From: Rubricoccus marinus
GTDB lineage: Bacteria > Bacteroidota > Rhodothermia > Rhodothermales > Rubricoccaceae
Assembly (NCBI RefSeq): GCF_002257665.1
Contig: NZ_MQWB01000001.1
Location: 2,341,492 to 2,405,491 of the forward strand
Direction: 5' to 3'
Length of the DNA stretch: 64,000 nt
The notes beneath the pieces are model-generated. The model was not told the origin of the DNA, made no database searches, and saw nothing but the letters and a program-made list of their open reading frames with translations. Every line of letters starts with the position of its first letter. Position 1 is the first letter of the stretch. A program made the translations under genes and the position numbers. Shown in pieces: positions 1 to 64,000 of the stretch.

Positions 1-31
1 GCCAGAGGCGGGGCAGAACGGCGCCTCTGGC
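1..31. terminator. Inverted pair of the CGCCAGAGG/CCTCTGGCG word
   Basis: GCCAGAGGCG at 1-10 and CGCCTCTGGC at 22-31 are inverted copies that can form a 10-bp stem with an 11-nt loop. They lie just beyond the stop codon of the minus-strand DUF2007 gene. There is no T-run, so a terminator role is inferred from position only. Confidence 0.4.
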
Positions 32-41
32 GCCAAAGGGG

Positions 42-419
42 CTACTCGTCCTCCGCGGGGTCCTCGTCGGGCACGTCGAGGCTGATCTCCTCAATTCCGG
101 AGTCCAAACGCGCCTCCGAGGTGGGATCGTGGGCGTCGGGCGCCATCACGTCGGCGCTCATCGCGGCCTCCTCCAGTTCGGCGTCGGTCAGCGGGTTCTC
201 CCCGAGGACTTCGGCGGCTTTGTCCGCGTGGCTCGGTGGCACCATGACGTGCACCGGCGAGAGGTCTCCGACGTTGAGGTTGAAGCTGTGATCGCGCTGC
301 GTGAGCACGATGGCGGAAACCCCAGCTTCGTCTAGGCGATCGCGGACGAGATCGGCTTCGAAATCCGTGGAGCAGGAGAAGGCGGAAACCCAGCCTTCGT
401 ATCGGGCGGCGTCAGACAT
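42..419 (-). CDS. DUF2007-domain protein
   Basis: A 125-residue protein whose first ~75 residues resemble DUF2007 ('putative signal transducing protein'), a small alpha/beta fold with no settled function. The pattern seen is a short beta strand, then an acidic helix (DFEADLVRDRLDEAGV), a strand (SAIVLTQ), and a 'VHVMVPPSHADKAAEVL' segment. The C-terminal ~45 residues are very acidic and probably disordered. The ATG at 419 overlaps the stop of the upstream CPBP protease by 8 bp, so the two are translationally coupled and may share a job at the membrane. A second DUF2007 protein with a zinc ribbon lies at 24627. Confidence 0.8.
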   Translation of the reverse strand: MSDAARYEGWVSAFSCSTDFEADLVRDRLDEAGVSAIVLTQRDHSFNLNVGDLSPVHVMVPPSHADKAAEVLGENPLTDAELEEAAMSADVMAPDAHDPTSEARLDSGIEEISLDVPDEDPAEDE

Positions 420-1560
420 AGGAGGGAGAGGCAGAAAGAGAGGGGGGATCGGGCACGTGAACGGGCTGGGCGTCCTCGGTTTCGCCCACGAGCGCGCGGC
501 GGCGCTGGAGCATGAAGTAGACGACGGCGGCCGTCGCTACGGCGCTCGCGGCGGCAAGGTACCACGGCAGCCCCATGCCTTCGAGCGCTTCGACGTCCAT
601 TTCAGGCTGGGAGCGGACGTAGGCGACGCCGAGCACGGCGAGGCCGTTGTTGAGCAGGTGCACGAGGGTTCCGGTCCACACGCTGCCCGTTGCCCACACC
701 ACGAAGCCGAGGTACACGCCTAGCGCCGCCAGAGGCAGGGCCTTGGTGAGTTGCAAGTGGTACAGCCCGAACACCACGCCGACAAGCACGATGGACCACA
801 TCATGCCAAGACTCCGCTCTACCTGGCGCTGGAGGTAGCCGCGGAAGATCAGCTCCTCGCAGATCGCGGGCGTGATCGCCACGGCGATGAACAGGAACCA
901 CGTGGGCAGATCTGTGCCCATGAGCAGCATCTCCACCATGTCGGCCTGCGCGGCGTCGAACTCGCGGAGGCTCTCGGGAAGCGGCAGCTTGGTGTTCATC
1001 TCGCCCAGCCACAGCACGAGCGGGTAGAAGACGGCCCACCCCACCCCAGCGAGCAAGAAGCCGACTCCGTCGGGCCGGCGGATGCGGAGAAACTCCTTCC
1101 AGTCCGGCGTGCTCCACCGCGCCATCAGACACGCGACGAGCGTGAAGCCGAGCCATTGCCCGAGCGTGTTGCCGCCCAACAGCAGCCCGCCGTGGTTGGT
1201 CAGGAGCGCCTCTGGCGTCATGGACAGCTCGCCCCCCTCCATGATGTCCCCCACCATGCCGACGCCGACGACGATGGCACCGATGATGTTGAAGATGACG
1301 AAGCCACCGACGAGAACGAGACCGGCCGCCAAGAGTGGGTTGAACTGGTTGCGCTCCACCCATCCCGTCATGCGGATCGGCTGCGCCCATGACCACGCAT
1401 CGACGAGGGCCTCTGGCGCGCGTTTCGGGGCGAGGCGGTCCATGCGAACCGGAGTGGAGGCGTCGGCCGCCAGAGGCGGGTCACTGGGGAACGGGGGCAG
1501 AACGGGATCGGGCACGGGGGCGAAGGAGGTGTGCGCGGTCCCCAACGAACGCCGGGCCAT
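412..1560 (-). CDS. CPBP-family intramembrane metalloprotease
   Basis: A 382-residue polytopic membrane protein of the CPBP/Abi (CAAX prenyl protease-like, Rce1) family. The diagnostic motifs are present: EE at residues 235-236 followed by R240 (EELIFRG), F264-x3-H268 in the next segment, and H301-x2-N304 (HLLNN). These residues activate water for proteolysis inside the membrane in family members. The first ~70 residues are proline-rich and cytoplasmic. I chose the ATG at 1560. An ATG at 1443 (MDRLAPKR) is an equally plausible shorter start, and an upstream in-frame extension to 1698 looks non-coding. The substrate is unknown. The 3' end overlaps the DUF2007 start. Confidence 0.88.
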   Translation of the reverse strand: MARRSLGTAHTSFAPVPDPVLPPFPSDPPLAADASTPVRMDRLAPKRAPEALVDAWSWAQPIRMTGWVERNQFNPLLAAGLVLVGGFVIFNIIGAIVVGVGMVGDIMEGGELSMTPEALLTNHGGLLLGGNTLGQWLGFTLVACLMARWSTPDWKEFLRIRRPDGVGFLLAGVGWAVFYPLVLWLGEMNTKLPLPESLREFDAAQADMVEMLLMGTDLPTWFLFIAVAITPAICEELIFRGYLQRQVERSLGMMWSIVLVGVVFGLYHLQLTKALPLAALGVYLGFVVWATGSVWTGTLVHLLNNGLAVLGVAYVRSQPEMDVEALEGMGLPWYLAAASAVATAAVVYFMLQRRRALVGETEDAQPVHVPDPPSLSASPSYV

Positions 1561-1714
1561 CCGGGATTCACCGAGCCGACGGGCGGGAAGATGGGAACGC
1601 GGGGGTTCCGGTTCTCGGTTCTCGGCGCCAGCCCCTCTAAGGCCTCTGGCGCGTGTGTTCTCGCATGGCCGCTCTCTTTGGAACAGGAACAGAGGCATAT
1701 TCCAATACCGGTCT

Positions 1715-1730
1715 CCTCTGGCGCCAGAGG
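1715..1730. repeat. Iterated palindrome, 16-bp core
   Basis: CCTCTGGCGCCAGAGG lies 29 bp upstream of the cytochrome c start and between divergent genes. It is a core copy of the window-wide palindrome. Confidence 0.9.
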
Positions 1731-1758
1731 GGTGCGCTTCCTGAACTCAGATCAAGGC

Positions 1759-2532
1759 ATGCGGCTCGTTCTCGCTTCGATCCTCTTCACGCTCGGAGCG
1801 TGCAGTCCGAGCGGTAGCGAGGTGACCGTCGTTCCTCTCGACTCGTTGTTTGCGGACGCTCCAGCGATGCGGTGGATGTGGGACGCGCCACAGATCGACA
1901 GCGCAAGGAGCCTGAAGGATTCAGAAGCCAAGCGCGCGATTCAATCGCTACACCAGAGGCAGGAACTGCTGCCCTCGGCGCTGTCCCTGTACAGCCGGAC
2001 ATTTGCGGGAGCCTACTCTGGAGGCCAACCCATCGTGGTGATCCGCGGGATTCCTACCTCGTCCGAGGGTTTTACTCAAGACGGGAGTTGGTTCGCGATG
2101 TACTTCCCTGAAGGGGACAGTCTCTCTGGGGTAGGCTATGACCAAGTGGAAGACAGGCGGTATCGAGCAGAAAGCCCAGCTCTCTATGGTCTCATGACCT
2201 TTGAACGCCAACAGTGCTCCACGTGCCATGCTGTCTCCCCGCTGCTGGAGGCGCAAGTGGATAGCAGTCCACTGACGGTACCTGGTCCCGATCTTGGAGC
2301 GTGGGCTGGCTCTTTGCGGCCTCTCGCAAACAGCGACTCCCTGCTGGCAGACGAAGGATACTTCAGATCGTCAGTCCTCTACCCATCGCGCCATATCGCG
2401 GCCGGGTATCGAGATGGAATGCCGAGCTACGCTGGCAAGCTCGATGGGCTCGACCTTCGGGCCATCTGGACATTCTTGAGATGCGCCTCGGACTCACCCC
2501 CCGACCGCTATTCCTGCACCGGAATCCAGTAG
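1759..2532 (+). CDS. Lipoprotein c-type cytochrome
   Basis: A 257-residue protein with a signal peptide ending in the lipobox LGAC (Cys about residue 15), so it should be anchored to a membrane by lipid on the periplasmic side. The C-terminal ~110 residues hold one haem-attachment motif CSTCH and a downstream 'DGMPSYAGKLD' that can supply the axial Met. The spacing and the ending 'LDLRAIWTFLRC' resemble the cytochrome c domain fused to cytochrome oxidase subunit II. The N-terminal ~130 residues are not recognised. I took the ATG at 1759 because it begins the signal peptide. It converges on the DUF512 gene and probably stands alone. Likely an electron carrier; the partner is unknown. Confidence 0.75.
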   Translation: MRLVLASILFTLGACSPSGSEVTVVPLDSLFADAPAMRWMWDAPQIDSARSLKDSEAKRAIQSLHQRQELLPSALSLYSRTFAGAYSGGQPIVVIRGIPTSSEGFTQDGSWFAMYFPEGDSLSGVGYDQVEDRRYRAESPALYGLMTFERQQCSTCHAVSPLLEAQVDSSPLTVPGPDLGAWAGSLRPLANSDSLLADEGYFRSSVLYPSRHIAAGYRDGMPSYAGKLDGLDLRAIWTFLRCASDSPPDRYSCTGIQ

Positions 2533-2541
2533 CAATCCCAT

Positions 2542-2559
2542 CGCCAGAGGCCTCTGGCG
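2542..2559. terminator. 18-bp palindrome between convergent genes
   Basis: CGCCAGAGGCCTCTGGCG fills almost all of the 27-bp gap between the stop of the cytochrome gene (2532) and the stop of the DUF512 gene (2560). A perfect palindrome at this point suggests a bidirectional transcription end. It has no T-tract, so this is a position-based inference. Confidence 0.5.
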
Positions 2560-3897
2560 TTACGCCGCGATCGCCTCTGGCGCGGAGAGCGCGTCGAAGA
2601 CCGCGTTCCAGTCGCCGGCGAACACGTCGACTGGCACGTCGCCGAGGGCGCGAGAGAGGTCAGCCGGCTCCATCTGGCCGGGGCGGTTGTCCAGGAATAG
2701 CCCCTCGAAGTTGACCACGTCGGGCGGGAGCAACACGAGATCGCCGACCTCCCCCCTCTCAGCCAGAGGGCCGAGCCCGGCCTTCAGGCTCTTGAAGTTG
2801 AGCAGGCCGCTCACGGTCACCACGCTGCCGAACAGCGTGTTCTCGCAGCCGACGACGTTGACCGTCAGGTTCTCCACGCGCTCCAAGACCGGCGCCACGC
2901 GGTCGCGCAAGAGGCCCTCGGTGAGGGTGCCGGTCGCGATTGTCAGCGTGCGGGGCTCGGGGAGCGAGGCGGGGAAGTCCTCGGCCTGGAACTCCAGTTC
3001 GTTGAGGAAATCGCGGCTCATGCCCACGCCGTTCTCCATCAGCGGGTAGCCGTCGTAGTCGTCCTCTTGCGGGAAGTCCTCATCGCCCAAGATGAACACC
3101 TCATCCGAGACGTAGACGAATCCGCGGCCCAGCGTCTCGCGGAAGTGCGCCTGCCAGCGCTGCACGAGCCGCACGAGCTGCCGGGCCTCTGGCGGCGAGA
3201 CCGTGCGGAGGTCCATGAGCGCGCGGCGGTGCTCGGTAATGCCAACGGGCACGATGGAGACCGAGAACAGGTGCTCGTGGAGGTCCGCCAGTTCGAGGAT
3301 GGTCTGCACCAGCCGCCCAGCGTCGTTGTAGCCAGGGACGAGGACGATCTGCGCGTGCAGCTCGATGTCGTTGGCGGCCAGGAACCGCAGCTTCTCCATC
3401 AGCTGGTCGTTCTGCGTCCTGTGGCCCATCATCGCGCGGCGCGTGGGCGTGTGCGTGCAGTGGACCGAGATGTAGAGCGGCGAGAGGCGTTGCTCCACGA
3501 TCCGCGCGAGGTCGCGCTCGCGGAGGTTGGTGACGGTGATGTAGTTGCCGTAGAGGAACGACATCCGGAAATCGCCGTCGCGGAAGTACAGCGTGTCGCG
3601 GAGCCCGGTCGGGTTCTGGTCCACGAAGCAGAACACGCAGTCGTCGCCGCAGGTCTTGATGCGGAACTCCTCAAGGTCCACGCCCAGCGGGTCGTCGATG
3701 TCCTTTTCGACGGTGTGCTCGGCGATGGTTCCGCCCTGGCGCACCTTGAGCGCGAGGGTCTCCTCGGCGGCTTTGAACCGGAAGTCTAACTCGTCCGCGA
3801 CGGCCTCGCCGCCGACGGCCAGGATCTGGTCGCCAGAGGCGAGTCCCAGGCGCTCGGCGATGGAGCCGGGCTCGACGGAGGTGATGCGGACGGGCAT
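2560..3897 (-). CDS. DUF512 PDZ/radical SAM-like Fe-S protein
   Basis: A 445-residue protein of the DUF512 family (cyanobacterial-type Fe-S protein, TIGR03279). It begins with a PDZ-like domain (residues ~1-75, 'GSIAERLGLASGDQILAVGG'). A CX3CX2C cluster motif follows at C83, C87 and C90 (CGDDCVFC), then a TIM-barrel-like region ('LYISVHCTHTPTRRAMMGH') and the DUF512 C-terminal domain. The cluster would bind a 4Fe-4S centre and S-adenosylmethionine. The reaction catalysed by this family is not known to me. The ATG at 3897 starts exactly at the PDZ domain; the in-frame extension to 4395 runs through the neighbouring thioesterase and is rejected. Confidence 0.88.
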   Translation of the reverse strand: MPVRITSVEPGSIAERLGLASGDQILAVGGEAVADELDFRFKAAEETLALKVRQGGTIAEHTVEKDIDDPLGVDLEEFRIKTCGDDCVFCFVDQNPTGLRDTLYFRDGDFRMSFLYGNYITVTNLRERDLARIVEQRLSPLYISVHCTHTPTRRAMMGHRTQNDQLMEKLRFLAANDIELHAQIVLVPGYNDAGRLVQTILELADLHEHLFSVSIVPVGITEHRRALMDLRTVSPPEARQLVRLVQRWQAHFRETLGRGFVYVSDEVFILGDEDFPQEDDYDGYPLMENGVGMSRDFLNELEFQAEDFPASLPEPRTLTIATGTLTEGLLRDRVAPVLERVENLTVNVVGCENTLFGSVVTVSGLLNFKSLKAGLGPLAERGEVGDLVLLPPDVVNFEGLFLDNRPGQMEPADLSRALGDVPVDVFAGDWNAVFDALSAPEAIAA

Positions 3898-3982
3898 GGG
3901 CAGATTCGGGGTCGGCTTCCAAGAACGGGCGACACCCGCGAAGGATCGCGCCAGAGGCCGTGAAGGGTTCGGGCGTTTGCCA

Positions 3983-3998
3983 CCTCTGGCGCCAGAGG
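3983..3998. repeat. Iterated palindrome, 16-bp core
   Basis: CCTCTGGCGCCAGAGG lies in the divergent spacer. The sequence after it (TCGGAAC, then TTTTCG) and a heptamer array before the ATG at 4057 repeat the layout seen at 7772-7847. Confidence 0.9.
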
Positions 3999-4031
3999 CG
4001 GTCGGAACTTTTCGGGCGCCGCGGAGCCTTA

Positions 4032-4056
4032 CGCATCCCGCATCCCGCATCCCGCA
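4032..4056 (+). repeat. Heptamer tandem array (CGCATCC)x3.6 abutting a start codon
   Basis: Three and a half perfect copies of a 7-bp unit end directly at the thioesterase ATG, so they form its 5' leader. The pyrimidine-rich unit replaces any Shine-Dalgarno sequence. Copy number could vary by slippage and change the leader length. Confidence 0.9.
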
Positions 4057-4527
4057 ATGGCCGCCCCTACCGATCCCGAATTTCTCAACGCGCTCGGCCG
4101 CATGGCCGACATGGGCGCCAAAGGCCTCAAGCTGCCGCCGCCCGTGTTCCACGAGATGAAAGCCGAGCCGCTCGACTTCCAGCGGGGCGATGCGAACGGC
4201 CTCGGGGCGTCGATGAAGGTCCGCTTTCCTGTCTTGGAACAGTGGCAGAACCCGATGGGCCATATGCAAGGCGGCGCCATCGCGATGGCGATGGACAACG
4301 TGATCGGGCCGCTGAGCTACCTCGCGGCGCCCCCCTCGGCGACCACGCAAATGAACCTGACCTACCTCGCCCCGATCACGCCAGAGGCGGAGCACATCGA
4401 GATTGAGGCGCGCGTGACGATGCTAGCCGGGCGCTCGGTCGTCATCGACGCGGAACTGACGCTGCCCGACGGCACGATCGCAGCGCTCGCGCGTGCCACG
4501 AGCGTCATCGTGCGGCCCAAGAAATAG
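4057..4527 (+). CDS. PaaI-type hotdog thioesterase
   Basis: A 156-residue protein of the PaaI/YiiD hotdog-fold acyl-CoA thioesterase group. The family signature N65...G68-H69...GG, followed by D80 (NPMGHMQGGAIAMAMD), is intact; in this group these residues form the oxyanion hole and the nucleophile/general base. Length and the four-strand pattern after the motif fit a single hotdog domain acting as a dimer or tetramer. The substrate cannot be read from sequence. The ATG follows a heptamer tandem repeat, and an inverted pair of the iterated word follows the stop. Confidence 0.88.
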   Translation: MAAPTDPEFLNALGRMADMGAKGLKLPPPVFHEMKAEPLDFQRGDANGLGASMKVRFPVLEQWQNPMGHMQGGAIAMAMDNVIGPLSYLAAPPSATTQMNLTYLAPITPEAEHIEIEARVTMLAGRSVVIDAELTLPDGTIAALARATSVIVRPKK

Positions 4528-4530
4528 GCG

Positions 4531-4554
4531 CCTCTGGCGGCATCACGCCAGAGG
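4531..4554 (+). terminator. Hairpin of inverted CCTCTGGCG/CGCCAGAGG
   Basis: CCTCTGGCG at 4531-4539 and CGCCAGAGG at 4546-4554 form a 9-bp stem with a 6-nt loop, starting 3 bp after the thioesterase stop. No T-run follows. Confidence 0.5.
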
Positions 4555-4578
4555 GCTCGGTTGCGCTGCGCCAGAGGC

Positions 4579-4755
4579 TCAGGCGTAGGCGCGCGTGCTC
4601 GGGTCCTCTGGCGCTTCGGAGTCGCGGTCGAGGCGGCGCAGAAGGTGCGCGGAGACCGTGCAAGCGGTCCGCAAGCCGGAGAGAACGCGAGCCTGGAGGC
4701 GCACGGGAAGCTCAGGACGAGGCGCTGAGCGGACGGGGGTAGCAGTAGCAGTCAT
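4579..4755 (-). CDS. Hypothetical small basic protein
   Basis: A possible 58-residue protein (MTATATPVRSAPRPELPVRL...) rich in Arg, Ala and Pro, with an amphipathic middle (QARVLSGLRTACTVSAHLLRRL). No domain is recognised. It is the longest plausible frame between the thioesterase and the small membrane protein, but it has no clear ribosome site and could be non-coding. Confidence 0.35.
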   Translation of the reverse strand: MTATATPVRSAPRPELPVRLQARVLSGLRTACTVSAHLLRRLDRDSEAPEDPSTRAYA

Positions 4756-4978
4756 GGGACGGGGTGGAAGCGCTACCGAAGAACGCAGCAACAACCACGC
4801 CGCGCCAACCACTCACCCTGTCCGTACGACGGTTGAGCCACTTCCGACGACAAGAACAGCGCCTTGTCGCACGCCTGGGGATTGGTGCTCGCCAGATCGT
4901 CCAGTCACCAGAGCCTCTGGCGGCCTGAACCCGTCTGCACGCGTGGCGTTTGGAACGCCCTTCCCTTCTTCTCTACCC

Positions 4979-5155
4979 ATGTCTGAACGCTCATCTGCTC
5001 GCAAGCTCACGCTCATCATCGGCGGCATCATCGCGCTCGTCTTCGTGTTCCTTGGCTTCACCATCGTCTTCGAGGGCTGCAACGAAGGCGAGATGCAGGC
5101 CGATCAAGGGGTAACGTGGCTCGCGACGAGCCCGTCCCACACGCCTCTGGCGTAA
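4979..5155 (+). CDS. Small single-pass membrane protein
   Basis: A 58-residue protein: a short basic N-terminus (MSERSSARK), one transmembrane segment at about residues 9-31 (LTLIIGGIIALVFVFLGFTI), and a short outer tail (FEGCNEGEMQADQG...). The last few codons (TPLA) come from the iterated word CCTCTGGCG. The strong hydrophobic helix behind a basic cap makes it more likely to be real than other short frames here. Function unknown. Confidence 0.55.
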   Translation: MSERSSARKLTLIIGGIIALVFVFLGFTIVFEGCNEGEMQADQGVTWLATSPSHTPLA

Positions 5156-5176
5156 CCCACGGGTGTAGCGGAGCAG

Positions 5177-5194
5177 GCCTCTGGCGCCAGAGGC
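5177..5194. repeat. Iterated 18-bp palindrome
   Basis: GCCTCTGGCGCCAGAGGC sits between two convergent genes, 22 bp past the small membrane protein stop and 15 bp before the parC stop, where it may act as a two-way terminator hairpin. Confidence 0.9.
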
Positions 5195-5209
5195 CCGCCC
5201 ACCGCGTTG

Positions 5210-7555
<2,346 letters not shown>

Positions 7556-7602
7556 GGGGGGCGCCTCTGGCGGGGTCCGGGTGTGCGAAGGGGCGAATCG
7601 GT

Positions 7603-7610
7603 CCAAGCTA
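7603..7610 (-). promoter_or_regulatory. Promoter -7-like box TAGCTTGG
   Basis: Reads TAGCTTGG on the minus strand, 47 nt before the parC start, matching the shared box TA-NN-TT-(G/C)-(G/A). No clear upstream -33 element. Confidence 0.45.
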
Positions 7611-7692
7611 CTCGCCGGGGGTGCCAGGGCGTGTCACACGTGGGAGGGAGACGGAGTGGAGGGATGGTGAGGGACGCGGGGACGCCGTCTGG

Positions 7693-7754
7693 CCGAGTTC
7701 CGAGTTCCGAGTTCCGAGTTCCGAGTTCCGAGTTCCGAGTTCCGAGTTCCGAGT
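7693..7754. repeat. Heptamer tandem array (CCGAGTT)x8.9
   Basis: Eight perfect copies plus six bases of a 7-bp unit, upstream of parC and of the DUF4126 gene. It is followed by TAAAGCT and, 17 bp after this array's end, by the 18-bp palindrome at 7772. The order array, AAGCT, palindrome recurs at 26140 and 31454. Confidence 0.95.
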
Positions 7755-7771
7755 AAAGCTTCTCCGGGCTC

Positions 7772-7789
7772 GCCTCTGGCGCCAGAGGC
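7772..7789. repeat. Iterated 18-bp palindrome between two heptamer arrays
   Basis: GCCTCTGGCGCCAGAGGC. It is flanked on the left by the CCGAGTT array and on the right, after TTCGGAACCTTTCG, by the TCTTCCC array. Confidence 0.95.
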
Positions 7790-7820
7790 TTCGGAACCTT
7801 TCGCGGCGTCTCGGTCCAAC

Positions 7821-7847
7821 TCTTCCCTCTTCCCTCTTCCCTCTTCC
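7821..7847 (+). repeat. Heptamer tandem array (TCTTCCC)x3.9
   Basis: Nearly four copies of a pyrimidine heptamer end 2 bp before the ATG of the DUF4126 gene, so they make up its leader, as at 4032-4056. Confidence 0.9.
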
Positions 7848-7849
7848 GC

Positions 7850-8320
7850 ATGGACACCCCTACCGCACTTTCCGCCGCCGCGCTCGGCTGGGTTGCTGGG
7901 ATGCGCAGCATGACCGCGCCCGCTCTCACCGCCGCCGCGCTGGGCTCTCGCCAGAGGCAGACGCCCGCCCGTCAGCTCAGCTCGCCTCTGGCGCAGCGCC
8001 TCTTCGCGTTCGCCGCCGCGGGCGAGATGGTCGGCGATAAGCTGCCGATGACGCCGTCGCGGACGGACGCGATGCCTCTGGCGGGGCGCATCGGCTCGGG
8101 CGCGCTTGTGGGCGCGGCGGTCGCGGCCGCCAGAGGCCACTCACGGATCGGCGGTGCGCTGGTCGGGAGCGCGGCGGCGCTGGCGTCGTCGTTTGTGATG
8201 GAGCGCGCGCGAGCCCGCGTCGGGGAGGCGACCGGCACGCCGGACCCGGTCGTCGCCGTCGCGGAGGACGTGCTGACGGTCGTCGTGGGAAGCGCGGCGG
8301 CGGGCGCCGTTCGGCGCTGA
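7850..8320 (+). CDS. DUF4126-family membrane protein
   Basis: A 156-residue protein matching the DUF4126 pattern: an N-terminal 'GWVAGMRSMTAPALTAAALG' segment, a central 'GEMVGDKLPMTPSRT' loop, then glycine/alanine-rich hydrophobic helices (about residues 83-98, 102-116 and 143-154). Members are small integral membrane proteins of unknown role. The iterated word has been written into it at least four times in different phases (SRQRQ, SSPLAQ, MPLAGR, AAARGHS), all in loops. The start is fixed by the adjacent heptamer array. Confidence 0.8.
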   Translation: MDTPTALSAAALGWVAGMRSMTAPALTAAALGSRQRQTPARQLSSPLAQRLFAFAAAGEMVGDKLPMTPSRTDAMPLAGRIGSGALVGAAVAAARGHSRIGGALVGSAAALASSFVMERARARVGEATGTPDPVVAVAEDVLTVVVGSAAAGAVRR

Positions 8321-8352
8321 GCCGCGCCGCCAGCCTCTGGCGTGCCTCGTTG

Positions 8353-8360
8353 TAGGTTCA
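8353..8360 (+). promoter_or_regulatory. Promoter -7-like box TAGGTTCA
   Basis: TAGGTTCA ends 24 nt before the ATG of the TlpA-like gene, the commonest spacing for this box in the window. Confidence 0.5.
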
Positions 8361-8384
8361 GAGACACGTCACCTCTGTGGGACC

Positions 8385-9830
8385 ATGTTCCGCGCACTTC
8401 TTCCCGTCCTCGCTCTGCTCGTCGCGCTGGCGCCAGAGGCCCAGCCCGTTCTCCACGGACGGCTTCTCACGCCAGACGGCGTGCCGCGCGCGAACGAGCG
8501 CATCCAGATCGAGTCGGGCGTCGTCGCCAGAGGCGTGCTGGATTCGACGCGGACCGATGCCGAGGGCCGCTTCACGATCTCACTGCCCGGCCCCTACCTC
8601 TACGGTCTCGGCATGGGCCCAGGGTGGGGCGAATGGGTGCCCCTCGCGGCGCAAGAGGCCTCTGGCGAGAGTCGCATCGACCTTGAGGTCCGCCTGGGTG
8701 ACCTCGCGATGGAAAATGGGTTCGCCGCGACCTCTAGCCTCCCGGTCATCGCGGACCTGATGAACGTCTACGCCGAGGCCGAGCGGTGGCACCGCACGCC
8801 CGTGGAGACGCCCCAACTCCTCGCGATGCAGGCTGACGGGGAGGCCCGCATCAACGCGGCGCCTCTGGCGGAAAAAGAGGCGCTGCGCGATTCGCTCGGG
8901 GCCGAGTACATGACGGCGTACAAAGCGATCACGTCGGAGCGCGCCCGGACCTTTCTCGCGGGCCGCACGCCAGAGGCCCATCCACTCCTGCGGGAGGGGT
9001 ACGCGCTCACGGCGTTCGACAAGGTGCACAAGGACTCCGCCCAAGCCGCGATGTTCATCGAGCGCGTCCCGGCATCGTCGCCGTTGTGGAGCTTCGAGGG
9101 GCTCTCAGGTCCCGGTGTTGGCAACCTGATCGCGTACGCGGCGCGCGAGTTGGGCCATTGGGACGAGAGCGGTCCGAGCGAGAGCTTCCACGCCTACGTC
9201 CGCTACCTCGCGATGGAGTACCCGGACCCGAACGTGCGCCAGCGGGCGCTACAGCGCTTGTTCGAGTTCGACCGAGAGCGGGACGAAGAAGCCGCCCGCG
9301 CCACCTACGATCTCTTAGTCCGGGACTTCCCAGACTCGCGAGAGGCTGAGGTCATCCGCCGCTCGTGGGCCGACACGCGCGCCGTCCGCCCCGGCGAGCC
9401 CGTCCCCACGTTCTCCCTCCCCGCCCTTCCCGACACGACGGCGACCGTGGCCTCTAGCGACGTGGCCGGCATCACTTACCTCCTCGATTTCTGGGGGAGC
9501 TGGTGCATGCCGTGCGTCCGCGAGATGCCCAAGCTCCACGAGTTGCACGAGCGCTACGCCGCCAGCGGCTTTGAGATCGTGAGCATCGCCGTGTTCGACA
9601 CGCCCGAGAGCGTCGCGCGATTCCAGAGCAAGGGCTTTCCCATGCCGTGGCTCCACGGCCTCGTCACCGAGGGCGACTGGGAAACGCGCGAGGCGCTCCA
9701 GGCGCGCTTCGAGTTCGTCGGCTACCCCAGTGCCATTCTCGTGGGGCCGGACGGCGTGATCCTGGCCGAGGGCGCGGGCGCCAGAGGCGAGGAGTTGGAG
9801 CGCGCGCTCGCGCTGCACTTCGGCGGCTGA
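8385..9830 (+). CDS. TlpA-like thiol-disulfide oxidoreductase, secreted
   Basis: A 481-residue exported protein with a signal peptide (residues ~1-18), an N-terminal carboxypeptidase-regulatory-like beta domain ('VLHGRLLTPDGVPRANERI'), a long helical middle, and a C-terminal thioredoxin domain (~330-481). The redox motif is C374-M-P-C377 in 'WGSWCMPCVREMPKLHELHERY', with a later cis-Pro region 'VGYPSAILV'. Proteins of this layout in Bacteroidota reduce disulfides in the periplasm or support cytochrome c maturation; the client is not evident. The PPEA/APEA-type insertions come from the iterated word. A 22-bp palindrome begins right at the stop. Confidence 0.85.
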   Translation: MFRALLPVLALLVALAPEAQPVLHGRLLTPDGVPRANERIQIESGVVARGVLDSTRTDAEGRFTISLPGPYLYGLGMGPGWGEWVPLAAQEASGESRIDLEVRLGDLAMENGFAATSSLPVIADLMNVYAEAERWHRTPVETPQLLAMQADGEARINAAPLAEKEALRDSLGAEYMTAYKAITSERARTFLAGRTPEAHPLLREGYALTAFDKVHKDSAQAAMFIERVPASSPLWSFEGLSGPGVGNLIAYAARELGHWDESGPSESFHAYVRYLAMEYPDPNVRQRALQRLFEFDRERDEEAARATYDLLVRDFPDSREAEVIRRSWADTRAVRPGEPVPTFSLPALPDTTATVASSDVAGITYLLDFWGSWCMPCVREMPKLHELHERYAASGFEIVSIAVFDTPESVARFQSKGFPMPWLHGLVTEGDWETREALQARFEFVGYPSAILVGPDGVILAEGAGARGEELERALALHFGG

Positions 9831-9852
9831 CCCGCCAGAGGCCTCTGGCGGG
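9831..9852. terminator. 22-bp palindrome directly after a stop codon
   Basis: A perfect palindrome, CCCGCCAGAGG joined to its reverse complement, begins on the base after the TlpA-like stop codon. It is the extended version of the CGCCAGAGGCCTCTGGCG palindrome. No T-run. Confidence 0.5.
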
Positions 9853-10071
9853 CGTGCGGGGAGATCTCCCTGCGATGGTGAACTGGGCCGGGTCAGCCGA
9901 GCGTTGAACGTGCAGGCAGACGACGTAGCTCCCAGGTCGCACGTCTTCCGTGCCGCTGGCGAGACATACGTAGCGCTCCTTCAGGGACACGCGACGGCTC
10001 CTTCACCCGGGCTTCCCGCCCTCGTAGGAATCCGCGCCGCCCCAGGGCGGGTACGGGCCTTTCCACGCACA

Positions 10072-10089
10072 GCCTCTGGCGCCAGAGGC
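10072..10089. repeat. Iterated 18-bp palindrome
   Basis: GCCTCTGGCGCCAGAGGC, 16 bp upstream of the ABC ATPase start. The 275-bp spacer 9831-10105 holds this and the palindrome at 9831 and no convincing gene. Confidence 0.9.
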
Positions 10090-10105
10090 CACTCCTGAGG
10101 CCCGT

Positions 10106-10888
10106 ATGGCAGTAGACCGACCGCATCCCGCCCTTTCCGTCCGCGACCTCGCGAAGACGTTTGACAGCGGCGGGCGCCCACTGACCGTCCTCAATGGCGT
10201 GAGCTTCGACGTGGCGCCGGGCGACACGCTCGCCATTGTCGGCCCGTCTGGGAGTGGCAAGACTACTCTTCTCGGCCTTGCTGCTGGGCTGGACCGGCCC
10301 TCGCGCGGCAGTGTGACCCTCGCCGGGACCGACCTCGGCCCGCTTAGCGAAGACGCCCGCGCCCGCCTCCGCGCGCAGCACGTCGGCTTCGTGTTTCAGA
10401 GCTTCCGCCTGCTTCAGACGCTGACGGCGCTGGACAACGTCGCCGTCCCGCTCGAGCTCAAGGGGGCCTCTGGCGCCAGAGGCGTCGCGAGGGACCTGCT
10501 GGAGCGCGTCGGGCTGGGAGACCGGACCGACCACTACCCGACGCAGCTTTCGGGCGGCGAGCAGCAGCGCGTGGCCGTCGCGCGCGCCTTCGCGGGCCAG
10601 CCGGCCCTCCTCTTTGCCGACGAGCCGACCGGCAACCTCGACGAGGCCACAGGCGCCCGCGTGGAGGACCTCTTGTTCGACCTCAACCGCGAGGCCGGGA
10701 CCGCGCTCGTCGTCGTCACGCACGACCTGGAGCTCGCCGCTCGGTGCAGCCGCGAGATCCGCCTCCGCGGCGGTCAGGTGGAGTACACCCGCGACGCGCC
10801 AGCCACCGACGCCGACCCGGGGGCGCCAGAGGCCGAGACGCCAACCCCACGCCAGGCCGAGACCACCACGCCAGAGGCTACCCGATGA
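10106..10888 (+). CDS. ABC transporter ATP-binding protein (LolD/YbbA type)
   Basis: A 260-residue ATPase with Walker A GPSGSGKT (residues 46-53), Q-loop in 'VGFVFQSFRLLQ', signature LSGGEQQRVAVARA and Walker B LLFADEPTGNLD, followed by an H-loop 'VVVTHD'. This set is typical of the MacB/LolD/YbbA clade, which moves lipids, lipoproteins or peptides rather than small nutrients. It overlaps the permease start in ATGA, so the two form one transporter. The C-terminal ~35 residues (TDADPGAPEAETPTPRQAET) are a low-complexity tail built partly from the iterated word, and one full palindrome encodes GASGARG near residues 121-127. Confidence 0.92.
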   Translation: MAVDRPHPALSVRDLAKTFDSGGRPLTVLNGVSFDVAPGDTLAIVGPSGSGKTTLLGLAAGLDRPSRGSVTLAGTDLGPLSEDARARLRAQHVGFVFQSFRLLQTLTALDNVAVPLELKGASGARGVARDLLERVGLGDRTDHYPTQLSGGEQQRVAVARAFAGQPALLFADEPTGNLDEATGARVEDLLFDLNREAGTALVVVTHDLELAARCSREIRLRGGQVEYTRDAPATDADPGAPEAETPTPRQAETTTPEATR

Positions 10889-13398
10889 AGATCCTGCCTC
10901 TGGCGTGGCGCGACAGCCGCGGGATGCGGCGGCGCCTGGTGCTGTACGTGTCCGCGATGGCGATGGGCGTGGCCGCGCTTGTCGCGCTCCGCTCGTTTGG
11001 CGAGAACCTCCGCCGAGCCGTCGAGGAGCAGACCATCGAGGTCTTCGGCGCCGACGTGCAAGCGCGCCGCGGCGCACCGTTCCGCGCGAAGGACGACGCG
11101 CTCTTGGACTCCGTGGCCACCGCGTTCGACGCCGCGCTCGTGCGCGAGACCTCGTTCCCGAGCATGGCGCGCTTCCCGAAGTCCGGCCGGACCCGGTTCT
11201 CGCAGATCCGCGCGATGGACGGCCCGTACCCGCTCTACGGAACCGTCGACGCGTTCCCCGAGGACGCCGTGGAGCAGTGGCAAGCCTCTGGCGGCGCGCT
11301 CGCCGACGCGTCGATGCTGCTCCAGATGGACGCCGAGATCGGTGACTCCGTCGCCGTTGGCGGCGTGACCTACGCCATCGTGGGGCGCGTAGACCGCGTG
11401 CCGGGGCAAAGCGATGTGGGCGCCCTCGTGGGTCCGCAACTCTACCTCCCCCGCGCCTCGCTGGACTCGACGTTGCTCAGCCTGGGCTCGCGCGTGCGCA
11501 GCACGGCGTACTTCCGCGTGGACGGCATGCGCCCGATGCACCGCCTCGCGACGATCCTCGACGCCAGAGGCTACCGCGTGGAGAAGGCGAAGGACGAGCA
11601 GGCGGAGTGGACCGAAGGGACCGCCGACCTCGCGCGGTACCTCTCGCTTGTCGGCGTGGTCGCGCTGCTTCTCGGCGGGCTGGGCGTGGCGAGCGCGATG
11701 GGCGTCTACGCCCGCGAAAAGGCCGAGACCGTAGCGACGCTCCGGTGCCTCGGTCTGAGTTCGTGGCGCGTGCTGGGCGTGTACGCCGCGCAGGCCGTCG
11801 CGCTGGGGCTCGTCGGCGCTGTTCTGGGCGTGGTTCTCGGGCTGGGCGTGCAACGGCTCCTGCCGCTGGCGCTGGGCGCGTTTCTGCCCGTGACGGTCAG
11901 CAACGAAGTCGTGCCTCTGGCGCTGCTCGAAGGGCTGGGCGTGGGTGTCGTGGCGTCCGTCCTCTTTGCACTCCTGCCTCTGGCGGGGGTCCGGCGCGTT
12001 CCGCCGCTGCGCGCGCTCCGCTCCGACGTGAGCGCCAGAGGCGTCGACCCGCTCCAGGTGTTGCTCGCGCTTTTGCTCATCGGCGCAGCGTACGGCTTCG
12101 TGTTTGTGCAGACGCGGGACTGGCGCATCGCGCTCGGCTTCCTCGGCGGTATGGGCGCGGCGTTCGGGCTCCTGGCGGCGATGGCGGCTCTCGTGCGGCG
12201 CCTCGCCAGAGGCTTCGCGCGGCCGTCGATGCCATACGTGTGGCGGCAGGGCATCGCCAACCTCCACGCGCCCAACAACCAGACCCTCGTGCTGCTGCTC
12301 TCGCTCGGGCTGGGCGTTTTCCTCATCCTCACGCTCGGCCTCACGCAGAGCTCCATCTTGGACAGCCTCCGCCTCCCGACCGAAGGCGAGAACCCGGACG
12401 TGGTCTTTTTCGACGTGCAGCCAGACCAGGCCGACAGCCTGCGCTCGATCCTCGCGAGCGAGAGCGTCCCGATTCTTACCGAGGTGCCTATCGTGACGAT
12501 GCGCATTCAGTCCATCGACGGGATTCCGACCGACACGCTCCGCGCCGATACGACCGACGGCAGCCCGGAGCGCTGGGCGATCTCGCGCGAATACCGCTCC
12601 ACCTACCGCAGCGCGCTCACCGATACCGAGGTCGTCACCGCGGGCACGTTCGAGGGGAGCGTCCCGCCAGAGGCCGAGATCGTTCCAGTCTCGATGGACC
12701 AGGACGTGGCGGGCGACCTCGGCGTCGGGCTGGGCTCGCGGATCGTGTGGGACATCTCGGGCGTGCCGATCGAGAGCGAGGTGACGAGCCTGCGCGAGAT
12801 CGACTGGGCGCAGGTGCAGCCCAACTTTTTCGCCGTCTTCCCCGAGGGGCCTCTGGCGGAGGCCCCGCAGACGACGGTCCTGCTGACCCAGACGGGCTCG
12901 CCCCAGGCCTCGGCGCGCATCCAGGGCCGTGTGGTGGAGGCGTTCCCCAACGTCTCGGCGGTGGACGTGCGGCAGGTGCTCGCGTTGGTCCAGAAGGTGC
13001 TCGGGCAGATCGCGTTCGCGCTGCGCTTCCTGGCGTTTTTCGCCGTGGCCACAGGCCTGGCCGTGCTCGGCAGCGCCGTCCGGGTCGCGCTCTCGCGGCG
13101 CACGCGAGAGGCCGTTTTGCTCCGCACGCTCGGCGCGAGTCGGTCGCAAGTGCGCCGCATCGTCGTCGCGGAGTACGCGGGGCTGGGCTTTCTCGCCGCG
13201 CTCGTCGGCGGGGTCCTGGCCGTCGCCTCGGCGTGGGCGCTCGCGACGTACTCGTTCAAGATCCCGTTCCAACCCAATGCCTGGTGGCTGCTCGCGACCG
13301 CCGTGCTGGTGCCGGTTCTCGTCGGCGCTGTCGGCGTGCTCGGCAGCCGGTCGGCTCTCGCGAAGCCCCCGCTGGACGTGCTGCGGGCGGAGGAGTAA
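10885..13398 (+). CDS. FtsX-type ABC transporter permease (YbbP-like)
   Basis: An 837-residue permease with two FtsX repeats. The first has a TM at ~13-33, a large periplasmic domain ('FGADVQARRGAPFRAKDD...') and a three-TM block around residues 250-390. After a middle pair of TMs (~395-450) the second repeat follows, ending in a three-TM block at ~700-830. This 10-TM layout is that of YbbP, partner of YbbA. Many of these systems export lipids or toxic amphiphiles. It starts within the ATPase stop codon. Iterated-word peptides (PLA, ARG, ASG) fall mainly in loops. Confidence 0.88.
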   Translation: MKILPLAWRDSRGMRRRLVLYVSAMAMGVAALVALRSFGENLRRAVEEQTIEVFGADVQARRGAPFRAKDDALLDSVATAFDAALVRETSFPSMARFPKSGRTRFSQIRAMDGPYPLYGTVDAFPEDAVEQWQASGGALADASMLLQMDAEIGDSVAVGGVTYAIVGRVDRVPGQSDVGALVGPQLYLPRASLDSTLLSLGSRVRSTAYFRVDGMRPMHRLATILDARGYRVEKAKDEQAEWTEGTADLARYLSLVGVVALLLGGLGVASAMGVYAREKAETVATLRCLGLSSWRVLGVYAAQAVALGLVGAVLGVVLGLGVQRLLPLALGAFLPVTVSNEVVPLALLEGLGVGVVASVLFALLPLAGVRRVPPLRALRSDVSARGVDPLQVLLALLLIGAAYGFVFVQTRDWRIALGFLGGMGAAFGLLAAMAALVRRLARGFARPSMPYVWRQGIANLHAPNNQTLVLLLSLGLGVFLILTLGLTQSSILDSLRLPTEGENPDVVFFDVQPDQADSLRSILASESVPILTEVPIVTMRIQSIDGIPTDTLRADTTDGSPERWAISREYRSTYRSALTDTEVVTAGTFEGSVPPEAEIVPVSMDQDVAGDLGVGLGSRIVWDISGVPIESEVTSLREIDWAQVQPNFFAVFPEGPLAEAPQTTVLLTQTGSPQASARIQGRVVEAFPNVSAVDVRQVLALVQKVLGQIAFALRFLAFFAVATGLAVLGSAVRVALSRRTREAVLLRTLGASRSQVRRIVVAEYAGLGFLAALVGGVLAVASAWALATYSFKIPFQPNAWWLLATAVLVPVLVGAVGVLGSRSALAKPPLDVLRAEE

Positions 13399-13459
13399 GG
13401 GAGCGGCACAGAGGCGCCTGGCGCCAGAGGCGAACGGCCTTTCGCCACTTCCCTTTCGC

Positions 13460-14557
13460 TCACACCTTGTAGCCCCACGCGTCGAACGCGTCGCCCCAGG
13501 CGCGGCCAAGCCTCTGGCGTAGCGCGTGGTCCAGCATAGTCTGCGGCGCAGGTGTGAACGGAGCCTCTGGCGCCAGAGGCGGCGGCGTGCCGAGACCGAG
13601 CGCGCGGTACACGTGGTCCAAGGTCGCCAGAGGCGACGCGGTCAGGTCGTCGTACGCGACTTCCACCAAGTGCCCGTCCGGGATGGACGTGCGGGCGTCG
13701 AGGTAGGCGTGCATGGTCTCGCGGAACGTGCCGACGACGGCGCGCTCCATGTCCGGCGCGCCAGAGGCGTGGAACGTGGCCGCAGGCAGCGTGATGCCGA
13801 TAAGACGGCGCATAGACGCGAAAACATCCAGCGGGTGCCGGTGGACGAACACGAACCGCGCGTCGGGGAACAGCGCGAGGAGGTGCGGAATCTTGGCCGT
13901 GTGCGGCGGCGACTTGAGCACGAGCCGCTTCCGCCTCTGGCGCGTGAGCAGCCGCGTGAACTGGAGCATCGCGCCGCGCCACGCGTCGACCTCGGCGCCA
14001 GAGGCCTCGTCGAGCGTGAGAAAGCGCTCCAGCGCGTCCCAATTGCGAGGGAAGGCGTAGCGCAGGAGGTGGCTACAGCCGGAGAGCGCGCAGATGGCGA
14101 ACTCGTCCTCCATCGGCATGTCGGGCGAGACCTCGACGGCGTCGAACACGCGCGTGGGCGGTAGAACCGCACGAAGCCTCTGGCGCAACGTGCGCTCGGC
14201 GACGGCGAACGTCCAGGGGTTAGTGGCCTCCAACAGCGTCGGCGCGTGGAACAGCGGATCGCGCGCGAGGAGATTGTGCAGCCGCGTCGTACCCGATCTG
14301 TAGTGGCCGAGCACGAACACGGGCGCCTCGACGCGGATGTCAGAGAGATCGCCGGCGGCACGCCTCTGGCGTTCGGCCCATTTGTCGGACTCCCGCGCGG
14401 CGAGTCCCGTTACGACCGCGCGAGGCCAGTACCGCGCATCAACGCCGTGCGTGGTGCGCAGGCGGCGCCAGAGGCCTGGGCGGACGCCCGCGAGGACGCC
14501 GGGCGAAAGCCAGTGATTGAGTGCGCGGTGCCGGAGGCTCGGACGGACGGTGGACAT
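13460..14557 (-). CDS. Sulfotransferase-family protein
   Basis: A 365-residue protein with the 5'-phosphosulfate-binding loop GHYRSGTT (residues 84-91) of PAPS-dependent sulfotransferases and a later 3'-phosphate motif region 'FVFVHRHPLDVFASMRRLI'. It would move a sulfuryl group from PAPS to an unknown acceptor. Family members act on carbohydrates, lipids and proteins. It is divergent from the GNAT-like gene at 14600 and about 2 kb from the P450/alpha-oxoamine synthase run, so a link to sulfated or sulfonated lipid is possible but unproven. Two copies of the palindrome sit in or beside it; one encodes 'PPLAPEAPF'. Confidence 0.82.
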   Translation of the reverse strand: MSTVRPSLRHRALNHWLSPGVLAGVRPGLWRRLRTTHGVDARYWPRAVVTGLAARESDKWAERQRRAAGDLSDIRVEAPVFVLGHYRSGTTRLHNLLARDPLFHAPTLLEATNPWTFAVAERTLRQRLRAVLPPTRVFDAVEVSPDMPMEDEFAICALSGCSHLLRYAFPRNWDALERFLTLDEASGAEVDAWRGAMLQFTRLLTRQRRKRLVLKSPPHTAKIPHLLALFPDARFVFVHRHPLDVFASMRRLIGITLPAATFHASGAPDMERAVVGTFRETMHAYLDARTSIPDGHLVEVAYDDLTASPLATLDHVYRALGLGTPPPLAPEAPFTPAPQTMLDHALRQRLGRAWGDAFDAWGYKV

Positions 14558-14578
14558 GGGTCAGGCGTGCAATCGACG

Positions 14579-14596
14579 GCCTCTGGCGCCAGAGGC
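14579..14596. repeat. Iterated 18-bp palindrome in a divergent promoter gap
   Basis: GCCTCTGGCGCCAGAGGC between the sulfotransferase start (14557) and the GNAT-like start. Its AGAGG half lies 4 nt before the GTG at 14600 and might pair with the ribosome. Confidence 0.85.
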
Positions 14597-14599
14597 GCG

Positions 14600-15760
14600 G
14601 TGGTAGTCTCTGGCCTGTCCCACCTCCGTGTTCGCGTGGCCCTTGACGTCCGCCCCGTCCAGACTCGCCGCGAGAGGCGCGCGTTCCTCGCGCTTCCCTA
14701 CCGGCTCTACCGCGGCACGCCCTGGGTGGCCCCGCTCCGGCGCGATCAGCGGGCGCTGCTGAACCCGAGGAAGAACCCGTTTTTTGAGCACGGCACGCTT
14801 ACGCCGTTTCTCGCGTGGCGCGACGGGCGCGTGGTGGGACGCGTGGCGGCCATCACCAACGGGCGCTACAACGAGCGCCACAGCGACGGCGCGGCCTTTT
14901 TCGGCTTTTTCGATGTCGAGGACGACCGCGAGGCTGCCGTCGCGTTGCTCGACACGGCCCGCGAGCATCTCGCCGCCGGAGGCTATGCCCGCGTTCGCGG
15001 CCCGTTCAGCCCATCCTTCCACGACGTGGCAGCGCTGCTCGTGGACGGCTTCGACCGGCGACCGGCGCTCATGATGCCGTACAACCCGGAGTACCTCGTG
15101 GGCCATGTCGAGGCCGCCGGGTTCGAGACCATCCTGACGCTCTCGTCCTACCACGCGGCGTGGAAGCACCTCGACCGACAGAGGCTGGCGCGCGGCGCCG
15201 CGCTCGTCCGCCAGAGGCACCCCGGGCTTCGCCTCCGCGCGGCCGACCCCGGCCTCTGGCGCCAGGAAGCGTTGGTCATCCGCGACCTGTACGCCCGCGC
15301 CTTCGATGACACCCCGCACTGGGTGCCGCTGAGCGATGCGGAGTTCGACCACATGGAGCGCGGGATGCGCGAAGTGCTGGATCCTCGGCTCGTGCTGATT
15401 CTGGAAGACGACGGCGAGCCCGTCGGCTTTTTCCTCGCGCTGCCTGACGCCAACGAGGTGTTGCAGCATAATCCGTCGGGCCGCCTGTTTCCGGGTGCGA
15501 TCTCGCTCATGCTCCGGGCGAAGCTGGCGCCGCCGCGCACCTTCCGCACGATCCTGCTCGGCGTGCTCCCCGAGGTGCGCCGCCGCGGCTACGAAACCAT
15601 CCTCATCCACGAGCTCATCGAGCGCGGCCGCCTCGCGGGCTACCCGGCCTCTGAACTCGGCTGGGTGATGGACACGAACGCGACGCTTACGCACGCCATC
15701 GAGAAGTTCGGCGGGGTGCGCGACAAGCGGTACGCCGTAGTGGAGCGGAGCGCGACATAA
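14600..15760 (+). CDS. GNAT-fold protein of unknown substrate
   Basis: A ~386-residue protein. The C-terminal half has a GNAT acetyltransferase look: a strand 'PVGFFLALPD', then 'RTILLGVLPEVRRRGYETILIHELIERGRLAGY', which resembles the acetyl-CoA loop and following helix, and a last strand 'ELGWVMDTN'. The N-terminal half ('RAFLALPYRLYRGTPWVAPLRRDQRALLNPRKNPFFEHG') matches a family of ~375-residue uncharacterised bacterial proteins. No ATG lies near the N-terminus. GTG 14600 and GTG 14636 are both possible; 14636 gives a 374-residue protein starting just before the conserved region. Function unknown. Confidence 0.75.
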   Translation: MVVSGLSHLRVRVALDVRPVQTRRERRAFLALPYRLYRGTPWVAPLRRDQRALLNPRKNPFFEHGTLTPFLAWRDGRVVGRVAAITNGRYNERHSDGAAFFGFFDVEDDREAAVALLDTAREHLAAGGYARVRGPFSPSFHDVAALLVDGFDRRPALMMPYNPEYLVGHVEAAGFETILTLSSYHAAWKHLDRQRLARGAALVRQRHPGLRLRAADPGLWRQEALVIRDLYARAFDDTPHWVPLSDAEFDHMERGMREVLDPRLVLILEDDGEPVGFFLALPDANEVLQHNPSGRLFPGAISLMLRAKLAPPRTFRTILLGVLPEVRRRGYETILIHELIERGRLAGYPASELGWVMDTNATLTHAIEKFGGVRDKRYAVVERSAT

Positions 15761-15772
15761 GAGACGGGCCGA

Positions 15773-15789
15773 GCCTCTGGCGCCAGAGG
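15773..15789 (+). repeat. Iterated palindrome (17 of 18 bp)
   Basis: Follows the GNAT-like stop by 12 bp. Possible terminator hairpin. Confidence 0.8.
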
Positions 15790-15821
15790 ACTGCCTTCGT
15801 TCCATTCGCCGCCCCTCGACT

Positions 15822-15859
15822 TGTCATCCCGAACGAGCGAAGCGAGGAGGGATCCCCCA
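15822..15859. repeat. REP-like repeat, left copy
   Basis: Begins TGTCATCCCGAACGAGCG and continues AAGCGAGGAGGGATCCCCC. An inverted, diverged copy lies at 16218-16254, so the two flank the GIY-YIG gene. Sequences of this type (TCATCCCGAnCGnAGCGAGGGATC) are common intergenic repeats in many bacterial genomes. Confidence 0.8.
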
Positions 15860-15869
15860 ATTCGTGCCG

Positions 15870-16175
15870 TCACGCGGTCCCGCCAGAGGCCTCTGGCGGG
15901 GAGAGGTCCCGCAGGTCAGGGTTCTCGCGCTGGACCAACGCCAGCTTCTTCGCGCGGCGCCAGCCTTTGATCTCCTTCTCACGCGCGATGGCATCCCGGG
16001 CCCATCGGTGCTCTTCGGCATAGACGAGCTTCGTAACGCGATACCGAGACGTGAACCCTGACCTGCCGCTCCTGTGCTCAAATAAGCGGCGCTCGATGTC
16101 GTTTGTGACGCCAACATAGAGCACGGTGTCGTAGCGGTTGGCGAGGATGTAAACCCACATCGGCTTCATGCTCAA
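15870..16175 (-). CDS. GIY-YIG (URI-domain) endonuclease
   Basis: A 101-residue single-domain protein of the small GIY-YIG group. The core is complete: VYIL...VLYVGVT, where the GIY/YIG tyrosines are represented by Y9 and Y20, R29, 'SRYRVTKLVYAEEH' with the metal-site Glu, and 'AIAREKEIKGWRRAKKLALV'. This subfamily is small, widely spread, and usually found beside repeats rather than in operons. Here inverted REP-like copies lie on both sides and a 22-bp palindrome is coded in its last residues (PPEASGG). The ATG at 16169 (MKPMWVYIL) is the likelier start. A mobile or repeat-associated nuclease is suggested, not shown. Confidence 0.88.
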   Translation of the reverse strand: MSMKPMWVYILANRYDTVLYVGVTNDIERRLFEHRSGRSGFTSRYRVTKLVYAEEHRWARDAIAREKEIKGWRRAKKLALVQRENPDLRDLSPPEASGGTA

Positions 16176-16217
16176 GAGTACGAATTCGGCCTGAAGCGGA
16201 GAGGCTGACTCCTACAT

Positions 16218-16254
16218 GGGAGATCCCTCGTCGCTGCGCTCCGTCGGGATGACC
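16218..16254. repeat. REP-like repeat, right inverted copy
   Basis: Reverse complement reads CGAGGTCATCCCGACGGAGC followed by GCAGCGACGAGGGATCTCCC; compare the left copy at 15822. Together they bracket the GIY-YIG gene. Confidence 0.8.
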
Positions 16255-16287
16255 TCGTGGGGGGAGTGCAACTACAGGAGGCAGTCA

Positions 16288-16305
16288 GCCTCTGGCGCCA
16301 GAGGC
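16288..16305 (-). terminator. 18-bp palindrome abutting the P450 stop
   Basis: GCCTCTGGCGCCAGAGGC starts on the base after the P450 stop codon (16306-16308 on the minus strand) and ends the six-gene run. A hairpin end is likely, but no T-run is present. Confidence 0.55.
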
Positions 16306-17619
16306 TCAGGTAGTCCGCACGTCCAGCCAGACCGGGCCGGAGGGGCGCAGCGTGGTCCGCGCCGCGAGGCCGGGGAACGGCGACACGGGCGCGAGGCGAA
16401 TACGGGCCATCAGGGCGCTCAGGACCTGCTCGCCTTCCATCCACGCGAGGCGCTCCGCGAGGCAGCCGTGGCGGCCCGCGCTAAACGGGAGGTAGGCGAA
16501 GCGGTGCCGCTCGGCGGTCGCCTCTAGCGCGAACCGGTCGGGGTCGAAGCGCGCGGGATCGCGCCAGAGGCGTGGCTCCCGGCCCAGCACCCACGGGCTC
16601 ATGAGCACGACGGTGCCTCTGGCGAGCGGGACGCCCGCGAGCGTCGTGTCGCGCACGGCCTCGCGCGAGGCCACCCACGCGGGAGGGCGGTGGCGCATGG
16701 ACTCGGCGAACACGCGCCGCGCGGTTTCTCCTCCGCCAGTGGTGTCATCGGCGCCAGAGGCGATCCGTTCCTGCCACTCGGGATGCCGCGCGAGGTCATC
16801 GAGCGCGAAGGCCAACCCGGCGCCGGTCGTCTCGTGGCCCGCCGCCAGGAGTTGGAGTGCCTGGCCGCGCGTGGCCTCTGGCGACAGCCCACCCTCGCGC
16901 TCCCACGCGAGCAAGTGGCCGAGCACGTCGCCGCGTTCGTCTCGCCTCTGGCGTCGCGCGTGGAGGATCGCGTCGGTCGTGCGCCAGAGGCGGGCGCGGG
17001 CGCGGAGAAGGCGCCGCGTGCCGGGTGTCGGCAAGCGGTTCAGGATGTCGGCGAGCGGGTTGAACGTGCGGCCGAACAGAGGCAACGCGGCGTCCAGAGC
17101 ACCTAAGATGGCATTGCGTTCACCAGAGGCGAGGCTGTACCCGAACAGCACGTCGGCGGCGATGTGGAGCGAGAGGCGCCGCATCTCCCACTCCGCATCG
17201 ACGCGGCCTCTGGCGATCCACTCCTCCGCCAGCGCGTTGGCGCGAGAGGCGATGCGCGCGCCGAGAGCGTCGAGCCTCTGGCGTGAGAAGGCGGGCGCGA
17301 GGCGGCGGCGGGCCTCGCGGTGCGCCTCTCCGCTGTCGGTGAGGAGGCCGTCGCCGAGCAAGAACTCGGTCATGACCAGCGCGCGGCCTCGCACCAGATC
17401 GGTCTCGCGCTCCACCAGCAGTTCCCGCGCGGCCTCTGGCGACCCGACGGCGGCCACCCATCGCGGCCCCGCCCGTAGCCGCGCGACGTGCGCGCCAGAG
17501 GCCGTCAGCCGGTCCAGCAGCGCCAGAGGATCGCGGCGGAACGCGAGGAGGAGTTCGCCGGGGTAGCGGCCTCGGAGCGTGAAGAGGTCCGGGCGCTCGA
17601 TCACGCGGTCGTCCGTCAT
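16306..17619 (-). CDS. Cytochrome P450
   Basis: A 437-residue P450 monooxygenase. The oxygen-binding I-helix motif AGHETT is at 260-265, the K-helix ExxR is E306-S-M-R309, and the haem thiolate Cys is C386 in FSAGRHGCLA. The residue two places after the Cys is Ala instead of the usual Gly. No membrane anchor is visible, so it should be soluble and needs separate redox partners, which are not in the window. The ATG overlaps the stop of the upstream FemAB-like gene in ATGA. Eleven copies of the iterated word were counted in this 1.3-kb gene, far more than in conserved genes such as parE. Confidence 0.9.
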   Translation of the reverse strand: MTDDRVIERPDLFTLRGRYPGELLLAFRRDPLALLDRLTASGAHVARLRAGPRWVAAVGSPEAARELLVERETDLVRGRALVMTEFLLGDGLLTDSGEAHREARRRLAPAFSRQRLDALGARIASRANALAEEWIARGRVDAEWEMRRLSLHIAADVLFGYSLASGERNAILGALDAALPLFGRTFNPLADILNRLPTPGTRRLLRARARLWRTTDAILHARRQRRDERGDVLGHLLAWEREGGLSPEATRGQALQLLAAGHETTGAGLAFALDDLARHPEWQERIASGADDTTGGGETARRVFAESMRHRPPAWVASREAVRDTTLAGVPLARGTVVLMSPWVLGREPRLWRDPARFDPDRFALEATAERHRFAYLPFSAGRHGCLAERLAWMEGEQVLSALMARIRLAPVSPFPGLAARTTLRPSGPVWLDVRTT

Positions 17620-18851
17620 GGGCTCTGGCGAAAAACGCGGCGCGGCGGCACGTCCCATCGCGGGAACAGCGCGGGCGCGGCGCGCGCCAGAAGCCGTTGC
17701 GCCCACGGCGTGCGCGCTTTGAGGAACAGCCAGCGGTCGGTCGGCACGCCGCCGAGGCGGGTCTTGAGCGCGTAGCTCGTCTGCCCGAGTTCGACCGCCG
17801 AGTAGCCTCTGGCGAGCGCGTCTTCGATGACCGAGACCACGAGCGCGGGGTACGCGCCGAGCGGTTCGGCCCGGCCGTAGTCGATGCCCGCAAGAAGAAA
17901 AACGGCCGTATCGGATCCGTAGAGCGTGAGCGCCATCGCCAGAGGCCCGGCGTCGTCTTCGAGGACGAGCACGGCGGAGTCGCCTGCGTATCGCTCGGCC
18001 AGGGCGTGGAAAAAGCCCGCGCCGAACCGCTCCAGCTGGTACGGCGCTCGGTCCATCACACGCGCATAGAGGCGGTAGAATGCCTCGGCCTCTGGCGCCC
18101 AGTTCTCTATGCGGCGGAGCCGCAGCCTCTGTCGCGCGACGAGATCGGCATCGAGTTGGCGACGGTAGCCGGACCGCATCGCGGCGCGAAATGCGGTGTG
18201 TGTGGTTGGGGGTGTGTGAGTGTGGGGAGGACGCGTTTCGGGTTGCGCACCTTCACTCCCCTCCCCACTCGATCCCTCGAACCCCAGCCGGACGCCGGGC
18301 ATGCTCGGGAGACGCAGGAACCCTCGCGACGCCAGAGGCCCGGCCAACGCGTCCGCTTCTGGCGTGGTGAACTCCTTGGCGCAGAGCAGTGGCGTGCTCC
18401 AGGTCTCTGCCTGCGCCTCCATCCTATCCACGAGCGCGTGGACCAGCCTCTCGCGCTCAGACTCGGGCATTTCTGGCGCGAGCCGGACACCGGGCTGGGC
18501 GAACGACGCGGGCAGTCCGGCGAAGAGAACCGGCACGCGCAAGAGGCGCGGCCACAGGCGCCGGGCGCGCGAGATGGCGCCGCGGAACGGCGTCGGCGAA
18601 AGCAGGTCGAGGCGCACGTCGAGGCGCGAGAGCTCGGCAGCGAGCGCGGGCTCGCCCGAAGTGGAGCGGAGCAACAGGCGCTCAAATCGGGCTCCCTCCA
18701 CCCCGCCCCGCTCCACGCAGTCGGCAAAGCGCGACTCCGCAAGAGGGTGGTCGGCTCCCGCGAGCGTGTCCCACGCCTCGCGCTCCGCCTCTGGCGCCAG
18801 AGGCGGAGGGACCGCGGGCGGCGAGAACGCTGCGGTCGCCAGAGGCCTCAC
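17616..18851 (-). CDS. FemAB/GNAT-fold acyltransferase-like protein
   Basis: A 411-residue protein whose C-terminal part (~250-411) resembles the Acetyltransf_6 (CelD/BcsL, FemAB-related) domain: 'SGYRRQLDADLVARQRLRLRRIENWAPEAEAFYRLYARVM', 'PLAMALTLYGSDTAVFLLAGIDYG', 'ARGYSAVELGQTSYALKTRLG'. Such domains transfer acyl or aminoacyl groups. Residues ~218-240 (PETRPPHTHTPPTTHT) are a low-complexity insertion. I chose the GTG at 18851, which overlaps the alpha-oxoamine synthase stop as GTGA; the frame also extends upstream to 19001 inside that gene. Its place between the synthase and the P450 suggests it modifies the synthase product. Confidence 0.75.
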   Translation of the reverse strand: MRPLATAAFSPPAVPPPLAPEAEREAWDTLAGADHPLAESRFADCVERGGVEGARFERLLLRSTSGEPALAAELSRLDVRLDLLSPTPFRGAISRARRLWPRLLRVPVLFAGLPASFAQPGVRLAPEMPESERERLVHALVDRMEAQAETWSTPLLCAKEFTTPEADALAGPLASRGFLRLPSMPGVRLGFEGSSGEGSEGAQPETRPPHTHTPPTTHTAFRAAMRSGYRRQLDADLVARQRLRLRRIENWAPEAEAFYRLYARVMDRAPYQLERFGAGFFHALAERYAGDSAVLVLEDDAGPLAMALTLYGSDTAVFLLAGIDYGRAEPLGAYPALVVSVIEDALARGYSAVELGQTSYALKTRLGGVPTDRWLFLKARTPWAQRLLARAAPALFPRWDVPPRRVFRQSP

Positions 18852-20179
18852 GCCGGAACGGGCGCGCACGCCGCGAGAGCGGCGCAGATCGCGTCGATGT
18901 CCTCTGGCGTGTGGAGCGCGGTCGCGCAAAGGCGAAGCCGCGCCGCGCCTCTGGCGACGGCCGGGAAGACGACGGCCGTGGCCCAGACGCCATGCTCCCA
19001 CAGGTCGCGCGCGAGCCGGTACGCCGCCTCGTCATCGCCAACAACGACGGGCACGATGGGCGACGCGCTCGCGCCCACGTCGAAGCCCGCCGCCTGCACG
19101 CCCTCGCGCAAGAGGTCCGCGTTGCGCCTGAGCGCCGCGTGCCGCTCGGGCTCGCGCTGCATCACGCCGAGCGAGGCCAGCGCCGCAGCCGTGGAGGCGG
19201 GTGCGAGAGCCTGCGAAAAGAAGAACGGCGCCGCGCCGTGCTGAAGAAACGCGCCCACGTCGGCGCCGCAGGCCACGAACCCGCCCGAAGCGCCGAGTCC
19301 TTTCGAGAGCGAGCCCGTCCACAGATGCACGCGCGACGGGTCCACGCCGAGCGCGCCCCAGCTCCCCTCGCCTCTGGCACCGACCGCGCCCAGCGCGTGC
19401 GCTTCGTCCACCATCACGTACGCGCCGTGCCGCTCCGCCGTCTCCACGATCTCCGCCAGAGGCCCGAGGTCGCCGTCCATCGAGAACACGCCCTCGGTCA
19501 CGACGAGCGTCTTGCGGGCCTCTGGCGCCGCTTCGCTCAGCACCCGGTCCAGGTGCTCCACGTCATTGTGGCGCCAGAGGCGGACGGGCACGCGCGCGAG
19601 GCGACAGCCGTCCACGATGGAGCGGTGACAACGCGCGTCGAGCACGGCCACGTCGTCTGGCCCGAGCAGCGCCGCGAGCACGGCCACGTTCGCGAGGTAG
19701 CCCGACGAGAATGCCAGCGCGGCGCCCTGACTGTAGTGCGCCGCAAGTGTCGCTTCCAGCTCGCGATGCAGGTCGCACGTCCCGGTCAGGAGCCGCACGC
19801 CGCCCGTCCCCACCCCGAACCGCTGCACCGCGTCCGCCGCTGCGCTGATCACGTCGGGGTGCGACGCCAGGCCCAGGTAGTCGTAGCTGCTCGCGGACAC
19901 GACCTCGCGCCCACCCACGTCGGCGCGCGCGCCCGGCGGCCCCGCCAGAGGCTGGCTGTACGTGTACAGGTCCGCCCGCCGTCCCCAGCCGACGGTCTGC
20001 ATCCACCGTTCCGCCGTCGCGCCCGCGATGAGGCCGCTGGCGTCTGGGTCTTCGGAGTCGAAGAGGCCGTCGAAGGGGTCGTGGAGCACGAGGTTGAGGG
20101 TATTGGGAGAGGTGCGAGGGACGGTACACCCGTCGCCTCTGGCGCCAGAGGCGCAGACGCCTCGCGTCCGTCTTCTCAC
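18848..20179 (-). CDS. PLP-dependent alpha-oxoamine synthase (BioF/SPT-like)
   Basis: A 443-residue fold-type I PLP enzyme of the family that condenses an amino acid with an acyl-CoA (8-amino-7-oxononanoate synthase, serine palmitoyltransferase, CAI-1 synthase). Seen: H139, D258 and H261 (VDEAHALGAVG) and the Schiff-base lysine K293 in 'GSLSKGLGASGG'. No other biotin gene is nearby, so a lipid or signal role fits the operon better than BioF. Rhodothermia such as Salinibacter make capnine-like sulfonolipids through such an enzyme, which is one possible product here. The GTG at 20179 overlaps the upstream stop as GTGA; GTG 20089 is an alternative that drops a palindrome-coded N-terminus. Confidence 0.83.
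   Translation of the reverse strand: MRRRTRGVCASGARGDGCTVPRTSPNTLNLVLHDPFDGLFDSEDPDASGLIAGATAERWMQTVGWGRRADLYTYSQPLAGPPGARADVGGREVVSASSYDYLGLASHPDVISAAADAVQRFGVGTGGVRLLTGTCDLHRELEATLAAHYSQGAALAFSSGYLANVAVLAALLGPDDVAVLDARCHRSIVDGCRLARVPVRLWRHNDVEHLDRVLSEAAPEARKTLVVTEGVFSMDGDLGPLAEIVETAERHGAYVMVDEAHALGAVGARGEGSWGALGVDPSRVHLWTGSLSKGLGASGGFVACGADVGAFLQHGAAPFFFSQALAPASTAAALASLGVMQREPERHAALRRNADLLREGVQAAGFDVGASASPIVPVVVGDDEAAYRLARDLWEHGVWATAVVFPAVARGAARLRLCATALHTPEDIDAICAALAACAPVPA
20135..20152. repeat. Iterated 18-bp palindrome near a start codon
   Basis: GCCTCTGGCGCCAGAGGC, either coding CASGARGD at residues ~9-16 of the alpha-oxoamine synthase (start 20179) or lying in its leader (start 20089). 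Confidence 0.9.
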
Positions 20180-21990
20180 ACGCTGGAAGGCGGCAACGTC
20201 GGTGTACGCGTGGTCCGCTGCGCGAGAGAATCGCCCTTAAGCGCCTCCCCGCTCACACTCTCAAACCCTACCGGCGGCGCCCCGGCCTGCCCGTCGCCAG
20301 AGGCCGCGGGCCACGAGAGGCCGGCTGGGAGCTTGCCCTTGTCCTGCGCCTGCCGGATCGCGCGCGGCGAGTGGTGCGTGTGGAGGTTGCGGAACTGGAA
20401 CCAGATGGAGAGCGCGCCCTTCCACAGCCGCAGATATGCTGGGCTCCAGATCGGTGGTCGCGTGCGCAGGCTGAGCGCCTGGGCGCGGCGCATGTCGAGC
20501 GTGGATCGGACGTAAACGCCGAGCAGACGGCGGTAGAACCGCTTGAGCGACATCCGCGTCGGCAGGACCGCGTGCGAGAGGTCCCAGAGCCCGTGCGCGT
20601 CGCGCGGGATCACGATGTCATCCTCATGGTCCTCCCACTGGCCTGTGCCCGGCAGCGGCGTGAGCGGCGAGATGTTGAGGTAGTACAGGCCCGTCTCGTT
20701 GATAAAGTCCTGCAGCCGGTCCCAGTCCGCGTCGGTGTAGTCCGGGTGCGGGATGAGGGAGCCGTAGCAGTCCACGCCGTGCTTTTGCAGGATCGCGATG
20801 GCCGTTCGGTTGTAGTCCACCGAGCACTCCTTGTTCATCGACACCAACTCGTCGTCGGTCGCCGCCTCCAGGCCCACGATGATGGCCGAGAGGCCGAGCT
20901 CGGACCATTCCTCGATGATGTCCTCGTTCTCCGAGATAAAGTCCGCCCGCGCGTAGATGAGGTACTTCTTCCGGATGCCTCTGGCGCGGAGCAGCGCCGC
21001 GATCTTGTCCAGCCGCTTTCGGTTGATGAGGAAGATGTCGTCCACGATGTAGACGTCCTCCGTCTCGATGGTCTCCAACTCGTCCACGATGGACTCGGGA
21101 GAGCGCGAAAAGGGCGTGCCGTCCGTGATGGTCCACGTAAAGCAGAAGTTGCAGCGGAACCAGCAGCCCCAGGTCGTCTTCATCGTCGTGACCGGACGAT
21201 GGAAGAGGTAGTAGTAGCGGTCGCGGAGGTGCGCCACCAGATCCCGCCGCGGAAACGGCAGCGTATCCGGCGGCGGCATGTAGTGCTTCGTCGTCGCCGT
21301 CTTTTCCACCTGCCGCGGGCCGACGGGAATCGCGAGCCCCGAGATCTCGCGCAGCGACGTGGCCGCTGGCGCCGTCGGATGCCTGAGCGCGTCCTGTACG
21401 GTTTTCCCCGCCTCGCCTCTGGCGCCAGAGGCAGCCGGCCCCTCCCGTAGGGACACACCGCTAGCGTGTCCTTCCGGCGTCCCGCCAGAGGCGGCGCCAT
21501 CGCCGGAGGCCTCTGGCGCGACGGCTTCGCCAGCGGCTTGCCACTGCCCACTGGCTACTCGCTCCTTCCCTCCTTCCTCCTCACCCCACACGTCCAGAAC
21601 CTGCTGGATCACCGTCGTCCCATCGCCCGTCACGATCACGTCCACCGAAGGGTCCGCGAAGTCCTCTGGCGCCCGCGCCGCGTGCACGCCGCCGACGATG
21701 GTCTTGCAGTCCAGGCTCCACCGCTTCGCCGCCCGGCAGATCTTTTTGACCTCGTTGACGCCGTTGATGTAGCACGACGTGCCGACGACATCAGGCTTGA
21801 ATCGCTTCAACCGGCGCTCCAGTCCCTTCCTGTCCCAGCCCTTTTCGAGGATCAGGTCGATGATCTCGATTTCGTGCTCGGGACTGATCCCAGCCGCTAC
21901 GTACTCCAGTTCGAGCGGCTCGCAGATCATGATGTGCTTCAGCCCGACGGTGTGTTTGGGGACCGGCGGACGAACGAGGAGGATGCGCAT
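20176..21990 (-). CDS. B12-binding-domain radical SAM protein with a long insertion
   Basis: A 604-residue enzyme: an N-terminal cobalamin-binding-like Rossmann domain (~1-135; the cofactor His motif DxHxxG is not obvious), a radical SAM barrel with the 4Fe-4S motif C276-x3-C280-x2-C283 (GCWFRCNFC), and a C-terminal helical region. Enzymes of this class methylate or cyclise unactivated carbons, often in lipids and natural products. Residues ~137-213 form an insertion between the two domains, rich in ASG, PEA and ARG, which come from many copies of the iterated word plus a REP-like hairpin (21450-21470). It heads the overlap-joined run of four genes. The ATG at 21990 matches the family start MRILLVRPP. 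Confidence 0.87.
   Translation of the reverse strand: MRILLVRPPVPKHTVGLKHIMICEPLELEYVAAGISPEHEIEIIDLILEKGWDRKGLERRLKRFKPDVVGTSCYINGVNEVKKICRAAKRWSLDCKTIVGGVHAARAPEDFADPSVDVIVTGDGTTVIQQVLDVWGEEEGGKERVASGQWQAAGEAVAPEASGDGAASGGTPEGHASGVSLREGPAASGARGEAGKTVQDALRHPTAPAATSLREISGLAIPVGPRQVEKTATTKHYMPPPDTLPFPRRDLVAHLRDRYYYLFHRPVTTMKTTWGCWFRCNFCFTWTITDGTPFSRSPESIVDELETIETEDVYIVDDIFLINRKRLDKIAALLRARGIRKKYLIYARADFISENEDIIEEWSELGLSAIIVGLEAATDDELVSMNKECSVDYNRTAIAILQKHGVDCYGSLIPHPDYTDADWDRLQDFINETGLYYLNISPLTPLPGTGQWEDHEDDIVIPRDAHGLWDLSHAVLPTRMSLKRFYRRLLGVYVRSTLDMRRAQALSLRTRPPIWSPAYLRLWKGALSIWFQFRNLHTHHSPRAIRQAQDKGKLPAGLSWPAASGDGQAGAPPVGFESVSGEALKGDSLAQRTTRTPTLPPSSV
21450..21470. repeat. REP-like hairpin inside a coding region
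   Basis: GGACAC and GTGTCC flank ACCGCTAGC, within the radical SAM insertion. It resembles common intergenic repeats of the form GTAGGGACACnCCGCTAGCGTGTCC and is read through in frame. Confidence 0.6.
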
Positions 21991-22020
21991 CTGTCGAGTG
22001 GGAGAGTGTGGGCGGAGAGG

Positions 22021-22039
22021 GTTTGAGGGTGGCTCAAAC
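22021..22039. promoter_or_regulatory. Inverted repeat GTTTGAG-N5-CTCAAAC
   Basis: Perfect 7-bp arms, 31 bp upstream of the radical SAM start at 21990 and overlapping the 3' end of the four-helix bundle gene. Could be an operator for the four-gene run or a hairpin after the upstream gene. Confidence 0.4.
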
Positions 22040-22468
22040 TGGGAATTCGGATCCTCTGGCGGTGTCGTACCCGACGACGGGTTCGCGGGCGCCAGAGGCC
22101 AGGCTGCACCGCCGCGCGCTGTCCCGCTGCATCGTGACGAGGCCCCCGATAAGAGCGTGGTAGCGCACGTCTAACGCGTTGTGCGTTGCCGCGTCGACGT
22201 GGCCGCAGTCCAGCGCGACGTCTAGCCATGCCCGGCATTCGCACGCCTCGGCCTCTGCGTCGCTCAGCTTGCTCGCGAAGTGCTTGGGGTAGCGCCTCTT
22301 GCGCCATGCCTCCGCCGTATTCGCCATGACAGAGCGCGACGCCCGCCGGATCTGGTCCGTCAGGCTATACCTCTCCTCCCGTGGCCACGCTTTCGAGAGC
22401 GCATAGATCTCCCGTGCCAACGCGCGAGCGTCGCCGTACACCCTGAGATCTCTGAAGGAAGTCACCAT
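22034..22468 (-). CDS. Four-helix bundle protein (S23/IVS family)
   Basis: A 144-residue protein of the 'four helix bundle' (23S rRNA intervening-sequence protein) family: 'FRDLRVYGDARALAREIYALSKAWPREERYSLTDQIRRASRSVMANTAEAWRKRR' is the standard N-terminal pattern, with later helices 'FASKLSDAEAEACECRAWLDVALDCGH' and 'YHALIGGLVTMQRDS'. Members form pentamers; no enzymatic role is known. The gene sits alone-like between two radical SAM genes on the same strand (gaps of 36 and 43 bp) and may be an insertion into the cluster rather than part of its pathway. ATG 22468 fits the family start better than 22492. Confidence 0.82.
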   Translation of the reverse strand: MVTSFRDLRVYGDARALAREIYALSKAWPREERYSLTDQIRRASRSVMANTAEAWRKRRYPKHFASKLSDAEAEACECRAWLDVALDCGHVDAATHNALDVRYHALIGGLVTMQRDSARRCSLASGAREPVVGYDTARGSEFPV

Positions 22469-22504
22469 CGCTCTACAGTTGGACACCCACACACCCCTCC
22501 CCGC

Positions 22505-23839
22505 TCACACGATCCCCGGCGTGATCCGACGCTTGATGTGGTCGCGGTAATGGAAGTTGACGCCCCATACAAAGCCCCGCATAAGCGGGCCGTGGCGCGG
22601 CGGATTGAAACCGACGCGGTGGGCGATGGCCCGGCGCGTGAAGAGGCGCTCGTAGAGGTCCCAGTAGCCTGCCTGAAGGGCCTCTGGCGTGAAGTTCTTC
22701 GGCTGGTACACCACCTTGCCGCCGGAGAAATTGCCGAAGTCCGTAGTGCTGATGCGGCCTTTCGCGTCCATCTCCTTGTAGAGTGGAGTGCCGGGGATGG
22801 GCGTCATGATGTGGACACGCGGGACCGAGATCGCGTTCTCCATCAGGAAGGTGTAGGTGCGCTCGAAGATGTCCGCGCCGTCTCCGTCCAGTCCGACGAT
22901 CATCTCAGTCGAGACGTCGATGCCGTTGCGGCGGAGCGCGTGGATGGCCTTGCTGTAGCGCTCGGGTTGGTTCCAGGCCTTGTCCACGCCCTCCAGGCTT
23001 TCAGGGTTCACCGACTCGATGCCGAACGAGAGCAGCCGGCACCCGGATTTCCGCGCGAGGCGCATCAGGTCCTCGTCTTCCGCGATCTGCAGGCTGCACT
23101 GGCTCATCCACAGGATCCGCTCCGGGATCAGCGCCTCGAACAGCTCGGTCGCGTACTTCCGGTCGATGCCGATGTTGTCGTCGATAAACGCGATGTATTT
23201 GCTCCCGGCCTTTTTCGCTGCGCGCACGTCGCGCACGACCTGATCGACGGGCCTCTTGCGATAGCCCTGGTCGAAAAACGCCGTGATGGAGCAAAACGAG
23301 CACGTAAACGGGCAGCCACGCGTGGCCTGGACTGGGCGCCAGAAGCCGTAGCGCTTGTCCGCCATCAGGTCGTAGCGCGGGAGCGGGAGTTCGCAGATGT
23401 TGGGCCGCTCCGTCATGCGGTAGATGCGCTTGAGGTCGCCTCTGGCGGCGTCGGCCAAGACCTCCGGCCAGACGTGCTCCGCCTCGCCGATCACGACCGA
23501 GTCGGCATGCTGAAGGTGCAGCTCAGGGTCGGAGAGCGAGGCCGCGATGCCGCCGATGACCACCTTGACGCCTCTGGCGCGAAAGCCCTCGGCGATGCGC
23601 CACGCACCGACGATGCCCGAGCCCATACCCGTCAGGCCGACCAGGTCCCACGGCTCATCGTAGGGCACGCTCTCGACGGTCTCGTGGCAGAGCCGGATGT
23701 CGACCCAGTCTGGCGTCACGGCCGCCAGCATGGGCAGCGTGAGACCCGGCAGGTGGACGCGCTTCTGCTTGATGGGCCGCCCCTCGGCGTCCAACGCAGT
23801 CGGGCCGACGAGGAGGACTCGAAAGCGGGGTTCAGCCAT
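22505..23839 (-). CDS. B12-binding-domain radical SAM protein
   Basis: A 444-residue enzyme with an N-terminal B12-binding-like domain (~1-140; 'DLVGLTGMGSGIVGAWRIAEGFRARGVKVVIGGI') and a radical SAM domain with C176-x3-C180-x2-C183 (GCPFTCSFC). Later motifs 'IAFIDDNIGIDRKYATELFEALI' and 'LLSFGIESVNPESL' are typical of the YgiQ/HpnJ/BchE-like group. The C-terminal 'GGKVVYQPKNFTPEALQAGYWDLYERLFT' is also family-typical. It carries few iterated-word copies, so it is under stronger constraint than its neighbours. Likely first gene of the lipid/natural-product cluster; substrate unknown. The ATG at 23839 removes a non-conserved 46-residue extension. Confidence 0.87.
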   Translation of the reverse strand: MAEPRFRVLLVGPTALDAEGRPIKQKRVHLPGLTLPMLAAVTPDWVDIRLCHETVESVPYDEPWDLVGLTGMGSGIVGAWRIAEGFRARGVKVVIGGIAASLSDPELHLQHADSVVIGEAEHVWPEVLADAARGDLKRIYRMTERPNICELPLPRYDLMADKRYGFWRPVQATRGCPFTCSFCSITAFFDQGYRKRPVDQVVRDVRAAKKAGSKYIAFIDDNIGIDRKYATELFEALIPERILWMSQCSLQIAEDEDLMRLARKSGCRLLSFGIESVNPESLEGVDKAWNQPERYSKAIHALRRNGIDVSTEMIVGLDGDGADIFERTYTFLMENAISVPRVHIMTPIPGTPLYKEMDAKGRISTTDFGNFSGGKVVYQPKNFTPEALQAGYWDLYERLFTRRAIAHRVGFNPPRHGPLMRGFVWGVNFHYRDHIKRRITPGIV

Positions 23840-24030
23840 AGGGAAGGGCGTCACAGGGATGCAAGAGTAGGGCGCGCCCCTGGGCTGTGCAACACATTTC
23901 GGAGCCTCCCTGCAGACAGCAGCGCCCAACGAAACGCGCGTTCCAGTGCAGAAAGAACGCTCACGATAGACGCACACGCACCGCCGGAGCGCTGTACAAT
24001 CAGCGGGTTACCTACTTGTCCAGCGTCGCC

Positions 24031-24531
24031 ATGACACCTCCCGATACCGGCCTCGCCTCTGGCGACCGCCTCCGCGCCGAGCTCGTCGCACTGCTCCGCG
24101 GCGCGAATGCGCATGTCCCGCCTCTGGCGTCTCTACAGGGGGTCCCGCCAGAGGCGATCAACGTGCGCGCGCCCGGCCTCCCTAACACGCTCTGGGACCT
24201 GCTCTACCACCTCTGGTTTTCGCAGAACGACATCCTCCTCTTTTGCCAAAACCCGGACTACTCCACTCCCGAGTGGCCGGAAGCCTACTGGCCGTCCGCG
24301 CCCGGCACGCCCGACGATTGGGCGCTCGCGCTCTCCGATTTCGAGAGCGACCTGGAGGCCCTCATCGACTTCTCGAAGACGGGGGACCTCACGGCGGAGT
24401 TCTCGCACGCCAGAGGCTACACGCTCCTCCGCGAGATCCTGCTCGCGGCCGACCACAACAGCTACCACGCCGGGCAGGTAACCGACGTGCGCCGCTCGCT
24501 CGGCCTGTGGCCGCCGCCGGACCTCGCCTGA
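24031..24531 (+). CDS. DinB/YfiT-family four-helix protein
   Basis: A 166-residue protein with the DinB-like metal-binding bundle: the first helix H in 'NTLWDLLYHLWFSQND', and the paired histidines in 'LLAADHNSYHAGQVTDVRRSLG'. These three His residues bind a divalent metal in the family, whose members are thiol-dependent transferases or hydrolases, often of low-molecular-weight thiols. Not DNA polymerase IV, which is the separate gene at 25074. ATG 24031 follows TACAAT at 23995-24000, a possible promoter element. Two PLAS/PPEA stretches come from the iterated word. Confidence 0.8.
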   Translation: MTPPDTGLASGDRLRAELVALLRGANAHVPPLASLQGVPPEAINVRAPGLPNTLWDLLYHLWFSQNDILLFCQNPDYSTPEWPEAYWPSAPGTPDDWALALSDFESDLEALIDFSKTGDLTAEFSHARGYTLLREILLAADHNSYHAGQVTDVRRSLGLWPPPDLA

Positions 24532-24626
24532 TCCCGCTGGCGCCCGAAGCCTTTTCCAAGGCATGGCCCGATGCGCAACACGAGCCTCTGGCGCGGCGTA
24601 CTCCATGTTCACCTTCCAGCCCTGCC

Positions 24627-24953
24627 ATGACGCGCGTCTACAGCCACCCGGACCCCAGCATTGCGCACCTCGTCCGTGGCGCGCTTGAAAACGCGGGCAT
24701 CACGGCCATCGTCCAGGGAGACCAGTTGGGAGCCGCGATGGGCGAGGTCCCACCCATCGCCGCGTGGGCAGAGGTGTGGGTCAAGGACGGCGACCGCCTG
24801 GAGGACGCCCGCTCTCTCGTCGTCGAGGTCATGGCAGACCCCGAAGTGGACGCCCAGCCGTGGACGTGTCCCTCGTGTGGCGAGGTCAACGACGCGCAGT
24901 TCGCGGTCTGCTGGAACTGCGGGACCGATATCCCGGACGCGCCAGAGGCCTGA
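24627..24953 (+). CDS. DUF2007-like protein with C-terminal zinc ribbon
   Basis: A 108-residue protein. Residues ~1-70 resemble DUF2007 ('MTRVYSHPDPSIAHLVRGALENAGITAIVQGDQLG...AEVWVKDGDRLEDARSLVVEVM'). Residues ~75-104 hold a zinc ribbon with CPSC and CWNC. This combination is common and may bind nucleic acid or protein, but no function is established. It ends with APEA from the iterated word. Start chosen at the ATG that begins the conserved strand. Confidence 0.8.
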   Translation: MTRVYSHPDPSIAHLVRGALENAGITAIVQGDQLGAAMGEVPPIAAWAEVWVKDGDRLEDARSLVVEVMADPEVDAQPWTCPSCGEVNDAQFAVCWNCGTDIPDAPEA

Positions 24954-25073
24954 GCCTCTTGCGGTTGCGCTGACACGCCTCTGGCGCCCACTCGGCGCGA
25001 GCTTGTGGTCACCGTCTAAGCCAGCCGGAGCCGGCGGGCCATCCCCCTCCCTTCGCGCCCTCGCCAGAGGCCC

Positions 25074-26138
25074 GTGCGCAAGATCCTCCACGTCGATATG
25101 GACGCGTTCTACGCGTCCGTTGAGCAGCGCGATGACCCCGCGTTGCGTGGACGGCCTGTGGCCGTGGGCGGTCGCTCGGGCCGCGGCGTGGTCTGCGCGG
25201 CGAGCTATGAGGCGCGGCCGTTCGGCGTGCGCAGCGCGATGCCGATGGCGCACGCGCGCAAGCTCTGCCCGGACCTGATCGTGGTGCCGCCGCGGTTCGC
25301 GGTGTACAAGGAGGTCTCGGACGTGGTGCGCGGCATCTTCCGCTCCTACACCGACTTGGTGGAGCCGCTTTCGCTGGACGAAGCCTACCTGGACGTGACT
25401 GAGCCCAAACGCGGCCCGAGGTCCGCCACCCTTATCGCGCAGTCGATCCGGCGCGAGATCCACGAGGCCACAGGCCTCACGGCCTCGGCGGGCGTGTCGT
25501 TCGCCAAGTTCTTCGCCAAGGTGGCGAGCGACCTGGACAAGCCCGACGGCCTCTCGGTGATCCAGCCCCACGAGGCGCGGGCGTTTATGGCCGCGTTGCC
25601 CGTCGAGAAGTTCCACGGCGTCGGCCCGGCAACGGCGCGGCGGCTCCACGGTCTCGGCATCCGGACGGGCGCCGACCTCCAGAGTTGGGACGAGGCGGCG
25701 CTGCGCCAGAGGCTGGGCAAAACCGGCGGCTGGCTCTACCGCCTCGGCCAGTGCGACGACACGCGGCCCGTCCGGCCACACCGCGTCCGCAAGTCGGTCG
25801 GCGTAGAGCGGACGTTCTCGCACAACGAGCGCGGCGAGGCCGCCATCCTCGCGCGGCTGGAGCCCATTACCTCTGAACTCGTGCGCCGCCTGGACACGCA
25901 CGGCCTGGCCGGACGGACGGTTACGCTCAAGCTCAAAACCGCCCGGTTCGTGCAGAGCACGCGGTCTGCTTCCTTCGCGTCGCCCGTCTGGCAGGAAGGG
26001 CCTCTGGCGACGATCGCCGCCGCGCTCCTCGCGCGCCCCGAGGTGCCGGACAGCCCGCTGCGGCTCGTCGGCCTGACGGTTTCCAGCCTCGTGCCTCTGG
26101 CGGACGTGGACGGTGTGCAACTCTCGCTCGAACTGTGA
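25074..26138 (+). CDS. dinB: DNA polymerase IV
   Basis: A 354-residue Y-family translesion polymerase. The catalytic acidic residues are present: D8 in HVDMDAFYASVE and D102-E103 in SLDEAYLDV. The steric-gate region (FYASVE) and the little-finger domain (~240-345) are intact, and the protein ends QLSLEL, a fit to the beta-clamp-binding motif. It copies past damaged bases at low fidelity. GTG 25074 follows the half-site CGCCAGAGG, whose AGAGG may aid initiation. No SOS box was recognised. A heptamer array and palindrome follow the gene. Confidence 0.93.
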   Translation: MRKILHVDMDAFYASVEQRDDPALRGRPVAVGGRSGRGVVCAASYEARPFGVRSAMPMAHARKLCPDLIVVPPRFAVYKEVSDVVRGIFRSYTDLVEPLSLDEAYLDVTEPKRGPRSATLIAQSIRREIHEATGLTASAGVSFAKFFAKVASDLDKPDGLSVIQPHEARAFMAALPVEKFHGVGPATARRLHGLGIRTGADLQSWDEAALRQRLGKTGGWLYRLGQCDDTRPVRPHRVRKSVGVERTFSHNERGEAAILARLEPITSELVRRLDTHGLAGRTVTLKLKTARFVQSTRSASFASPVWQEGPLATIAAALLARPEVPDSPLRLVGLTVSSLVPLADVDGVQLSLEL

Positions 26139-26139
26139 G

Positions 26140-26178
26140 ACTGGGGACTGGGGACTGGGGACTGGGGACTGGGGACTG
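26140..26178. repeat. Heptamer tandem array (ACTGGGG)x5.6
   Basis: Begins 1 bp after the dinB stop. It is followed by AAGCT and, 16 bp after this array, by the 18-bp palindrome at 26195, the same composite order as at 7693 and 31454. Confidence 0.95.
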
Positions 26179-26194
26179 AAGCTGACTGCGCATG

Positions 26195-26212
26195 GCCTCT
26201 GGCGCCAGAGGC
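26195..26212. repeat. Iterated 18-bp palindrome after a heptamer array
   Basis: GCCTCTGGCGCCAGAGGC between convergent dinB and the GNAT gene. Confidence 0.95.
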
Positions 26213-26332
26213 TTCAACGTCCTCACAGAACCGGCGTCGTTACGCGCCCCCTATCCAGACAAGCGATGAGGCACCAGAACGCCATGTGTCCGCGCCTCTC
26301 GCGGTGACACTGAAAAGTGCTGATGGGCGGTC

Positions 26333-26902
26333 TTAGCGCGGCGTAGGAGCGGTCAGATCGCGCGAGAGTAACCCGAGCATCACGCTGTCCTTCCACGTCC
26401 CGAAGGTGAACCACCGCTCGCGGAAGTGTCCCTCGCGTTGGAATCCCAGTCGCTCCAGAAGCGCGAGCGACGCCTCGTTCTCGGGGTCCACGTCGGCTTC
26501 TACGCGGTGGAGGTTCATCTCCTCGAACCCGAACCGGAGCACGCGCCAGACTGCCTCTTGCGCGAGGCCCCGCCCCCAGAAATCCCGGGCCAGGATGAAG
26601 CCGACGTCGGCACGGCGGTTCTCTTCGTCCCATCGGTTGAGCGTGGCGGTCCCCATCATCTCGTCCGTCTTCCGGTCCGCGATGGCCCACTGGAACAACG
26701 ACCGCTCGCGCCAGAACCGGTCGATGTCCGCGAGGTAAGCGCGCGCGGCGCCCTCGTCCGCCAGAGGCCCGTGGCTCCAATACTGCAGGTCGTCCGCGTT
26801 GCCGAAGACGCGGAGCAACGCGGGCACGTCGGCCTCTCGCGGGTGGCGAAGGCGGAGGCGGTCGGCGTCGAGCGTGGGGAGGCCGCTGGCGAAGAGATCC
26901 AT
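26333..26902 (-). CDS. RimJ/RimL-type GNAT N-acetyltransferase
   Basis: A 189-residue protein of the Acetyltransf_3 group: 'LRLRHPREADVPALLRVFGNADDLQYW' at the start, strand 'ADVGFILARDFWGRGLAQEAVWRVLRFGF' with the acetyl-CoA pyrophosphate loop RDFWGRGLA, and 'LHRVEADVDPENEASLALLERLGFQREG', the classic C-terminal motif. It likely acetylates an amino-terminal or antibiotic-type amine; the target cannot be told. ATG 26902 is preceded by a heptamer array on its 5' side. Confidence 0.9.
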   Translation of the reverse strand: MDLFASGLPTLDADRLRLRHPREADVPALLRVFGNADDLQYWSHGPLADEGAARAYLADIDRFWRERSLFQWAIADRKTDEMMGTATLNRWDEENRRADVGFILARDFWGRGLAQEAVWRVLRFGFEEMNLHRVEADVDPENEASLALLERLGFQREGHFRERWFTFGTWKDSVMLGLLSRDLTAPTPR

Positions 26903-26907
26903 GGGGA

Positions 26908-26925
26908 GACTGAGGACTGAGGACT
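26908..26925. repeat. Heptamer tandem array (GACTGAG)x2.6
   Basis: Lies 5 bp upstream of the GNAT start (minus strand) and is followed on the plus strand by TTAAGATCGG and a degenerate palindrome (CCCCTGGCGCCAGAGGC, 26935-26951). Confidence 0.8.
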
Positions 26926-27000
26926 TAAGATCGGCCCCTGGCGCCAGAGGCGAGCGCCTCCCGGTAGCTCGCTCCTCTTTCCGCGTTTCTCTGCCCTCCT

Positions 27001-29352
27001 GTGCCTGGAATCCCGGTACGTTTCGGTCTTCCAGACCGAGACCCAGACGTGGCCGACTCCTCAGACTCCCGCCCCGACAACTTCCTCCGCGACATCATTG
27101 CCCGCGACGTGGAGGCCGGCACGCACGCCGGACGCGTGGCGATGCGCTTCCCGCCCGAGCCCAACGGCTACCCGCACCTGGGCCACGCGCAGAGCATCTG
27201 GCTCAACTTCGGGCTTTCCGGCCAGTTCGGCGGGAAATGCAACCTCCGGTTCGACGACACCAACCCGGAGACCGAGAACGAGGAGTTCGCCCGCGCGCTG
27301 GAAGACGCCGTCCGCTGGTTGGGCTACGAGCCCACGGCCGTCGTCTACGCGTCCGACTACTTCGACCAGATGTACGCCTGGGCGCAGGACCTCGTGCGCA
27401 AGGGTCTGGCCTACGTCGACAGCCAGAGCGAGGACGAGATCCGCGCGATGCGTGGGACCGTGACCGAGGCCGGGACCAACAGCCCGTTCCGCGACCGCGC
27501 GCCAGAGGAGAGCCTGCGTCTTCTGGAGGAGATGCGCCGCGGCGAGCACCCGGACGGCTCCCACGTGCTGCGCGCCAAGATCGACATGGCGCACCCGAAC
27601 ATGAAGATGCGCGACCCGCTGATGTACCGCATCCGCCGCGACGCGCACCACTACCGGACCGGCACGGACTGGGCCATCTACCCGCTCTACGACTGGGCGC
27701 ACGGCCAGGGCGACGCCATCGAGGGCATCACGCACTCGGTCTGCACGCTGGAGTTCGACGTCAACCGCCCGCTCTACGACTGGTATCTGGACGCGATCGG
27801 CATTCCCGAGCCGCGCAACCACCAGTACGAGTTCGCGCGGCTCAACGTGGAGGCGACCGTGATGAGCAAGCGCAAGCTGCGCCGGCTCGTCGAGGACGGC
27901 GTCGTGGCCGGCTGGGACGATCCCCGGATGCCTACGATTGCGGGCTTCCGCCGCCGCGGCATCCGCCCCGAGGCGATCCGCCACTTTGCGAGCCTGGCCG
28001 GGGTCTCCAAGGTCAACGGCCGGACCGACCTCGCCCTCTTGGAGCACGCCATCCGCGACGACCTCAACAGCATCGCTCCGCGCGTGATGGCTGTGACCGA
28101 CCCGGTCCGGCTCGTCATCGAGAACATGGCCTCTGGCGAGACGAAGACGCTGGACGCCCCCTACTGGCCGGACGACGTGACCCCGCCAGAGGCGGCGCCC
28201 AAGACCCGCCCCGTGCCTCTGGCGCGCGAGGTGTGGATCGAGCGCGCCGACTTCTCTGCCGACCCGCCAAAGGGCTGGCGTCGCCTCGCGCCCGACGCCG
28301 AGGTGTGGCTCCGCCACGGCTGCGTGGTGAAGTGCACCGGGTTTGAGACCGACGACGCGGGCGAGATCACCGAGATTCGCGCGACGGCAGACCTGGACAC
28401 GTTCGAGAACGACCCGGTCGGGCGCAAAGTCCGCGGCGCGATCCACTGGGTCGCGGCCGAGACCGCCCTCCCCGCCACGTTCCGTCTCTACGACCGCCTC
28501 TTCTCGCACCCCGCGCCGGACGAGTTGGAGGACTTCATGACGGCGGTAAACCCCGACTCGCTCGTGACGCGCAAGGGCTGGATCGAGCCGTCGGTCGCGG
28601 GCGACCCGGCGGACACCCGCTACCAGTTCGAGCGCACCGGCTTTTTCTGGCAGGACCCCGAGGACTCCGCCTCTGGCGACCTCGTGTTCAACCAGATCGT
28701 GAGCCTCAAAGACGGGTGGGCGCGCAAGACGAAGGCGCCCGCGCCAGAGGCCCCGAAAGCCGAGCCGAAGCCTCTGGCGGAAGCGGGCCCGCGCGATCCG
28801 GCCTCGGCGCTGAGCGAGGCCGAGCGCGAGACGTACAGCGCCCTCGCCGTCCGCGGCGTGGGCCGCGAGGAGGCCGCCGTCCTGGCAGCAGACAACGCGC
28901 TTCGGAGCCTCTTCGAGTCCACCGTCGCCAGCGGCGCCGGTGAGAAGGAGGCCGGCACGCTCGTCGTCCACGACGTGCGCCGCGCGCTCGGCGACATGCC
29001 TCTGGCGGACGCGAAAGCCTCGCCAGAGGCCCTTGCGGCAACACTCCAACTCGTTGCAGACAACGCCTTGACCCGCAACGCGGTAGGCCCGGTGGTCTCA
29101 CACTTGGTCTCCGAGGGAGGCTCCGCGCCGGAGGCGGTCGAAAAACTGGGTCTGAGCGCCGTCAGCGACGAAGCCGGGCTCGCGCCCGCGCTAGACGCCG
29201 CGCTGGCGGACAACCCGGAGGAACTCGCGCGCTACCGCGCGGGCGAGACCAAGCTGTTCGGCTTTTTCGTGGGCCAGGCGATGCGGCGCGCGCCGAAGGG
29301 CGCGGACCCGAAGGCGCTCCAGGCGCTGCTCCGCCAGAGGCTCGGCGCGTAG
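27001..29352 (+). CDS. glnS: Glutaminyl-tRNA synthetase with YqeY-like C-terminal domain
   Basis: A ~783-residue class I synthetase that charges tRNA-Gln. The HIGH motif is PHLGH (about residues 59-63), the KMSKS motif is VMSKRKL (~285-291), and the anticodon-binding beta barrels follow to ~570. After a low-complexity linker (PAPEAPKAEPKPLAEAGP), residues ~600-783 form a GatB/YqeY-like helical domain, as known for GlnRS of Deinococcus and some Bacteroidota, where it helps tRNA binding. The first codon could be GTG 27001 or GTG 27049 (VADSSDSRPDNF); the latter starts nearer the conserved part. A hairpin of the iterated word follows the stop. Confidence 0.92.
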   Translation: MPGIPVRFGLPDRDPDVADSSDSRPDNFLRDIIARDVEAGTHAGRVAMRFPPEPNGYPHLGHAQSIWLNFGLSGQFGGKCNLRFDDTNPETENEEFARALEDAVRWLGYEPTAVVYASDYFDQMYAWAQDLVRKGLAYVDSQSEDEIRAMRGTVTEAGTNSPFRDRAPEESLRLLEEMRRGEHPDGSHVLRAKIDMAHPNMKMRDPLMYRIRRDAHHYRTGTDWAIYPLYDWAHGQGDAIEGITHSVCTLEFDVNRPLYDWYLDAIGIPEPRNHQYEFARLNVEATVMSKRKLRRLVEDGVVAGWDDPRMPTIAGFRRRGIRPEAIRHFASLAGVSKVNGRTDLALLEHAIRDDLNSIAPRVMAVTDPVRLVIENMASGETKTLDAPYWPDDVTPPEAAPKTRPVPLAREVWIERADFSADPPKGWRRLAPDAEVWLRHGCVVKCTGFETDDAGEITEIRATADLDTFENDPVGRKVRGAIHWVAAETALPATFRLYDRLFSHPAPDELEDFMTAVNPDSLVTRKGWIEPSVAGDPADTRYQFERTGFFWQDPEDSASGDLVFNQIVSLKDGWARKTKAPAPEAPKAEPKPLAEAGPRDPASALSEAERETYSALAVRGVGREEAAVLAADNALRSLFESTVASGAGEKEAGTLVVHDVRRALGDMPLADAKASPEALAATLQLVADNALTRNAVGPVVSHLVSEGGSAPEAVEKLGLSAVSDEAGLAPALDAALADNPEELARYRAGETKLFGFFVGQAMRRAPKGADPKALQALLRQRLGA

Positions 29353-29386
29353 CCTCTGGCGACCACGCGGGCCACCCGCCAGAGGC
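29352..29386 (+). terminator. Hairpin after glnS from inverted iterated words
   Basis: GCCTCTGGCG at 29352-29361 and CGCCAGAGGC at 29377-29386 give a 10-bp stem with a 15-nt loop starting at the glnS stop. No T-run. Confidence 0.5.
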
Positions 29387-29477
29387 TCGTCGTGTAGGAC
29401 GGGCGCCTAATCTCCGCCGCGGGCGAACGCCTCTGGCGGGGGGCGGTAGGGAGGGGCACACCTCTCCCCTCCCCAAC

Positions 29478-29783
29478 ATGTCAACCGTCAACAAAGCCAT
29501 CTTTGCCCGTCTCGTCGCCAAGCCCGGCATGGAAGCCGAGGTCGAACAATTCCTCACCGGCGCGCTGCCTCTAGCGCAGGACGAGGAGAAAACCGTCACG
29601 TGGTACGCCGTCAAGTTCGACGAGCGCACGTTCGGCATCTTCGACTCTTTCCCCGACGACGACGGGCGCCAAGCGCACTTGAACGGCCCCATCGCGGCGG
29701 CGCTAATGGAGAACGCCGACCGGCTTCTGGCGGAGCCGCCGTCGATCGAGCAGATCGACGTGCTCGCGGCGAAACTGCCGTAG
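29478..29783 (+). CDS. ABM-domain (antibiotic biosynthesis monooxygenase-like) protein
   Basis: A 101-residue single-domain protein of the dimeric alpha/beta barrel fold: 'KAIFARLVAKPGMEAEVEQFLTGALPLAQ' then 'TVTWYAVKFDERTFGIFDSFPDDDGRQAHLNGPIAAALM', the usual ABM pattern. Members include haem-degrading and quinol monooxygenases, but many small ones have no known substrate. 'PLAQ' derives from the variant word CCTCTAGCG. Confidence 0.85.
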   Translation: MSTVNKAIFARLVAKPGMEAEVEQFLTGALPLAQDEEKTVTWYAVKFDERTFGIFDSFPDDDGRQAHLNGPIAAALMENADRLLAEPPSIEQIDVLAAKLP

Positions 29784-29840
29784 GCCGAGGGGGCTGGCAG
29801 AACGGTTGCCGCCTCGCCCTCCAGGACTTCTCGCACCTCC

Positions 29841-29867
29841 GGCCTCTGGCGGCGTTCGCCAGAGGCC
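29841..29867. terminator. Hairpin between convergent ABM gene and gltX
   Basis: GGCCTCTGGCG (29841-29851) and CGCCAGAGGCC (29857-29867) form an 11-bp stem with a 5-nt loop, 10 bp short of the gltX stop. The compact loop makes this one of the best hairpins in the window. Confidence 0.55.
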
Positions 29868-29876
29868 GCGTTGCGT

Positions 29877-31349
29877 CTAGCCCAGCGCGTCGGCCGCTCG
29901 GCGGAGGCGGGCGACGGACTCGTCCTGCCCGAGAAAGACGAGCGTGTCGAACATGCCGGCGCCGACCATCGTGCCGGTCGTGGCGATGCGGACGGGATGG
30001 ACGATCCGGCCGAAGCCGACCTCCTCCGTTTCGGCCATCTCGCGCATGGCGGCCTCGGTGGAGTCGAGCGTGAACGCGTCCAGCGCTTCTAGGCGGTCGG
30101 CGTAGGCGCGGCAGAGCGCGGCGCTGTCCTCCTTCCACCGCTTCTTGACGCCTGCCTCGTCGTAGGCCTGGGGCGCCTCGAAGAGGTAGCCGGCGTCCGC
30201 GAGGTCGCGCGCGAGGTCGAGCCGCTCGTGGAGCAAGGCCGCAGCCTCGGTCAGCCTCTGGCGGTCGATGTCCCCGTACTTCTCCCCGACCGCGCCAGAG
30301 GCCCGCTCGGCGACGGCCTCGGGCGCGAGAGCGCGGAGGTGCTGGCCGTTGAACCACTGGAGCTTGTCCATCGACAGCTGCACGCCGGACTGGCCGATGC
30401 GCTCGATGGAGAACGCCTCCGCTAACTCCTCCAGCGAGAACAGCTCCTGCTCCGTCCCGGGGTTCCAGCCCAGGAACGCGAGCCAGTTGACGACCGCCTC
30501 CGGCTCGTAGCCCGCGGCGACGTAGTCGCGCACGTTGACCGGGATGCCCAGCTTGTCCGCGTTGCGCTTGGAGAGCTTGCCGCCGGTCGGCGCGAGGATA
30601 AGGGGGAGGTGCGCGAGGGCGGGTGGCGCCCAGCCGAGCGCGCGGTAGAGCAGGATGTGCTTGGGCGTGGACGAGAGCCACTCCTCGCCGCGGATGACGT
30701 GCGTGATCTCCATCGCGTGGTCATCCACGACGTTCGCGAGGTGGTACGTCGGCAGGCCGTCGCTCTTGACGAGCACCTGGTCGTCGACCGTGCTCGTCTC
30801 GAACGAGACCTCGCCGCGGATGAGGTCGATAAACGTGACGGTCTCGCCCTCGGGCACCCGGAGCCGCACGACGTGCTCGTCGCCTCTGGCGATGCGCGCC
30901 TGCGTCTCCTCCTCCCCCAGCGTCAGCGAGTTGGTCATGCTCGCGCGGTCGTATCGCGGGCTCGGGTTCTCCTTCGTGGTCAGCCGCTCGCGCATGGCGT
31001 CCAACTCCTCCGCCGTGTCGAACGCGATGTACGCGTCGCCAGAGGCCAGGAGGCGGTCGGCGGCGTCCTTGTAGAGGCTGCTCCGCTCGCTCTGCCGGTA
31101 CGGCGCGTGCGGCCCGCCCGCCAGAGGCCCTTCGGCGATGGTCAGGCCCGCCCAGGCGAGGCTCTCGCGGATGTCCTCCTCGGCGCCTTCCACGAACCGC
31201 GCGCGGTCGGTGTCCTCGATGCGGAGCACGAACGTGCCGCCGGTCTTCTCGGCGAGGAGCCAGTTGTAGAGCGCGGTGCGGAGCCCGCCGATGTGGAGGA
31301 GCCCGGTGGGGCTGGGCGCAAAGCGGACGCGGACGGGAGAGTCGGGCAT
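29877..31349 (-). CDS. gltX: Glutamyl-tRNA synthetase
   Basis: A 490-residue class I synthetase. The HIGH motif appears as HIGG in 'FAPSPTGLLHIGGLRTALYNW' (residues ~11-31) and KMSKS as KLSKRN (~242-247). Length and the C-terminal helical anticodon-binding cage are normal. It makes Glu-tRNA for translation. A promoter-like TAGGTTCG box ends 22 nt upstream of the ATG at 31349. Confidence 0.95.
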   Translation of the reverse strand: MPDSPVRVRFAPSPTGLLHIGGLRTALYNWLLAEKTGGTFVLRIEDTDRARFVEGAEEDIRESLAWAGLTIAEGPLAGGPHAPYRQSERSSLYKDAADRLLASGDAYIAFDTAEELDAMRERLTTKENPSPRYDRASMTNSLTLGEEETQARIARGDEHVVRLRVPEGETVTFIDLIRGEVSFETSTVDDQVLVKSDGLPTYHLANVVDDHAMEITHVIRGEEWLSSTPKHILLYRALGWAPPALAHLPLILAPTGGKLSKRNADKLGIPVNVRDYVAAGYEPEAVVNWLAFLGWNPGTEQELFSLEELAEAFSIERIGQSGVQLSMDKLQWFNGQHLRALAPEAVAERASGAVGEKYGDIDRQRLTEAAALLHERLDLARDLADAGYLFEAPQAYDEAGVKKRWKEDSAALCRAYADRLEALDAFTLDSTEAAMREMAETEEVGFGRIVHPVRIATTGTMVGAGMFDTLVFLGQDESVARLRRAADALG

Positions 31350-31371
31350 GGTCGGTCTGGGGTCAGGCCGA

Positions 31372-31379
31372 CGAACCTA
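31372..31379 (-). promoter_or_regulatory. Promoter -7-like box TAGGTTCG
   Basis: TAGGTTCG on the minus strand in the context TTTTAGGTTCG, ending 22 nt before the gltX ATG. Confidence 0.55.
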
Positions 31380-31452
31380 AAACCGCGCCTCTGGCGAGAC
31401 CGGGGAGAGACGCCGAATGCTGCAGTGGCCCGGCGTCTGGCGCCTCGCTTCG

Positions 31453-31478
31453 CGGTACCGGGTACCCGGTACCGGGTA
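31453..31478. repeat. Heptamer array (GGTACCG/GGTACCC)x3.6 forming a 22-bp palindrome
   Basis: 31453-31474 is a perfect 22-bp palindrome made of alternating GGTACCG and GGTACCC heptamers. It is followed by TAAAGCT and, 16 bp after this array, the 18-bp palindrome, as at 7693. Confidence 0.9.
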
Positions 31479-31494
31479 AAGCTGCGCCCCGCTC

Positions 31495-31512
31495 GCCTCT
31501 GGCGCCAGAGGC
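31495..31512. repeat. Iterated 18-bp palindrome
   Basis: GCCTCTGGCGCCAGAGGC preceded by GCTC, exactly as at 7772. Confidence 0.95.
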
Positions 31513-31530
31513 CGATTGGATCTCACAGGC

Positions 31531-31570
31531 GAGGTCCCCTCTCCTCCTGGGAGAGGGACAGGGTGAGGGC
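31531..31570. repeat. REP-like hairpin (CCCTCTCC...GGGAGAGGG)
   Basis: CCCCTCTCCTCCTGGGAGAG folds on itself and is followed by GGACAGGGTGAGGGC. It resembles the CCCTCACCCTGTCCCTCTCCC type of intergenic repeat found in many genomes. Confidence 0.6.
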
Positions 31571-31615
31571 CGGCCCACCGCGCCAGAGGCGAGGCCCGAA
31601 GGGGTCCTGCGAGAA

Positions 31616-31634
31616 GGGCGTATGCGATACGCCC
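31616..31634. repeat. Hairpin GGGCGTAT-GCG-ATACGCCC
   Basis: Perfect 8-bp arms with a 3-nt loop, followed by CTACGGG. Similar GTAGGGGCGTAT...ATACGCCCCTAC elements occur as dispersed repeats elsewhere in bacteria. Confidence 0.65.
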
Positions 31635-31724
31635 CTACGGGAGGATGGACGCAGCGCCAGAGGCGGGGCGGGAGGCGGATGGCGAACGGGGCCTCTGGCG
31701 GAACAAAACGGCCGGCGCCCCTCC

Positions 31725-31765
31725 TCATCCCTCATCCCTCATCCCTCATCCCTCATCCCTCATCC
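31725..31765. repeat. Heptamer tandem array (TCATCCC)x5.9 supplying a stop codon
   Basis: Five perfect units and a sixth with one change. On the minus strand the unit reads GGGATGA, and its TGA in the last copy is the stop codon of the anti-sigma gene. Confidence 0.95.
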
Positions 31766-32266
31766 GTCCTCTGGCGCGGCCTCGCGGTCGGCCTCCACGG
31801 TCACGTCGTGCTCGATGACGTAGAGCGGGCCATCACTGAGCGTGACGCGGGCGAGCCGGACCGAGTCGGCGGAGGCCGGCGCGGGGGCGTTCGTGGGCAG
31901 CATCGCGGCGATAAAGACCGCCAGGACCGTGACGGCCAGCGCGACGCTCACGGGCACGCGGCGGCGCAGCGCGCCCGCCAGAGGCGCGCGGTCGGCGCGG
32001 CGGTTGGGGCGGCGGATGGTGAGCCGCCGCGTCTCGTCCAGCCGCGCGAGGACGCGCTGGTCCAGCGCGGGCGGGACCGCCAGAGGCTCCTGGCGCACGG
32101 CGAGGCGGAAGGCCAGCATGGCCTCGAACTGCCGGCGGCAGCCGCCGCACGTCGCGAGGTGGGAGAACAGGTCGGGTTCGCGGCCGAGGTCCAGTTCGCC
32201 GTCGAGGTACTCGTTGAGGAGCATCTCGGCGTCGGGATCGGGGCAGGCGGCGGAGGGGAACAGCAT
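31760..32266 (-). CDS. Anti-sigma factor with zinc-finger (ZAS-like) domain
   Basis: A 168-residue single-pass membrane protein. The N-terminal cytoplasmic domain has the ZAS signature H-x3-C-x2-C (HLATCGGC, residues ~37-44) that binds and holds an ECF sigma factor. One TM lies at ~105-125 (VPVSVALAVTVLAVFIAAML), and a ~45-residue outer tail follows. Release would follow a membrane signal. It begins 5 bp after the sigma gene stop, so the pair is one operon. The stop codon lies in a heptamer array, so array slippage could change the C-terminus. Confidence 0.87.
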   Translation of the reverse strand: MLFPSAACPDPDAEMLLNEYLDGELDLGREPDLFSHLATCGGCRRQFEAMLAFRLAVRQEPLAVPPALDQRVLARLDETRRLTIRRPNRRADRAPLAGALRRRVPVSVALAVTVLAVFIAAMLPTNAPAPASADSVRLARVTLSDGPLYVIEHDVTVEADREAAPEDG

Positions 32267-32271
32267 GGGAG

Positions 32272-32898
32272 TCAGGCGCGCGCCGCGACCGGGCCTCTGG
32301 CGCCAGAGGCGGCGGGCTCAGGAGCGGCGGGCGTAGGGTCCAGCCACGGCCGGAGGATCTCTCCGGTCTTGCGGCGGGCTTTGAACAGTCGGCTTTTTAC
32401 GGACGAGACCGTCGTGCGGGTGACCGCGGCGATCTCGTCGTAGGAGAGGTTCTGGTACTCGCGGAGCACGAGGACCTCACGATAGGCGGGTGGCAGCGCG
32501 TCGAGAGCTTTGTGCACGAGCGCGGCCTGCTCGCTTTTGAGCAGGTGACTGAAGGGCGTCCCCGGCGCGGGCGTGTCGGGCGCGTCCTCGCGCAAGGCGG
32601 GCTCGCGGTCGGCGCGCGCGATGGCGTTGAGGCACTGGTTGCGCGCGATGGTGAACACCCACGAGCGGAAGGCGCCCGCGCTGACGAGCCTCTGGCGGTG
32701 CTCGTAGGCCCGCGCAAAGGTCTCCTGCACGATGTCCTCCGCGGCGGCGCGCGAGAGCAGCATCTTGGCAGCGTAGCCGTAGACCGCCCCTTTGTGGCGG
32801 TCGTAGAGCGTCACAAAGGCGAATTCATCGCCTCGACGGAAGGCCTCGACGAGGTCGAGGTCGCCGGGCGGCACGGGCGGGGGCTGGGGATGCGGCAT
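32272..32898 (-). CDS. ECF-type RNA polymerase sigma factor
   Basis: A 208-residue sigma-70 family regulator of the extracytoplasmic group. Region 2 is seen at ~20-85 ('DEFAFVTLYDRHKGAVYGYAAKML...AEDIVQETFARAYEHRQRLVSAGAFRSWVFTIARNQCLN') and region 4 at ~130-185 ('LPPAYREVLVLREYQNLSYDEIAAVTRTTVSSVKSRLFKARRK'). Its last ~20 residues (PEPAASGARGPVAARA) are encoded by a full palindrome and lie beyond the domain. It is held by the anti-sigma factor next to it. ATG 32898 starts after a proline-rich leader frame; the target promoters are unknown. Confidence 0.9.
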   Translation of the reverse strand: MPHPQPPPVPPGDLDLVEAFRRGDEFAFVTLYDRHKGAVYGYAAKMLLSRAAAEDIVQETFARAYEHRQRLVSAGAFRSWVFTIARNQCLNAIARADREPALREDAPDTPAPGTPFSHLLKSEQAALVHKALDALPPAYREVLVLREYQNLSYDEIAAVTRTTVSSVKSRLFKARRKTGEILRPWLDPTPAAPEPAASGARGPVAARA

Positions 32899-33199
32899 CA
32901 GAGAGGAGTGTAGGGCCCTTCGCGTCGGAGACCGGCAGAGGCCTGGAACGTTGCTCCCCATCGCGAGAAAAATTTCGACCTCTGGCGCCGCGCCTGCCTG
33001 TGCGCCCCGCTCTTGGCAATCTCCGCCGCCGCGCGCGTGATCCCAAACGCGCCCGCCCGTGCCGTTTTCGCCACGGCTTGACCCGCCAGAGGCACGGCCG
33101 CCGCCGGGGGCCGGGTTAGCTTCGCGCGGCTACGCACGTGCCGTGCACGGCCCCGGTGATGGGCCGGACGCCGTTCCCCTACCAACCTCCCGACTCCCG
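32899..33199. other. Divergent promoter region, sigma factor versus isomerase
   Basis: No gene is supported in these 301 bp. A box TAGCTTCG (33117-33124) points to the isomerase operon; the sigma factor side shows no clear box. One half-site of the iterated word lies near 33084. Confidence 0.7.
33117..33124 (+). promoter_or_regulatory. Promoter -7-like box TAGCTTCG
   Basis: In context GGGTTAGCTTCGCG, 75 nt upstream of the isomerase ATG at 33200, longer than the usual ~18-25 nt. Confidence 0.4.
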
Positions 33200-35284
33200 A
33201 TGCTTTCTCTGCGCTCCGCCGCCCTGCCTCTGGCGGCGTTCCTCGTCAGTGTCGCCGCCGTGGGCTGCGGTGGCGCCCGCCCCTCCGCTCCCGAACCCGC
33301 GCCTCTGGCGCCCGATGGGACGCCCGTCGTGGCGCAGTGGACCGGGACGACGCTGTCCCTCGCCGAGTACGAGGGTGAGTACGCCCGCGCGGAGGGCGGC
33401 CTGGAGAGAAGCGAGATCAGCGCGGACTCGCTCCGCGAGCGCCGTCTGGACTTCCTGGAGCGGTACACCGACTTCCGCCTCAAGGTCCGCTCCGCGCGAG
33501 AGGCCGGCTACGACCGCGACTCCTCCTACCTCGCCGAGGTCGACGAGTACCGCAACGACCTCGCCGGCCCGTACTTCACCGACGCCGAGATCATGGACGG
33601 CATCGTCCGCGACCTCTACGAGAAGGGCAAGGAGCAGATCGAGGTGTCGCACATCCTCATGCTCGTGAGCGAGGAGACCGCGCCAGCGGATACCCTCGCG
33701 CAGCTCACCAAGCTCCGCGCCGTTCGCGATTCCATCATGAGCGGGCAGATCACGTTTGCCGAAGCCGCTCGCCGCAACTCCGAGGACCCCTCGGCGCAGC
33801 GCCCCGCCGGCCAGGTCGGCGCCGACGGCAACCTCAACTGGCTTTCTGCGGGCCGCGTTGTCCTCCCGTTCGAGGACGCGATGTACAACACGCCCGTGGG
33901 CGAGATCAGCGAGCCGGTGCGGAGCCAGTTCGGCTACCACCTCGTCTACGTGACCGACCGCCGCCCGACGCCCACGCCCGTCTCGGCGCGCCACATCCTG
34001 ATCTCGTGGACCGGCCCCACCCCCCAGGACTCCGCCGCCGTCTACGCCCGCATCGATAGCGTGCAGGCCCGCCTCGCCGCTGGCGACAGCTTCGAGGCGC
34101 TCGCCGCCGAGGTCTCGCAGGACCCCGGCTCCGCCGCCAGAGGCGGTGACCTCGGCTCGTTCGGCCCCGGCCGGATGGTGCCCCCGTTTGAGCAAGCCGC
34201 CTTCGCGCTCCAGAACGTCGGCGACGTGTCGGCACCGGTGGAGACGCGCTTTGGCGTTCACCTCATCCAGCTGACCGGGCGCGAGGAGCCCGCGAGCTAC
34301 GAGGAGCAGTACGCGGAGCTGAAGCGGACGGCGCAGAGCCTGCCGCGCACCTCGCTGCGCCGCCAGCAGGTCGGTCGCGAGGAGCGTGCCGCCAGAGGCG
34401 CCGTGTTCATGCCCGAAGTGGTCCGCTCCGCGGTCCAGGGCATCCCCACCGACTCCGTGCTCGCCTACGCGCAGGGCGGCTTCGGTGACGCCTCTGGCGA
34501 GGTCTTCGCCACGATGGAAGGCACGGAGTACACGCTGGGCGACCTCGCCACGCCGATGCGCCGCGCCCGCATCGCGCCGTCGGACAACCTCACGCCCGCG
34601 CTCGTGCAGTTCGCCGACGACTACCTCACCGAGCAGGCCGTCGAGGCCGCCATCGGCTCGCTGCAGGACCGCGATCCCGAGTTCGCGCGCCTGTTCCGCG
34701 GCTACACCGAGGGCGTGCTCCTTTTCCGGATCGCGGAGGACAGCGTGTGGACCCGCGCCAGCGCTGACACGCTGGGCCTCATGCGGACCTACGAGGCCAA
34801 CCGCGGCGCGTACCGCTGGCCGGAGCGGCGCCGCATCCTCGCCTTCCGCACCCCGGGCGACTCCCTGCTCCGCGCCGTCCGTGCGGACCTGGAGGCCGGC
34901 ATGACGCCAGAGGCCGTCTTCGCCCGCCATGAAGGCACCCGTTTCGCCCTGCGCCTGGACACGCTCCGCCTCGCGGACTCCACCAACACCGCGCTCGACG
35001 CCACGCTGGACCTCGCGCCCGGCGAGTTCACCGACGTGCTCCCCGAGCGCAGCCGCCTGGCCGTCTACGTCCTAGACGGCATCGAGGAGCCACGCGAGAA
35101 GACGTTCAAGGAGGCCCGCGCCGAGGTGATCTCGGACTACCAGGCCATCCTCGAAACCGAGTGGGCCGCCCGCCTCCGCGAGCGCTACGACGCCCGCACC
35201 TTCCCCGAACGGATCCCCGCCGTCCCGCCAGAGGCCTCTGGCGTGATGGAAGTGCGGGAGACGCTGCCCGCGACCACGGAGTAG
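33200..35284 (+). CDS. Lipoprotein peptidyl-prolyl isomerase with two parvulin domains
   Basis: A 694-residue lipoprotein (lipobox VGC, Cys about residue 24) with a SurA-like N-terminal helical domain, two parvulin domains starting near residue 148 (VSHILMLVSE) and 262 (SARHILISWTG), and a long C-terminal region. In each parvulin domain the expected 'FAEAARRNSEDPSA' or 'FEALAAEVSQDPGS' and 'FGYHLVYV/FGVHLIQL' motifs are visible. It should help fold outer-membrane proteins in the periplasm, as PpiD and SurA do. It is first of three such genes in a row. The start codon overlaps a duplicated heptamer (CTCCCGA)x2. Confidence 0.88.
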   Translation: MLSLRSAALPLAAFLVSVAAVGCGGARPSAPEPAPLAPDGTPVVAQWTGTTLSLAEYEGEYARAEGGLERSEISADSLRERRLDFLERYTDFRLKVRSAREAGYDRDSSYLAEVDEYRNDLAGPYFTDAEIMDGIVRDLYEKGKEQIEVSHILMLVSEETAPADTLAQLTKLRAVRDSIMSGQITFAEAARRNSEDPSAQRPAGQVGADGNLNWLSAGRVVLPFEDAMYNTPVGEISEPVRSQFGYHLVYVTDRRPTPTPVSARHILISWTGPTPQDSAAVYARIDSVQARLAAGDSFEALAAEVSQDPGSAARGGDLGSFGPGRMVPPFEQAAFALQNVGDVSAPVETRFGVHLIQLTGREEPASYEEQYAELKRTAQSLPRTSLRRQQVGREERAARGAVFMPEVVRSAVQGIPTDSVLAYAQGGFGDASGEVFATMEGTEYTLGDLATPMRRARIAPSDNLTPALVQFADDYLTEQAVEAAIGSLQDRDPEFARLFRGYTEGVLLFRIAEDSVWTRASADTLGLMRTYEANRGAYRWPERRRILAFRTPGDSLLRAVRADLEAGMTPEAVFARHEGTRFALRLDTLRLADSTNTALDATLDLAPGEFTDVLPERSRLAVYVLDGIEEPREKTFKEARAEVISDYQAILETEWAARLRERYDARTFPERIPAVPPEASGVMEVRETLPATTE

Positions 35285-35285
35285 C

Positions 35286-36149
35286 GTGCGCGCCCTCGTT
35301 TTCCTGCTCGTGCCTCTGGCGCTCACTGCCTGCGGCGGCGGCAGCACCGAACCCGACGCGGCCTCTGGCGGCGCGGTGGTGGCGCGCGTCGGCGACGCGG
35401 TCCTGAGCGAGGGCGAATTGCAGGAAGCGCTCGGCGGCGCCACCCCAGGGTTGGACAGCGCCGCCGCGCGACGTCAGGTGATGGAGCAATGGGTCCGCCG
35501 CGAACTGGTGGTCCAGGAAGCCCGCCGCGCAGGCCTGGACGAGGAGGGCGACGTGCAGCGTGCTCTTCGCGAGAGCGAGCAGTCCGTTTTGGAAGCCGCC
35601 TACCTCTCGCGCTTTTTCGAGTCCACCCCTGCCGAGCCGACCGAGCCGGAGATCGCGGCGTACTACGAGGCCAACAGGGACAAGCTCACGCTCCGCGAGC
35701 CGTACGTCCGCGTCCGCCTCTTGCGGATGCCGACGGCCGCGCGCGCGCAAGAGGCCCAGAACGCCCTCGCGCAGATCCAGGGCACGCCTCTGGCGGATTC
35801 GCTGTTTGCCCTCACCGCCCGCGAGTACGCGACGGACCCCGACGGCGCCACCGAACTCGCGGACTCGTTTATCCCCGAGAGCCGCCTCCGCGCGCTCAAC
35901 GAGGATCTCGGCCTCCGCATCTCCGCTCTGGGCGCCGGCGCGGCGCCCATCGTGCTGACGGCGCCAGAGGCCACCTACGTCGTCTCCGTTGTGGAGCGCG
36001 TGCAGCCGGGGCAGGTGCCCTCGCTGGGCATGATCCGCCCGGAGATCGTGGAGCGCCTCGCCATCCGCAAGCGGAAAGACGCCGAAGCGCGCCACATCGC
36101 TCGCCTCCGCTCGGAGGCCGAGGCCGGCGGGCGCCTCGCCATCCAATAG
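35286..36149 (+). CDS. SurA/PpiD-like lipoprotein without a clear catalytic parvulin core
   Basis: A 287-residue lipoprotein (lipobox LTAC, Cys about residue 16) with a SurA N-terminal-like chaperone region ('VVARVGDAVLSEGELQEAL...VMEQWVRRELVVQEARRAGLDEEGDVQRAL'). A second part ('EIAAYYEANRDKLTLREPYVRVRLLRMPT') resembles a degenerate isomerase domain. The HILI and FGYH motifs of active parvulins are absent, so a chaperone-only role is likely. The GTG start is 1 bp after the upstream stop; cotranscribed with both neighbours. Confidence 0.78.
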   Translation: MRALVFLLVPLALTACGGGSTEPDAASGGAVVARVGDAVLSEGELQEALGGATPGLDSAAARRQVMEQWVRRELVVQEARRAGLDEEGDVQRALRESEQSVLEAAYLSRFFESTPAEPTEPEIAAYYEANRDKLTLREPYVRVRLLRMPTAARAQEAQNALAQIQGTPLADSLFALTAREYATDPDGATELADSFIPESRLRALNEDLGLRISALGAGAAPIVLTAPEATYVVSVVERVQPGQVPSLGMIRPEIVERLAIRKRKDAEARHIARLRSEAEAGGRLAIQ

Positions 36150-36238
36150 GCCCGTTTAGAAAGCCCGCGCGAAGCGTGGGCGCCGACGTACGAGCCGCGC
36201 CTCTGGCGCCGTTGGCTCGTCTCAACCACTCCCACCCC

Positions 36239-37597
36239 ATGCAGACGCTACCACGCCTCGCGGCCCTCGCCCTCTTGGCCTTCGCGGTCGCTTTCCCCAC
36301 TCGCGCGCAGGTCGCGCCCGGCACCGTTCTGGACGGCATCGCCGCCGTCGTGGGCGACGAGATCGTGCTCCACTCCGAGGCGACCGCGCTCGCGCAGCAG
36401 GCGTCCCAGGGGCAGCCGGTGACCAACGAGTTGTGGAGCCGCGCGCTGGACGAGTTGGTGCGTCAGCGCGTGCTCGTGATCCACGCCGAGCGCGACACGA
36501 CGATCATCATCGGCGAGGAAATGGTGCAGCAGCAGTTGGACGCTCAGGTGGGCCAGATGGCAGCCCAGGCGGGCGGCGAGGAGGCCTTGGAGGCCTACTA
36601 CCGCAAAACGATGGACGAGATCAAAGAGACCTTCCGCCAGGACGTGCGGAAGCAGCTCCTCGCAGAGCGCCTCCGCGGCACGCGGATGCGCGACGTGAGC
36701 GTGACGCCCGGCGAGGTCCGCGCGTGGCTGGAGCAGATCCCGCCCGCCGAGCGCCCCGAGGTGCCCGAGATCGTCCGCGTCGCCCACATCGTGAAGGTGC
36801 CGGCGGCGACGCCAGAGGTCAAGCAGGCCGCCCGTGACTTTGCCAGCGCGCTGCGCGATTCCGTCCTTGCTGAGCAGGCCACGCTCGCAGACCTCGCGCG
36901 CCGCCACTCAGACGACCCCGGGTCGGGCTCGCGAGGCGGTCTCATCGAGGACATCGAGCTTCGCCTCCTCGTGCCGGAGTTCGCAGCCGTTGCAGGCAGC
37001 ATCGCGCTCGAAGAGGTCTCCCAGGTGTTCGAGAGCCCGTTCGGCTACCACTTTCTCCGCGTCTCGGAGCGCGAGGCGGGCAAGGTGACGTTCCAGCACA
37101 TCCTCATCTCCGTCGAGATGGGCGCCGACGCTGCGGACATCGCCCGCCAGGAGCTCATGGTCCTGCGCGATTCCGTCGTGAACCACGGCGTCCCCTTCGA
37201 GGCCATCGCGCGCCGCCACTCCCAGGACCCGCTTAGCGCCGCGCGAGGCGGGTACGTCTCCGATCCCCGTACCGGCGATCGTGACATCCGCTTGGAAGCC
37301 CTCGGCGGGCAGTGGAAGGCCACGGTCGATACGCTCAGCGTCGGCGATGTGAGCGAGCCGGCCACCGTCCGCTTGCTGGACAACGCGGGCACGCAGGCCG
37401 TGCACATCGTGCTCCTGCAGAAAAAGACGCCCCCGCACGCGCTCTCAGTCGAGACCGACTACGCGCTGCTCTCCCAATACGCGCTCAACGACAAGCGCCG
37501 CGAGGTCTTCGACCAATGGGTGCGCCGCCTCCAGCGCGATGTCTACGTCGACATCCGCTCGCCGCGCTACACCGCCGAGAGTGCGACCGAGAGCTAG
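36239..37597 (+). CDS. surA: Periplasmic chaperone/isomerase SurA
   Basis: A 452-residue exported protein: signal peptide (~1-23, ending FPTRAQ), N-terminal chaperone domain ('LDGIAAVVGDEIVLHSEATALAQQ'), and two parvulin domains starting near residue 180 (VAHIVKVP) and 284 (FQHILISVEM), each with the FGYH-type ending in at least the first. This is the SurA layout; it delivers unfolded outer-membrane proteins to the BAM complex. Third of three tandem isomerase genes. ATG 36239 follows ACTCCCACCCC. An intrinsic terminator follows at 37619. Confidence 0.88.
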   Translation: MQTLPRLAALALLAFAVAFPTRAQVAPGTVLDGIAAVVGDEIVLHSEATALAQQASQGQPVTNELWSRALDELVRQRVLVIHAERDTTIIIGEEMVQQQLDAQVGQMAAQAGGEEALEAYYRKTMDEIKETFRQDVRKQLLAERLRGTRMRDVSVTPGEVRAWLEQIPPAERPEVPEIVRVAHIVKVPAATPEVKQAARDFASALRDSVLAEQATLADLARRHSDDPGSGSRGGLIEDIELRLLVPEFAAVAGSIALEEVSQVFESPFGYHFLRVSEREAGKVTFQHILISVEMGADAADIARQELMVLRDSVVNHGVPFEAIARRHSQDPLSAARGGYVSDPRTGDRDIRLEALGGQWKATVDTLSVGDVSEPATVRLLDNAGTQAVHIVLLQKKTPPHALSVETDYALLSQYALNDKRREVFDQWVRRLQRDVYVDIRSPRYTAESATES

Positions 37598-37618
37598 ACT
37601 CTGGCGCCCGCGCCCTTT

Positions 37619-37654
37619 CGCCGCCACCGGACCCGATCTGATGGCGGCGTTTTT
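37619..37654 (+). terminator. Intrinsic terminator after surA
   Basis: CGCCGCCA and TGGCGGCG form an 8-bp stem, directly followed by TTTTT. One of only two hairpins in the window with a clear T-run; the other is in the metY leader. Confidence 0.85.
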
Positions 37655-37727
37655 GTACGCGCCAGAGGCCTTGCGACGCCTCGCCCGCGAGAGGCCTCTG
37701 GCGCGGCACGCGAAACGCGACGCGGCG

Positions 37728-37735
37728 TAGGTTGG
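37728..37735 (+). promoter_or_regulatory. Promoter -7-like box TAGGTTGG
   Basis: 50 nt upstream of the MoxR ATG. Confidence 0.4.
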
Positions 37736-37785
37736 CGCCCTTCCCCCGCCCGCGCCTCTGGCGCCGCACCGACGCCCCGCGCTCT

Positions 37786-38772
37786 ATGCCCATCGACCCG
37801 AACGACCCCGCCGCCGCCGATCAACTCGCCGAGGCGTACCGGCGCCTCCGCGCCGAGATCGGCAAGGTCATCGTGGGGCAGGACGAAGCCATCGAGGGGC
37901 TGATCGTGGCACTTCTGGCGGGCGGTCACGTGCTGCTCGTGGGCGTACCGGGGCTGGCGAAAACGCTGCTCGTGCGCACGCTCGCGCAGGCACTGGACCT
38001 GGACTTTAGCCGCGTCCAGTTCACGCCGGACCTGATGCCGGGCGACATCACGGGAACCGAGATCATCGAGGAAGACCCAGCCACGGGCCGCCGCGACTTC
38101 CGGTTTGCCAAAGGCCCCATCTTCGCCAACGTGGTCCTCGCCGACGAGGTGAACCGCACGCCGCCCAAAACGCAGGCGGCGTTGCTCGAAGCGATGCAGG
38201 AGCACCGCGTGACGGCCGCTGGCGAGACGTTCACGCTGGAAGAGCCGTTCTTCGTCCTCGCGACGCAGAACCCCATCGAGCAGGAGGGCACCTACCCCCT
38301 TCCAGAGGCGCAACTGGACCGCTTTATGCTCAACCTGTGGCTGGACTACCCCAGCTTCGAGGACGAGGTCTCGGTCGTCAAGAGCACGACGGGCGCATCG
38401 CCTGCACCCGTAAGCCGTGCGATCTCGCGCGAGGACCTGCTGGCGTTCCAGAAGCTCGTCCGCGCCGTTCCGGTCGCGGACTCCGTCGTGGAGCACGCCG
38501 TCCGTCTGGTGTCGCGCACGCGTCCCGGCCGTGAGGGCACTCCGGACTTCGCGACAGAGTACCTGTCCTACGGAGCCGGTCCGCGCGCGAGCCAGTACCT
38601 CGTGCTCGGCGCGAAGGCGTTGGCGCTGCTCGAAGGCCGCCTGACGCCTCTGGCGGAGCACGTGGACCGTCTCGCCGTCCCGGTCCTGCGCCACCGCATC
38701 GTGACCAACTTCGCGGCCGACGCCGACGGCGTCTCGTCCGTGGACGTGATTCGCCGCCTCACCGCACGCTGA
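37786..38772 (+). CDS. MoxR-family AAA+ ATPase
   Basis: A 328-residue AAA+ protein with Walker A GVPGLAKT (~50-57), Walker B VVLADEVNR (~117-125), sensor 1 'FVLATQNPIEQEGTYPLPEAQLDRF' and the C-terminal lid. MoxR ATPases act as chaperones that activate or insert metal into partner enzymes, commonly VWA-domain proteins. No VWA gene is next to it; instead its stop overlaps the start of an FAD oxidoreductase by 1 bp (TGATG), which may be a client. The iterated word is nearly absent from its core. Confidence 0.92.
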   Translation: MPIDPNDPAAADQLAEAYRRLRAEIGKVIVGQDEAIEGLIVALLAGGHVLLVGVPGLAKTLLVRTLAQALDLDFSRVQFTPDLMPGDITGTEIIEEDPATGRRDFRFAKGPIFANVVLADEVNRTPPKTQAALLEAMQEHRVTAAGETFTLEEPFFVLATQNPIEQEGTYPLPEAQLDRFMLNLWLDYPSFEDEVSVVKSTTGASPAPVSRAISREDLLAFQKLVRAVPVADSVVEHAVRLVSRTRPGREGTPDFATEYLSYGAGPRASQYLVLGAKALALLEGRLTPLAEHVDRLAVPVLRHRIVTNFAADADGVSSVDVIRRLTAR

Positions 38773-39983
38773 TGCACGTCCTCATCGTCGGCGGTGGGCA
38801 CGCGTCGCTGCCGCTTCTGGCGCGCGCCAGAGGCCTGGTTCGGCGCGGCGCGGAGGTAACGCTGATCAGCGACTGCCCGCACCTGTGGTACTCCGGCATG
38901 ACGCCCGAGTACCTCGGCCGGGTCTACCCTCGCGAGGACGTGACCATCGACCTCAGCGCGATCTGCACCCGCGAGGGCGTCCGGTTCGTGTCCGAGCCGG
39001 CCGTCGCGCTGGACGCCCCGGCGCGCGAGGTAGAGACGGCCTCTGGCGCCCGGTTCTTCTACGACGTGTGCGCGGTCGACGTGGGCGCGGCGAACCCCGC
39101 GCAAGAGGCCGCGGGACCGGCGGTGCGGACCAAGCCGCTGCACAAGATCGGGGCGCTCCGCGCTTTTCTGAGCGAGGTGGCCTCTGGCGCGAGCGACGAA
39201 ACGCGGCGCCTCGTCATCGTGGGCGGCGGCGCGGCGGGCGTCGAAGTCGCGCTGAACCTCTCGGCGCGGCCAGACCTAAAGGGACGGCTGGAACTCTCTC
39301 TGGTGGAGCCGTCCGGCGCGCTGCTCTCGGCGTTCCCGCGCAGCGCGCAGCGCTGGGCCTACGACACGCTGCGCCAGAGGCAGGTAGACGTGCGGCTGGG
39401 ATCCGAAGTGGACCGCGTCGAGCCCGGAGCCGTGCGGCTCGCCTCTAGCGCCTCGGTCCCCGCCGACCGCGTGCTGTGGGCGACGGGCTCGGTCGGGCAC
39501 GCTTGGCTGGCCGAGGCGCTGGACGCCGACGCCAGAGGCTTCGTGCGCGTCCACGAGACGCTGCAGGCGCACCGCTTTCCGCGCGTGTTCGTGGCGGGCG
39601 ATGCCGCCGTCGTGGACGGCCACGAGGACCTCGCGCGCGTCGGCGTCCACGCTGTCAAGCAGGGGCCAACGCTCGCACGCAACGTGGAAACGCTGGTCGA
39701 CGCGCTCGCCTCGGGCGAGGCGCCAGAGGCCGCGTCGCTCACGACGTGGCGGCCGTACCCAGTGGCACCGCTTATCCTCTCCACCGGCACGCACGAGGGG
39801 CTTTTCGTAGCCGGGCCTCTGGCGCTGCGCGGCGCGTGGGCGCTCGCGCTCAAGCACCGCGTGGACCGGAAGTGGATCGAGCCATACCTCACTGCGGCGC
39901 CTTCGTGGGCTGGACACCTCGACCTCCGTGCGGCCGAGGACGCCGTGCCGTTTGGTCCTAGGCACGGCGGCGCTAGAGGCTAG
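38772..39983 (+). CDS. FAD-dependent pyridine nucleotide-disulfide oxidoreductase (NDH-2-like)
   Basis: A 403-residue flavoprotein with an N-terminal FAD-binding GGGHAS motif (residues 7-12), a second nucleotide-binding motif IVGGGAAGVEVAL (~153-165), and a late 'RVFVAGDAAVVDG' typical of the FAD ribityl site. The layout matches the group containing type II NADH dehydrogenases and the SelD-fused oxidoreductases. No membrane anchor helix is clear. It could pass electrons from NAD(P)H to a quinone or other acceptor. Translation is coupled to the MoxR gene. Confidence 0.85.
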   Translation: MHVLIVGGGHASLPLLARARGLVRRGAEVTLISDCPHLWYSGMTPEYLGRVYPREDVTIDLSAICTREGVRFVSEPAVALDAPAREVETASGARFFYDVCAVDVGAANPAQEAAGPAVRTKPLHKIGALRAFLSEVASGASDETRRLVIVGGGAAGVEVALNLSARPDLKGRLELSLVEPSGALLSAFPRSAQRWAYDTLRQRQVDVRLGSEVDRVEPGAVRLASSASVPADRVLWATGSVGHAWLAEALDADARGFVRVHETLQAHRFPRVFVAGDAAVVDGHEDLARVGVHAVKQGPTLARNVETLVDALASGEAPEAASLTTWRPYPVAPLILSTGTHEGLFVAGPLALRGAWALALKHRVDRKWIEPYLTAAPSWAGHLDLRAAEDAVPFGPRHGGARG

Positions 39984-39991
39984 ACTTCGCC

Positions 39992-40618
39992 ATGCTCCGT
40001 GCCGCTCTCGTGTTCGCGCTTCTGCTCCCGCCGCTGGCGGGATGCGGTCGCGAGGCCACGCCGGGAGCGTCGCCCGAGGCGTCACGCGAGCGCGGCCGGA
40101 ATGCGTCTTCTCCGCCAGGGGCCGACCCGTTCGACGCGCCTCTGGCGGAGGGCCGCCCGCGGCCACAGGCCGAGACGGTGTTCGACGCCGCCGAGGCGGT
40201 GTTCGACACGCTGGAGCCGCGGTACCGCCCGGGCATCGAGATTCCGGTAGCGCCGAGACCGCGCCCGAGGCCACGCCCCACGCCTCCGCCGATTCCAGAG
40301 CCAGGGCCGCCGTCCCTTCCGCCGCCCTCGCCGTCCCCGCCCGTCGCGGGAAGCTGCGACGTGCGCAGCACGGAGGGCTTCTGCTTTACCTACACCGGCG
40401 CGACGTGGGACAGGCAAACGGCGGAGAACCACTGCGCGGCGGCGCCCAACTCGTCTTTTCAGGCCGGCGAGTGCCCGGCCGAGCGCCGCATCGCGACGTG
40501 CGTCTTCCGCCGCGGCGAGGCGCCCGCGCGCCAGATCGTGTACACGTACTACGAGCCGTACGATCTCGACCTCGCGCGCATCGCCTGCCCGGGCCGGTTT
40601 ACTGAGATCGGAGAGTGA
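39992..40618 (+). CDS. Proline-rich cysteine-containing lipoprotein
   Basis: A 208-residue lipoprotein (lipobox LAGC, Cys18). Residues ~85-120 are a Pro-Arg-rich spacer (RPRPRPRPTPPPIPEPGPPS) that may cross peptidoglycan. The C-terminal ~85-residue domain holds six Cys (SCDV, FCF, HCA, ECP, TCV, ACP), enough for three disulfides. The domain is not recognised. It starts 8 bp after the oxidoreductase stop. Confidence 0.7.
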   Translation: MLRAALVFALLLPPLAGCGREATPGASPEASRERGRNASSPPGADPFDAPLAEGRPRPQAETVFDAAEAVFDTLEPRYRPGIEIPVAPRPRPRPRPTPPPIPEPGPPSLPPPSPSPPVAGSCDVRSTEGFCFTYTGATWDRQTAENHCAAAPNSSFQAGECPAERRIATCVFRRGEAPARQIVYTYYEPYDLDLARIACPGRFTEIGE

Positions 40619-40623
40619 GCCCG

Positions 40624-40658
40624 CGCCAGAGGCGGTCTAGTCGTGCGGCCTCTGGCGC
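40624..40658. terminator. Inverted iterated words between convergent genes
   Basis: CGCCAGAGG near 40624 and GGCCTCTGGCGC at 40648-40658 can pair around the 18-bp gap between the lipoprotein and sdpI stops. The right arm also codes the SdpI C-terminus (LWRQRPHD). Confidence 0.4.
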
Positions 40659-41233
40659 CACAGCCACCACGAGTACAGGATGGACCCGAACGCCAGCGCT
40701 CCCGTCGCGGTGGTGGCCACGAGGGTAAACGGCTCGGCCGCAAGAGGCCACCACAAGACGGCCAAGCCCGCCGAGGTTGCCAGTAGTAGGTGGCCGGTTA
40801 CGCGGTGGGTCTGCCGCCACACGTCGTCGTCGCGGAGGGTCCAGGGCGTGCGGACGCCGAAAAACCAGTTGGGCCGAAGCGAAGGCATGGCGTTGCCCAG
40901 CACGCCCAGGATCAGAATCCAGAGGAGGCTATCGACGTGCGCAGGATCTCCGCCCGTCTGAGACCGCATCTGCATGACGGCCCCTACCGCGCACACGGCC
41001 GCGATTCCGAGCCGCGTCCCCGGCAGAGGCTTCTGGTCCCACGCCACCTTCCGCCGGGGGTCCAGAGCCGGAGCGATCAGCAGCAACGCGTAGGCGCTGA
41101 AACCGCCCCAGATCACATCGGGGACGCCGACGCCACGGCTCAGCGCGGCCCACGCCGGCAGCGCGAGCGAGAGGACCGCCGTCGCGTCCGCGAGCATCAC
41201 GCGAGCGCCCCGCTCGCGGGCCTCTGGCGTCAC
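40637..41233 (-). CDS. SdpI-family membrane protein
   Basis: A 198-residue protein with about six hydrophobic segments and the SdpI-type motif 'NAMPSLRPNWFFGVRTPWTLRDDDVWRQTHRVTGHL', which is the family signature. In Bacillus, SdpI gives immunity to the SdpC killing factor and also captures the ArsR-type repressor SdpR at the membrane. Here an ArsR gene lies just upstream, with a GTGA overlap, so the pairing is the same. The GTG at 41233 is chosen from that overlap; MLADATAV is a possible later start. Confidence 0.85.
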   Translation of the reverse strand: MTPEARERGARVMLADATAVLSLALPAWAALSRGVGVPDVIWGGFSAYALLLIAPALDPRRKVAWDQKPLPGTRLGIAAVCAVGAVMQMRSQTGGDPAHVDSLLWILILGVLGNAMPSLRPNWFFGVRTPWTLRDDDVWRQTHRVTGHLLLATSAGLAVLWWPLAAEPFTLVATTATGALAFGSILYSWWLWRQRPHD

Positions 41234-41520
41234 GTCGCCGCCTCGGTCTCCCCGTCTGCCTCCCCCGCGCGGAGAAGCGTCAGCATCCAACTCGCGGCCT
41301 CCTCCAGAGCGGTCGTCGCGAGGCGGTACCGGACAAACCGGCCGTCTTTCTCGGCGCTGACGAGCCCCGCCTGCCGCAGCAGGTCCAGGTGGTACGAGGC
41401 GTTCGGCCCCGAAACGCCCATCGCGTCCGCGACCTCTGTGGCCGTCCGCTCGCCTCTGGCGAGGAGATCGAGAATCGAGCGGCGCGTGGGGTCGGCGAGA
41501 GCTTTGTAGGTCGTGCTCAT
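41230..41520 (-). CDS. ArsR/SdpR-type transcriptional repressor
   Basis: A 96-residue winged-helix regulator: 'YKALADPTRRSILDLLARGERTATEVADAMGVSGPNASYHLDLLRQAGLVSAEKDGRFVRYRL' is a standard ArsR HTH with recognition helix NASYHLDLL. No metal-binding Cys is present (no ELCVCDL), so it is SdpR-like rather than metal-sensing. It is coupled on both sides by 4-bp overlaps, to the hydrolase upstream and sdpI downstream. It probably represses its own operon; inverted repeats at 42959-42987 are the likely operator. Confidence 0.9.
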   Translation of the reverse strand: MSTTYKALADPTRRSILDLLARGERTATEVADAMGVSGPNASYHLDLLRQAGLVSAEKDGRFVRYRLATTALEEAASWMLTLLRAGEADGETEAAT

Positions 41521-42944
41521 GGCTGGAGGTCTAGAATCCAGTCCGCGACCCGGTCCATGACCGCGGGCGCGTACGACTGCCGGATGGTGCTGTACTCCGT
41601 CACGGCGCCGGTTTGGGTGGGCTGGAACAGATGGTTGAGGTTGGGAAGCACCACCACCTCCGTCCCCTCTGGCGCGCCCGCGAGCGCGTCGACGGCAGCC
41701 TCGACGTTTCCGCGCACGCGCACCTGCTGGTCCCGCGCGGCGAACAGCGCCAGGACTGGAACTGACACCTCGCGGAGCGCCAGCGCTGGATCGTAGCCGA
41801 GGTAATACCGCATCCACGGATCGGAGAGGCCGCTGGCGAGAGCACCGACCCTCTCGCTTGTGACCCCGAGTGCTTGCAGCGCGCTCATGTCCACACCGTC
41901 CACCTCGGCGGCGTAGGCCGCAGCGGCCCGATCGGCCGCCGTCTCGGCGTCGCCAGAGGCCAACGCGTCCAACATCGACGCGATACCCCGCTCGTACGCG
42001 CCCGTGGCCTCTGGCGCCAGGCCGGCTCCCACGATGTCCTTGCTCAACTGGTACTGGATCACCTCGCGGCCCGGGATCGCGGGTCCCGCCAGGAGCACGA
42101 GGAAATCCACCGCCTCCGACGCGACGGCCACGATCGGCCCGATGGCGCCGCCCTCAGAATGCCCGACGATCCCCACCGACTCCACCTCGGAACGGGTCGC
42201 GAGGTATTCGGCGACGGCCTGCGCGTCCAGCGCGAGGTCTGCCGTCGTGGCGGCGCCGTAGTCCCCCGTCGATGCCGCCGTGCCCCGGTCGTCGTAGCGG
42301 AGAACCGCGATGCCGCGCCGCGCGAGGTAGTCCGAGAGGACGTAGAACAGCTTGTTGCCCGCCACGTCGGAATCCCGCGCCTGCGCCCCAGAGCCGGAGA
42401 CGAGCACGACGCCCGGAAACGGTCCCGCGCCGTGCGGAATCGTAAGCGTTCCGGCAATCGTCACGCCTTCGACGGACTGGACGCGGACCTCCTCGGCTTG
42501 ATAGGGAAAGGGAGCCTTGGGTTCGTCCAGCGCCAGAGGCGCCGTCGCTACCGCGGCTTCTCCACGCACGTTCTCTTCAGCGACGTCCGCGCCGGCCGTT
42601 TCTCCGTCGGAGACGCGACGGAGGTTGAGCGTCGTCGGCTGCCCCTGAACGAGTTCGCCGGTGATCACGTCGCCCTCCAGCGTGCCCCTGTATACCGCAT
42701 TGACCGCCGGGACCGTGATGGTGAGCGTCGTGCCGTCAAAGGTGGTTTCGCCTGTCGAGACGCCCATCGCGCCCTGAGCCGGTACGTCGAGCGTCGTGCT
42801 CAGAACGCCGTCGGTTTCCGTGATGTGAAACACGGTCGTAAGGCCCGTCCCTTCGACGGTGCCGCTCCAGTCTCCGACGACAGCAGCGGGCTGGGCAGCG
42901 GCGGAACCGCACAGGACGAGAAGGAAGATCAGGAGCCTGCGCAT
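41517..42944 (-). CDS. Secreted alpha/beta hydrolase
   Basis: A 475-residue exported protein: signal peptide (~1-18), a beta-rich N-terminal domain (~20-115, 'VVGDWSGTVEGTGLTTVFHITETDG') and an alpha/beta hydrolase domain (~150-475) with nucleophile elbow GHSEGG, acid in 'LALFAARDQQV' and His in 'LPNLNHLFQP'. This arrangement is frequent in Bacteroidota and is predicted to be an esterase or peptidase. It is first in an operon with the ArsR repressor and SdpI, so its product may be an envelope stress or toxin-related enzyme. Confidence 0.87.
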   Translation of the reverse strand: MRRLLIFLLVLCGSAAAQPAAVVGDWSGTVEGTGLTTVFHITETDGVLSTTLDVPAQGAMGVSTGETTFDGTTLTITVPAVNAVYRGTLEGDVITGELVQGQPTTLNLRRVSDGETAGADVAEENVRGEAAVATAPLALDEPKAPFPYQAEEVRVQSVEGVTIAGTLTIPHGAGPFPGVVLVSGSGAQARDSDVAGNKLFYVLSDYLARRGIAVLRYDDRGTAASTGDYGAATTADLALDAQAVAEYLATRSEVESVGIVGHSEGGAIGPIVAVASEAVDFLVLLAGPAIPGREVIQYQLSKDIVGAGLAPEATGAYERGIASMLDALASGDAETAADRAAAAYAAEVDGVDMSALQALGVTSERVGALASGLSDPWMRYYLGYDPALALREVSVPVLALFAARDQQVRVRGNVEAAVDALAGAPEGTEVVVLPNLNHLFQPTQTGAVTEYSTIRQSYAPAVMDRVADWILDLQP

Positions 42945-42958
42945 AGGGAGAGGGCGCT

Positions 42959-42987
42959 AACGGTTCAACGAATCTAGAACCGTTGAA
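42959..42987. promoter_or_regulatory. Overlapping inverted repeats, candidate ArsR operator
   Basis: AACGGTTC (42959-42966) pairs with GAACCGTT (42977-42984), and TTCAACG (42964-42970) pairs with CGTTGAA (42981-42987). They lie 15-43 bp upstream of the hydrolase-arsR-sdpI operon and overlap a promoter box TAGATTCG (minus strand, 42969-42976), as an autorepressor site would. Confidence 0.6.
42969..42976 (-). promoter_or_regulatory. Promoter -7-like box TAGATTCG
   Basis: Minus strand, ending 24 nt before the hydrolase ATG at 42944 and lying inside the inverted repeats. Confidence 0.5.
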
Positions 42988-43008
42988 TCACTATCGCAAC
43001 ACGTCCTC

Positions 43009-43659
43009 TCAGAACCCCACGGTTACCCCAACGCCAGAGGCCGTGACCGTCAGCGCTGTCGCGTCCACCAGTTCCACTAGACCGCCGAGCCTCTGGCGTG
43101 ATGCGAGATACGCGATACCGTCGAGCACGAAAAGGCCCGCACCCTGGAGAATGAGGGCCGCGCCGTGGCCCTTCCATAGGTCCGCATTTGGCGCGCCCCG
43201 CCGGCCCGCGACGTACATGGTCGTTCCTACGGCCGCGTAGCCCACGTTGAGTCCGAGGTTGACGAGCAGGATGTCAGCGTAGCCGTTCTCTGCGCCGAAC
43301 GCCGCAGCCCACTCGCCAGAGGCCTCGCCCGGGCCGCTGGCGAGCCCGATCCCCGCGATGCCCATGTTGATGGCGCCCCACGCGGCTGACTGGATGCCGA
43401 ACGCGCGCCGCATCCGGTCGGCTTCGAGGTCGGAGAGCGCGATTAGCACGAGGCCGCCCGCCACGTTCGCCGCACCCCACGCGCCCACGCGCCAGAGGTG
43501 TGCCGTCTGGTCCTCGCGCAGGTCCGCCGAGAGCGCGAGCACGTCGCCAGAGGCTCCGGACGCCAGCGCCTCTTGCGCGGCGAGGGCGCCGGGGAAGAAC
43601 AGGAGGAGACACGCCGCGAGGCGCAGCCTCTGGCGGCGGACCACGTTGGAGGGAAGCAT
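43009..43659 (-). CDS. Uncharacterised exported membrane protein
   Basis: A 216-residue protein with a signal peptide (~1-28, ending ALAAQ) and four hydrophobic segments ('VGAWGAANVAGGLVLIALSDLE', 'AAWGAINMGIAGIGLA', 'DILLVNLGLNVGYAAVGTTMYVAG', 'ALILQGAGLFVLDGIAYLASRQR'). This resembles small Bacteroidota families of unknown function often seen near the envelope. The ATG at 43659 starts the signal peptide. Function not recognised. Confidence 0.7.
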   Translation of the reverse strand: MLPSNVVRRQRLRLAACLLLFFPGALAAQEALASGASGDVLALSADLREDQTAHLWRVGAWGAANVAGGLVLIALSDLEADRMRRAFGIQSAAWGAINMGIAGIGLASGPGEASGEWAAAFGAENGYADILLVNLGLNVGYAAVGTTMYVAGRRGAPNADLWKGHGAALILQGAGLFVLDGIAYLASRQRLGGLVELVDATALTVTASGVGVTVGF

Positions 43660-43711
43660 CGTAGGAGCGGGACGGGACAGCGTCCATGCCCCTCCCCTGC
43701 CCCGCGTTCCC

Positions 43712-44293
43712 ATGACCCTCGGCCGACTCTTCCTCCTTTTCGTCCTCGTGCCCCTGGCCGACCTCACGCTTCTCGTGTGGGCCGCCGGCCGCATCGGCTT
43801 CTGGCCGACCGTCGCGACGGTCGTGCTCACGGCCGCGCTCGGCTCGTGGATGGCCCGCCGCGAAGGCAGCGCCGCGTGGAAGCGCGTGCAGTCCAAGATG
43901 ACCTCTGGCGGCGTCCCCGGCCCCGAGCTCATCGATGGGCTCATCATCCTGATTTCGGGCGTGCTCCTCCTCACGCCCGGCTTCCTGACGGACCTGACGG
44001 GCCTGCTCGGCCTCTTCCCGCCGACGCGGACGGCGATGCGCAAGGCCCTCGCCTCCGGCTTTCAAAGCGCGATCCAGAACGGGACCGTTCGCGTGGCCTC
44101 TGGCGGCTTCGGCCCGATGGGCGGGCCTATGGGCGGGCCTATGGGCGGTGGGATGCCCGGCGGCATGACGGGTGGCTTTGGAGCGCCCGGCGCGCCGCAG
44201 AAGCCTCCGGTTCAGGACGCTGAGATCGTGGACGCCGAGATCGTCGAGGAGCACACGCGCCCGCTTCGCTCCAACCGCTCGCCAGAGGCGTAG
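43712..44293 (+). CDS. FxsA-family membrane protein
   Basis: A 193-residue protein with the FxsA pattern: 'LGRLFLLFVLVPLADLTLLVWAAGRIGFWPTVATVVLTAALGSWMARREG', a helix and 'LIDGLIILISGVLLLTPGFLTDLTGLLGLFPPTRTAMRK'. FxsA relieves phage exclusion in E. coli when overproduced; its normal role is unknown. The C-terminal tail has a Gly-Met-Pro repeat (residues ~133-150) encoded by a 12-bp tandem repeat (about 44116-44151), then an acidic end. Confidence 0.87.
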   Translation: MTLGRLFLLFVLVPLADLTLLVWAAGRIGFWPTVATVVLTAALGSWMARREGSAAWKRVQSKMTSGGVPGPELIDGLIILISGVLLLTPGFLTDLTGLLGLFPPTRTAMRKALASGFQSAIQNGTVRVASGGFGPMGGPMGGPMGGGMPGGMTGGFGAPGAPQKPPVQDAEIVDAEIVEEHTRPLRSNRSPEA

Positions 44294-44421
44294 GCGCAAG
44301 CGGGGCGTGGGCTTCTGGCCCTTAAGGACTCACGAAACGAAGGCGCGGTGCGGGCGAGGTGAAGAGGCGCGCGAGACGCCCGCACGGCAGAACAGCACGC
44401 CAGAGGCCCGGTTCGGCCCGC

Positions 44422-45369
44422 ATGGCGACTCTCCACCTGTCCACTTCTACCCGCCGTCAGATCGTCCGCGCGCGGCGCACCGCCGCCGGGATCCCGATCG
44501 GCGCGTGGTACATGGTGATGGCGGGGCTGGCGTTCAGCATCATGAACGCGCTCGTCAAAGCCGTCTCGGCAGAGCTGCCCACAATGGAGATCGTCTTTGC
44601 GCGGACGGTCCTGATGGGCGTGTTCACGCTCGCGATGCTCCGTCGGGAAGGCGTGAGCCCCATCGGGCACAACCACCGGCTGCTCTTCGCCAGAGGCGCG
44701 ATCGGGGCGACCGCCCTCAGCCTCCTCTACTTCGCGCTTGGCCGCATCCCCCTCGGCGACGCGACGACGATCCACTACACCGCGCCGGTCTACACCGCGC
44801 TTACGGCCGCGTTCTTCCTGCGCGAGCGCATCGGCAAATGGGTCGTGCTGGGCACGCTCGTTTCCCTCACGGGCGTGGTGATGATCGCGCAGCCGCAGTT
44901 CCTGTTCGGCGGCGACGGGCTGGATCCTCTGGCGGTCGGCGCGGCCGTGGCGGCCTCTATCCTCGCGGGCAGCGTCTACACCGTTGTACGGAAGCTGCGC
45001 GAGACCGACCACCCGCTCGTGGTCGTGCTCTCGCTCGCGTGGGTCGGCGCCATCGGCTCGCTCCCCTTCGCGCTGTTCGGCGGGTGGACTGTTCCCACGC
45101 CAGAGGCCTGGATGCTGCTCCTCGCGATCGGCGTGACCACCCAGATCGGGCAGGTCGGCCTCACGAAAAGCCTGCACGCGCTCCCCGCCGGCCAGGCCAG
45201 CGCCATCGGCTACGTGCAGATCCTCTTCGCGTTCGTGCTCGGCGTCGTGTTTTTCGACACGATCCCGAACGGGTGGAGCCTCGCCGGCGCGGGCCTCGTG
45301 CTCGTCTCCGTGCTCCTTCTCGGCCGCCGCGTGCCGCCTGCGCGCGTGGCCTCTGGCGTCAGGGGCTGA
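44422..45369 (+). CDS. EamA-type (DMT superfamily) transporter
   Basis: A 315-residue integral membrane protein with ten predicted helices in two EamA repeats ('SIMNALVKAVSAELPTMEIVFARTVLM' and 'AGSVYTVVRKLRETDHPLVVVLSLAWVGAIG'). Family members export amino acids, nucleosides or other metabolites; the substrate cannot be told. ATG 44422 avoids a basic, unconserved 21-residue extension. Confidence 0.88.
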   Translation: MATLHLSTSTRRQIVRARRTAAGIPIGAWYMVMAGLAFSIMNALVKAVSAELPTMEIVFARTVLMGVFTLAMLRREGVSPIGHNHRLLFARGAIGATALSLLYFALGRIPLGDATTIHYTAPVYTALTAAFFLRERIGKWVVLGTLVSLTGVVMIAQPQFLFGGDGLDPLAVGAAVAASILAGSVYTVVRKLRETDHPLVVVLSLAWVGAIGSLPFALFGGWTVPTPEAWMLLLAIGVTTQIGQVGLTKSLHALPAGQASAIGYVQILFAFVLGVVFFDTIPNGWSLAGAGLVLVSVLLLGRRVPPARVASGVRG

Positions 45370-45432
45370 GCCATCGGTTCTTGACGGGGAAATCCGCGAG
45401 GTGCATCTTCGGGCTCCGCACACGGTTTGCCC

Positions 45433-46458
45433 ATGCCCGAGGTCGCCCCGCCCACCGTTCCCCTCCTCGCATCTGAGGCGTCTCCCGCCGCTCCGCCAGA
45501 GGCCTCTGGCGACGGCGTCGCGCTCTGCGCCAACTGCGATGCCGTCCAAGTGGGCGCGTATTGCCCGGGGTGCGGTCAGCACCAGTCGAACAGCCGGCTC
45601 ACGTTGCGGCGGCTGTGGACGGAGTTTGCCTCGCGCGCGTTCAACGTCAACCGCGGGCTTCTGGCGACGGTCGTGGAGTTGACGAAGCATCCGGGGCAGG
45701 TGCCGCTGGATTACGTGGAGGGCAAACGCCAGAGGTACACCAACCCGCTGACCTACCTCTTCCTCGCGAGCGCGGTGAGCCTGTTCATGCTCCAGTTCTC
45801 CGACGCCACGCTCAGAGAGCAGATGCAGGAGCAGATCGCGCGGCAAGAGGCCTCTCGCGCCGCCACGGCCCCGCCCTCCGTGGCCGAGGAGACCACCACC
45901 GGCGTGCCGCACGACCATGACGGCGACGGCATAGCCGATCACGCGGATGACCCGCGCGTGGATCTGTTCAGGGCCGAGTTGGACGTTCTCATGGCGGACG
46001 GTGGGGCCACGTACGTGGAACGCGTGATGGAGATGATGAGGCGCTACCAGTCGTTTCTGATGCTGTTGCTCTGCGTCCCCTTCGCGTTGTTGCTACGCCT
46101 CCTGTTCGGCCCGAAGCGCAACCTCGCCGAGATCTCCGTTTTTAGCCTGTACGTGGTCGGTCACGCCATTTTGCTCCTGGCGTTTATCACGCCCCTCCTC
46201 ATCCGCATGGGCACTCTCGCCACGATGCTCGGCACGTTGGCGTATGTCGGGTTCGCCGCGTGGGCGGCCGTCCGGTTCTGGGGCGAGGGCTGGAGCGCCG
46301 CCCTCCGGGCCGGCACCGCGATGACGGTCGGCATGGCAGCGTACTCGGCGTTCATCGGCCTTGTCTCTATCGTTGCCGTGTTCGGCTCTGCCCTCAGCAA
46401 AGCTGACGCGTCATGGTGGTGGCTCGTCTCACGGATCGCGCGCAACGTGCTGAGTTGA
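45433..46458 (+). CDS. DUF3667-domain membrane protein
   Basis: A 341-residue protein with an N-terminal zinc ribbon CANC-x8-CPGC (residues ~33-48), then 'FNVNRGLLATVVELTKHPGQVPLDYVEGKRQRYTNPLTYLFLASAV', the DUF3667 signature, and five TM segments (~110-130, ~210-227, ~238-258, ~263-285, ~300-322). A loop has the calcium-site-like stretch DHDGDGIADHADD. Common in Bacteroidota; function unknown. The first 25 residues are iterated-word-derived low complexity. Confidence 0.82.
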   Translation: MPEVAPPTVPLLASEASPAAPPEASGDGVALCANCDAVQVGAYCPGCGQHQSNSRLTLRRLWTEFASRAFNVNRGLLATVVELTKHPGQVPLDYVEGKRQRYTNPLTYLFLASAVSLFMLQFSDATLREQMQEQIARQEASRAATAPPSVAEETTTGVPHDHDGDGIADHADDPRVDLFRAELDVLMADGGATYVERVMEMMRRYQSFLMLLLCVPFALLLRLLFGPKRNLAEISVFSLYVVGHAILLLAFITPLLIRMGTLATMLGTLAYVGFAAWAAVRFWGEGWSAALRAGTAMTVGMAAYSAFIGLVSIVAVFGSALSKADASWWWLVSRIARNVLS

Positions 46459-46469
46459 TGGCCCGCCGG

Positions 46470-46487
46470 GCCTCTGGCGCCAGAGGC
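46470..46487. repeat. Iterated 18-bp palindrome
   Basis: GCCTCTGGCGCCAGAGGC, 12 bp after the DUF3667 stop and just upstream of the doxX promoter. Confidence 0.9.
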
Positions 46488-46497
46488 TGAAATCGGA

Positions 46498-46505
46498 TAC
46501 GTTGG
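46498..46505 (+). promoter_or_regulatory. Promoter -7-like box TACGTTGG
   Basis: Ends 23 nt before the DoxX ATG. The same eight bases occur upstream of the metY leader at 59340-59347 (minus strand). Confidence 0.55.
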
Positions 46506-46522
46506 TTGTTCTAACAACCAAC
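46501..46522. promoter_or_regulatory. 22-bp palindromic operator candidate
   Basis: GTTGGTTGTT-CT-AACAACCAAC is perfectly palindromic with 10-bp arms. It overlaps the promoter box and expected start site of the DoxX gene, as a TetR-, MarR- or HxlR-type repressor site would. No regulator gene is adjacent. Confidence 0.7.
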
Positions 46523-46528
46523 CCGCTT

Positions 46529-46888
46529 ATGAACGTCACCCTCTGGATCGCGCAGGCTTTGCTCGCGCTCATCTTTCTCGCCTCTGGCGGGATGAAGCTG
46601 GTCACGCCGAAGGCGAAGCTGATCGAAAAGCTGCACGCCCTGGCGCCCATCCCAGCCGGACTCATCAAGGTGATCGGCGTGCTAGAGGTGCTCGGCGCCA
46701 TCGGCATCGTCGTGCCGGCTCTGACGGGGATCATGCCCGGCCTGACGGTCCTCGCCGCGATCGGCTTCATGCTGACGATGATCGGCGCCGCCATCGCGCA
46801 CGTCCGCGCGGGCGAGCCGCCGGTCCCCAACGCCGTGATCTTCGCGATCGCCGCGTTCGTGGCCTGGGGCCGCTGGGACTGGCTGTAG
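46529..46888 (+). CDS. DoxX-family membrane protein
   Basis: A 119-residue protein with four TM helices and the DoxX pattern 'IAQALLALIFLASGGMKLVTPKAKLIEKL...IKVIGVLEVLGAIGIVVPALTG...AAIGFMLTMIGAAIAHV'. DoxX-like proteins are linked to redox or thiol stress and are often governed by HxlR/MarR regulators, which fits the palindromic operator upstream. Confidence 0.87.
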   Translation: MNVTLWIAQALLALIFLASGGMKLVTPKAKLIEKLHALAPIPAGLIKVIGVLEVLGAIGIVVPALTGIMPGLTVLAAIGFMLTMIGAAIAHVRAGEPPVPNAVIFAIAAFVAWGRWDWL

Positions 46889-46904
46889 CCCCTGGCGCCA
46901 GAGG

Positions 46905-47391
46905 CTAGAACCGCACCGGGGTGCCGCACAGGCGGCTCCGGAAGATGACGACGACGTCCACGTCGCCGGCGAACGGGTTCGTGCCACGCTGCGCGGGCTC
47001 GTACACCGCCGACTTGAGCCCGTCCTCTGCGGCATCGCGGAGCATCACGTGGATGGCCGAGGCCGAAGACACCTCCACTCGTGCCGCGCGGCCTCTGGCG
47101 TCCAGCCGGACCGTCGCGGGCACGGTGGCTTCGATGCGCGCGCGGCGTGCCAGCTCGGGATACCCGACAGAATCCGCGACCGCGTTCCAGTCCGCCAGTG
47201 GTTGATCTCGCGGGTCCACCGGCGCCACAACGACGACCGGTGGGGACAGGCGCGCCGGTCCATCCGCCATGCATTCGGACCAATCGGGCGAGCCCCCGAC
47301 GGGGGCAGGGGCTCGGGGCGCGCAGGCTGCGCACGCGAGGGTGAGCAGGCAGGCCGCCGCCAGAGGTGCAACTCGCGGCGGCCTCCGCAGG

Positions 47392-47399
<8 letters not shown>
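46905..47399 (-). CDS. TonB C-terminal-like lipoprotein
   Basis: A 164-residue lipoprotein (signal with ...LACAAC, cleavage Cys about residue 23-26). The C-terminal ~95 residues resemble a TonB C-terminal domain ('YPELARRARIEATVPATVRLDARGRAARVEVSSASAIHVMLRDAAEDGLKSAVYEPA'), which normally contacts outer-membrane receptors, but there is no N-terminal TM anchor. Its ATG overlaps the parE stop by 8 bp (ATGTCTAG), so it is coupled to parE. Confidence 0.75.
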
Positions 47400-49326
<1,927 letters not shown>

Positions 49327-49343
49327 GGTGCGAGGTGTTTCCC

Positions 49344-49351
49344 TCAAGCTA
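49344..49351 (-). promoter_or_regulatory. Promoter -7-like box TAGCTTGA
   Basis: Minus strand, context GTTAGCTTGAGGG, ending 17 nt before the parE ATG. Confidence 0.5.
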
Positions 49352-49380
49352 ACAGAGGTGGGGTGTCATCATTCTGGCAG

Positions 49381-49398
49381 CGCCAGAGGCCTCTGGCG
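49381..49398. repeat. Iterated 18-bp palindrome, second form
   Basis: CGCCAGAGGCCTCTGGCG, between parE and the CheB/CheR kinase gene. Confidence 0.95.
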
Positions 49399-49710
49399 CC
49401 ACGGAACTCTGGGCGGCGAGGGCTCCGGTCTGCTCGTGGAAAGCACGTGGCCGACGAAGCGCCGAGAGGGGCACGCTAGCGGCTCGCCTCTGGCGCGGCT
49501 CGCCGGCGTCGCCAGAGGCGAGCCTCCAGTTGGGCCGGTTGCTGCGCCGGCGGGCTCGTGGCCCAACCGTGCGCCAGACCGAGTCTCCGGCTCCGTTTGA
49601 GAGGGCTACCGCCTCCCATACTAGGCATCGCCCCATCCAACCTGTAGGACACATACCGTATTATGAGTGGTGGCTGGATCGCGCGTCCTGTCCGTCTACC
49701 TCCTTGACTC

Positions 49711-52700
49711 GTGGCTTCAGATCTCCCCTCCCCATCAGCCGAGGACTCCTCCAATGACGAGACGCCAGCGGCCCACGTAGGCCTCGTAGGAGCAGAAGAG
49801 CCCATCTCGGACGACGAGGCGGTCGCAACGGATTTCCCTGTGATCGGCCTGGGCGCGTCCGCCGGAGGGCTGGGTGCACTCTCGGACTTTTTCGACGCGC
49901 TGCCGCCCCAGAACGAGATCGCGCTCGTCATCGTGCAGCACCTCTCGCCGGAGCACGAGAGCGAGTTGGCCGAGATCCTGCAGAACCACACGTTCATGCG
50001 GGTCTCGCAAGTGGCCGATACGCCGACGGTGCGGCCGGGGCACGTGTACGTCATCCCGCCTGGCAAAACGCTCACCATCCGAGGCGGGCGGCTTCACCTC
50101 GGCGAGCCCGCGCGCGTCCGGGCCGACCGCGCGCCCATCGACCTGTTTTTCCGCTCGCTTGCCGAGGACCTCGGCCCCCGCTCGGGAGCCATCGTGTTCT
50201 CGGGAACGGGCGCAGACGGAGCCCAGGGCCTCGCCCGCATCAAAGAGCGCGGAGGCCTCACGATGGCCCAGGCGCCAGAGGAAGCGGACTTCCCCTCGAT
50301 GCCTCAGGCGGCCATCCGAACCGGGCTTGTGGACCTCGTGGCGCCAGCGGCCGAGATGGCCCGCCGCTTGATCGCGCTGCGGGACCAAAATGGTCTCGTG
50401 CTCCCGCCAGAGGCCGAGGACGCGACGCCCGACCGCGTCGAGATCCTCGCCGACGTTCTCCGTACGCTGCGCTCCCGCACGGGGCACAGCTTCGACGAGT
50501 ACAAGCGCTCCACCCTGCTCCGCAGAATCCAGCGGCGCATCCAGGTCACGGACTCGTCCGGCATGGAGAGCTACCTCCAACGCCTCAAGGACGACCGCTC
50601 CGAGGCGCCCGCTCTGCTAAAGGACCTCCTGATCTCGGTCACCAACTTTTTCCGGGACCCGGAGGCCTTTGTCGCGCTGGAGCACGAGGCCATCGTGCGC
50701 ATCATGGCCTCCAAGGCCTCTGGCGACACCGTGCGCGCGTGGGTACCGGGATGCGCCACGGGCGAGGAGGCGTACACCCTCGCGATGCTGCTCTGCGAGC
50801 ACGCGCCAGAGGGCGTCGGCATCCAGGTGTTCGCGACGGACATCGACGAGGCGGCGCTTTCGGTCGCCCGGAGCGGGGAGTACCCGCAGACGATTGAAGC
50901 CGACGTGAGCGCCGAACGGCTGCGGCGCTTTTTCGAGCAGACCGGCAGCGGGTACCGCATCCGCGAGGGGCTCCGACGGGTCATCCTGTTTGCGCCCCAC
51001 AACGTCCTCGCGGACCCGCCGTTTTCGCGGCTAGACCTGGTTACGTGCCGAAACCTGCTGATCTACATGCAGAAGGCCGCACAAGAGCGGGTGTTCCAGC
51101 GGTTCAGCTACGGTCTCAGGGCGGGGGGCTACCTCCTGCTCGGCTCCTCCGAGACCGCCTCCGAAAGCCTGTTTGAAGCCGTTGACCGCCGGCTCCGGCT
51201 CTACGTCTCGACCTCCTCTCGCCCGCATCCGGAGCCGAGGCTGTACTACGATGCGGCCTCTGGCGCGGGCTTTACCGCGCCGCCTGCCTCATCAGAAGAG
51301 GAGCAACCGCTGACGCCAGAGGCGGCGTACGAAGCCTGGACCCTGCAGCGCCACACGCCGCCTCGGTTGCTGCTGAACAGCCGCCACGAGGTCACACACG
51401 TGTTCGGCGGGGCCGGAAGATTTCTGACCGAGGGCGAGGGCCGCGTTACGCAGGACATCCTCTCGCGCGTGCTCAAGCCGTTCCGGCCGGGGCTCCGCTC
51501 CGCGCTGCACGCGATCACGTCCGGCGGGCGGGGCACCAGCGAGTACGTCCGGCTGGACGACGAGATCGTCCGCGTCCACGCGGCTCTTGTAGACGCGCCG
51601 GGCCTTCCCAAGAGCACCACGGAAGTCGTCTTCGAGGTTCTCAGCGCCGACGCCGCCGACGTGCTCGGGGCGCACCCCGTCGACGTCGGGGACGAGGACC
51701 CCGCTGTGGCCCGTCTGGAAGCCGAGCTCAGCCGTGCCAAGGTGCGGTTGCAAGAGAGCCTGGAAGAGCACGAGACGAGCAACGAAGAGCTCCGCGCCTC
51801 TAACGAGGAGTTGCAATCCTTGAATGAGGAACTGCAGTCCACGACGGAAGAGCTGGAAACCTCCAAGGAGGAGCTCCAGAGCATGAACGAGGAGCTCATC
51901 ACGCTAAACCAGGAGCTCCGCACCAAGGTCAGCGAGCTCAACCAGGCGTACGGCGACCTCGTGAACCTCATGCAGTCCACGGACATCGGGACGCTGTTCT
52001 TGGACCGCGAGCTCCGCGTCAAACGGTTCACGCCCAAAGCGACCGACCTTTTCCACCTGCTCCCGACCGACGTCGGCCGCCCGCTCGGCCACATCGCGCA
52101 CACGCTTCTAGACGTGGACCTCACGGCCGAGGTGGAGCGGGTGCTCGACACGCTTCAACCCGTCGAGCAGGAGGTCACAGCCGAGAGCGGCGTTTACCTC
52201 TTGCGCGTCGTGCCGTACCGCACCGAGGACGACAAGATCGACGGCGTCGTCGCGTCGTTTTTCAACATCTCGGCGCGCCGCCGTGCCGAAGCCGAGGCTT
52301 CCACTCGCGCCGACCAGCAGGCTGCTGTTGCCGAGCTTGGACGGCTCGCGCTGGAAGGCACCAAAACCGCAGGCGAGATCTTCAGCGCGGCGTGCGCCGC
52401 CGTGTGCCAGACGCTCGGCTCGGACGCCGCGAAGGTGCTTGAGCACCGCCCAGACACGCACGATCTCTTGCTCGTCGAGGGGCAGGGCTGGCACGACGGG
52501 ATTGTGGGCGAGGCAGCGGTCCCGGACGGGGACGCCTCCCAGGCCGGGTACACGCTGTTGCAAGAGGGGCCCGTCATCGTGCGGGACTACGCCTACGAGA
52601 GCCGCTTCGAGTCCCCCACCCTTCTTTCCGACCACGGCTTCGCCAGCGGCATCAGCGTGGTGATCCCCGGCACGGAGGGGCACCCGTGGGGCGTGCTGGG

Positions 52701-54756
52701 CACGCACAGCCGCGATCCGCGAGACTTCTCGGAACGCGACGCCCTGTTCCTAGAAGCCGTGGCCAACGTGCTTGCGGCCTCGCTCCGCCGCACGCGCGAC
52801 GAAGAGCGGTTGGTCGCCCTCGCCGCCGAGGCCTCCCGCCATGCCGCCGAGATGGAAGCCGTGATCGAGGCCATCCCCGACGGGATCTACATCGGCGACG
52901 AGGAAGGCGTCCGGCACGCCAACTCCGTCGCCCTCGCCCTGGTAGGCGTCGAGTCGCTGGAGGAGCTCCAGGGTCAGACCGCTGAGATGGGCCTCAAGTT
53001 CAACGTCCGCGACGCCGAGACGCAGCAGCCTCTGGCGCCAGAGGCCTACCCCTTCTTCCGCGCGCTCCACGGCGAGACCGCAGCGGAGAACATCCTGGCC
53101 CGCAACCTCACGACCGACGAGGACCTGTACCTCCGTGCCGCCGCGGCCCCGGTCCTGGTCAACGGCGTGACCATCGGGGCTGTGGGCGTGAACACCGATA
53201 TCTCCTCACTCGTCGAGCTCCAGAAGAGGGTCGAGAGGCGAGAGGCCGTGATCGCGCAGCAGCTTGCCGAGATCACCGCCGTCTACGACTCGCTTCCCAT
53301 CGGACTGGCGTACAAAGACCGGGACCTCCGCTACGTCCGCATCAACGAGCGGCTCGCTTCCATCAACGGGCTCGCGCCAGAGGCGCACCTCGGGCGCACG
53401 ACGCTGGAGCTGTTCCCCGAGTTGGGCGAGATGGACACGGTAAACGTCCAGCGCGTGCTGGATACCGGGGAGCCCAGCGGCGCCATCGAGTACCACATCC
53501 CGGCGCCGGGAAATCCGAACGAGATCCGCGATTGGCTCACGTTCCACTTTCCCGTGACGGACGCCTCTGGCGACGTGATCGGGGTGGGCACGACCGTTCA
53601 GGACCTCACCGACATGCGGCAGGCGGAAACGCGGCTGGGCGAGAGCCAACGCGAGTTGGCGTCTATCGAGGAGCTGTACTCGGCCACGCTGGACAAGCTG
53701 CCGACGGGCGTGATGGTCATGGACCAGAACGAGGACGGCAAGGCGTCTCTGCGCTACGCCAACCCGAGCGCTTACGCGATCGTCCAGGGAACGCCGATCC
53801 TCGCGGCGCCCAACCGGTTCGCAGACCTCGGCTCCGGCACCATTTTCAGCCTGGACGACCGGCCCATCCTGTTCGACCAGTGGCCACTGGGCCGCGCGCT
53901 CCGCGGTGAGGCTGTGGCCGAGGAGGAATACAAGATCCCGCGCCAGGATGGGACGTGGCTCCACATCCTGATCAGCGCCGCCCCTGTCACCTCGGCCTCT
54001 GGCGACAGCGTTTCCGCGCTCGCGGTCTTTGAGGACGTGACGGCCCGCAGGGCAGCCGAGGACTCGGTAAAAGCGCTCAACGAGAACCTGGAGGCGCGCG
54101 TTCGCCAGAGGACGGTCCAGGTCCGCACGCTCGCCCTCGCGCTTACCCTTGCCGAGCAGCGAGAGCGGGCGCGGGTCGCGCAGATCCTCCATGACAACGT
54201 GCAGCAGGTGCTCCACGGCGTCCGCCTGCGCGTGGAGATGCTAGCCGCGGACCTCTCGCAAGACGAGGCCATACGGGCGACGGAGATCGAGACCATGGTC
54301 CAGAACGCGATCGAGATCACCCGGTCGCTCTCGGTCGACCTCGCGCCGCCGGTCCTCGCTGGCGGCGGCCTCGATGAAGCGCTGGACTGGCTCGCAGGGC
54401 AGATGCAGGACCTGTACAAACTGAAGGTGAACCTTCAGGCCGTGCCCCTGGACCCCTCCCCTACGGCCGAGACCATCACGCTCCTCGTCCAGCTTGTCCG
54501 TGAGTTACTTTTCAACGTCGTCAAGCACGCAGGCGTTGGGGAAGCCACGGTCGTTGTCGCGCAGGAAGACGACAGCATTCGTATCGACGTAATTGACCAC
54601 GGGCAGGGTTTCGACCCCTCGGAGACGCCTTTTGGATTCGGCTTGGATAGCGTCCAAGAGCGCGTGGACCTCCTGAGCGGGTCTCTCGACGTGGCCTCGC
54701 AACCTGGCGGCGGCACCCGTAGCACTCTGCGGCTCGGGCTCACCGTCACCGAGTAA
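49711..54756 (+). CDS. CheB-CheR-PAS-GAF hybrid sensor histidine kinase
   Basis: A 1,681-residue multidomain sensor. In order: CheB methylesterase (~40-225; Ser in GLGASAGG, His in VQHLSPEHES, Asp in SGTGADGAQG), CheR methyltransferase (~240-510; SAM motif GCATGEEAYTL), a coiled coil (~675-750; repeated NEELQS/TEELET), PAS (~750-865), GAF (~870-1045), three more PAS domains (~1060-1450), a HisKA_3 dimerisation domain with phospho-acceptor H1494 (ILHDNVQQ), and an HATPase of the NarX/DesK type (~1580-1681; VRELLFNVVKHA, GFGLDSVQERV). No TM segment is visible, so it senses from the cytoplasm. It should phosphorylate the LuxR-type regulator that begins 23 bp downstream. The start is GTG 49711. 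Confidence 0.92.
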   Translation: MASDLPSPSAEDSSNDETPAAHVGLVGAEEPISDDEAVATDFPVIGLGASAGGLGALSDFFDALPPQNEIALVIVQHLSPEHESELAEILQNHTFMRVSQVADTPTVRPGHVYVIPPGKTLTIRGGRLHLGEPARVRADRAPIDLFFRSLAEDLGPRSGAIVFSGTGADGAQGLARIKERGGLTMAQAPEEADFPSMPQAAIRTGLVDLVAPAAEMARRLIALRDQNGLVLPPEAEDATPDRVEILADVLRTLRSRTGHSFDEYKRSTLLRRIQRRIQVTDSSGMESYLQRLKDDRSEAPALLKDLLISVTNFFRDPEAFVALEHEAIVRIMASKASGDTVRAWVPGCATGEEAYTLAMLLCEHAPEGVGIQVFATDIDEAALSVARSGEYPQTIEADVSAERLRRFFEQTGSGYRIREGLRRVILFAPHNVLADPPFSRLDLVTCRNLLIYMQKAAQERVFQRFSYGLRAGGYLLLGSSETASESLFEAVDRRLRLYVSTSSRPHPEPRLYYDAASGAGFTAPPASSEEEQPLTPEAAYEAWTLQRHTPPRLLLNSRHEVTHVFGGAGRFLTEGEGRVTQDILSRVLKPFRPGLRSALHAITSGGRGTSEYVRLDDEIVRVHAALVDAPGLPKSTTEVVFEVLSADAADVLGAHPVDVGDEDPAVARLEAELSRAKVRLQESLEEHETSNEELRASNEELQSLNEELQSTTEELETSKEELQSMNEELITLNQELRTKVSELNQAYGDLVNLMQSTDIGTLFLDRELRVKRFTPKATDLFHLLPTDVGRPLGHIAHTLLDVDLTAEVERVLDTLQPVEQEVTAESGVYLLRVVPYRTEDDKIDGVVASFFNISARRRAEAEASTRADQQAAVAELGRLALEGTKTAGEIFSAACAAVCQTLGSDAAKVLEHRPDTHDLLLVEGQGWHDGIVGEAAVPDGDASQAGYTLLQEGPVIVRDYAYESRFESPTLLSDHGFASGISVVIPGTEGHPWGVLGTHSRDPRDFSERDALFLEAVANVLAASLRRTRDEERLVALAAEASRHAAEMEAVIEAIPDGIYIGDEEGVRHANSVALALVGVESLEELQGQTAEMGLKFNVRDAETQQPLAPEAYPFFRALHGETAAENILARNLTTDEDLYLRAAAAPVLVNGVTIGAVGVNTDISSLVELQKRVERREAVIAQQLAEITAVYDSLPIGLAYKDRDLRYVRINERLASINGLAPEAHLGRTTLELFPELGEMDTVNVQRVLDTGEPSGAIEYHIPAPGNPNEIRDWLTFHFPVTDASGDVIGVGTTVQDLTDMRQAETRLGESQRELASIEELYSATLDKLPTGVMVMDQNEDGKASLRYANPSAYAIVQGTPILAAPNRFADLGSGTIFSLDDRPILFDQWPLGRALRGEAVAEEEYKIPRQDGTWLHILISAAPVTSASGDSVSALAVFEDVTARRAAEDSVKALNENLEARVRQRTVQVRTLALALTLAEQRERARVAQILHDNVQQVLHGVRLRVEMLAADLSQDEAIRATEIETMVQNAIEITRSLSVDLAPPVLAGGGLDEALDWLAGQMQDLYKLKVNLQAVPLDPSPTAETITLLVQLVRELLFNVVKHAGVGEATVVVAQEDDSIRIDVIDHGQGFDPSETPFGFGLDSVQERVDLLSGSLDVASQPGGGTRSTLRLGLTVTE

Positions 54757-54779
54757 TCCCCCCTTTATCTACCGGCCTT

Positions 54780-55445
54780 ATGCCATCACTTATCTATCTC
54801 GTTGACGACCATCCCATTATGCGGGATGGGATCAAGCTTCTGCTGCAGAGGGAGGAAGACATGCAACTCTGCGGCGAGGCCGTGAATGCTGCCGAGGCGC
54901 TGCAGGCGCTGAACTCTGGCGTGGAACCGGACCTCCTCGTGGTGGACCTCTCGCTTCCCGGGATCAGCGGGCTGGACCTGATCAAGCAGGTCCGGAGCCT
55001 CTACCCGGACCTTCTGATCCTCACGCTCTCCGCGCACGACGAGTCGGTGTACGCCGAGCGCGTGATCCGCGCGGGCGCGCAGGGCTACGTCGCCAAGCAC
55101 GCCTCGTCCAACGAGATCATCGCCGCGATGCGGAAAGTGCTCGGAGGCGGCATCGCGCTGAGCCAGAAGATGCACCAGCACCTCGTACGGGACCACTTCA
55201 AGACGCCCAAGCCCTCCCCTGTCGAGCGGCTCTCCGACCGGGAGTTCGAGGTGTTCGAGCACATCGGGCACGGCAAGTCCACGGCGGACATCGCGTCCAT
55301 GATGTGCATCAGCCCGAAAACGGTGGAGAGCCACCGCCAGAACATCAAGAAGAAGATCAACGTGGACACCTCCAACCAACTGGTGCAGCAGGCGGCCGTG
55401 TGGGTGGCCACTCAAGGCGTCCCGCCCCCCGCGCCCCAGGCCTAG
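54780..55445 (+). CDS. NarL/LuxR-family response regulator
   Basis: A 221-residue two-domain regulator: receiver (~1-120) with acidic pocket D9-D10, phospho-acceptor D56 (VVDLSLPG), switch 'LTLSAHDE' and lysine in 'GYVAKHAS'; then a LuxR HTH (~150-215; 'LSDREFEVFEHIGHGKSTADIASMMCISPKTVESHRQNIKKKI'). HisKA_3 kinases pair with NarL regulators, so the preceding gene is its partner. The coding region lacks exact iterated words, as expected for tight constraint. Confidence 0.94.
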   Translation: MPSLIYLVDDHPIMRDGIKLLLQREEDMQLCGEAVNAAEALQALNSGVEPDLLVVDLSLPGISGLDLIKQVRSLYPDLLILTLSAHDESVYAERVIRAGAQGYVAKHASSNEIIAAMRKVLGGGIALSQKMHQHLVRDHFKTPKPSPVERLSDREFEVFEHIGHGKSTADIASMMCISPKTVESHRQNIKKKINVDTSNQLVQQAAVWVATQGVPPPAPQA

Positions 55446-55446
55446 G

Positions 55447-55482
55447 GCCTCTGGCGCGAGGAGCGGGGGTTGCGCCAGAGGC
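55447..55482. terminator. Hairpin between convergent response regulator and hom
   Basis: GCCTCTGGCGC (55447-55457) and GCGCCAGAGGC (55472-55482) form an 11-bp stem with a 14-nt loop that fills the gap between two stop codons. Confidence 0.55.
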
Positions 55483-56582
55483 TACGCGGCGATCGCAAGG
55501 AGCTCGGACAAGACGCCGGCGGCCGTCACGTCCGGCCCGGCGCCCGGCCCCATGATGCGGAGCGGCGAGGCGGCGTACCGGTCGGTCGTGATCTCGATCA
55601 GGTTGTCGGTGCCTCCTAACATGCCGAACGGGGACGCGGCGGGCACCGCCAGAGGCCGTACGTCGATCTGCGCGCGGCCCGCGTCGGCGGTGATGGTGGC
55701 GACGTAGCGGACGCGCTCGCCTCTGGCGGCGGCGGCGCAGGCGCGCTCGCTCCACGCCTGCCCTTCGGCGCGGAGAGCATCCGGCAGGTCCTCTGGCGAG
55801 GCCGTGCGGACGGCATCGGAGACCAGGCCGACAGTTCGGACCTCGGCGCGCTCGGCGTGGAGGCGGGCGGCCCGCGCGAGGATCAGCGCCTTGCGGACGA
55901 TGTCCTCGCCCGAGAGATCATCCCGGGGGTCCGGCTCCGCGTAGCCTCTGGCGACGGCCGTCGCGACGGCGTCAGAAAGGGCGATGCCGCGCTCGACCTC
56001 GCCAAACAGGAACGTAAGCGTCCCGGAAAGCGCGGCGCGGATAGAGCGCACGCGGTCGCCGGTAGCGGTGAGGGTCTGAAGCGTGCGGATCACCGGCAGC
56101 CCTGCGCCGACGGTCGTCTCGTATCCGAAGTGAGCCGGGCCGCTGGCGCCGAGGTCGCGGAGGCGGTAGAACCGCGCCTGGGGCCCCGCGCACGCCAGCT
56201 TGCTCGGCGTCACCACGCTCACGCCAGAGGCGAGCAGGTCCTCGTAGATGCCGCTGACCTCCAGGCTTCCCGTCGCATCGACGACCGCCAGAGGCCGGGG
56301 ATGGCGGACAAGGGCCGGGACGAGGCGGGAGAGGTCGGGCGGAGCGGACTCGGCCACGAGCGCGGCCAGCGCCTCTGGCGTCACGCCCGAAGCACGGTAC
56401 ACGTGTCCGCGCGTTGTCGCGGCGCCGACGACGCGGACCGGAGCCCGCGAGAGGCCGGCGATCTGGCGGAGCAGCGCGCCACCAACGTGGCCGGTGCCGA
56501 AGACGAACACGTCCAGGGAGGGTTGAGCGAGCGGGGCGCCGCTGACGGGAGCGGCGGGGTGCCGGAAAGGAGCAGTGGTCAT
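55482..56582 (-). CDS. hom: Homoserine dehydrogenase
   Basis: A 366-residue enzyme reducing aspartate semialdehyde to homoserine. N-terminal Rossmann motif VFGTGHVGGALL (~26-37) binds NAD(P)H; 'LSGTLTFLFGEVERGIALSDAVATAVARGYAEPDPRDDLSGEDIVRKALILAR' carries the catalytic Asp/Lys region. It lacks the C-terminal ACT domain that gives feedback inhibition by threonine in many homologues, so control may be at transcription. The ATG overlaps the metX stop as ATGA. It is last of the methionine run metY-tRNA-metX-hom. Confidence 0.92.
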   Translation of the reverse strand: MTTAPFRHPAAPVSGAPLAQPSLDVFVFGTGHVGGALLRQIAGLSRAPVRVVGAATTRGHVYRASGVTPEALAALVAESAPPDLSRLVPALVRHPRPLAVVDATGSLEVSGIYEDLLASGVSVVTPSKLACAGPQARFYRLRDLGASGPAHFGYETTVGAGLPVIRTLQTLTATGDRVRSIRAALSGTLTFLFGEVERGIALSDAVATAVARGYAEPDPRDDLSGEDIVRKALILARAARLHAERAEVRTVGLVSDAVRTASPEDLPDALRAEGQAWSERACAAAARGERVRYVATITADAGRAQIDVRPLAVPAASPFGMLGGTDNLIEITTDRYAASPLRIMGPGAGPDVTAAGVLSELLAIAA

Positions 56583-57634
56583 GGAAGGAATCCAGTGTCG
56601 TGGAGGAAAGGGCGAACAAGGGCGTCGAGCGCCTCGAAGTCGATGAGGAAAGCGTCGTGTCCGAAGGCAGAATCGAGTTCGGCGTAGAGGCCGTGTGGGA
56701 GGCGTGCGGCGAGATCGCAGGAGGCCTCTGGCGGGTACAGGAGATCCGAGGAGATGCCGACGCAGAGGGCTTCGGCGGTGAGGGCTTCGAGCGCCTCTGG
56801 CGCCCGGTCGCGCGCGATGTCGTAGCTGTCCATTGCGTGCGTGAGCGCGACGTAGCTGCCGGCGTCGAACCGATGCGCAAGCTTGTCTCCCTGGTAGCGG
56901 AGGTAGCTCTGGACTTGGAAGGGGGCGGCGCCGTCGGATGCAGCGCCAGAGGCTTGGGGGCGCCGGCCAAAGCGCTCGGCGTAGAGCGCAGGGCTGCGGT
57001 AGAGCATCATGGCCATCGCGCGAGCCGCAGCGAGCCCGGCCTCTGGCGGGGCCTCGGGCGCGAAATCGCCGCCGCGCCAGAGGCGGTCGGCTCGGATCGA
57101 GAGACGCTGCGCCTCCGAGATGCCGATCTGCCACGGCGCGTGCTCGGCACCCATACCGATTAGGAGCAGGCGGTCCACGGCGTCCGTTTCGAGCGCGAGC
57201 TCAAGCGCCTGCATCCCTCCCATCGAGCCGCCCGCGGCGAGCGCGACGCGGCCGATGCCGAGGTGGTCCAAGAGGCGCGCGTGGAGCCGCGCCATATCGC
57301 GGACGCTGATGCGCGGGAAGCGCGAGCCCAGGCGCCGGCCGCTGGCGTCGAGCGTGCCCGGGCCGGTCGTGCCGTAGCACGAGCCGAGCGCGTTGGCGCA
57401 GAGGACGAGGTGCCGCTCCGGGTCGATGATCCGGCCCGGCCCGACGAGGCCCGGCCACCACGCCGCCGCGTCGGCGTCGCCGGTGAGCGCGTGGCACACG
57501 AGTACGACGTTCTCGCCAGAGGCCGCCCGGCGCCGGGCCTCTGGCGAGCCCCACGTCTGGTAGGCGACGGTCACGTCGGGGATGGAGTCGCCGGCTTCGG
57601 TGATAAACGCTCCGGCGTGGAAGGTGTGCGTCAT
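56579..57634 (-). CDS. metX: Homoserine O-acetyltransferase
   Basis: A 351-residue alpha/beta-hydrolase-fold enzyme that acetylates homoserine from acetyl-CoA for methionine synthesis. The nucleophile lies in AAGGSMGGMQALE, the acid and His in the C-terminal 'FGHDAFLIDFEALDALV' region. The middle carries palindrome-derived inserts (APEAPPEA, RPQASGAASDGAA) beyond the typical family sequence. The ATG at 57634 is 46 bp after the tRNA-Cys gene; coupled to hom. Confidence 0.93.
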   Translation of the reverse strand: MTHTFHAGAFITEAGDSIPDVTVAYQTWGSPEARRRAASGENVVLVCHALTGDADAAAWWPGLVGPGRIIDPERHLVLCANALGSCYGTTGPGTLDASGRRLGSRFPRISVRDMARLHARLLDHLGIGRVALAAGGSMGGMQALELALETDAVDRLLLIGMGAEHAPWQIGISEAQRLSIRADRLWRGGDFAPEAPPEAGLAAARAMAMMLYRSPALYAERFGRRPQASGAASDGAAPFQVQSYLRYQGDKLAHRFDAGSYVALTHAMDSYDIARDRAPEALEALTAEALCVGISSDLLYPPEASCDLAARLPHGLYAELDSAFGHDAFLIDFEALDALVRPFLHDTGFLP

Positions 57635-57680
57635 GGGTGTCGGGCGCGTCGCGGGGTGGTGGCGCGAGCTGGATAGGAGG

Positions 57681-57752
57681 AGCCCAGGGCGGGAGTCGCA
57701 CCCGCGCGTAGCCGTTTTGCAGACGGCCGCGTTTCTACTTCGCCACCTGGGC
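57681..57752 (-). tRNA. tRNA-Cys (GCA)
   Basis: 72 nt that fold as a cloverleaf: acceptor GCCCAGG/CCTGGGC, D-stem GCG/CGC, anticodon stem GCCGT/ACGGC around loop CTGCAAA with anticodon GCA, T-stem GCGGG/CCCGC with loop TGCGACT, and discriminator T73, all typical for tRNA-Cys. CCA is not encoded. The gene lies between metY and metX on the same strand (gaps 37 and 46 bp), so it is likely processed from the met transcript or sits at its internal boundary. Confidence 0.93.
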
Positions 57753-57789
57753 GGGGCCTCTGGCGCCGCCGTGGCGCCAGGGGCGGGAA

Positions 57790-59317
<1,528 letters not shown>

Positions 59318-59339
59318 GCGGGGGCGTTTGGATGCGGGC

Positions 59340-59347
59340 CCAACGTA
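59340..59347 (-). promoter_or_regulatory. Promoter -7-like box TACGTTGG upstream of the met leader
   Basis: TACGTTGG on the minus strand, 22 nt before the GTG of the leader frame, identical to the box at the DoxX gene. Confidence 0.5.
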
Positions 59348-59402
59348 CGCCCCGATCCCGCCGCGGCTTGTGTGGAGACGGCGCGAAGAGAACCAAACCG
59401 CA

Positions 59403-59420
59403 GCCTCTGGCGCCAGAGGC
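59403..59420. repeat. Iterated 18-bp palindrome
   Basis: GCCTCTGGCGCCAGAGGC between the met leader promoter and the SnoaL-like gene. Confidence 0.9.
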
Positions 59421-59460
59421 CACGAAAAGAACCCCGTCCCGCGCCCCGCGTTGGCTCTCC

Positions 59461-59952
59461 ATGACGCTCCCTGAGACGCCAGAGGCCCTCCCCCACGCCT
59501 TCGCCGCGGCGTGGAACGCGCGCGACCCCGACGCCCTCGCGGACCTCTTCGACGCCGACGCCGAGTTCGTCAACGTTGTCGGCCTGTGGTGGCACGACCG
59601 CGAGGCGATCCGCCGCGCGCACGCCTACGGGCTAGAGGTGCTGTTCCCCGACTCCACGCTGCGCGTGACGCGGACGACGGTGAAGCCTCTGGCGCCGGGC
59701 GTGGCCGTCGTCCACGCGCGGATGCGGCTGGACGGCCAGACCGCCGTCGGGAGCGTAGAAGCTCCCGGCGTGCGGCACACGGTCTTCTCGTTCGTCGTCC
59801 GCGAGGTGGCGCCAGAGGCCTCTGGCGCAGGCGGGTGGCGGGCCGCATCGGCGCACAACACGGACGTGGTCCCGGGCATGGAGACGCACGTGCGCAGCGC
59901 CAGCGGCCACCTCCGGGGCGCGGACTACCGCTCCGGTCGCGTCGCGGAGTAG
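59461..59952 (+). CDS. SnoaL/NTF2-like protein (SgcJ/EcaC type)
   Basis: A 163-residue protein with the NTF2-like cone fold pattern: 'AFAAAWNARDPDALADLFDADAEFVNVVGLWWHDREAIRRAHA', then strands 'STLRVTRTTVKPLAPGVAVVHARMRLDGQ' and 'RHTVFSFVVRE'. The SgcJ/EcaC subfamily has no agreed reaction. The C-terminal third contains a palindrome-derived insert (VAPEASGAGGW). The tail SAHNTDVVPG is usual for this group. Confidence 0.8.
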   Translation: MTLPETPEALPHAFAAAWNARDPDALADLFDADAEFVNVVGLWWHDREAIRRAHAYGLEVLFPDSTLRVTRTTVKPLAPGVAVVHARMRLDGQTAVGSVEAPGVRHTVFSFVVREVAPEASGAGGWRAASAHNTDVVPGMETHVRSASGHLRGADYRSGRVAE

Positions 59953-59955
59953 TTC

Positions 59956-60789
59956 CTAGGCGTCCTCCATCAGGAACGGGAGCGCGTCCGCCAGTTCGTC
60001 GGCAAACCGCTCACGCGCGACGCGGAGCGCTTGCAAGGCCCGCTCCATCCGTGCGCTCTCTTTTTCGCCGCGCATCACCTCTCCCAGGGAGCGGCGCGAG
60101 ATGTCATCCGAGGCGTACACGTCGGCGGTGGTCACCACCTGGCCCACGCGGTCGTCCCAGAGCGTGAGCCGCCCTCCGATCAGGACGAGGTCGTTCTCGC
60201 GCGTTGGCGTCCCGCTGCTCGGCGCGACCCCTGTCCGTCCCTCTTGGACGCGGACGGTCACGTTCTCCGCGAGTAGCACGAGACCTCCTCCGAATTGGTC
60301 GGGCACGCCTACACGCGGGGCGCGGTAAAAGCGGGTAAACGTCCGAGGCCCCGCGTTCCCTCGCGGACGCTTGATCCGCGCTGCGAAGGCCTGCTCCTGC
60401 ATCGTCGAGTCCGTGGGCAACGCCCCCGAGGCGACCGTTTCCGCAGATGTCCGCTCCTGGACTGCCTCCATCAGGACGCTCATCGCGTACGCCTCGTACG
60501 AATCAATGCCCAGGCTGTCCAGCGGCAGCCGCCTCTGGCGCAGGTTCTTGGCTTCGACGAGATCGGCGGAATCCAACCGAGCGCGCGACGCTCCCGTCAG
60601 CCGCGCGAGGGCCGCGCGCTCGGCCGCCAGAGGCCAGTATTCAGCATCTGAGGGCCCCACCGGCACCACGAGAAGCGTGGTGACATCCAGCGGCGGCGGG
60701 CCGTCCACGAAGTCCAGCGTTGCGACGGTCTGTACAGAGGGCGCACAGCCGGCGATGAAGAGCACGAAAACGAGAGCAACGAGGCGCAT
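59956..60789 (-). CDS. Uncharacterised lipoprotein
   Basis: A 277-residue lipoprotein (MRLVALVFVLFIAGC, Cys15). The mature part is mostly hydrophilic alpha/beta ('LDFVDGPPPLDVTTLLVVPVGPSD', 'LGIDSYEAYAMSVLMEAVQERTSAETV', 'GGRLTLWDDRVGQVVTTADVYASDDIS') and is not recognised. It converges on the SnoaL-like gene with 3 bp between stops. A TAGCTTCT box lies 22 nt upstream. Confidence 0.75.
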   Translation of the reverse strand: MRLVALVFVLFIAGCAPSVQTVATLDFVDGPPPLDVTTLLVVPVGPSDAEYWPLAAERAALARLTGASRARLDSADLVEAKNLRQRRLPLDSLGIDSYEAYAMSVLMEAVQERTSAETVASGALPTDSTMQEQAFAARIKRPRGNAGPRTFTRFYRAPRVGVPDQFGGGLVLLAENVTVRVQEGRTGVAPSSGTPTRENDLVLIGGRLTLWDDRVGQVVTTADVYASDDISRRSLGEVMRGEKESARMERALQALRVARERFADELADALPFLMEDA

Positions 60790-60811
60790 AAACCGGGGAG
60801 ACAAACGGCCC

Positions 60812-60819
60812 AGAAGCTA
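60812..60819 (-). promoter_or_regulatory. Promoter -7-like box TAGCTTCT
   Basis: Minus strand, context GTTAGCTTCTGG, ending 22 nt before the lipoprotein ATG at 60789. Confidence 0.45.
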
Positions 60820-60826
60820 ACGATCC

Positions 60827-61375
60827 TCAGCGCGCGTCCTCGTAAAACGGATTCGAGGGGGGCGTGTCCAGCCCGAGGTACATCCGGCTCATCCGCACGT
60901 AGTGCGCCGCGTTGGCACGGTTGCTCTCGACGGCCTCTGGCGCCAGAGGCTTGATGACGCGCGCCGGCGTCCCGAGCACGAGCGAACGGGGCGGCACAAG
61001 CGTGTCCTTCGTCACCACGGCCCCGGCGCCCACGATGGAGCCCGCGCCGATCACCGCGCCATCCAGCACGACGGCGCCCATCCCGATCAGCACGTCGTCC
61101 TCGATGGTGCAGCCATGGACGACGGCGTTGTGCCCGATCGTCACGCCAGAGGCGATCCGGCACGGGTGCGTGCCGCGCGAGACGTGGACCGTCGCGTTGT
61201 CCTGCACGTTGCTCCCGGGGCCGACCTCGATCCAGTGCACGTCGCCGCGGAGAGAGGCGCCGTACCAAACACTGGCGCCGTCGCCCAGCGTGACATCGCC
61301 CACAACGGCGGCGCTGTCGGCGACGAAGACCTCGCGGCCGAGACGGGGCGAGAGGCCGAGAAACGAGTCCAGCAT
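60827..61375 (-). CDS. Gamma-carbonic anhydrase-like hexapeptide protein
   Basis: A 182-residue left-handed beta-helix protein of the YrdA/PaaY/gamma-CA group. The three zinc-ligand histidines fit H70 (VHVSRGTH region) and the pair in 'GHNAVVHGC'; the conserved 'RGDVHWIEVGPGSNVQDNATVHV' is present. Members hydrate CO2 or act on acyl-CoA, but many are inactive as anhydrases. One palindrome codes 'KPLAPEAV' near the C-terminus, in the helical tail. Confidence 0.9.
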   Translation of the reverse strand: MLDSFLGLSPRLGREVFVADSAAVVGDVTLGDGASVWYGASLRGDVHWIEVGPGSNVQDNATVHVSRGTHPCRIASGVTIGHNAVVHGCTIEDDVLIGMGAVVLDGAVIGAGSIVGAGAVVTKDTLVPPRSLVLGTPARVIKPLAPEAVESNRANAAHYVRMSRMYLGLDTPPSNPFYEDAR

Positions 61376-61422
61376 AGCGGTGCGGTTGGGTGAGGACGCA
61401 AGATCGCCTCAGGCGCCAGAGG

Positions 61423-61902
61423 CTACCCCTCCAGCCGGACGACGGCGCGGTGCCGGTCGATGGCGACGACGCGGACGCGGCTGCCCGTTGCCACAAACGC
61501 GCCTTCGGTGCGCGCCTCGACGCGCTCACCGGCCACGTCCACCACGCCCTCGGGGCGTAGCGGCGTAGCGGCCGTCCCCTGCTGGCCGATCAGGCGCGCC
61601 CGCGAGAGGTCCGCCACTTGGTCCGCGTCGGCGTCCCGCCGCAGGCTGTCCGTCAGCACAAAGCGTTCCCAGGCGCCGCTCTCGTAAAGCAAGTAGCCGA
61701 TCGCGCCGCCAGCGCCGAGCGTCCCCATGAGCGCGAACACGCCGCCGCTGAGCCCGCCTTCCACGAACGCGATCACGACGCCCACGGCCGCCCCTAGCAC
61801 GCCCATCACGCCGACGACGTTCGTACCGGGCACGAGCGTGACCTCGACCACGACGAGCGCGAGGCCGACCAAGATGAGCGCGATGGGGATGAGCATTTCC
61901 AT
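61423..61902 (-). CDS. NfeD-family membrane protein (short form)
   Basis: A 159-residue protein with three TM helices (~4-25, ~28-50, ~54-76) and a C-terminal OB-fold NfeD domain (~95-159; 'LIGQQGTAATPLRPEGVVDVAGERVEARTEGAFVATGSRVRVVAIDRHRAVVRL'). Begins 2 bp after the stop of the long NfeD gene and is cotranscribed with it. Such pairs often work with a stomatin-like protein, which is not in the window. Confidence 0.88.
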   Translation of the reverse strand: MEMLIPIALILVGLALVVVEVTLVPGTNVVGVMGVLGAAVGVVIAFVEGGLSGGVFALMGTLGAGGAIGYLLYESGAWERFVLTDSLRRDADADQVADLSRARLIGQQGTAATPLRPEGVVDVAGERVEARTEGAFVATGSRVRVVAIDRHRAVVRLEG

Positions 61903-61904
61903 GT

Positions 61905-63290
61905 CTAAACCGCTGCCGCGGGGGGTGTCGCCAGAGGCCGCACCTCAACCACGGCGCCTCTGGCGCGCGTGACCTCGACGGCGGCGCCGGACTCGACGAA
62001 CTGGCCCGGCGCGACGACGTCGATCCGGCGCCCGCCGACTTCAGCCGTGCCCGAGGGGCGGAGCGAGGTGATGGCGACGCCCTGCATCCCGACGAGGTTG
62101 GAGTCCGTGGCCGCAGACGTGTGGCCTGTGGCCGCCGCCAGGTCCCCGGAAAGGACCAGATGCGAGAACCGCTCAGATCGGGGTAGATACTTCGCTAGCG
62201 AGAAGCCGAAGATCACGAGCAGCACCATCGTGGCCGCGAGCGTGGCGCTCGCCCGGGCGATCTCGCCGTCGCTCGGGAAGCTCAGGCCCACGTTGGGAAT
62301 CAGCGCGATAAGCAACGCGGCGATGGTGGCGATAAGCCCGGATATGCCGAACACGCCAAACCCGGGCGTCACGAAAATCTCCACCATCAGTAAGCCCACA
62401 CCGACGACGAACAGCGCGATTTCCCACGACGCCGCGAGGCCCAGCAGGTAGTGCGGCGCGAAGAACAAGCCCGCGCCCAAAACCGCCATCGCGCCCGCAA
62501 AGCCGACGCCGGGCGTTTGTAGCTCGAAGTAGAGCCCGCCCAGCATCATCATCATGAGCAGCGAGGCCATAACCGGCGAGCCCAGGAACCGGAGCACCTT
62601 CTCGGGGCCGCTGGCGCGGTGCGCAACCTCGTCACGGCCGGCAACGCCGACCTCCGCGAGCGCGGCGTCCGCGTTCGAGATCAAGCCATCGGCCACGCCG
62701 AGGCGGACGGCCTCATCGGCCGAGAGCGTGAGGAGTTCGCCCTCTTCAACGACGCCGGGGACGCTGATCCGCTCGTCCACCATCGCCTCCGCGATCTTGC
62801 CGTCGCGGCCGTTGGCTTCGGCGGTGGAACGGATCATCGCGCGCATGGCGCTCTGGATCTTTTCAGGCGCGTACTCGCCCGTTCCGTTGACTGCCGTCGC
62901 AGCGCCCATCGTGGCCCCTGGCGTGACGTAGATGCGGTCTGCGGCGTAGGTGATGAGCGCGCCTGCCGAGATCGCGTTTTTCTCCACGACCGCCACAATC
63001 GGGACGGGAGATTCCAGAAGCGACTTCACGATGCGGTCGGCGGCGTCAATGAGCCCCCCGAACGTGTCCACCGTGAGAATCACAACCGAGGCCGAATCGG
63101 CCTTAGCGTCTGCGAGCGCGCGGTCGACGTAGGTAGCGAGCGCCGCGTCGATCATGCCGTCGATCGTGACGCGGTAGACCGGCCCAGAGCCGGTCTCCAA
63201 CGCGGCGGGCTGCGCGAGAACGGGGCCGCTGGCGAGGGCCGCGAGCGCCAGGATCAGGCCCGCTGCGAGGGAATGGAAGCGAGTGCGCAT
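61905..63290 (-). CDS. nfeD: NfeD-family membrane-bound serine protease (long form)
   Basis: A 461-residue protein: signal peptide (~1-26), a ClpP/SppA-like protease domain (~38-235) with nucleophile Ser in 'KNAISAGALI' and a probable lysine partner in 'NGRDGKIAEAMVD', four to five TM helices (~240-375), and a C-terminal OB-fold NfeD domain (~395-455). Family members cleave stomatin-like partners and shape membrane domains. Co-operonic with the short NfeD protein. Confidence 0.9.
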   Translation of the reverse strand: MRTRFHSLAAGLILALAALASGPVLAQPAALETGSGPVYRVTIDGMIDAALATYVDRALADAKADSASVVILTVDTFGGLIDAADRIVKSLLESPVPIVAVVEKNAISAGALITYAADRIYVTPGATMGAATAVNGTGEYAPEKIQSAMRAMIRSTAEANGRDGKIAEAMVDERISVPGVVEEGELLTLSADEAVRLGVADGLISNADAALAEVGVAGRDEVAHRASGPEKVLRFLGSPVMASLLMMMMLGGLYFELQTPGVGFAGAMAVLGAGLFFAPHYLLGLAASWEIALFVVGVGLLMVEIFVTPGFGVFGISGLIATIAALLIALIPNVGLSFPSDGEIARASATLAATMVLLVIFGFSLAKYLPRSERFSHLVLSGDLAAATGHTSAATDSNLVGMQGVAITSLRPSGTAEVGGRRIDVVAPGQFVESGAAVEVTRARGAVVEVRPLATPPAAAV

Positions 63291-63446
63291 CGTGGATGGA
63301 GTCTAGTGACCAGAGGTACGCGCCGCGGCGGTGCGGTGTTGCGGCCTCTGGCGTGGGCGAAGTGTCGCGGAACGCGGCCCGCCAGAGGCCTGGGAGTGGG
63401 GCGATATGACGGTACAAATGTGAAGGGCTGTAGTATGTCCCAGAGG

Positions 63447-63454
63447 TAGGTTGA
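63447..63454 (+). promoter_or_regulatory. Promoter -7-like box TAGGTTGA
   Basis: Ends 24 nt before the ATG at 63479. One of the clearest examples of the shared box and spacing. Confidence 0.55.
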
Positions 63455-63478
63455 CGGCGTTAACCCCGGGCACCCCCT

Positions 63479-64000
63479 ATGACTCTCGCTAACCCTCTCG
63501 GCGCCTACCCCGAGCTTTTCGGGCCGTTCTACGTCGCCGCATTGCTCGGCGCGTACCTCACGGCCGCCGTCATGGGCTACCGGCGGGGCTGGCCGCCCGC
63601 CTCGTGGCTGCTCGTCCTGGCGGCGGCCGGGCTGGGCGGCATCGTGGGCACGCGCGTGCTCCCCATCGCGCTAGACGCTGTCCGCGCGCTGATCGACGGC
63701 GGGATCGCGCCAGAGGCCTCGGTCAAGCGCATCCCGGGCGCGATCGCCGGCGCCCTCCTTGGCGCTGAGGTGGCGCGGCGGGCGCTCGGCATCCGGCAGT
63801 CCGTCCTGGAGCCTCTGGCGTACTCCGGGCTCGTGGCGCTCGTGCTGGTCCGCGTGGGCTGCTTGCTCGCGGGCTGCTGCTTTGGCACGCCAACAGACGG
63901 CGTGCTCGGCGCGACGTACGCCAGCGGCTCGTTCGTGCACGGCTTCCACGTCGCCGAGGGCGTCGTTGGCGCCGGCGCGGCGGGGCCGCACGCGGTCCAC
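63479..64000 (+). CDS. Lgt-family protein, 5' part
   Basis: 174 codons open to the window edge. The start MTLANPLGAYPELFGPFYVAALLGAYLTA and the motif 'RVGCLLAGCCFGTPTD' (about residues 123-138) resemble the prolipoprotein diacylglyceryl transferase family, whose members have this GC-rich Cys motif when they are not canonical Lgt. Several TM segments are visible. True Lgt would add diacylglycerol to lipoprotein cysteines; this could be a paralogue. The C-terminus is outside the window. Confidence 0.7.
   Translation, partial: MTLANPLGAYPELFGPFYVAALLGAYLTAAVMGYRRGWPPASWLLVLAAAGLGGIVGTRVLPIALDAVRALIDGGIAPEASVKRIPGAIAGALLGAEVARRALGIRQSVLEPLAYSGLVALVLVRVGCLLAGCCFGTPTDGVLGATYASGSFVHGFHVAEGVVGAGAAGPHAVH

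Follow-up and report, generated by a model that had tools for sequence, protein, structure and literature searches.

A candidate ceramide-type lipid gene block with paired B12-binding radical SAM enzymes in Rubricoccus marinus and distant bacteria

Which product is made by a compact run of genes for two radical SAM enzymes, an alpha-oxoamine synthase (AOS), an acyltransferase-like protein and a cytochrome P450 is the question raised by a 64,000-nucleotide stretch of Rubricoccus marinus DNA, here called the window. The preliminary description read these genes as a candidate lipid or natural-product cluster, suggested a lipid derived from an amino acid and an acyl-CoA, and pointed to capnine-type sulfonolipids; the pathway class is upheld by the analysis below, and the sulfonolipid pointer is not.

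Gene organization in the window

The four genes at 20176-21990, 18848-20179, 17616-18851 and 16306-17619 are all open, fall into the classes proposed for them, as confirmed by domain matches, and are chained by three overlaps of 4 bp (GTGA, GTGA and ATGA). The B12/radical SAM gene and the four-helix gene described upstream of them are likewise present. The features are as follows, where "other loci" refers to the 14 relatives treated in the next section.

22505..23839, minus strand: rSAM2, a B12-binding radical SAM enzyme, BchE/PhpK/ApyD-like, with an ATG start (PF04055, E 5e-20)
22034..22492, minus strand: four-helix protein, 23S rRNA-IVP (PF05635, E 7.5e-28), in 0 of 14 other loci
20176..21990, minus strand: rSAM1, with B12-binding and radical SAM domains, HpnR-like
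18848..20179, minus strand: AOS, an SPT-like alpha-oxoamine synthase (Aminotran_1_2, BioF/KBL/SPT superfamily) with a GTG start
17616..18851, minus strand: GNATa, a tandem GNAT transferase of predicted FemX/MprF fold (PF13480), in 13 of 15 loci
16306..17619, minus strand: cytochrome P450 (PF00067, E 5e-51), a variable member, in 8 of 15 loci
15870..16175, minus strand: GIY-YIG protein, a neighbour, in 0 of 14 other loci
14636..15760, plus strand: GNATb, a homologue of YghO/bacterial ceramide synthase, in 13 of 15 loci
13460..14557, minus strand: sulfotransferase (PF13469), a neighbour, in 0 of 14 other loci

Both radical SAM enzymes keep an intact CxxxCxxC motif, as CPFTCSFC at residue 176 of rSAM2 and CWFRCNFC at residue 276 of rSAM1. 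The PF02310 match of rSAM2 stays under its cut-off, at 28.6 bits, and rSAM1 contains, at about residues 137-213, an insert particular to the host, missing from 13 of 13 aligned relatives. The PLP lysine of the AOS is intact, and its real start is possibly downstream of the annotated GTG. The P450, with intact FxxGxxxC and AGHETT motifs, is likely a hydroxylase. Regarding the extent of the block, it includes the ceramide-synthase-like GNATb, which lies outside the region first described and whose start is uncertain (in-frame GTG at 14567, 14600 or 14636), and it excludes the four-helix, GIY-YIG and sulfotransferase genes. The four-helix gene, between rSAM2 and rSAM1, is probably a late insertion outside the pathway. 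As a separate observation, the host genome holds one 10-mer in 14,176 copies.

Conservation and distribution of the block

The shared block was found in 15 loci, the window and 14 from distant bacteria, and is also present in the named flavobacterial strains Aestuariivivens sediminicola MTV5-3 (L044), A. sediminis S-DT1-15 (L046) and Flavobacteriaceae bacterium S0862 (L047). As it recurs in 14 other loci, the operon is more than chance, and the lack of co-conservation in any relative, which the preliminary description had named as a refutation, does not hold. The rSAM2-rSAM1 pair is present in 15 of 15 loci, and every locus has exactly one amine-forming PLP enzyme, which is an SPT-like AOS in ten and a fused aminotransferase-reductase (AT-III and reductase) in five. 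Accompanying genes in the loci are MMPL (8 loci), P450 (8), SDR (4), DAGK (3) and desaturase (3), with no SDR match near the window's cluster; the AOS of L035 and the GNATb of L041 are fragments. The pairwise protein distances correlate between rSAM1 and rSAM2 (r 0.87), rSAM1 and AOS (r 0.84) and GNATa and GNATb (r 0.80). No homologues of AcpR, AasR or CerR were detected in the 15 loci with the BL21 proteins as queries (E 1e-6).

The occurrence of the cluster is very patchy across distant phyla, which suggests horizontal transfer. It was found in 1 of 114 genomes of the order. Genome contigs were scanned with exact peptide patterns, and a Gemmatimonadota locus (L097) came from a single search. 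The sole other rSAM1 match in the phylum of the host (genome G271, 34% identity) has no further cluster gene within 16 kb; in genome G1232, which shares its phylum with the KSB1 genome, relatives of rSAM1 and rSAM2 (about 42% identity) occur with no AOS or GNAT within 16 kb of them. Among plasmids, searches with GNATa and rSAM1 retrieved one remote Nostoc GNAT and 39 records in which the matches stay under 60% identity, some of these carrying the annotation HpnR, HpnJ or BchE. The Nostoc locus (L034) carries GNATa-like and AT-III-like genes and neither rSAM.

The synthase and the acyltransferase-like proteins

The AOS of the clusters form a single clade (SH-aLRT 99) that joins SPT/CFAT rather than KBL/BioF (93), as a sister of the characterised SPTs and not inside their clade; the trees are quick searches with SH-aLRT supports only and flagged long branches, and this one was built without seven second readings of AOS from the clusters, taking only ten of the relatives' loci L002-L030. 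In the PDB, the best match of the window AOS is SPT (8guh/3a2b, 262 bits), with CFAT at 199.5 and SulA at 178.5 bits. It falls under the NCBIfam SPT equivalog cut-offs (318.6, 311 and 251 against 500, 640 and 670 bits), as does L054, a native SPT-like protein of the order, and the host genome has a separate SPT-like gene of its own elsewhere. The PLP Lys, the stacking His and the Asp, His and Arg residues are kept in nine full-length cluster AOS. In place of the conserved active-site Asn, nine of ten cluster AOS have Tyr and the other has Cys, and because of this substitution the amino acid used may be other than serine.

GNATa has an invariant GQT....K...G pattern, and its AlphaFold model (pLDDT 86) aligns with FemX (4ii9; Z 22.5, rmsd 4.3, 304 residues), with the aminoacyl-tRNA-dependent peptide synthases Sba18/Sbb17 (Z about 21) and with N-myristoyltransferases (Z about 17), a structure search that speaks only for the folds present in its result lists. 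A tandem-GNAT fold of FemX/MprF type is predicted, which alone is no sign of aminoacyl-tRNA use. Sequence searches of the PDB with GNATa and GNATb returned no informative relative. As for GNATb, it is a full-length homologue of K-12 YghO (28% identity over a 377-column alignment, E 1e-47), and PMC9386255 names yghO (ECD_02850)/CC_1154 as the N-acyltransferase that acts in dihydroceramide synthesis. In the order of the window, GNATb relatives adjoin ordinary native SPT-like genes in 52 of 60 genomes, and the tree groups the window GNATb with these SPT-linked copies and not with the GNATb of other clusters. Consequently, the window GNATb did not move together with the other cluster genes, and is a paralogue of the type native to the order.

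Interpretation and comparison with known systems

What has been observed is a conserved gene block, the clade into which the AOS fall, the relation of GNATb to YghO, an exchange of the enzyme for the first step and a patchy occurrence. From these observations we lean towards a parallel lipid pathway of ceramide type (sphingolipid-like) that spreads by horizontal transfer, with tailoring by twin B12-radical SAM enzymes, as a reading that is probable by a modest measure. That the pathway belongs to the class making a lipid, or a natural product resembling one, from an amino acid and an acyl thioester is borne out by the AOS clade beside SPT, by the ceramide-synthase homologue and by the SDR, DAGK, desaturase and MMPL neighbours of other loci. 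The SPT-like AOS, judging by its clade, would join a fatty acyl thioester to an amino acid to form a 2-amino-3-ketone long-chain base, which GNATb, given its family and its linkage with SPT, would N-acylate. GNATa could then add a second acyl or aminoacyl group, a guess based on its fold, and the P450 may hydroxylate the chain, while the cobalamin-dependent radical SAM pair, from its class only, might act on an unactivated lipid carbon, most likely by C-methylation in the manner of HpnR. Against a ceramide-type pathway count the absence of a CerR-type epimerase, ACP and AasR in the 15 loci (E 1e-6), the replaced Asn of the AOS, the PigE-like aminotransferase in its place in five loci, and the separation of the window GNATb from those of other clusters.

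Alternatively, the product could be a secreted small-molecule natural product and not a membrane lipid, an amino-ketone or long-chain amine with peptidyl or acyl decoration for which the MMPL proteins of the relatives would be exporters, an explanation that we consider unlikely, if the best of the rivals. The patchiness fits secondary metabolism too, and the PigE-like enzyme, in the AOS place in 5 of 15 loci, means that an amine natural product also fits; the closeness of the GNATa fold to peptide synthases and the P450 and MMPL genes, each in 8 of 15 loci, point the same way. However, no NRPS, PKS or precursor-peptide gene was recognised among a selection of annotated genes, and 13 of 15 loci have the ceramide-synthase homologue, which, with DAGK, desaturase and SDR neighbours, argues for a lipid.

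The other readings, including that of unrelated neighbours, were tested and set aside. A capnine-type sulfonolipid pathway, which shares AOS chemistry with CFAT/SulA and for which a sulfotransferase 2 kb away had been taken as a hint, is very improbable, since the cysteate-synthase lysine is missing in the AOS and the sulfotransferase is in no other locus. The mark of SulA/CFAT, as proposed in PMC9304779, is Lys at SulA position 281, where the nine cluster AOS covering it have Ala (six), Gly, Ser or Gln (one each) and never Lys; as a positive control, the flavobacterial paralogues L078-L080, from the same genomes as cluster AOS, do carry it, and the higher score of the window AOS against SPT than against CFAT and SulA agrees. 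A hopanoid modification cluster is still harder to credit: among NCBIfam models rSAM1 scores best against HpnR (TIGR04367), but its 206.4 bits are far under the cut-off of 650, no hopanoid gene was recognised among a selection of annotated genes, and the genes that regularly accompany it encode PLP and GNAT enzymes. Least plausible of all is a BioF or KBL of biotin or threonine metabolism beside unrelated neighbours, as the bioF model (TIGR00858), although the highest-scoring, misses its cut-off (376 against 426 bits), the AOS does not group with BioF or KBL of E. coli in the tree, and the block is kept in 15 loci.

Returning to the ceramide-type pathway, it is possible, albeit speculative, that the genes define a new class of bacterial ceramide-like lipids, made by a dedicated mobile module in which a fixed cobalamin radical SAM pair acts on alkyl chains (giving a methyl branch, a ring or a C-C bond between chains). 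Either an SPT-like synthase or an aminotransferase-reductase would supply this module, and a FemX-type transferase would complete the lipid by attaching an amino acid or acyl group. Among the papers returned by searches of an open library, none describes sphingolipid-type lipids tailored by radical SAM enzymes, as far as titles and abstract openings show. If true, the block would be a compact, transferable gene set to guide lipidomic searches for new lipids of membranes or signalling, and could mark environmental genomes likely to make unusual lipids.

Among known systems, the fused enzyme replacing the AOS comes nearest to PigE, the prodigiosin aminotransferase, at 270 bits, far under the cut-off of 850. 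GNATa resembles FemX, MprF and the aminoacyl-tRNA-dependent peptide synthases in predicted fold, at about 15% identity. Compared to HpnR, the hopanoid C-3 methylase, rSAM1 has the same B12-binding domain and radical SAM core; however, it is always paired with rSAM2. SulA/CFAT of sulfonolipid synthesis are alpha-oxoamine synthases of the same wider clade, differing from the cluster in the diagnostic Lys and in the sulfotransferase, which is not conserved here. The bacterial ceramide pathway (Spt-bCerS-CerR; CC_1162/1154/1164; the spt-yghO cluster of E. coli BL21) has in common an SPT-like AOS and an N-acyltransferase of the YghO/bCerS family. Unlike that pathway, the cluster has an AOS of a separate clade, with Tyr or Cys for the active-site Asn, and a block in which no ACP, AasR or CerR was found; it adds two B12-radical SAM enzymes, a GNAT of predicted FemX fold and a P450, and its host genome also has an ordinary SPT-like gene.

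Gene organization and distribution of the conserved block

The preliminary description assigned genes, enzyme classes and 4-bp overlaps to this region, all of which were confirmed on re-reading the window; the three overlaps read GTGA, GTGA and ATGA. The transcription order is rSAM2, four-helix gene, rSAM1, AOS, GNATa and P450, with the following features:

22505-23839, minus strand: rSAM2, B12-binding radical SAM enzyme, transcribed first
between rSAM2 and rSAM1, minus strand: PF05635 four-helix gene
20176-21990, minus strand: rSAM1, B12-binding radical SAM enzyme
18848-20179, minus strand: AOS, SPT-like alpha-oxoamine synthase
17616-18851, minus strand: GNATa, tandem GNAT of predicted FemX fold
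16306-17619, minus strand: P450, transcribed last
past the P450: GIY-YIG gene
about 14636-15760, plus strand: GNATb, the second GNAT, of the YghO/bacterial ceramide synthase family
after GNATb: the sulfotransferase cited earlier beside a proposal of capnine-type sulfonolipids

Both radical SAM enzymes keep an intact CxxxCxxC motif. Fifteen loci were compared (the window, L035-L047 and L097), all carrying rSAM1 by selection. rSAM2 occurs in 15/15, GNATa in 13 (missing from L035 and L039) and GNATb in 13 (missing from L035 and L038), noting that L039 stops 0.9 kb past AOS and L038 begins within rSAM2. The first-step PLP enzyme is AOS in ten loci; in the other five, four flavobacterial and one from Gemmatimonadota (L097), its place is taken by a class-III aminotransferase that ends in a Rossmann part. 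This protein measures 856-946 aa in the flavobacterial copies, and its nearest named family is PigE (270 bits against a cut-off of 850). Each locus has exactly one of the two enzymes, with both or neither in 0/15. Variable members are the P450 and an MMPL exporter (eight loci each), an SDR (four), and a DAGK-type lipid kinase, a fatty acid desaturase and a PEMT-like plus methyltransferase (three each), while the sulfotransferase, GIY-YIG and four-helix genes were found in 0/14 non-window loci. Pairwise protein distance matrices correlate (r 0.53-0.87 over ten family pairs), which would fit joint movement of most of these genes. The KSB1 locus L035 (3328-11802) is a decaying copy, having a second rSAM2 fragment and an AOS cut to 260 aa, and no GNATs were found in this stretch.

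GNATa is present in 1/114 genomes of the window's own order, and at the phylum level 2/296 genomes pass E 1e-50 with rSAM1, the second being an isolated relative with 34% identity. A scan of genome contigs gave 31 pattern matches to the rSAM1 core, 13 of them relatives at 58-72% identity, with lineage titles of KSB1, Calditrichia, Planctomycetota, Eisenbacteria, Gemmatimonadetes, ANGP1, Zixibacteria, Proteobacteria and flavobacterial. Further searches in the groups to which some of them belong (E 1e-100) were positive for 3/196 genomes in the order of L044 and, by phylum, for 1/294 (L037), 2/249 (L039, one new, L097), 1/40 (L036) and 2/82 (L035, one of them only 42% identical and lacking the block). 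Within any one group few genomes thus have these genes, and still the window rSAM1 shares 52-66% identity with relatives in other lineages, a pattern that horizontal transfer would give.

Enzymes of the block

Among solved structures, AOS is closest to Sphingobacterium multivorum SPT (3a2b, 262 bits), compared to 199.5 bits for CFAT 28eh and 178.5 bits for SulA 7u7h, and it falls short of all NCBIfam equivalog cut-offs. In a 47-row tree, built by a quick method and with long branches flagged, the ten cluster AOS form a single clade (SH-aLRT 99), joined by the non-cluster AOS of L064 (97) and, one step further out, by the SPT and CFAT-like rows (93), with E. coli KBL and BioF apart. PMC9304779 gives SulA Lys281 as Ala in SPT, a possible discriminator of the two; the nine cluster AOS covering this position have Ala (six), Gly, Ser and, in the window, Gln (one each), and the flavobacterial paralogues L078-L080 have Lys. 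The Asn53 position holds Tyr in nine and Cys in one of the ten cluster AOS, Tyr in L064 and Asn in the remaining 36 rows, and thus the amino-acid pocket of AOS is changed; Tyr at this site is found in some SPTs, according to the same paper.

GNATb and E. coli YghO are homologous over their full length (28%, E 1e-47). yghO (ECD_02850) and CC_1154 are listed as 'aca', an acyl-CoA N-acyltransferase in dihydroceramide synthesis, in PMC9386255, and dihydroceramide requires CC_1154, as stated in PMC11324152. The BL21 gene set lies all in one place. In 52/60 genomes of the window's order, the host not among them, the gene that matches AOS best, leaving aside the window's own, is SPT-like and stands beside a YghO homologue on the same strand, with a 39-544 bp gap. 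The native genes of the host lie at C1:2440791 (SPT-like) and C1:851141 (YghO homologue), so the AOS/GNATb pair of the window is extra. In other cluster-bearing genomes, a YghO homologue adjoins the non-cluster AOS in four of the five loci examined (L060-L063, not L064). In the GNATb tree the window protein falls among native copies of its order (99) and not with the GNATb of other clusters, which are in more than one clade; it seems that genes of the ceramide-synthase type were recruited beside the block more than once.

The GNATa AlphaFold model, with 13 sequences as input, reached pLDDT 86.1 and pTM 0.84. FemX ranked first by Foldseek and VIA-align 2 (4ii9, Z 22.5, rmsd 4.3, 304 aligned), followed by FemA and the aminoacyl-tRNA-dependent peptide synthases Sba18/Sbb17 (Z about 21, rmsd 3.1-3.6), compared to Z about 18 for MprF/aaPGS and about 17 for N-myristoyltransferases. 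Its invariant residues include GQT, K363 and G367, and it is predicted to transfer, likely, an amino acid or acyl group. A GNATa relative also occurs in a lipid-like cluster on a Nostoc sp. C052 plasmid (L034, 5584-16605), with SDRs, nitric oxide synthase oxygenase, desaturase, class-III aminotransferase, SRPBCC and formyltransferase genes.

The top match of rSAM1 is HpnR (206 bits, cut-off 650) and that of rSAM2 is BchE (98 bits, cut-off 481); in sequence searches of solved structures, rSAM1 came closest to 6fd2 (apramycin oxidoreductase 4) and TokK, and rSAM2 to 9ccb, 6fd2 and CysS. Methylation or rearrangement of unactivated carbons is known from several of these classes, so C-methylation would be the first guess. 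Genome G1232 has both at about 42% identity without AOS or GNAT, and the pair may thus be a unit of its own. There (L114, 1945-7361), a methyltransferase-like gene is followed by the rSAM1-like, rSAM2-like and a third radical SAM gene.

An apparently species-specific repeat in the window

The exact 10-mer GCCTCTGGCG, which resembles an uptake-sequence or HIP1-like motif, has 7049 + 7127 = 14,176 copies in the 4.43-Mb host genome (reversed control 61), 99 in the same-genus G001 (control 101) and 6-77 in ten other relatives; it looks unusually dense and species-specific. The window holds 255 copies (4 per kb) with flanks not conserved, for example at 10072, 13563, 14579, 16288, 18787, 20135 and 21415; 24 neighbouring copies are 8 bp apart, the majority as overlapping inverted pairs, which make up GCCTCTGGCGCCAGAGGC. 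No title among the literature matches listed appears to treat the 10-mer as a repeat. Its translation in different frames gives peptides such as ASGAR, APEA and LWR at 21350-21582 (rSAM1 residues about 137-213), 20130-20179 (AOS N-terminus) and 14567-14636. An rSAM1 insert of roughly 75 residues is rich in such peptides and absent from 13/13 aligned relatives. Contigs C91 and C130 of G003, a related family member, carry local patches of this 10-mer, perhaps transferred or misbinned DNA. Separately, ARAGORN places a tRNA-Cys at 40135-40222 with anticodon aca, not the usual gca, a prediction that may be false.

Proposed pathway and comparison with known systems

In the proposed pathway, an amine would be formed by AOS, or by the reductase-aminotransferase, and could be N-acylated by GNATb; GNATa would carry out a transfer, the P450 or desaturase an oxidation, and rSAM1/rSAM2 an alkylation by radical chemistry. 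The data themselves show that the genes are conserved, how they group, their folds and the state of key residues, and each of the reactions is inferred. In the library searched, four papers name both 'radical SAM' and 'serine palmitoyltransferase', and none of these appears to concern such a cluster. A Black Sea survey (PMC11334938) describes a broad 'Spt-like' clade that spans many phyla and has bCerS and CerR close by, and words beginning 'radical' and 'P450' are absent from its main text. Pending its product, the cluster is called a variant of the bacterial ceramide-type pathway, and not a categorically new system.
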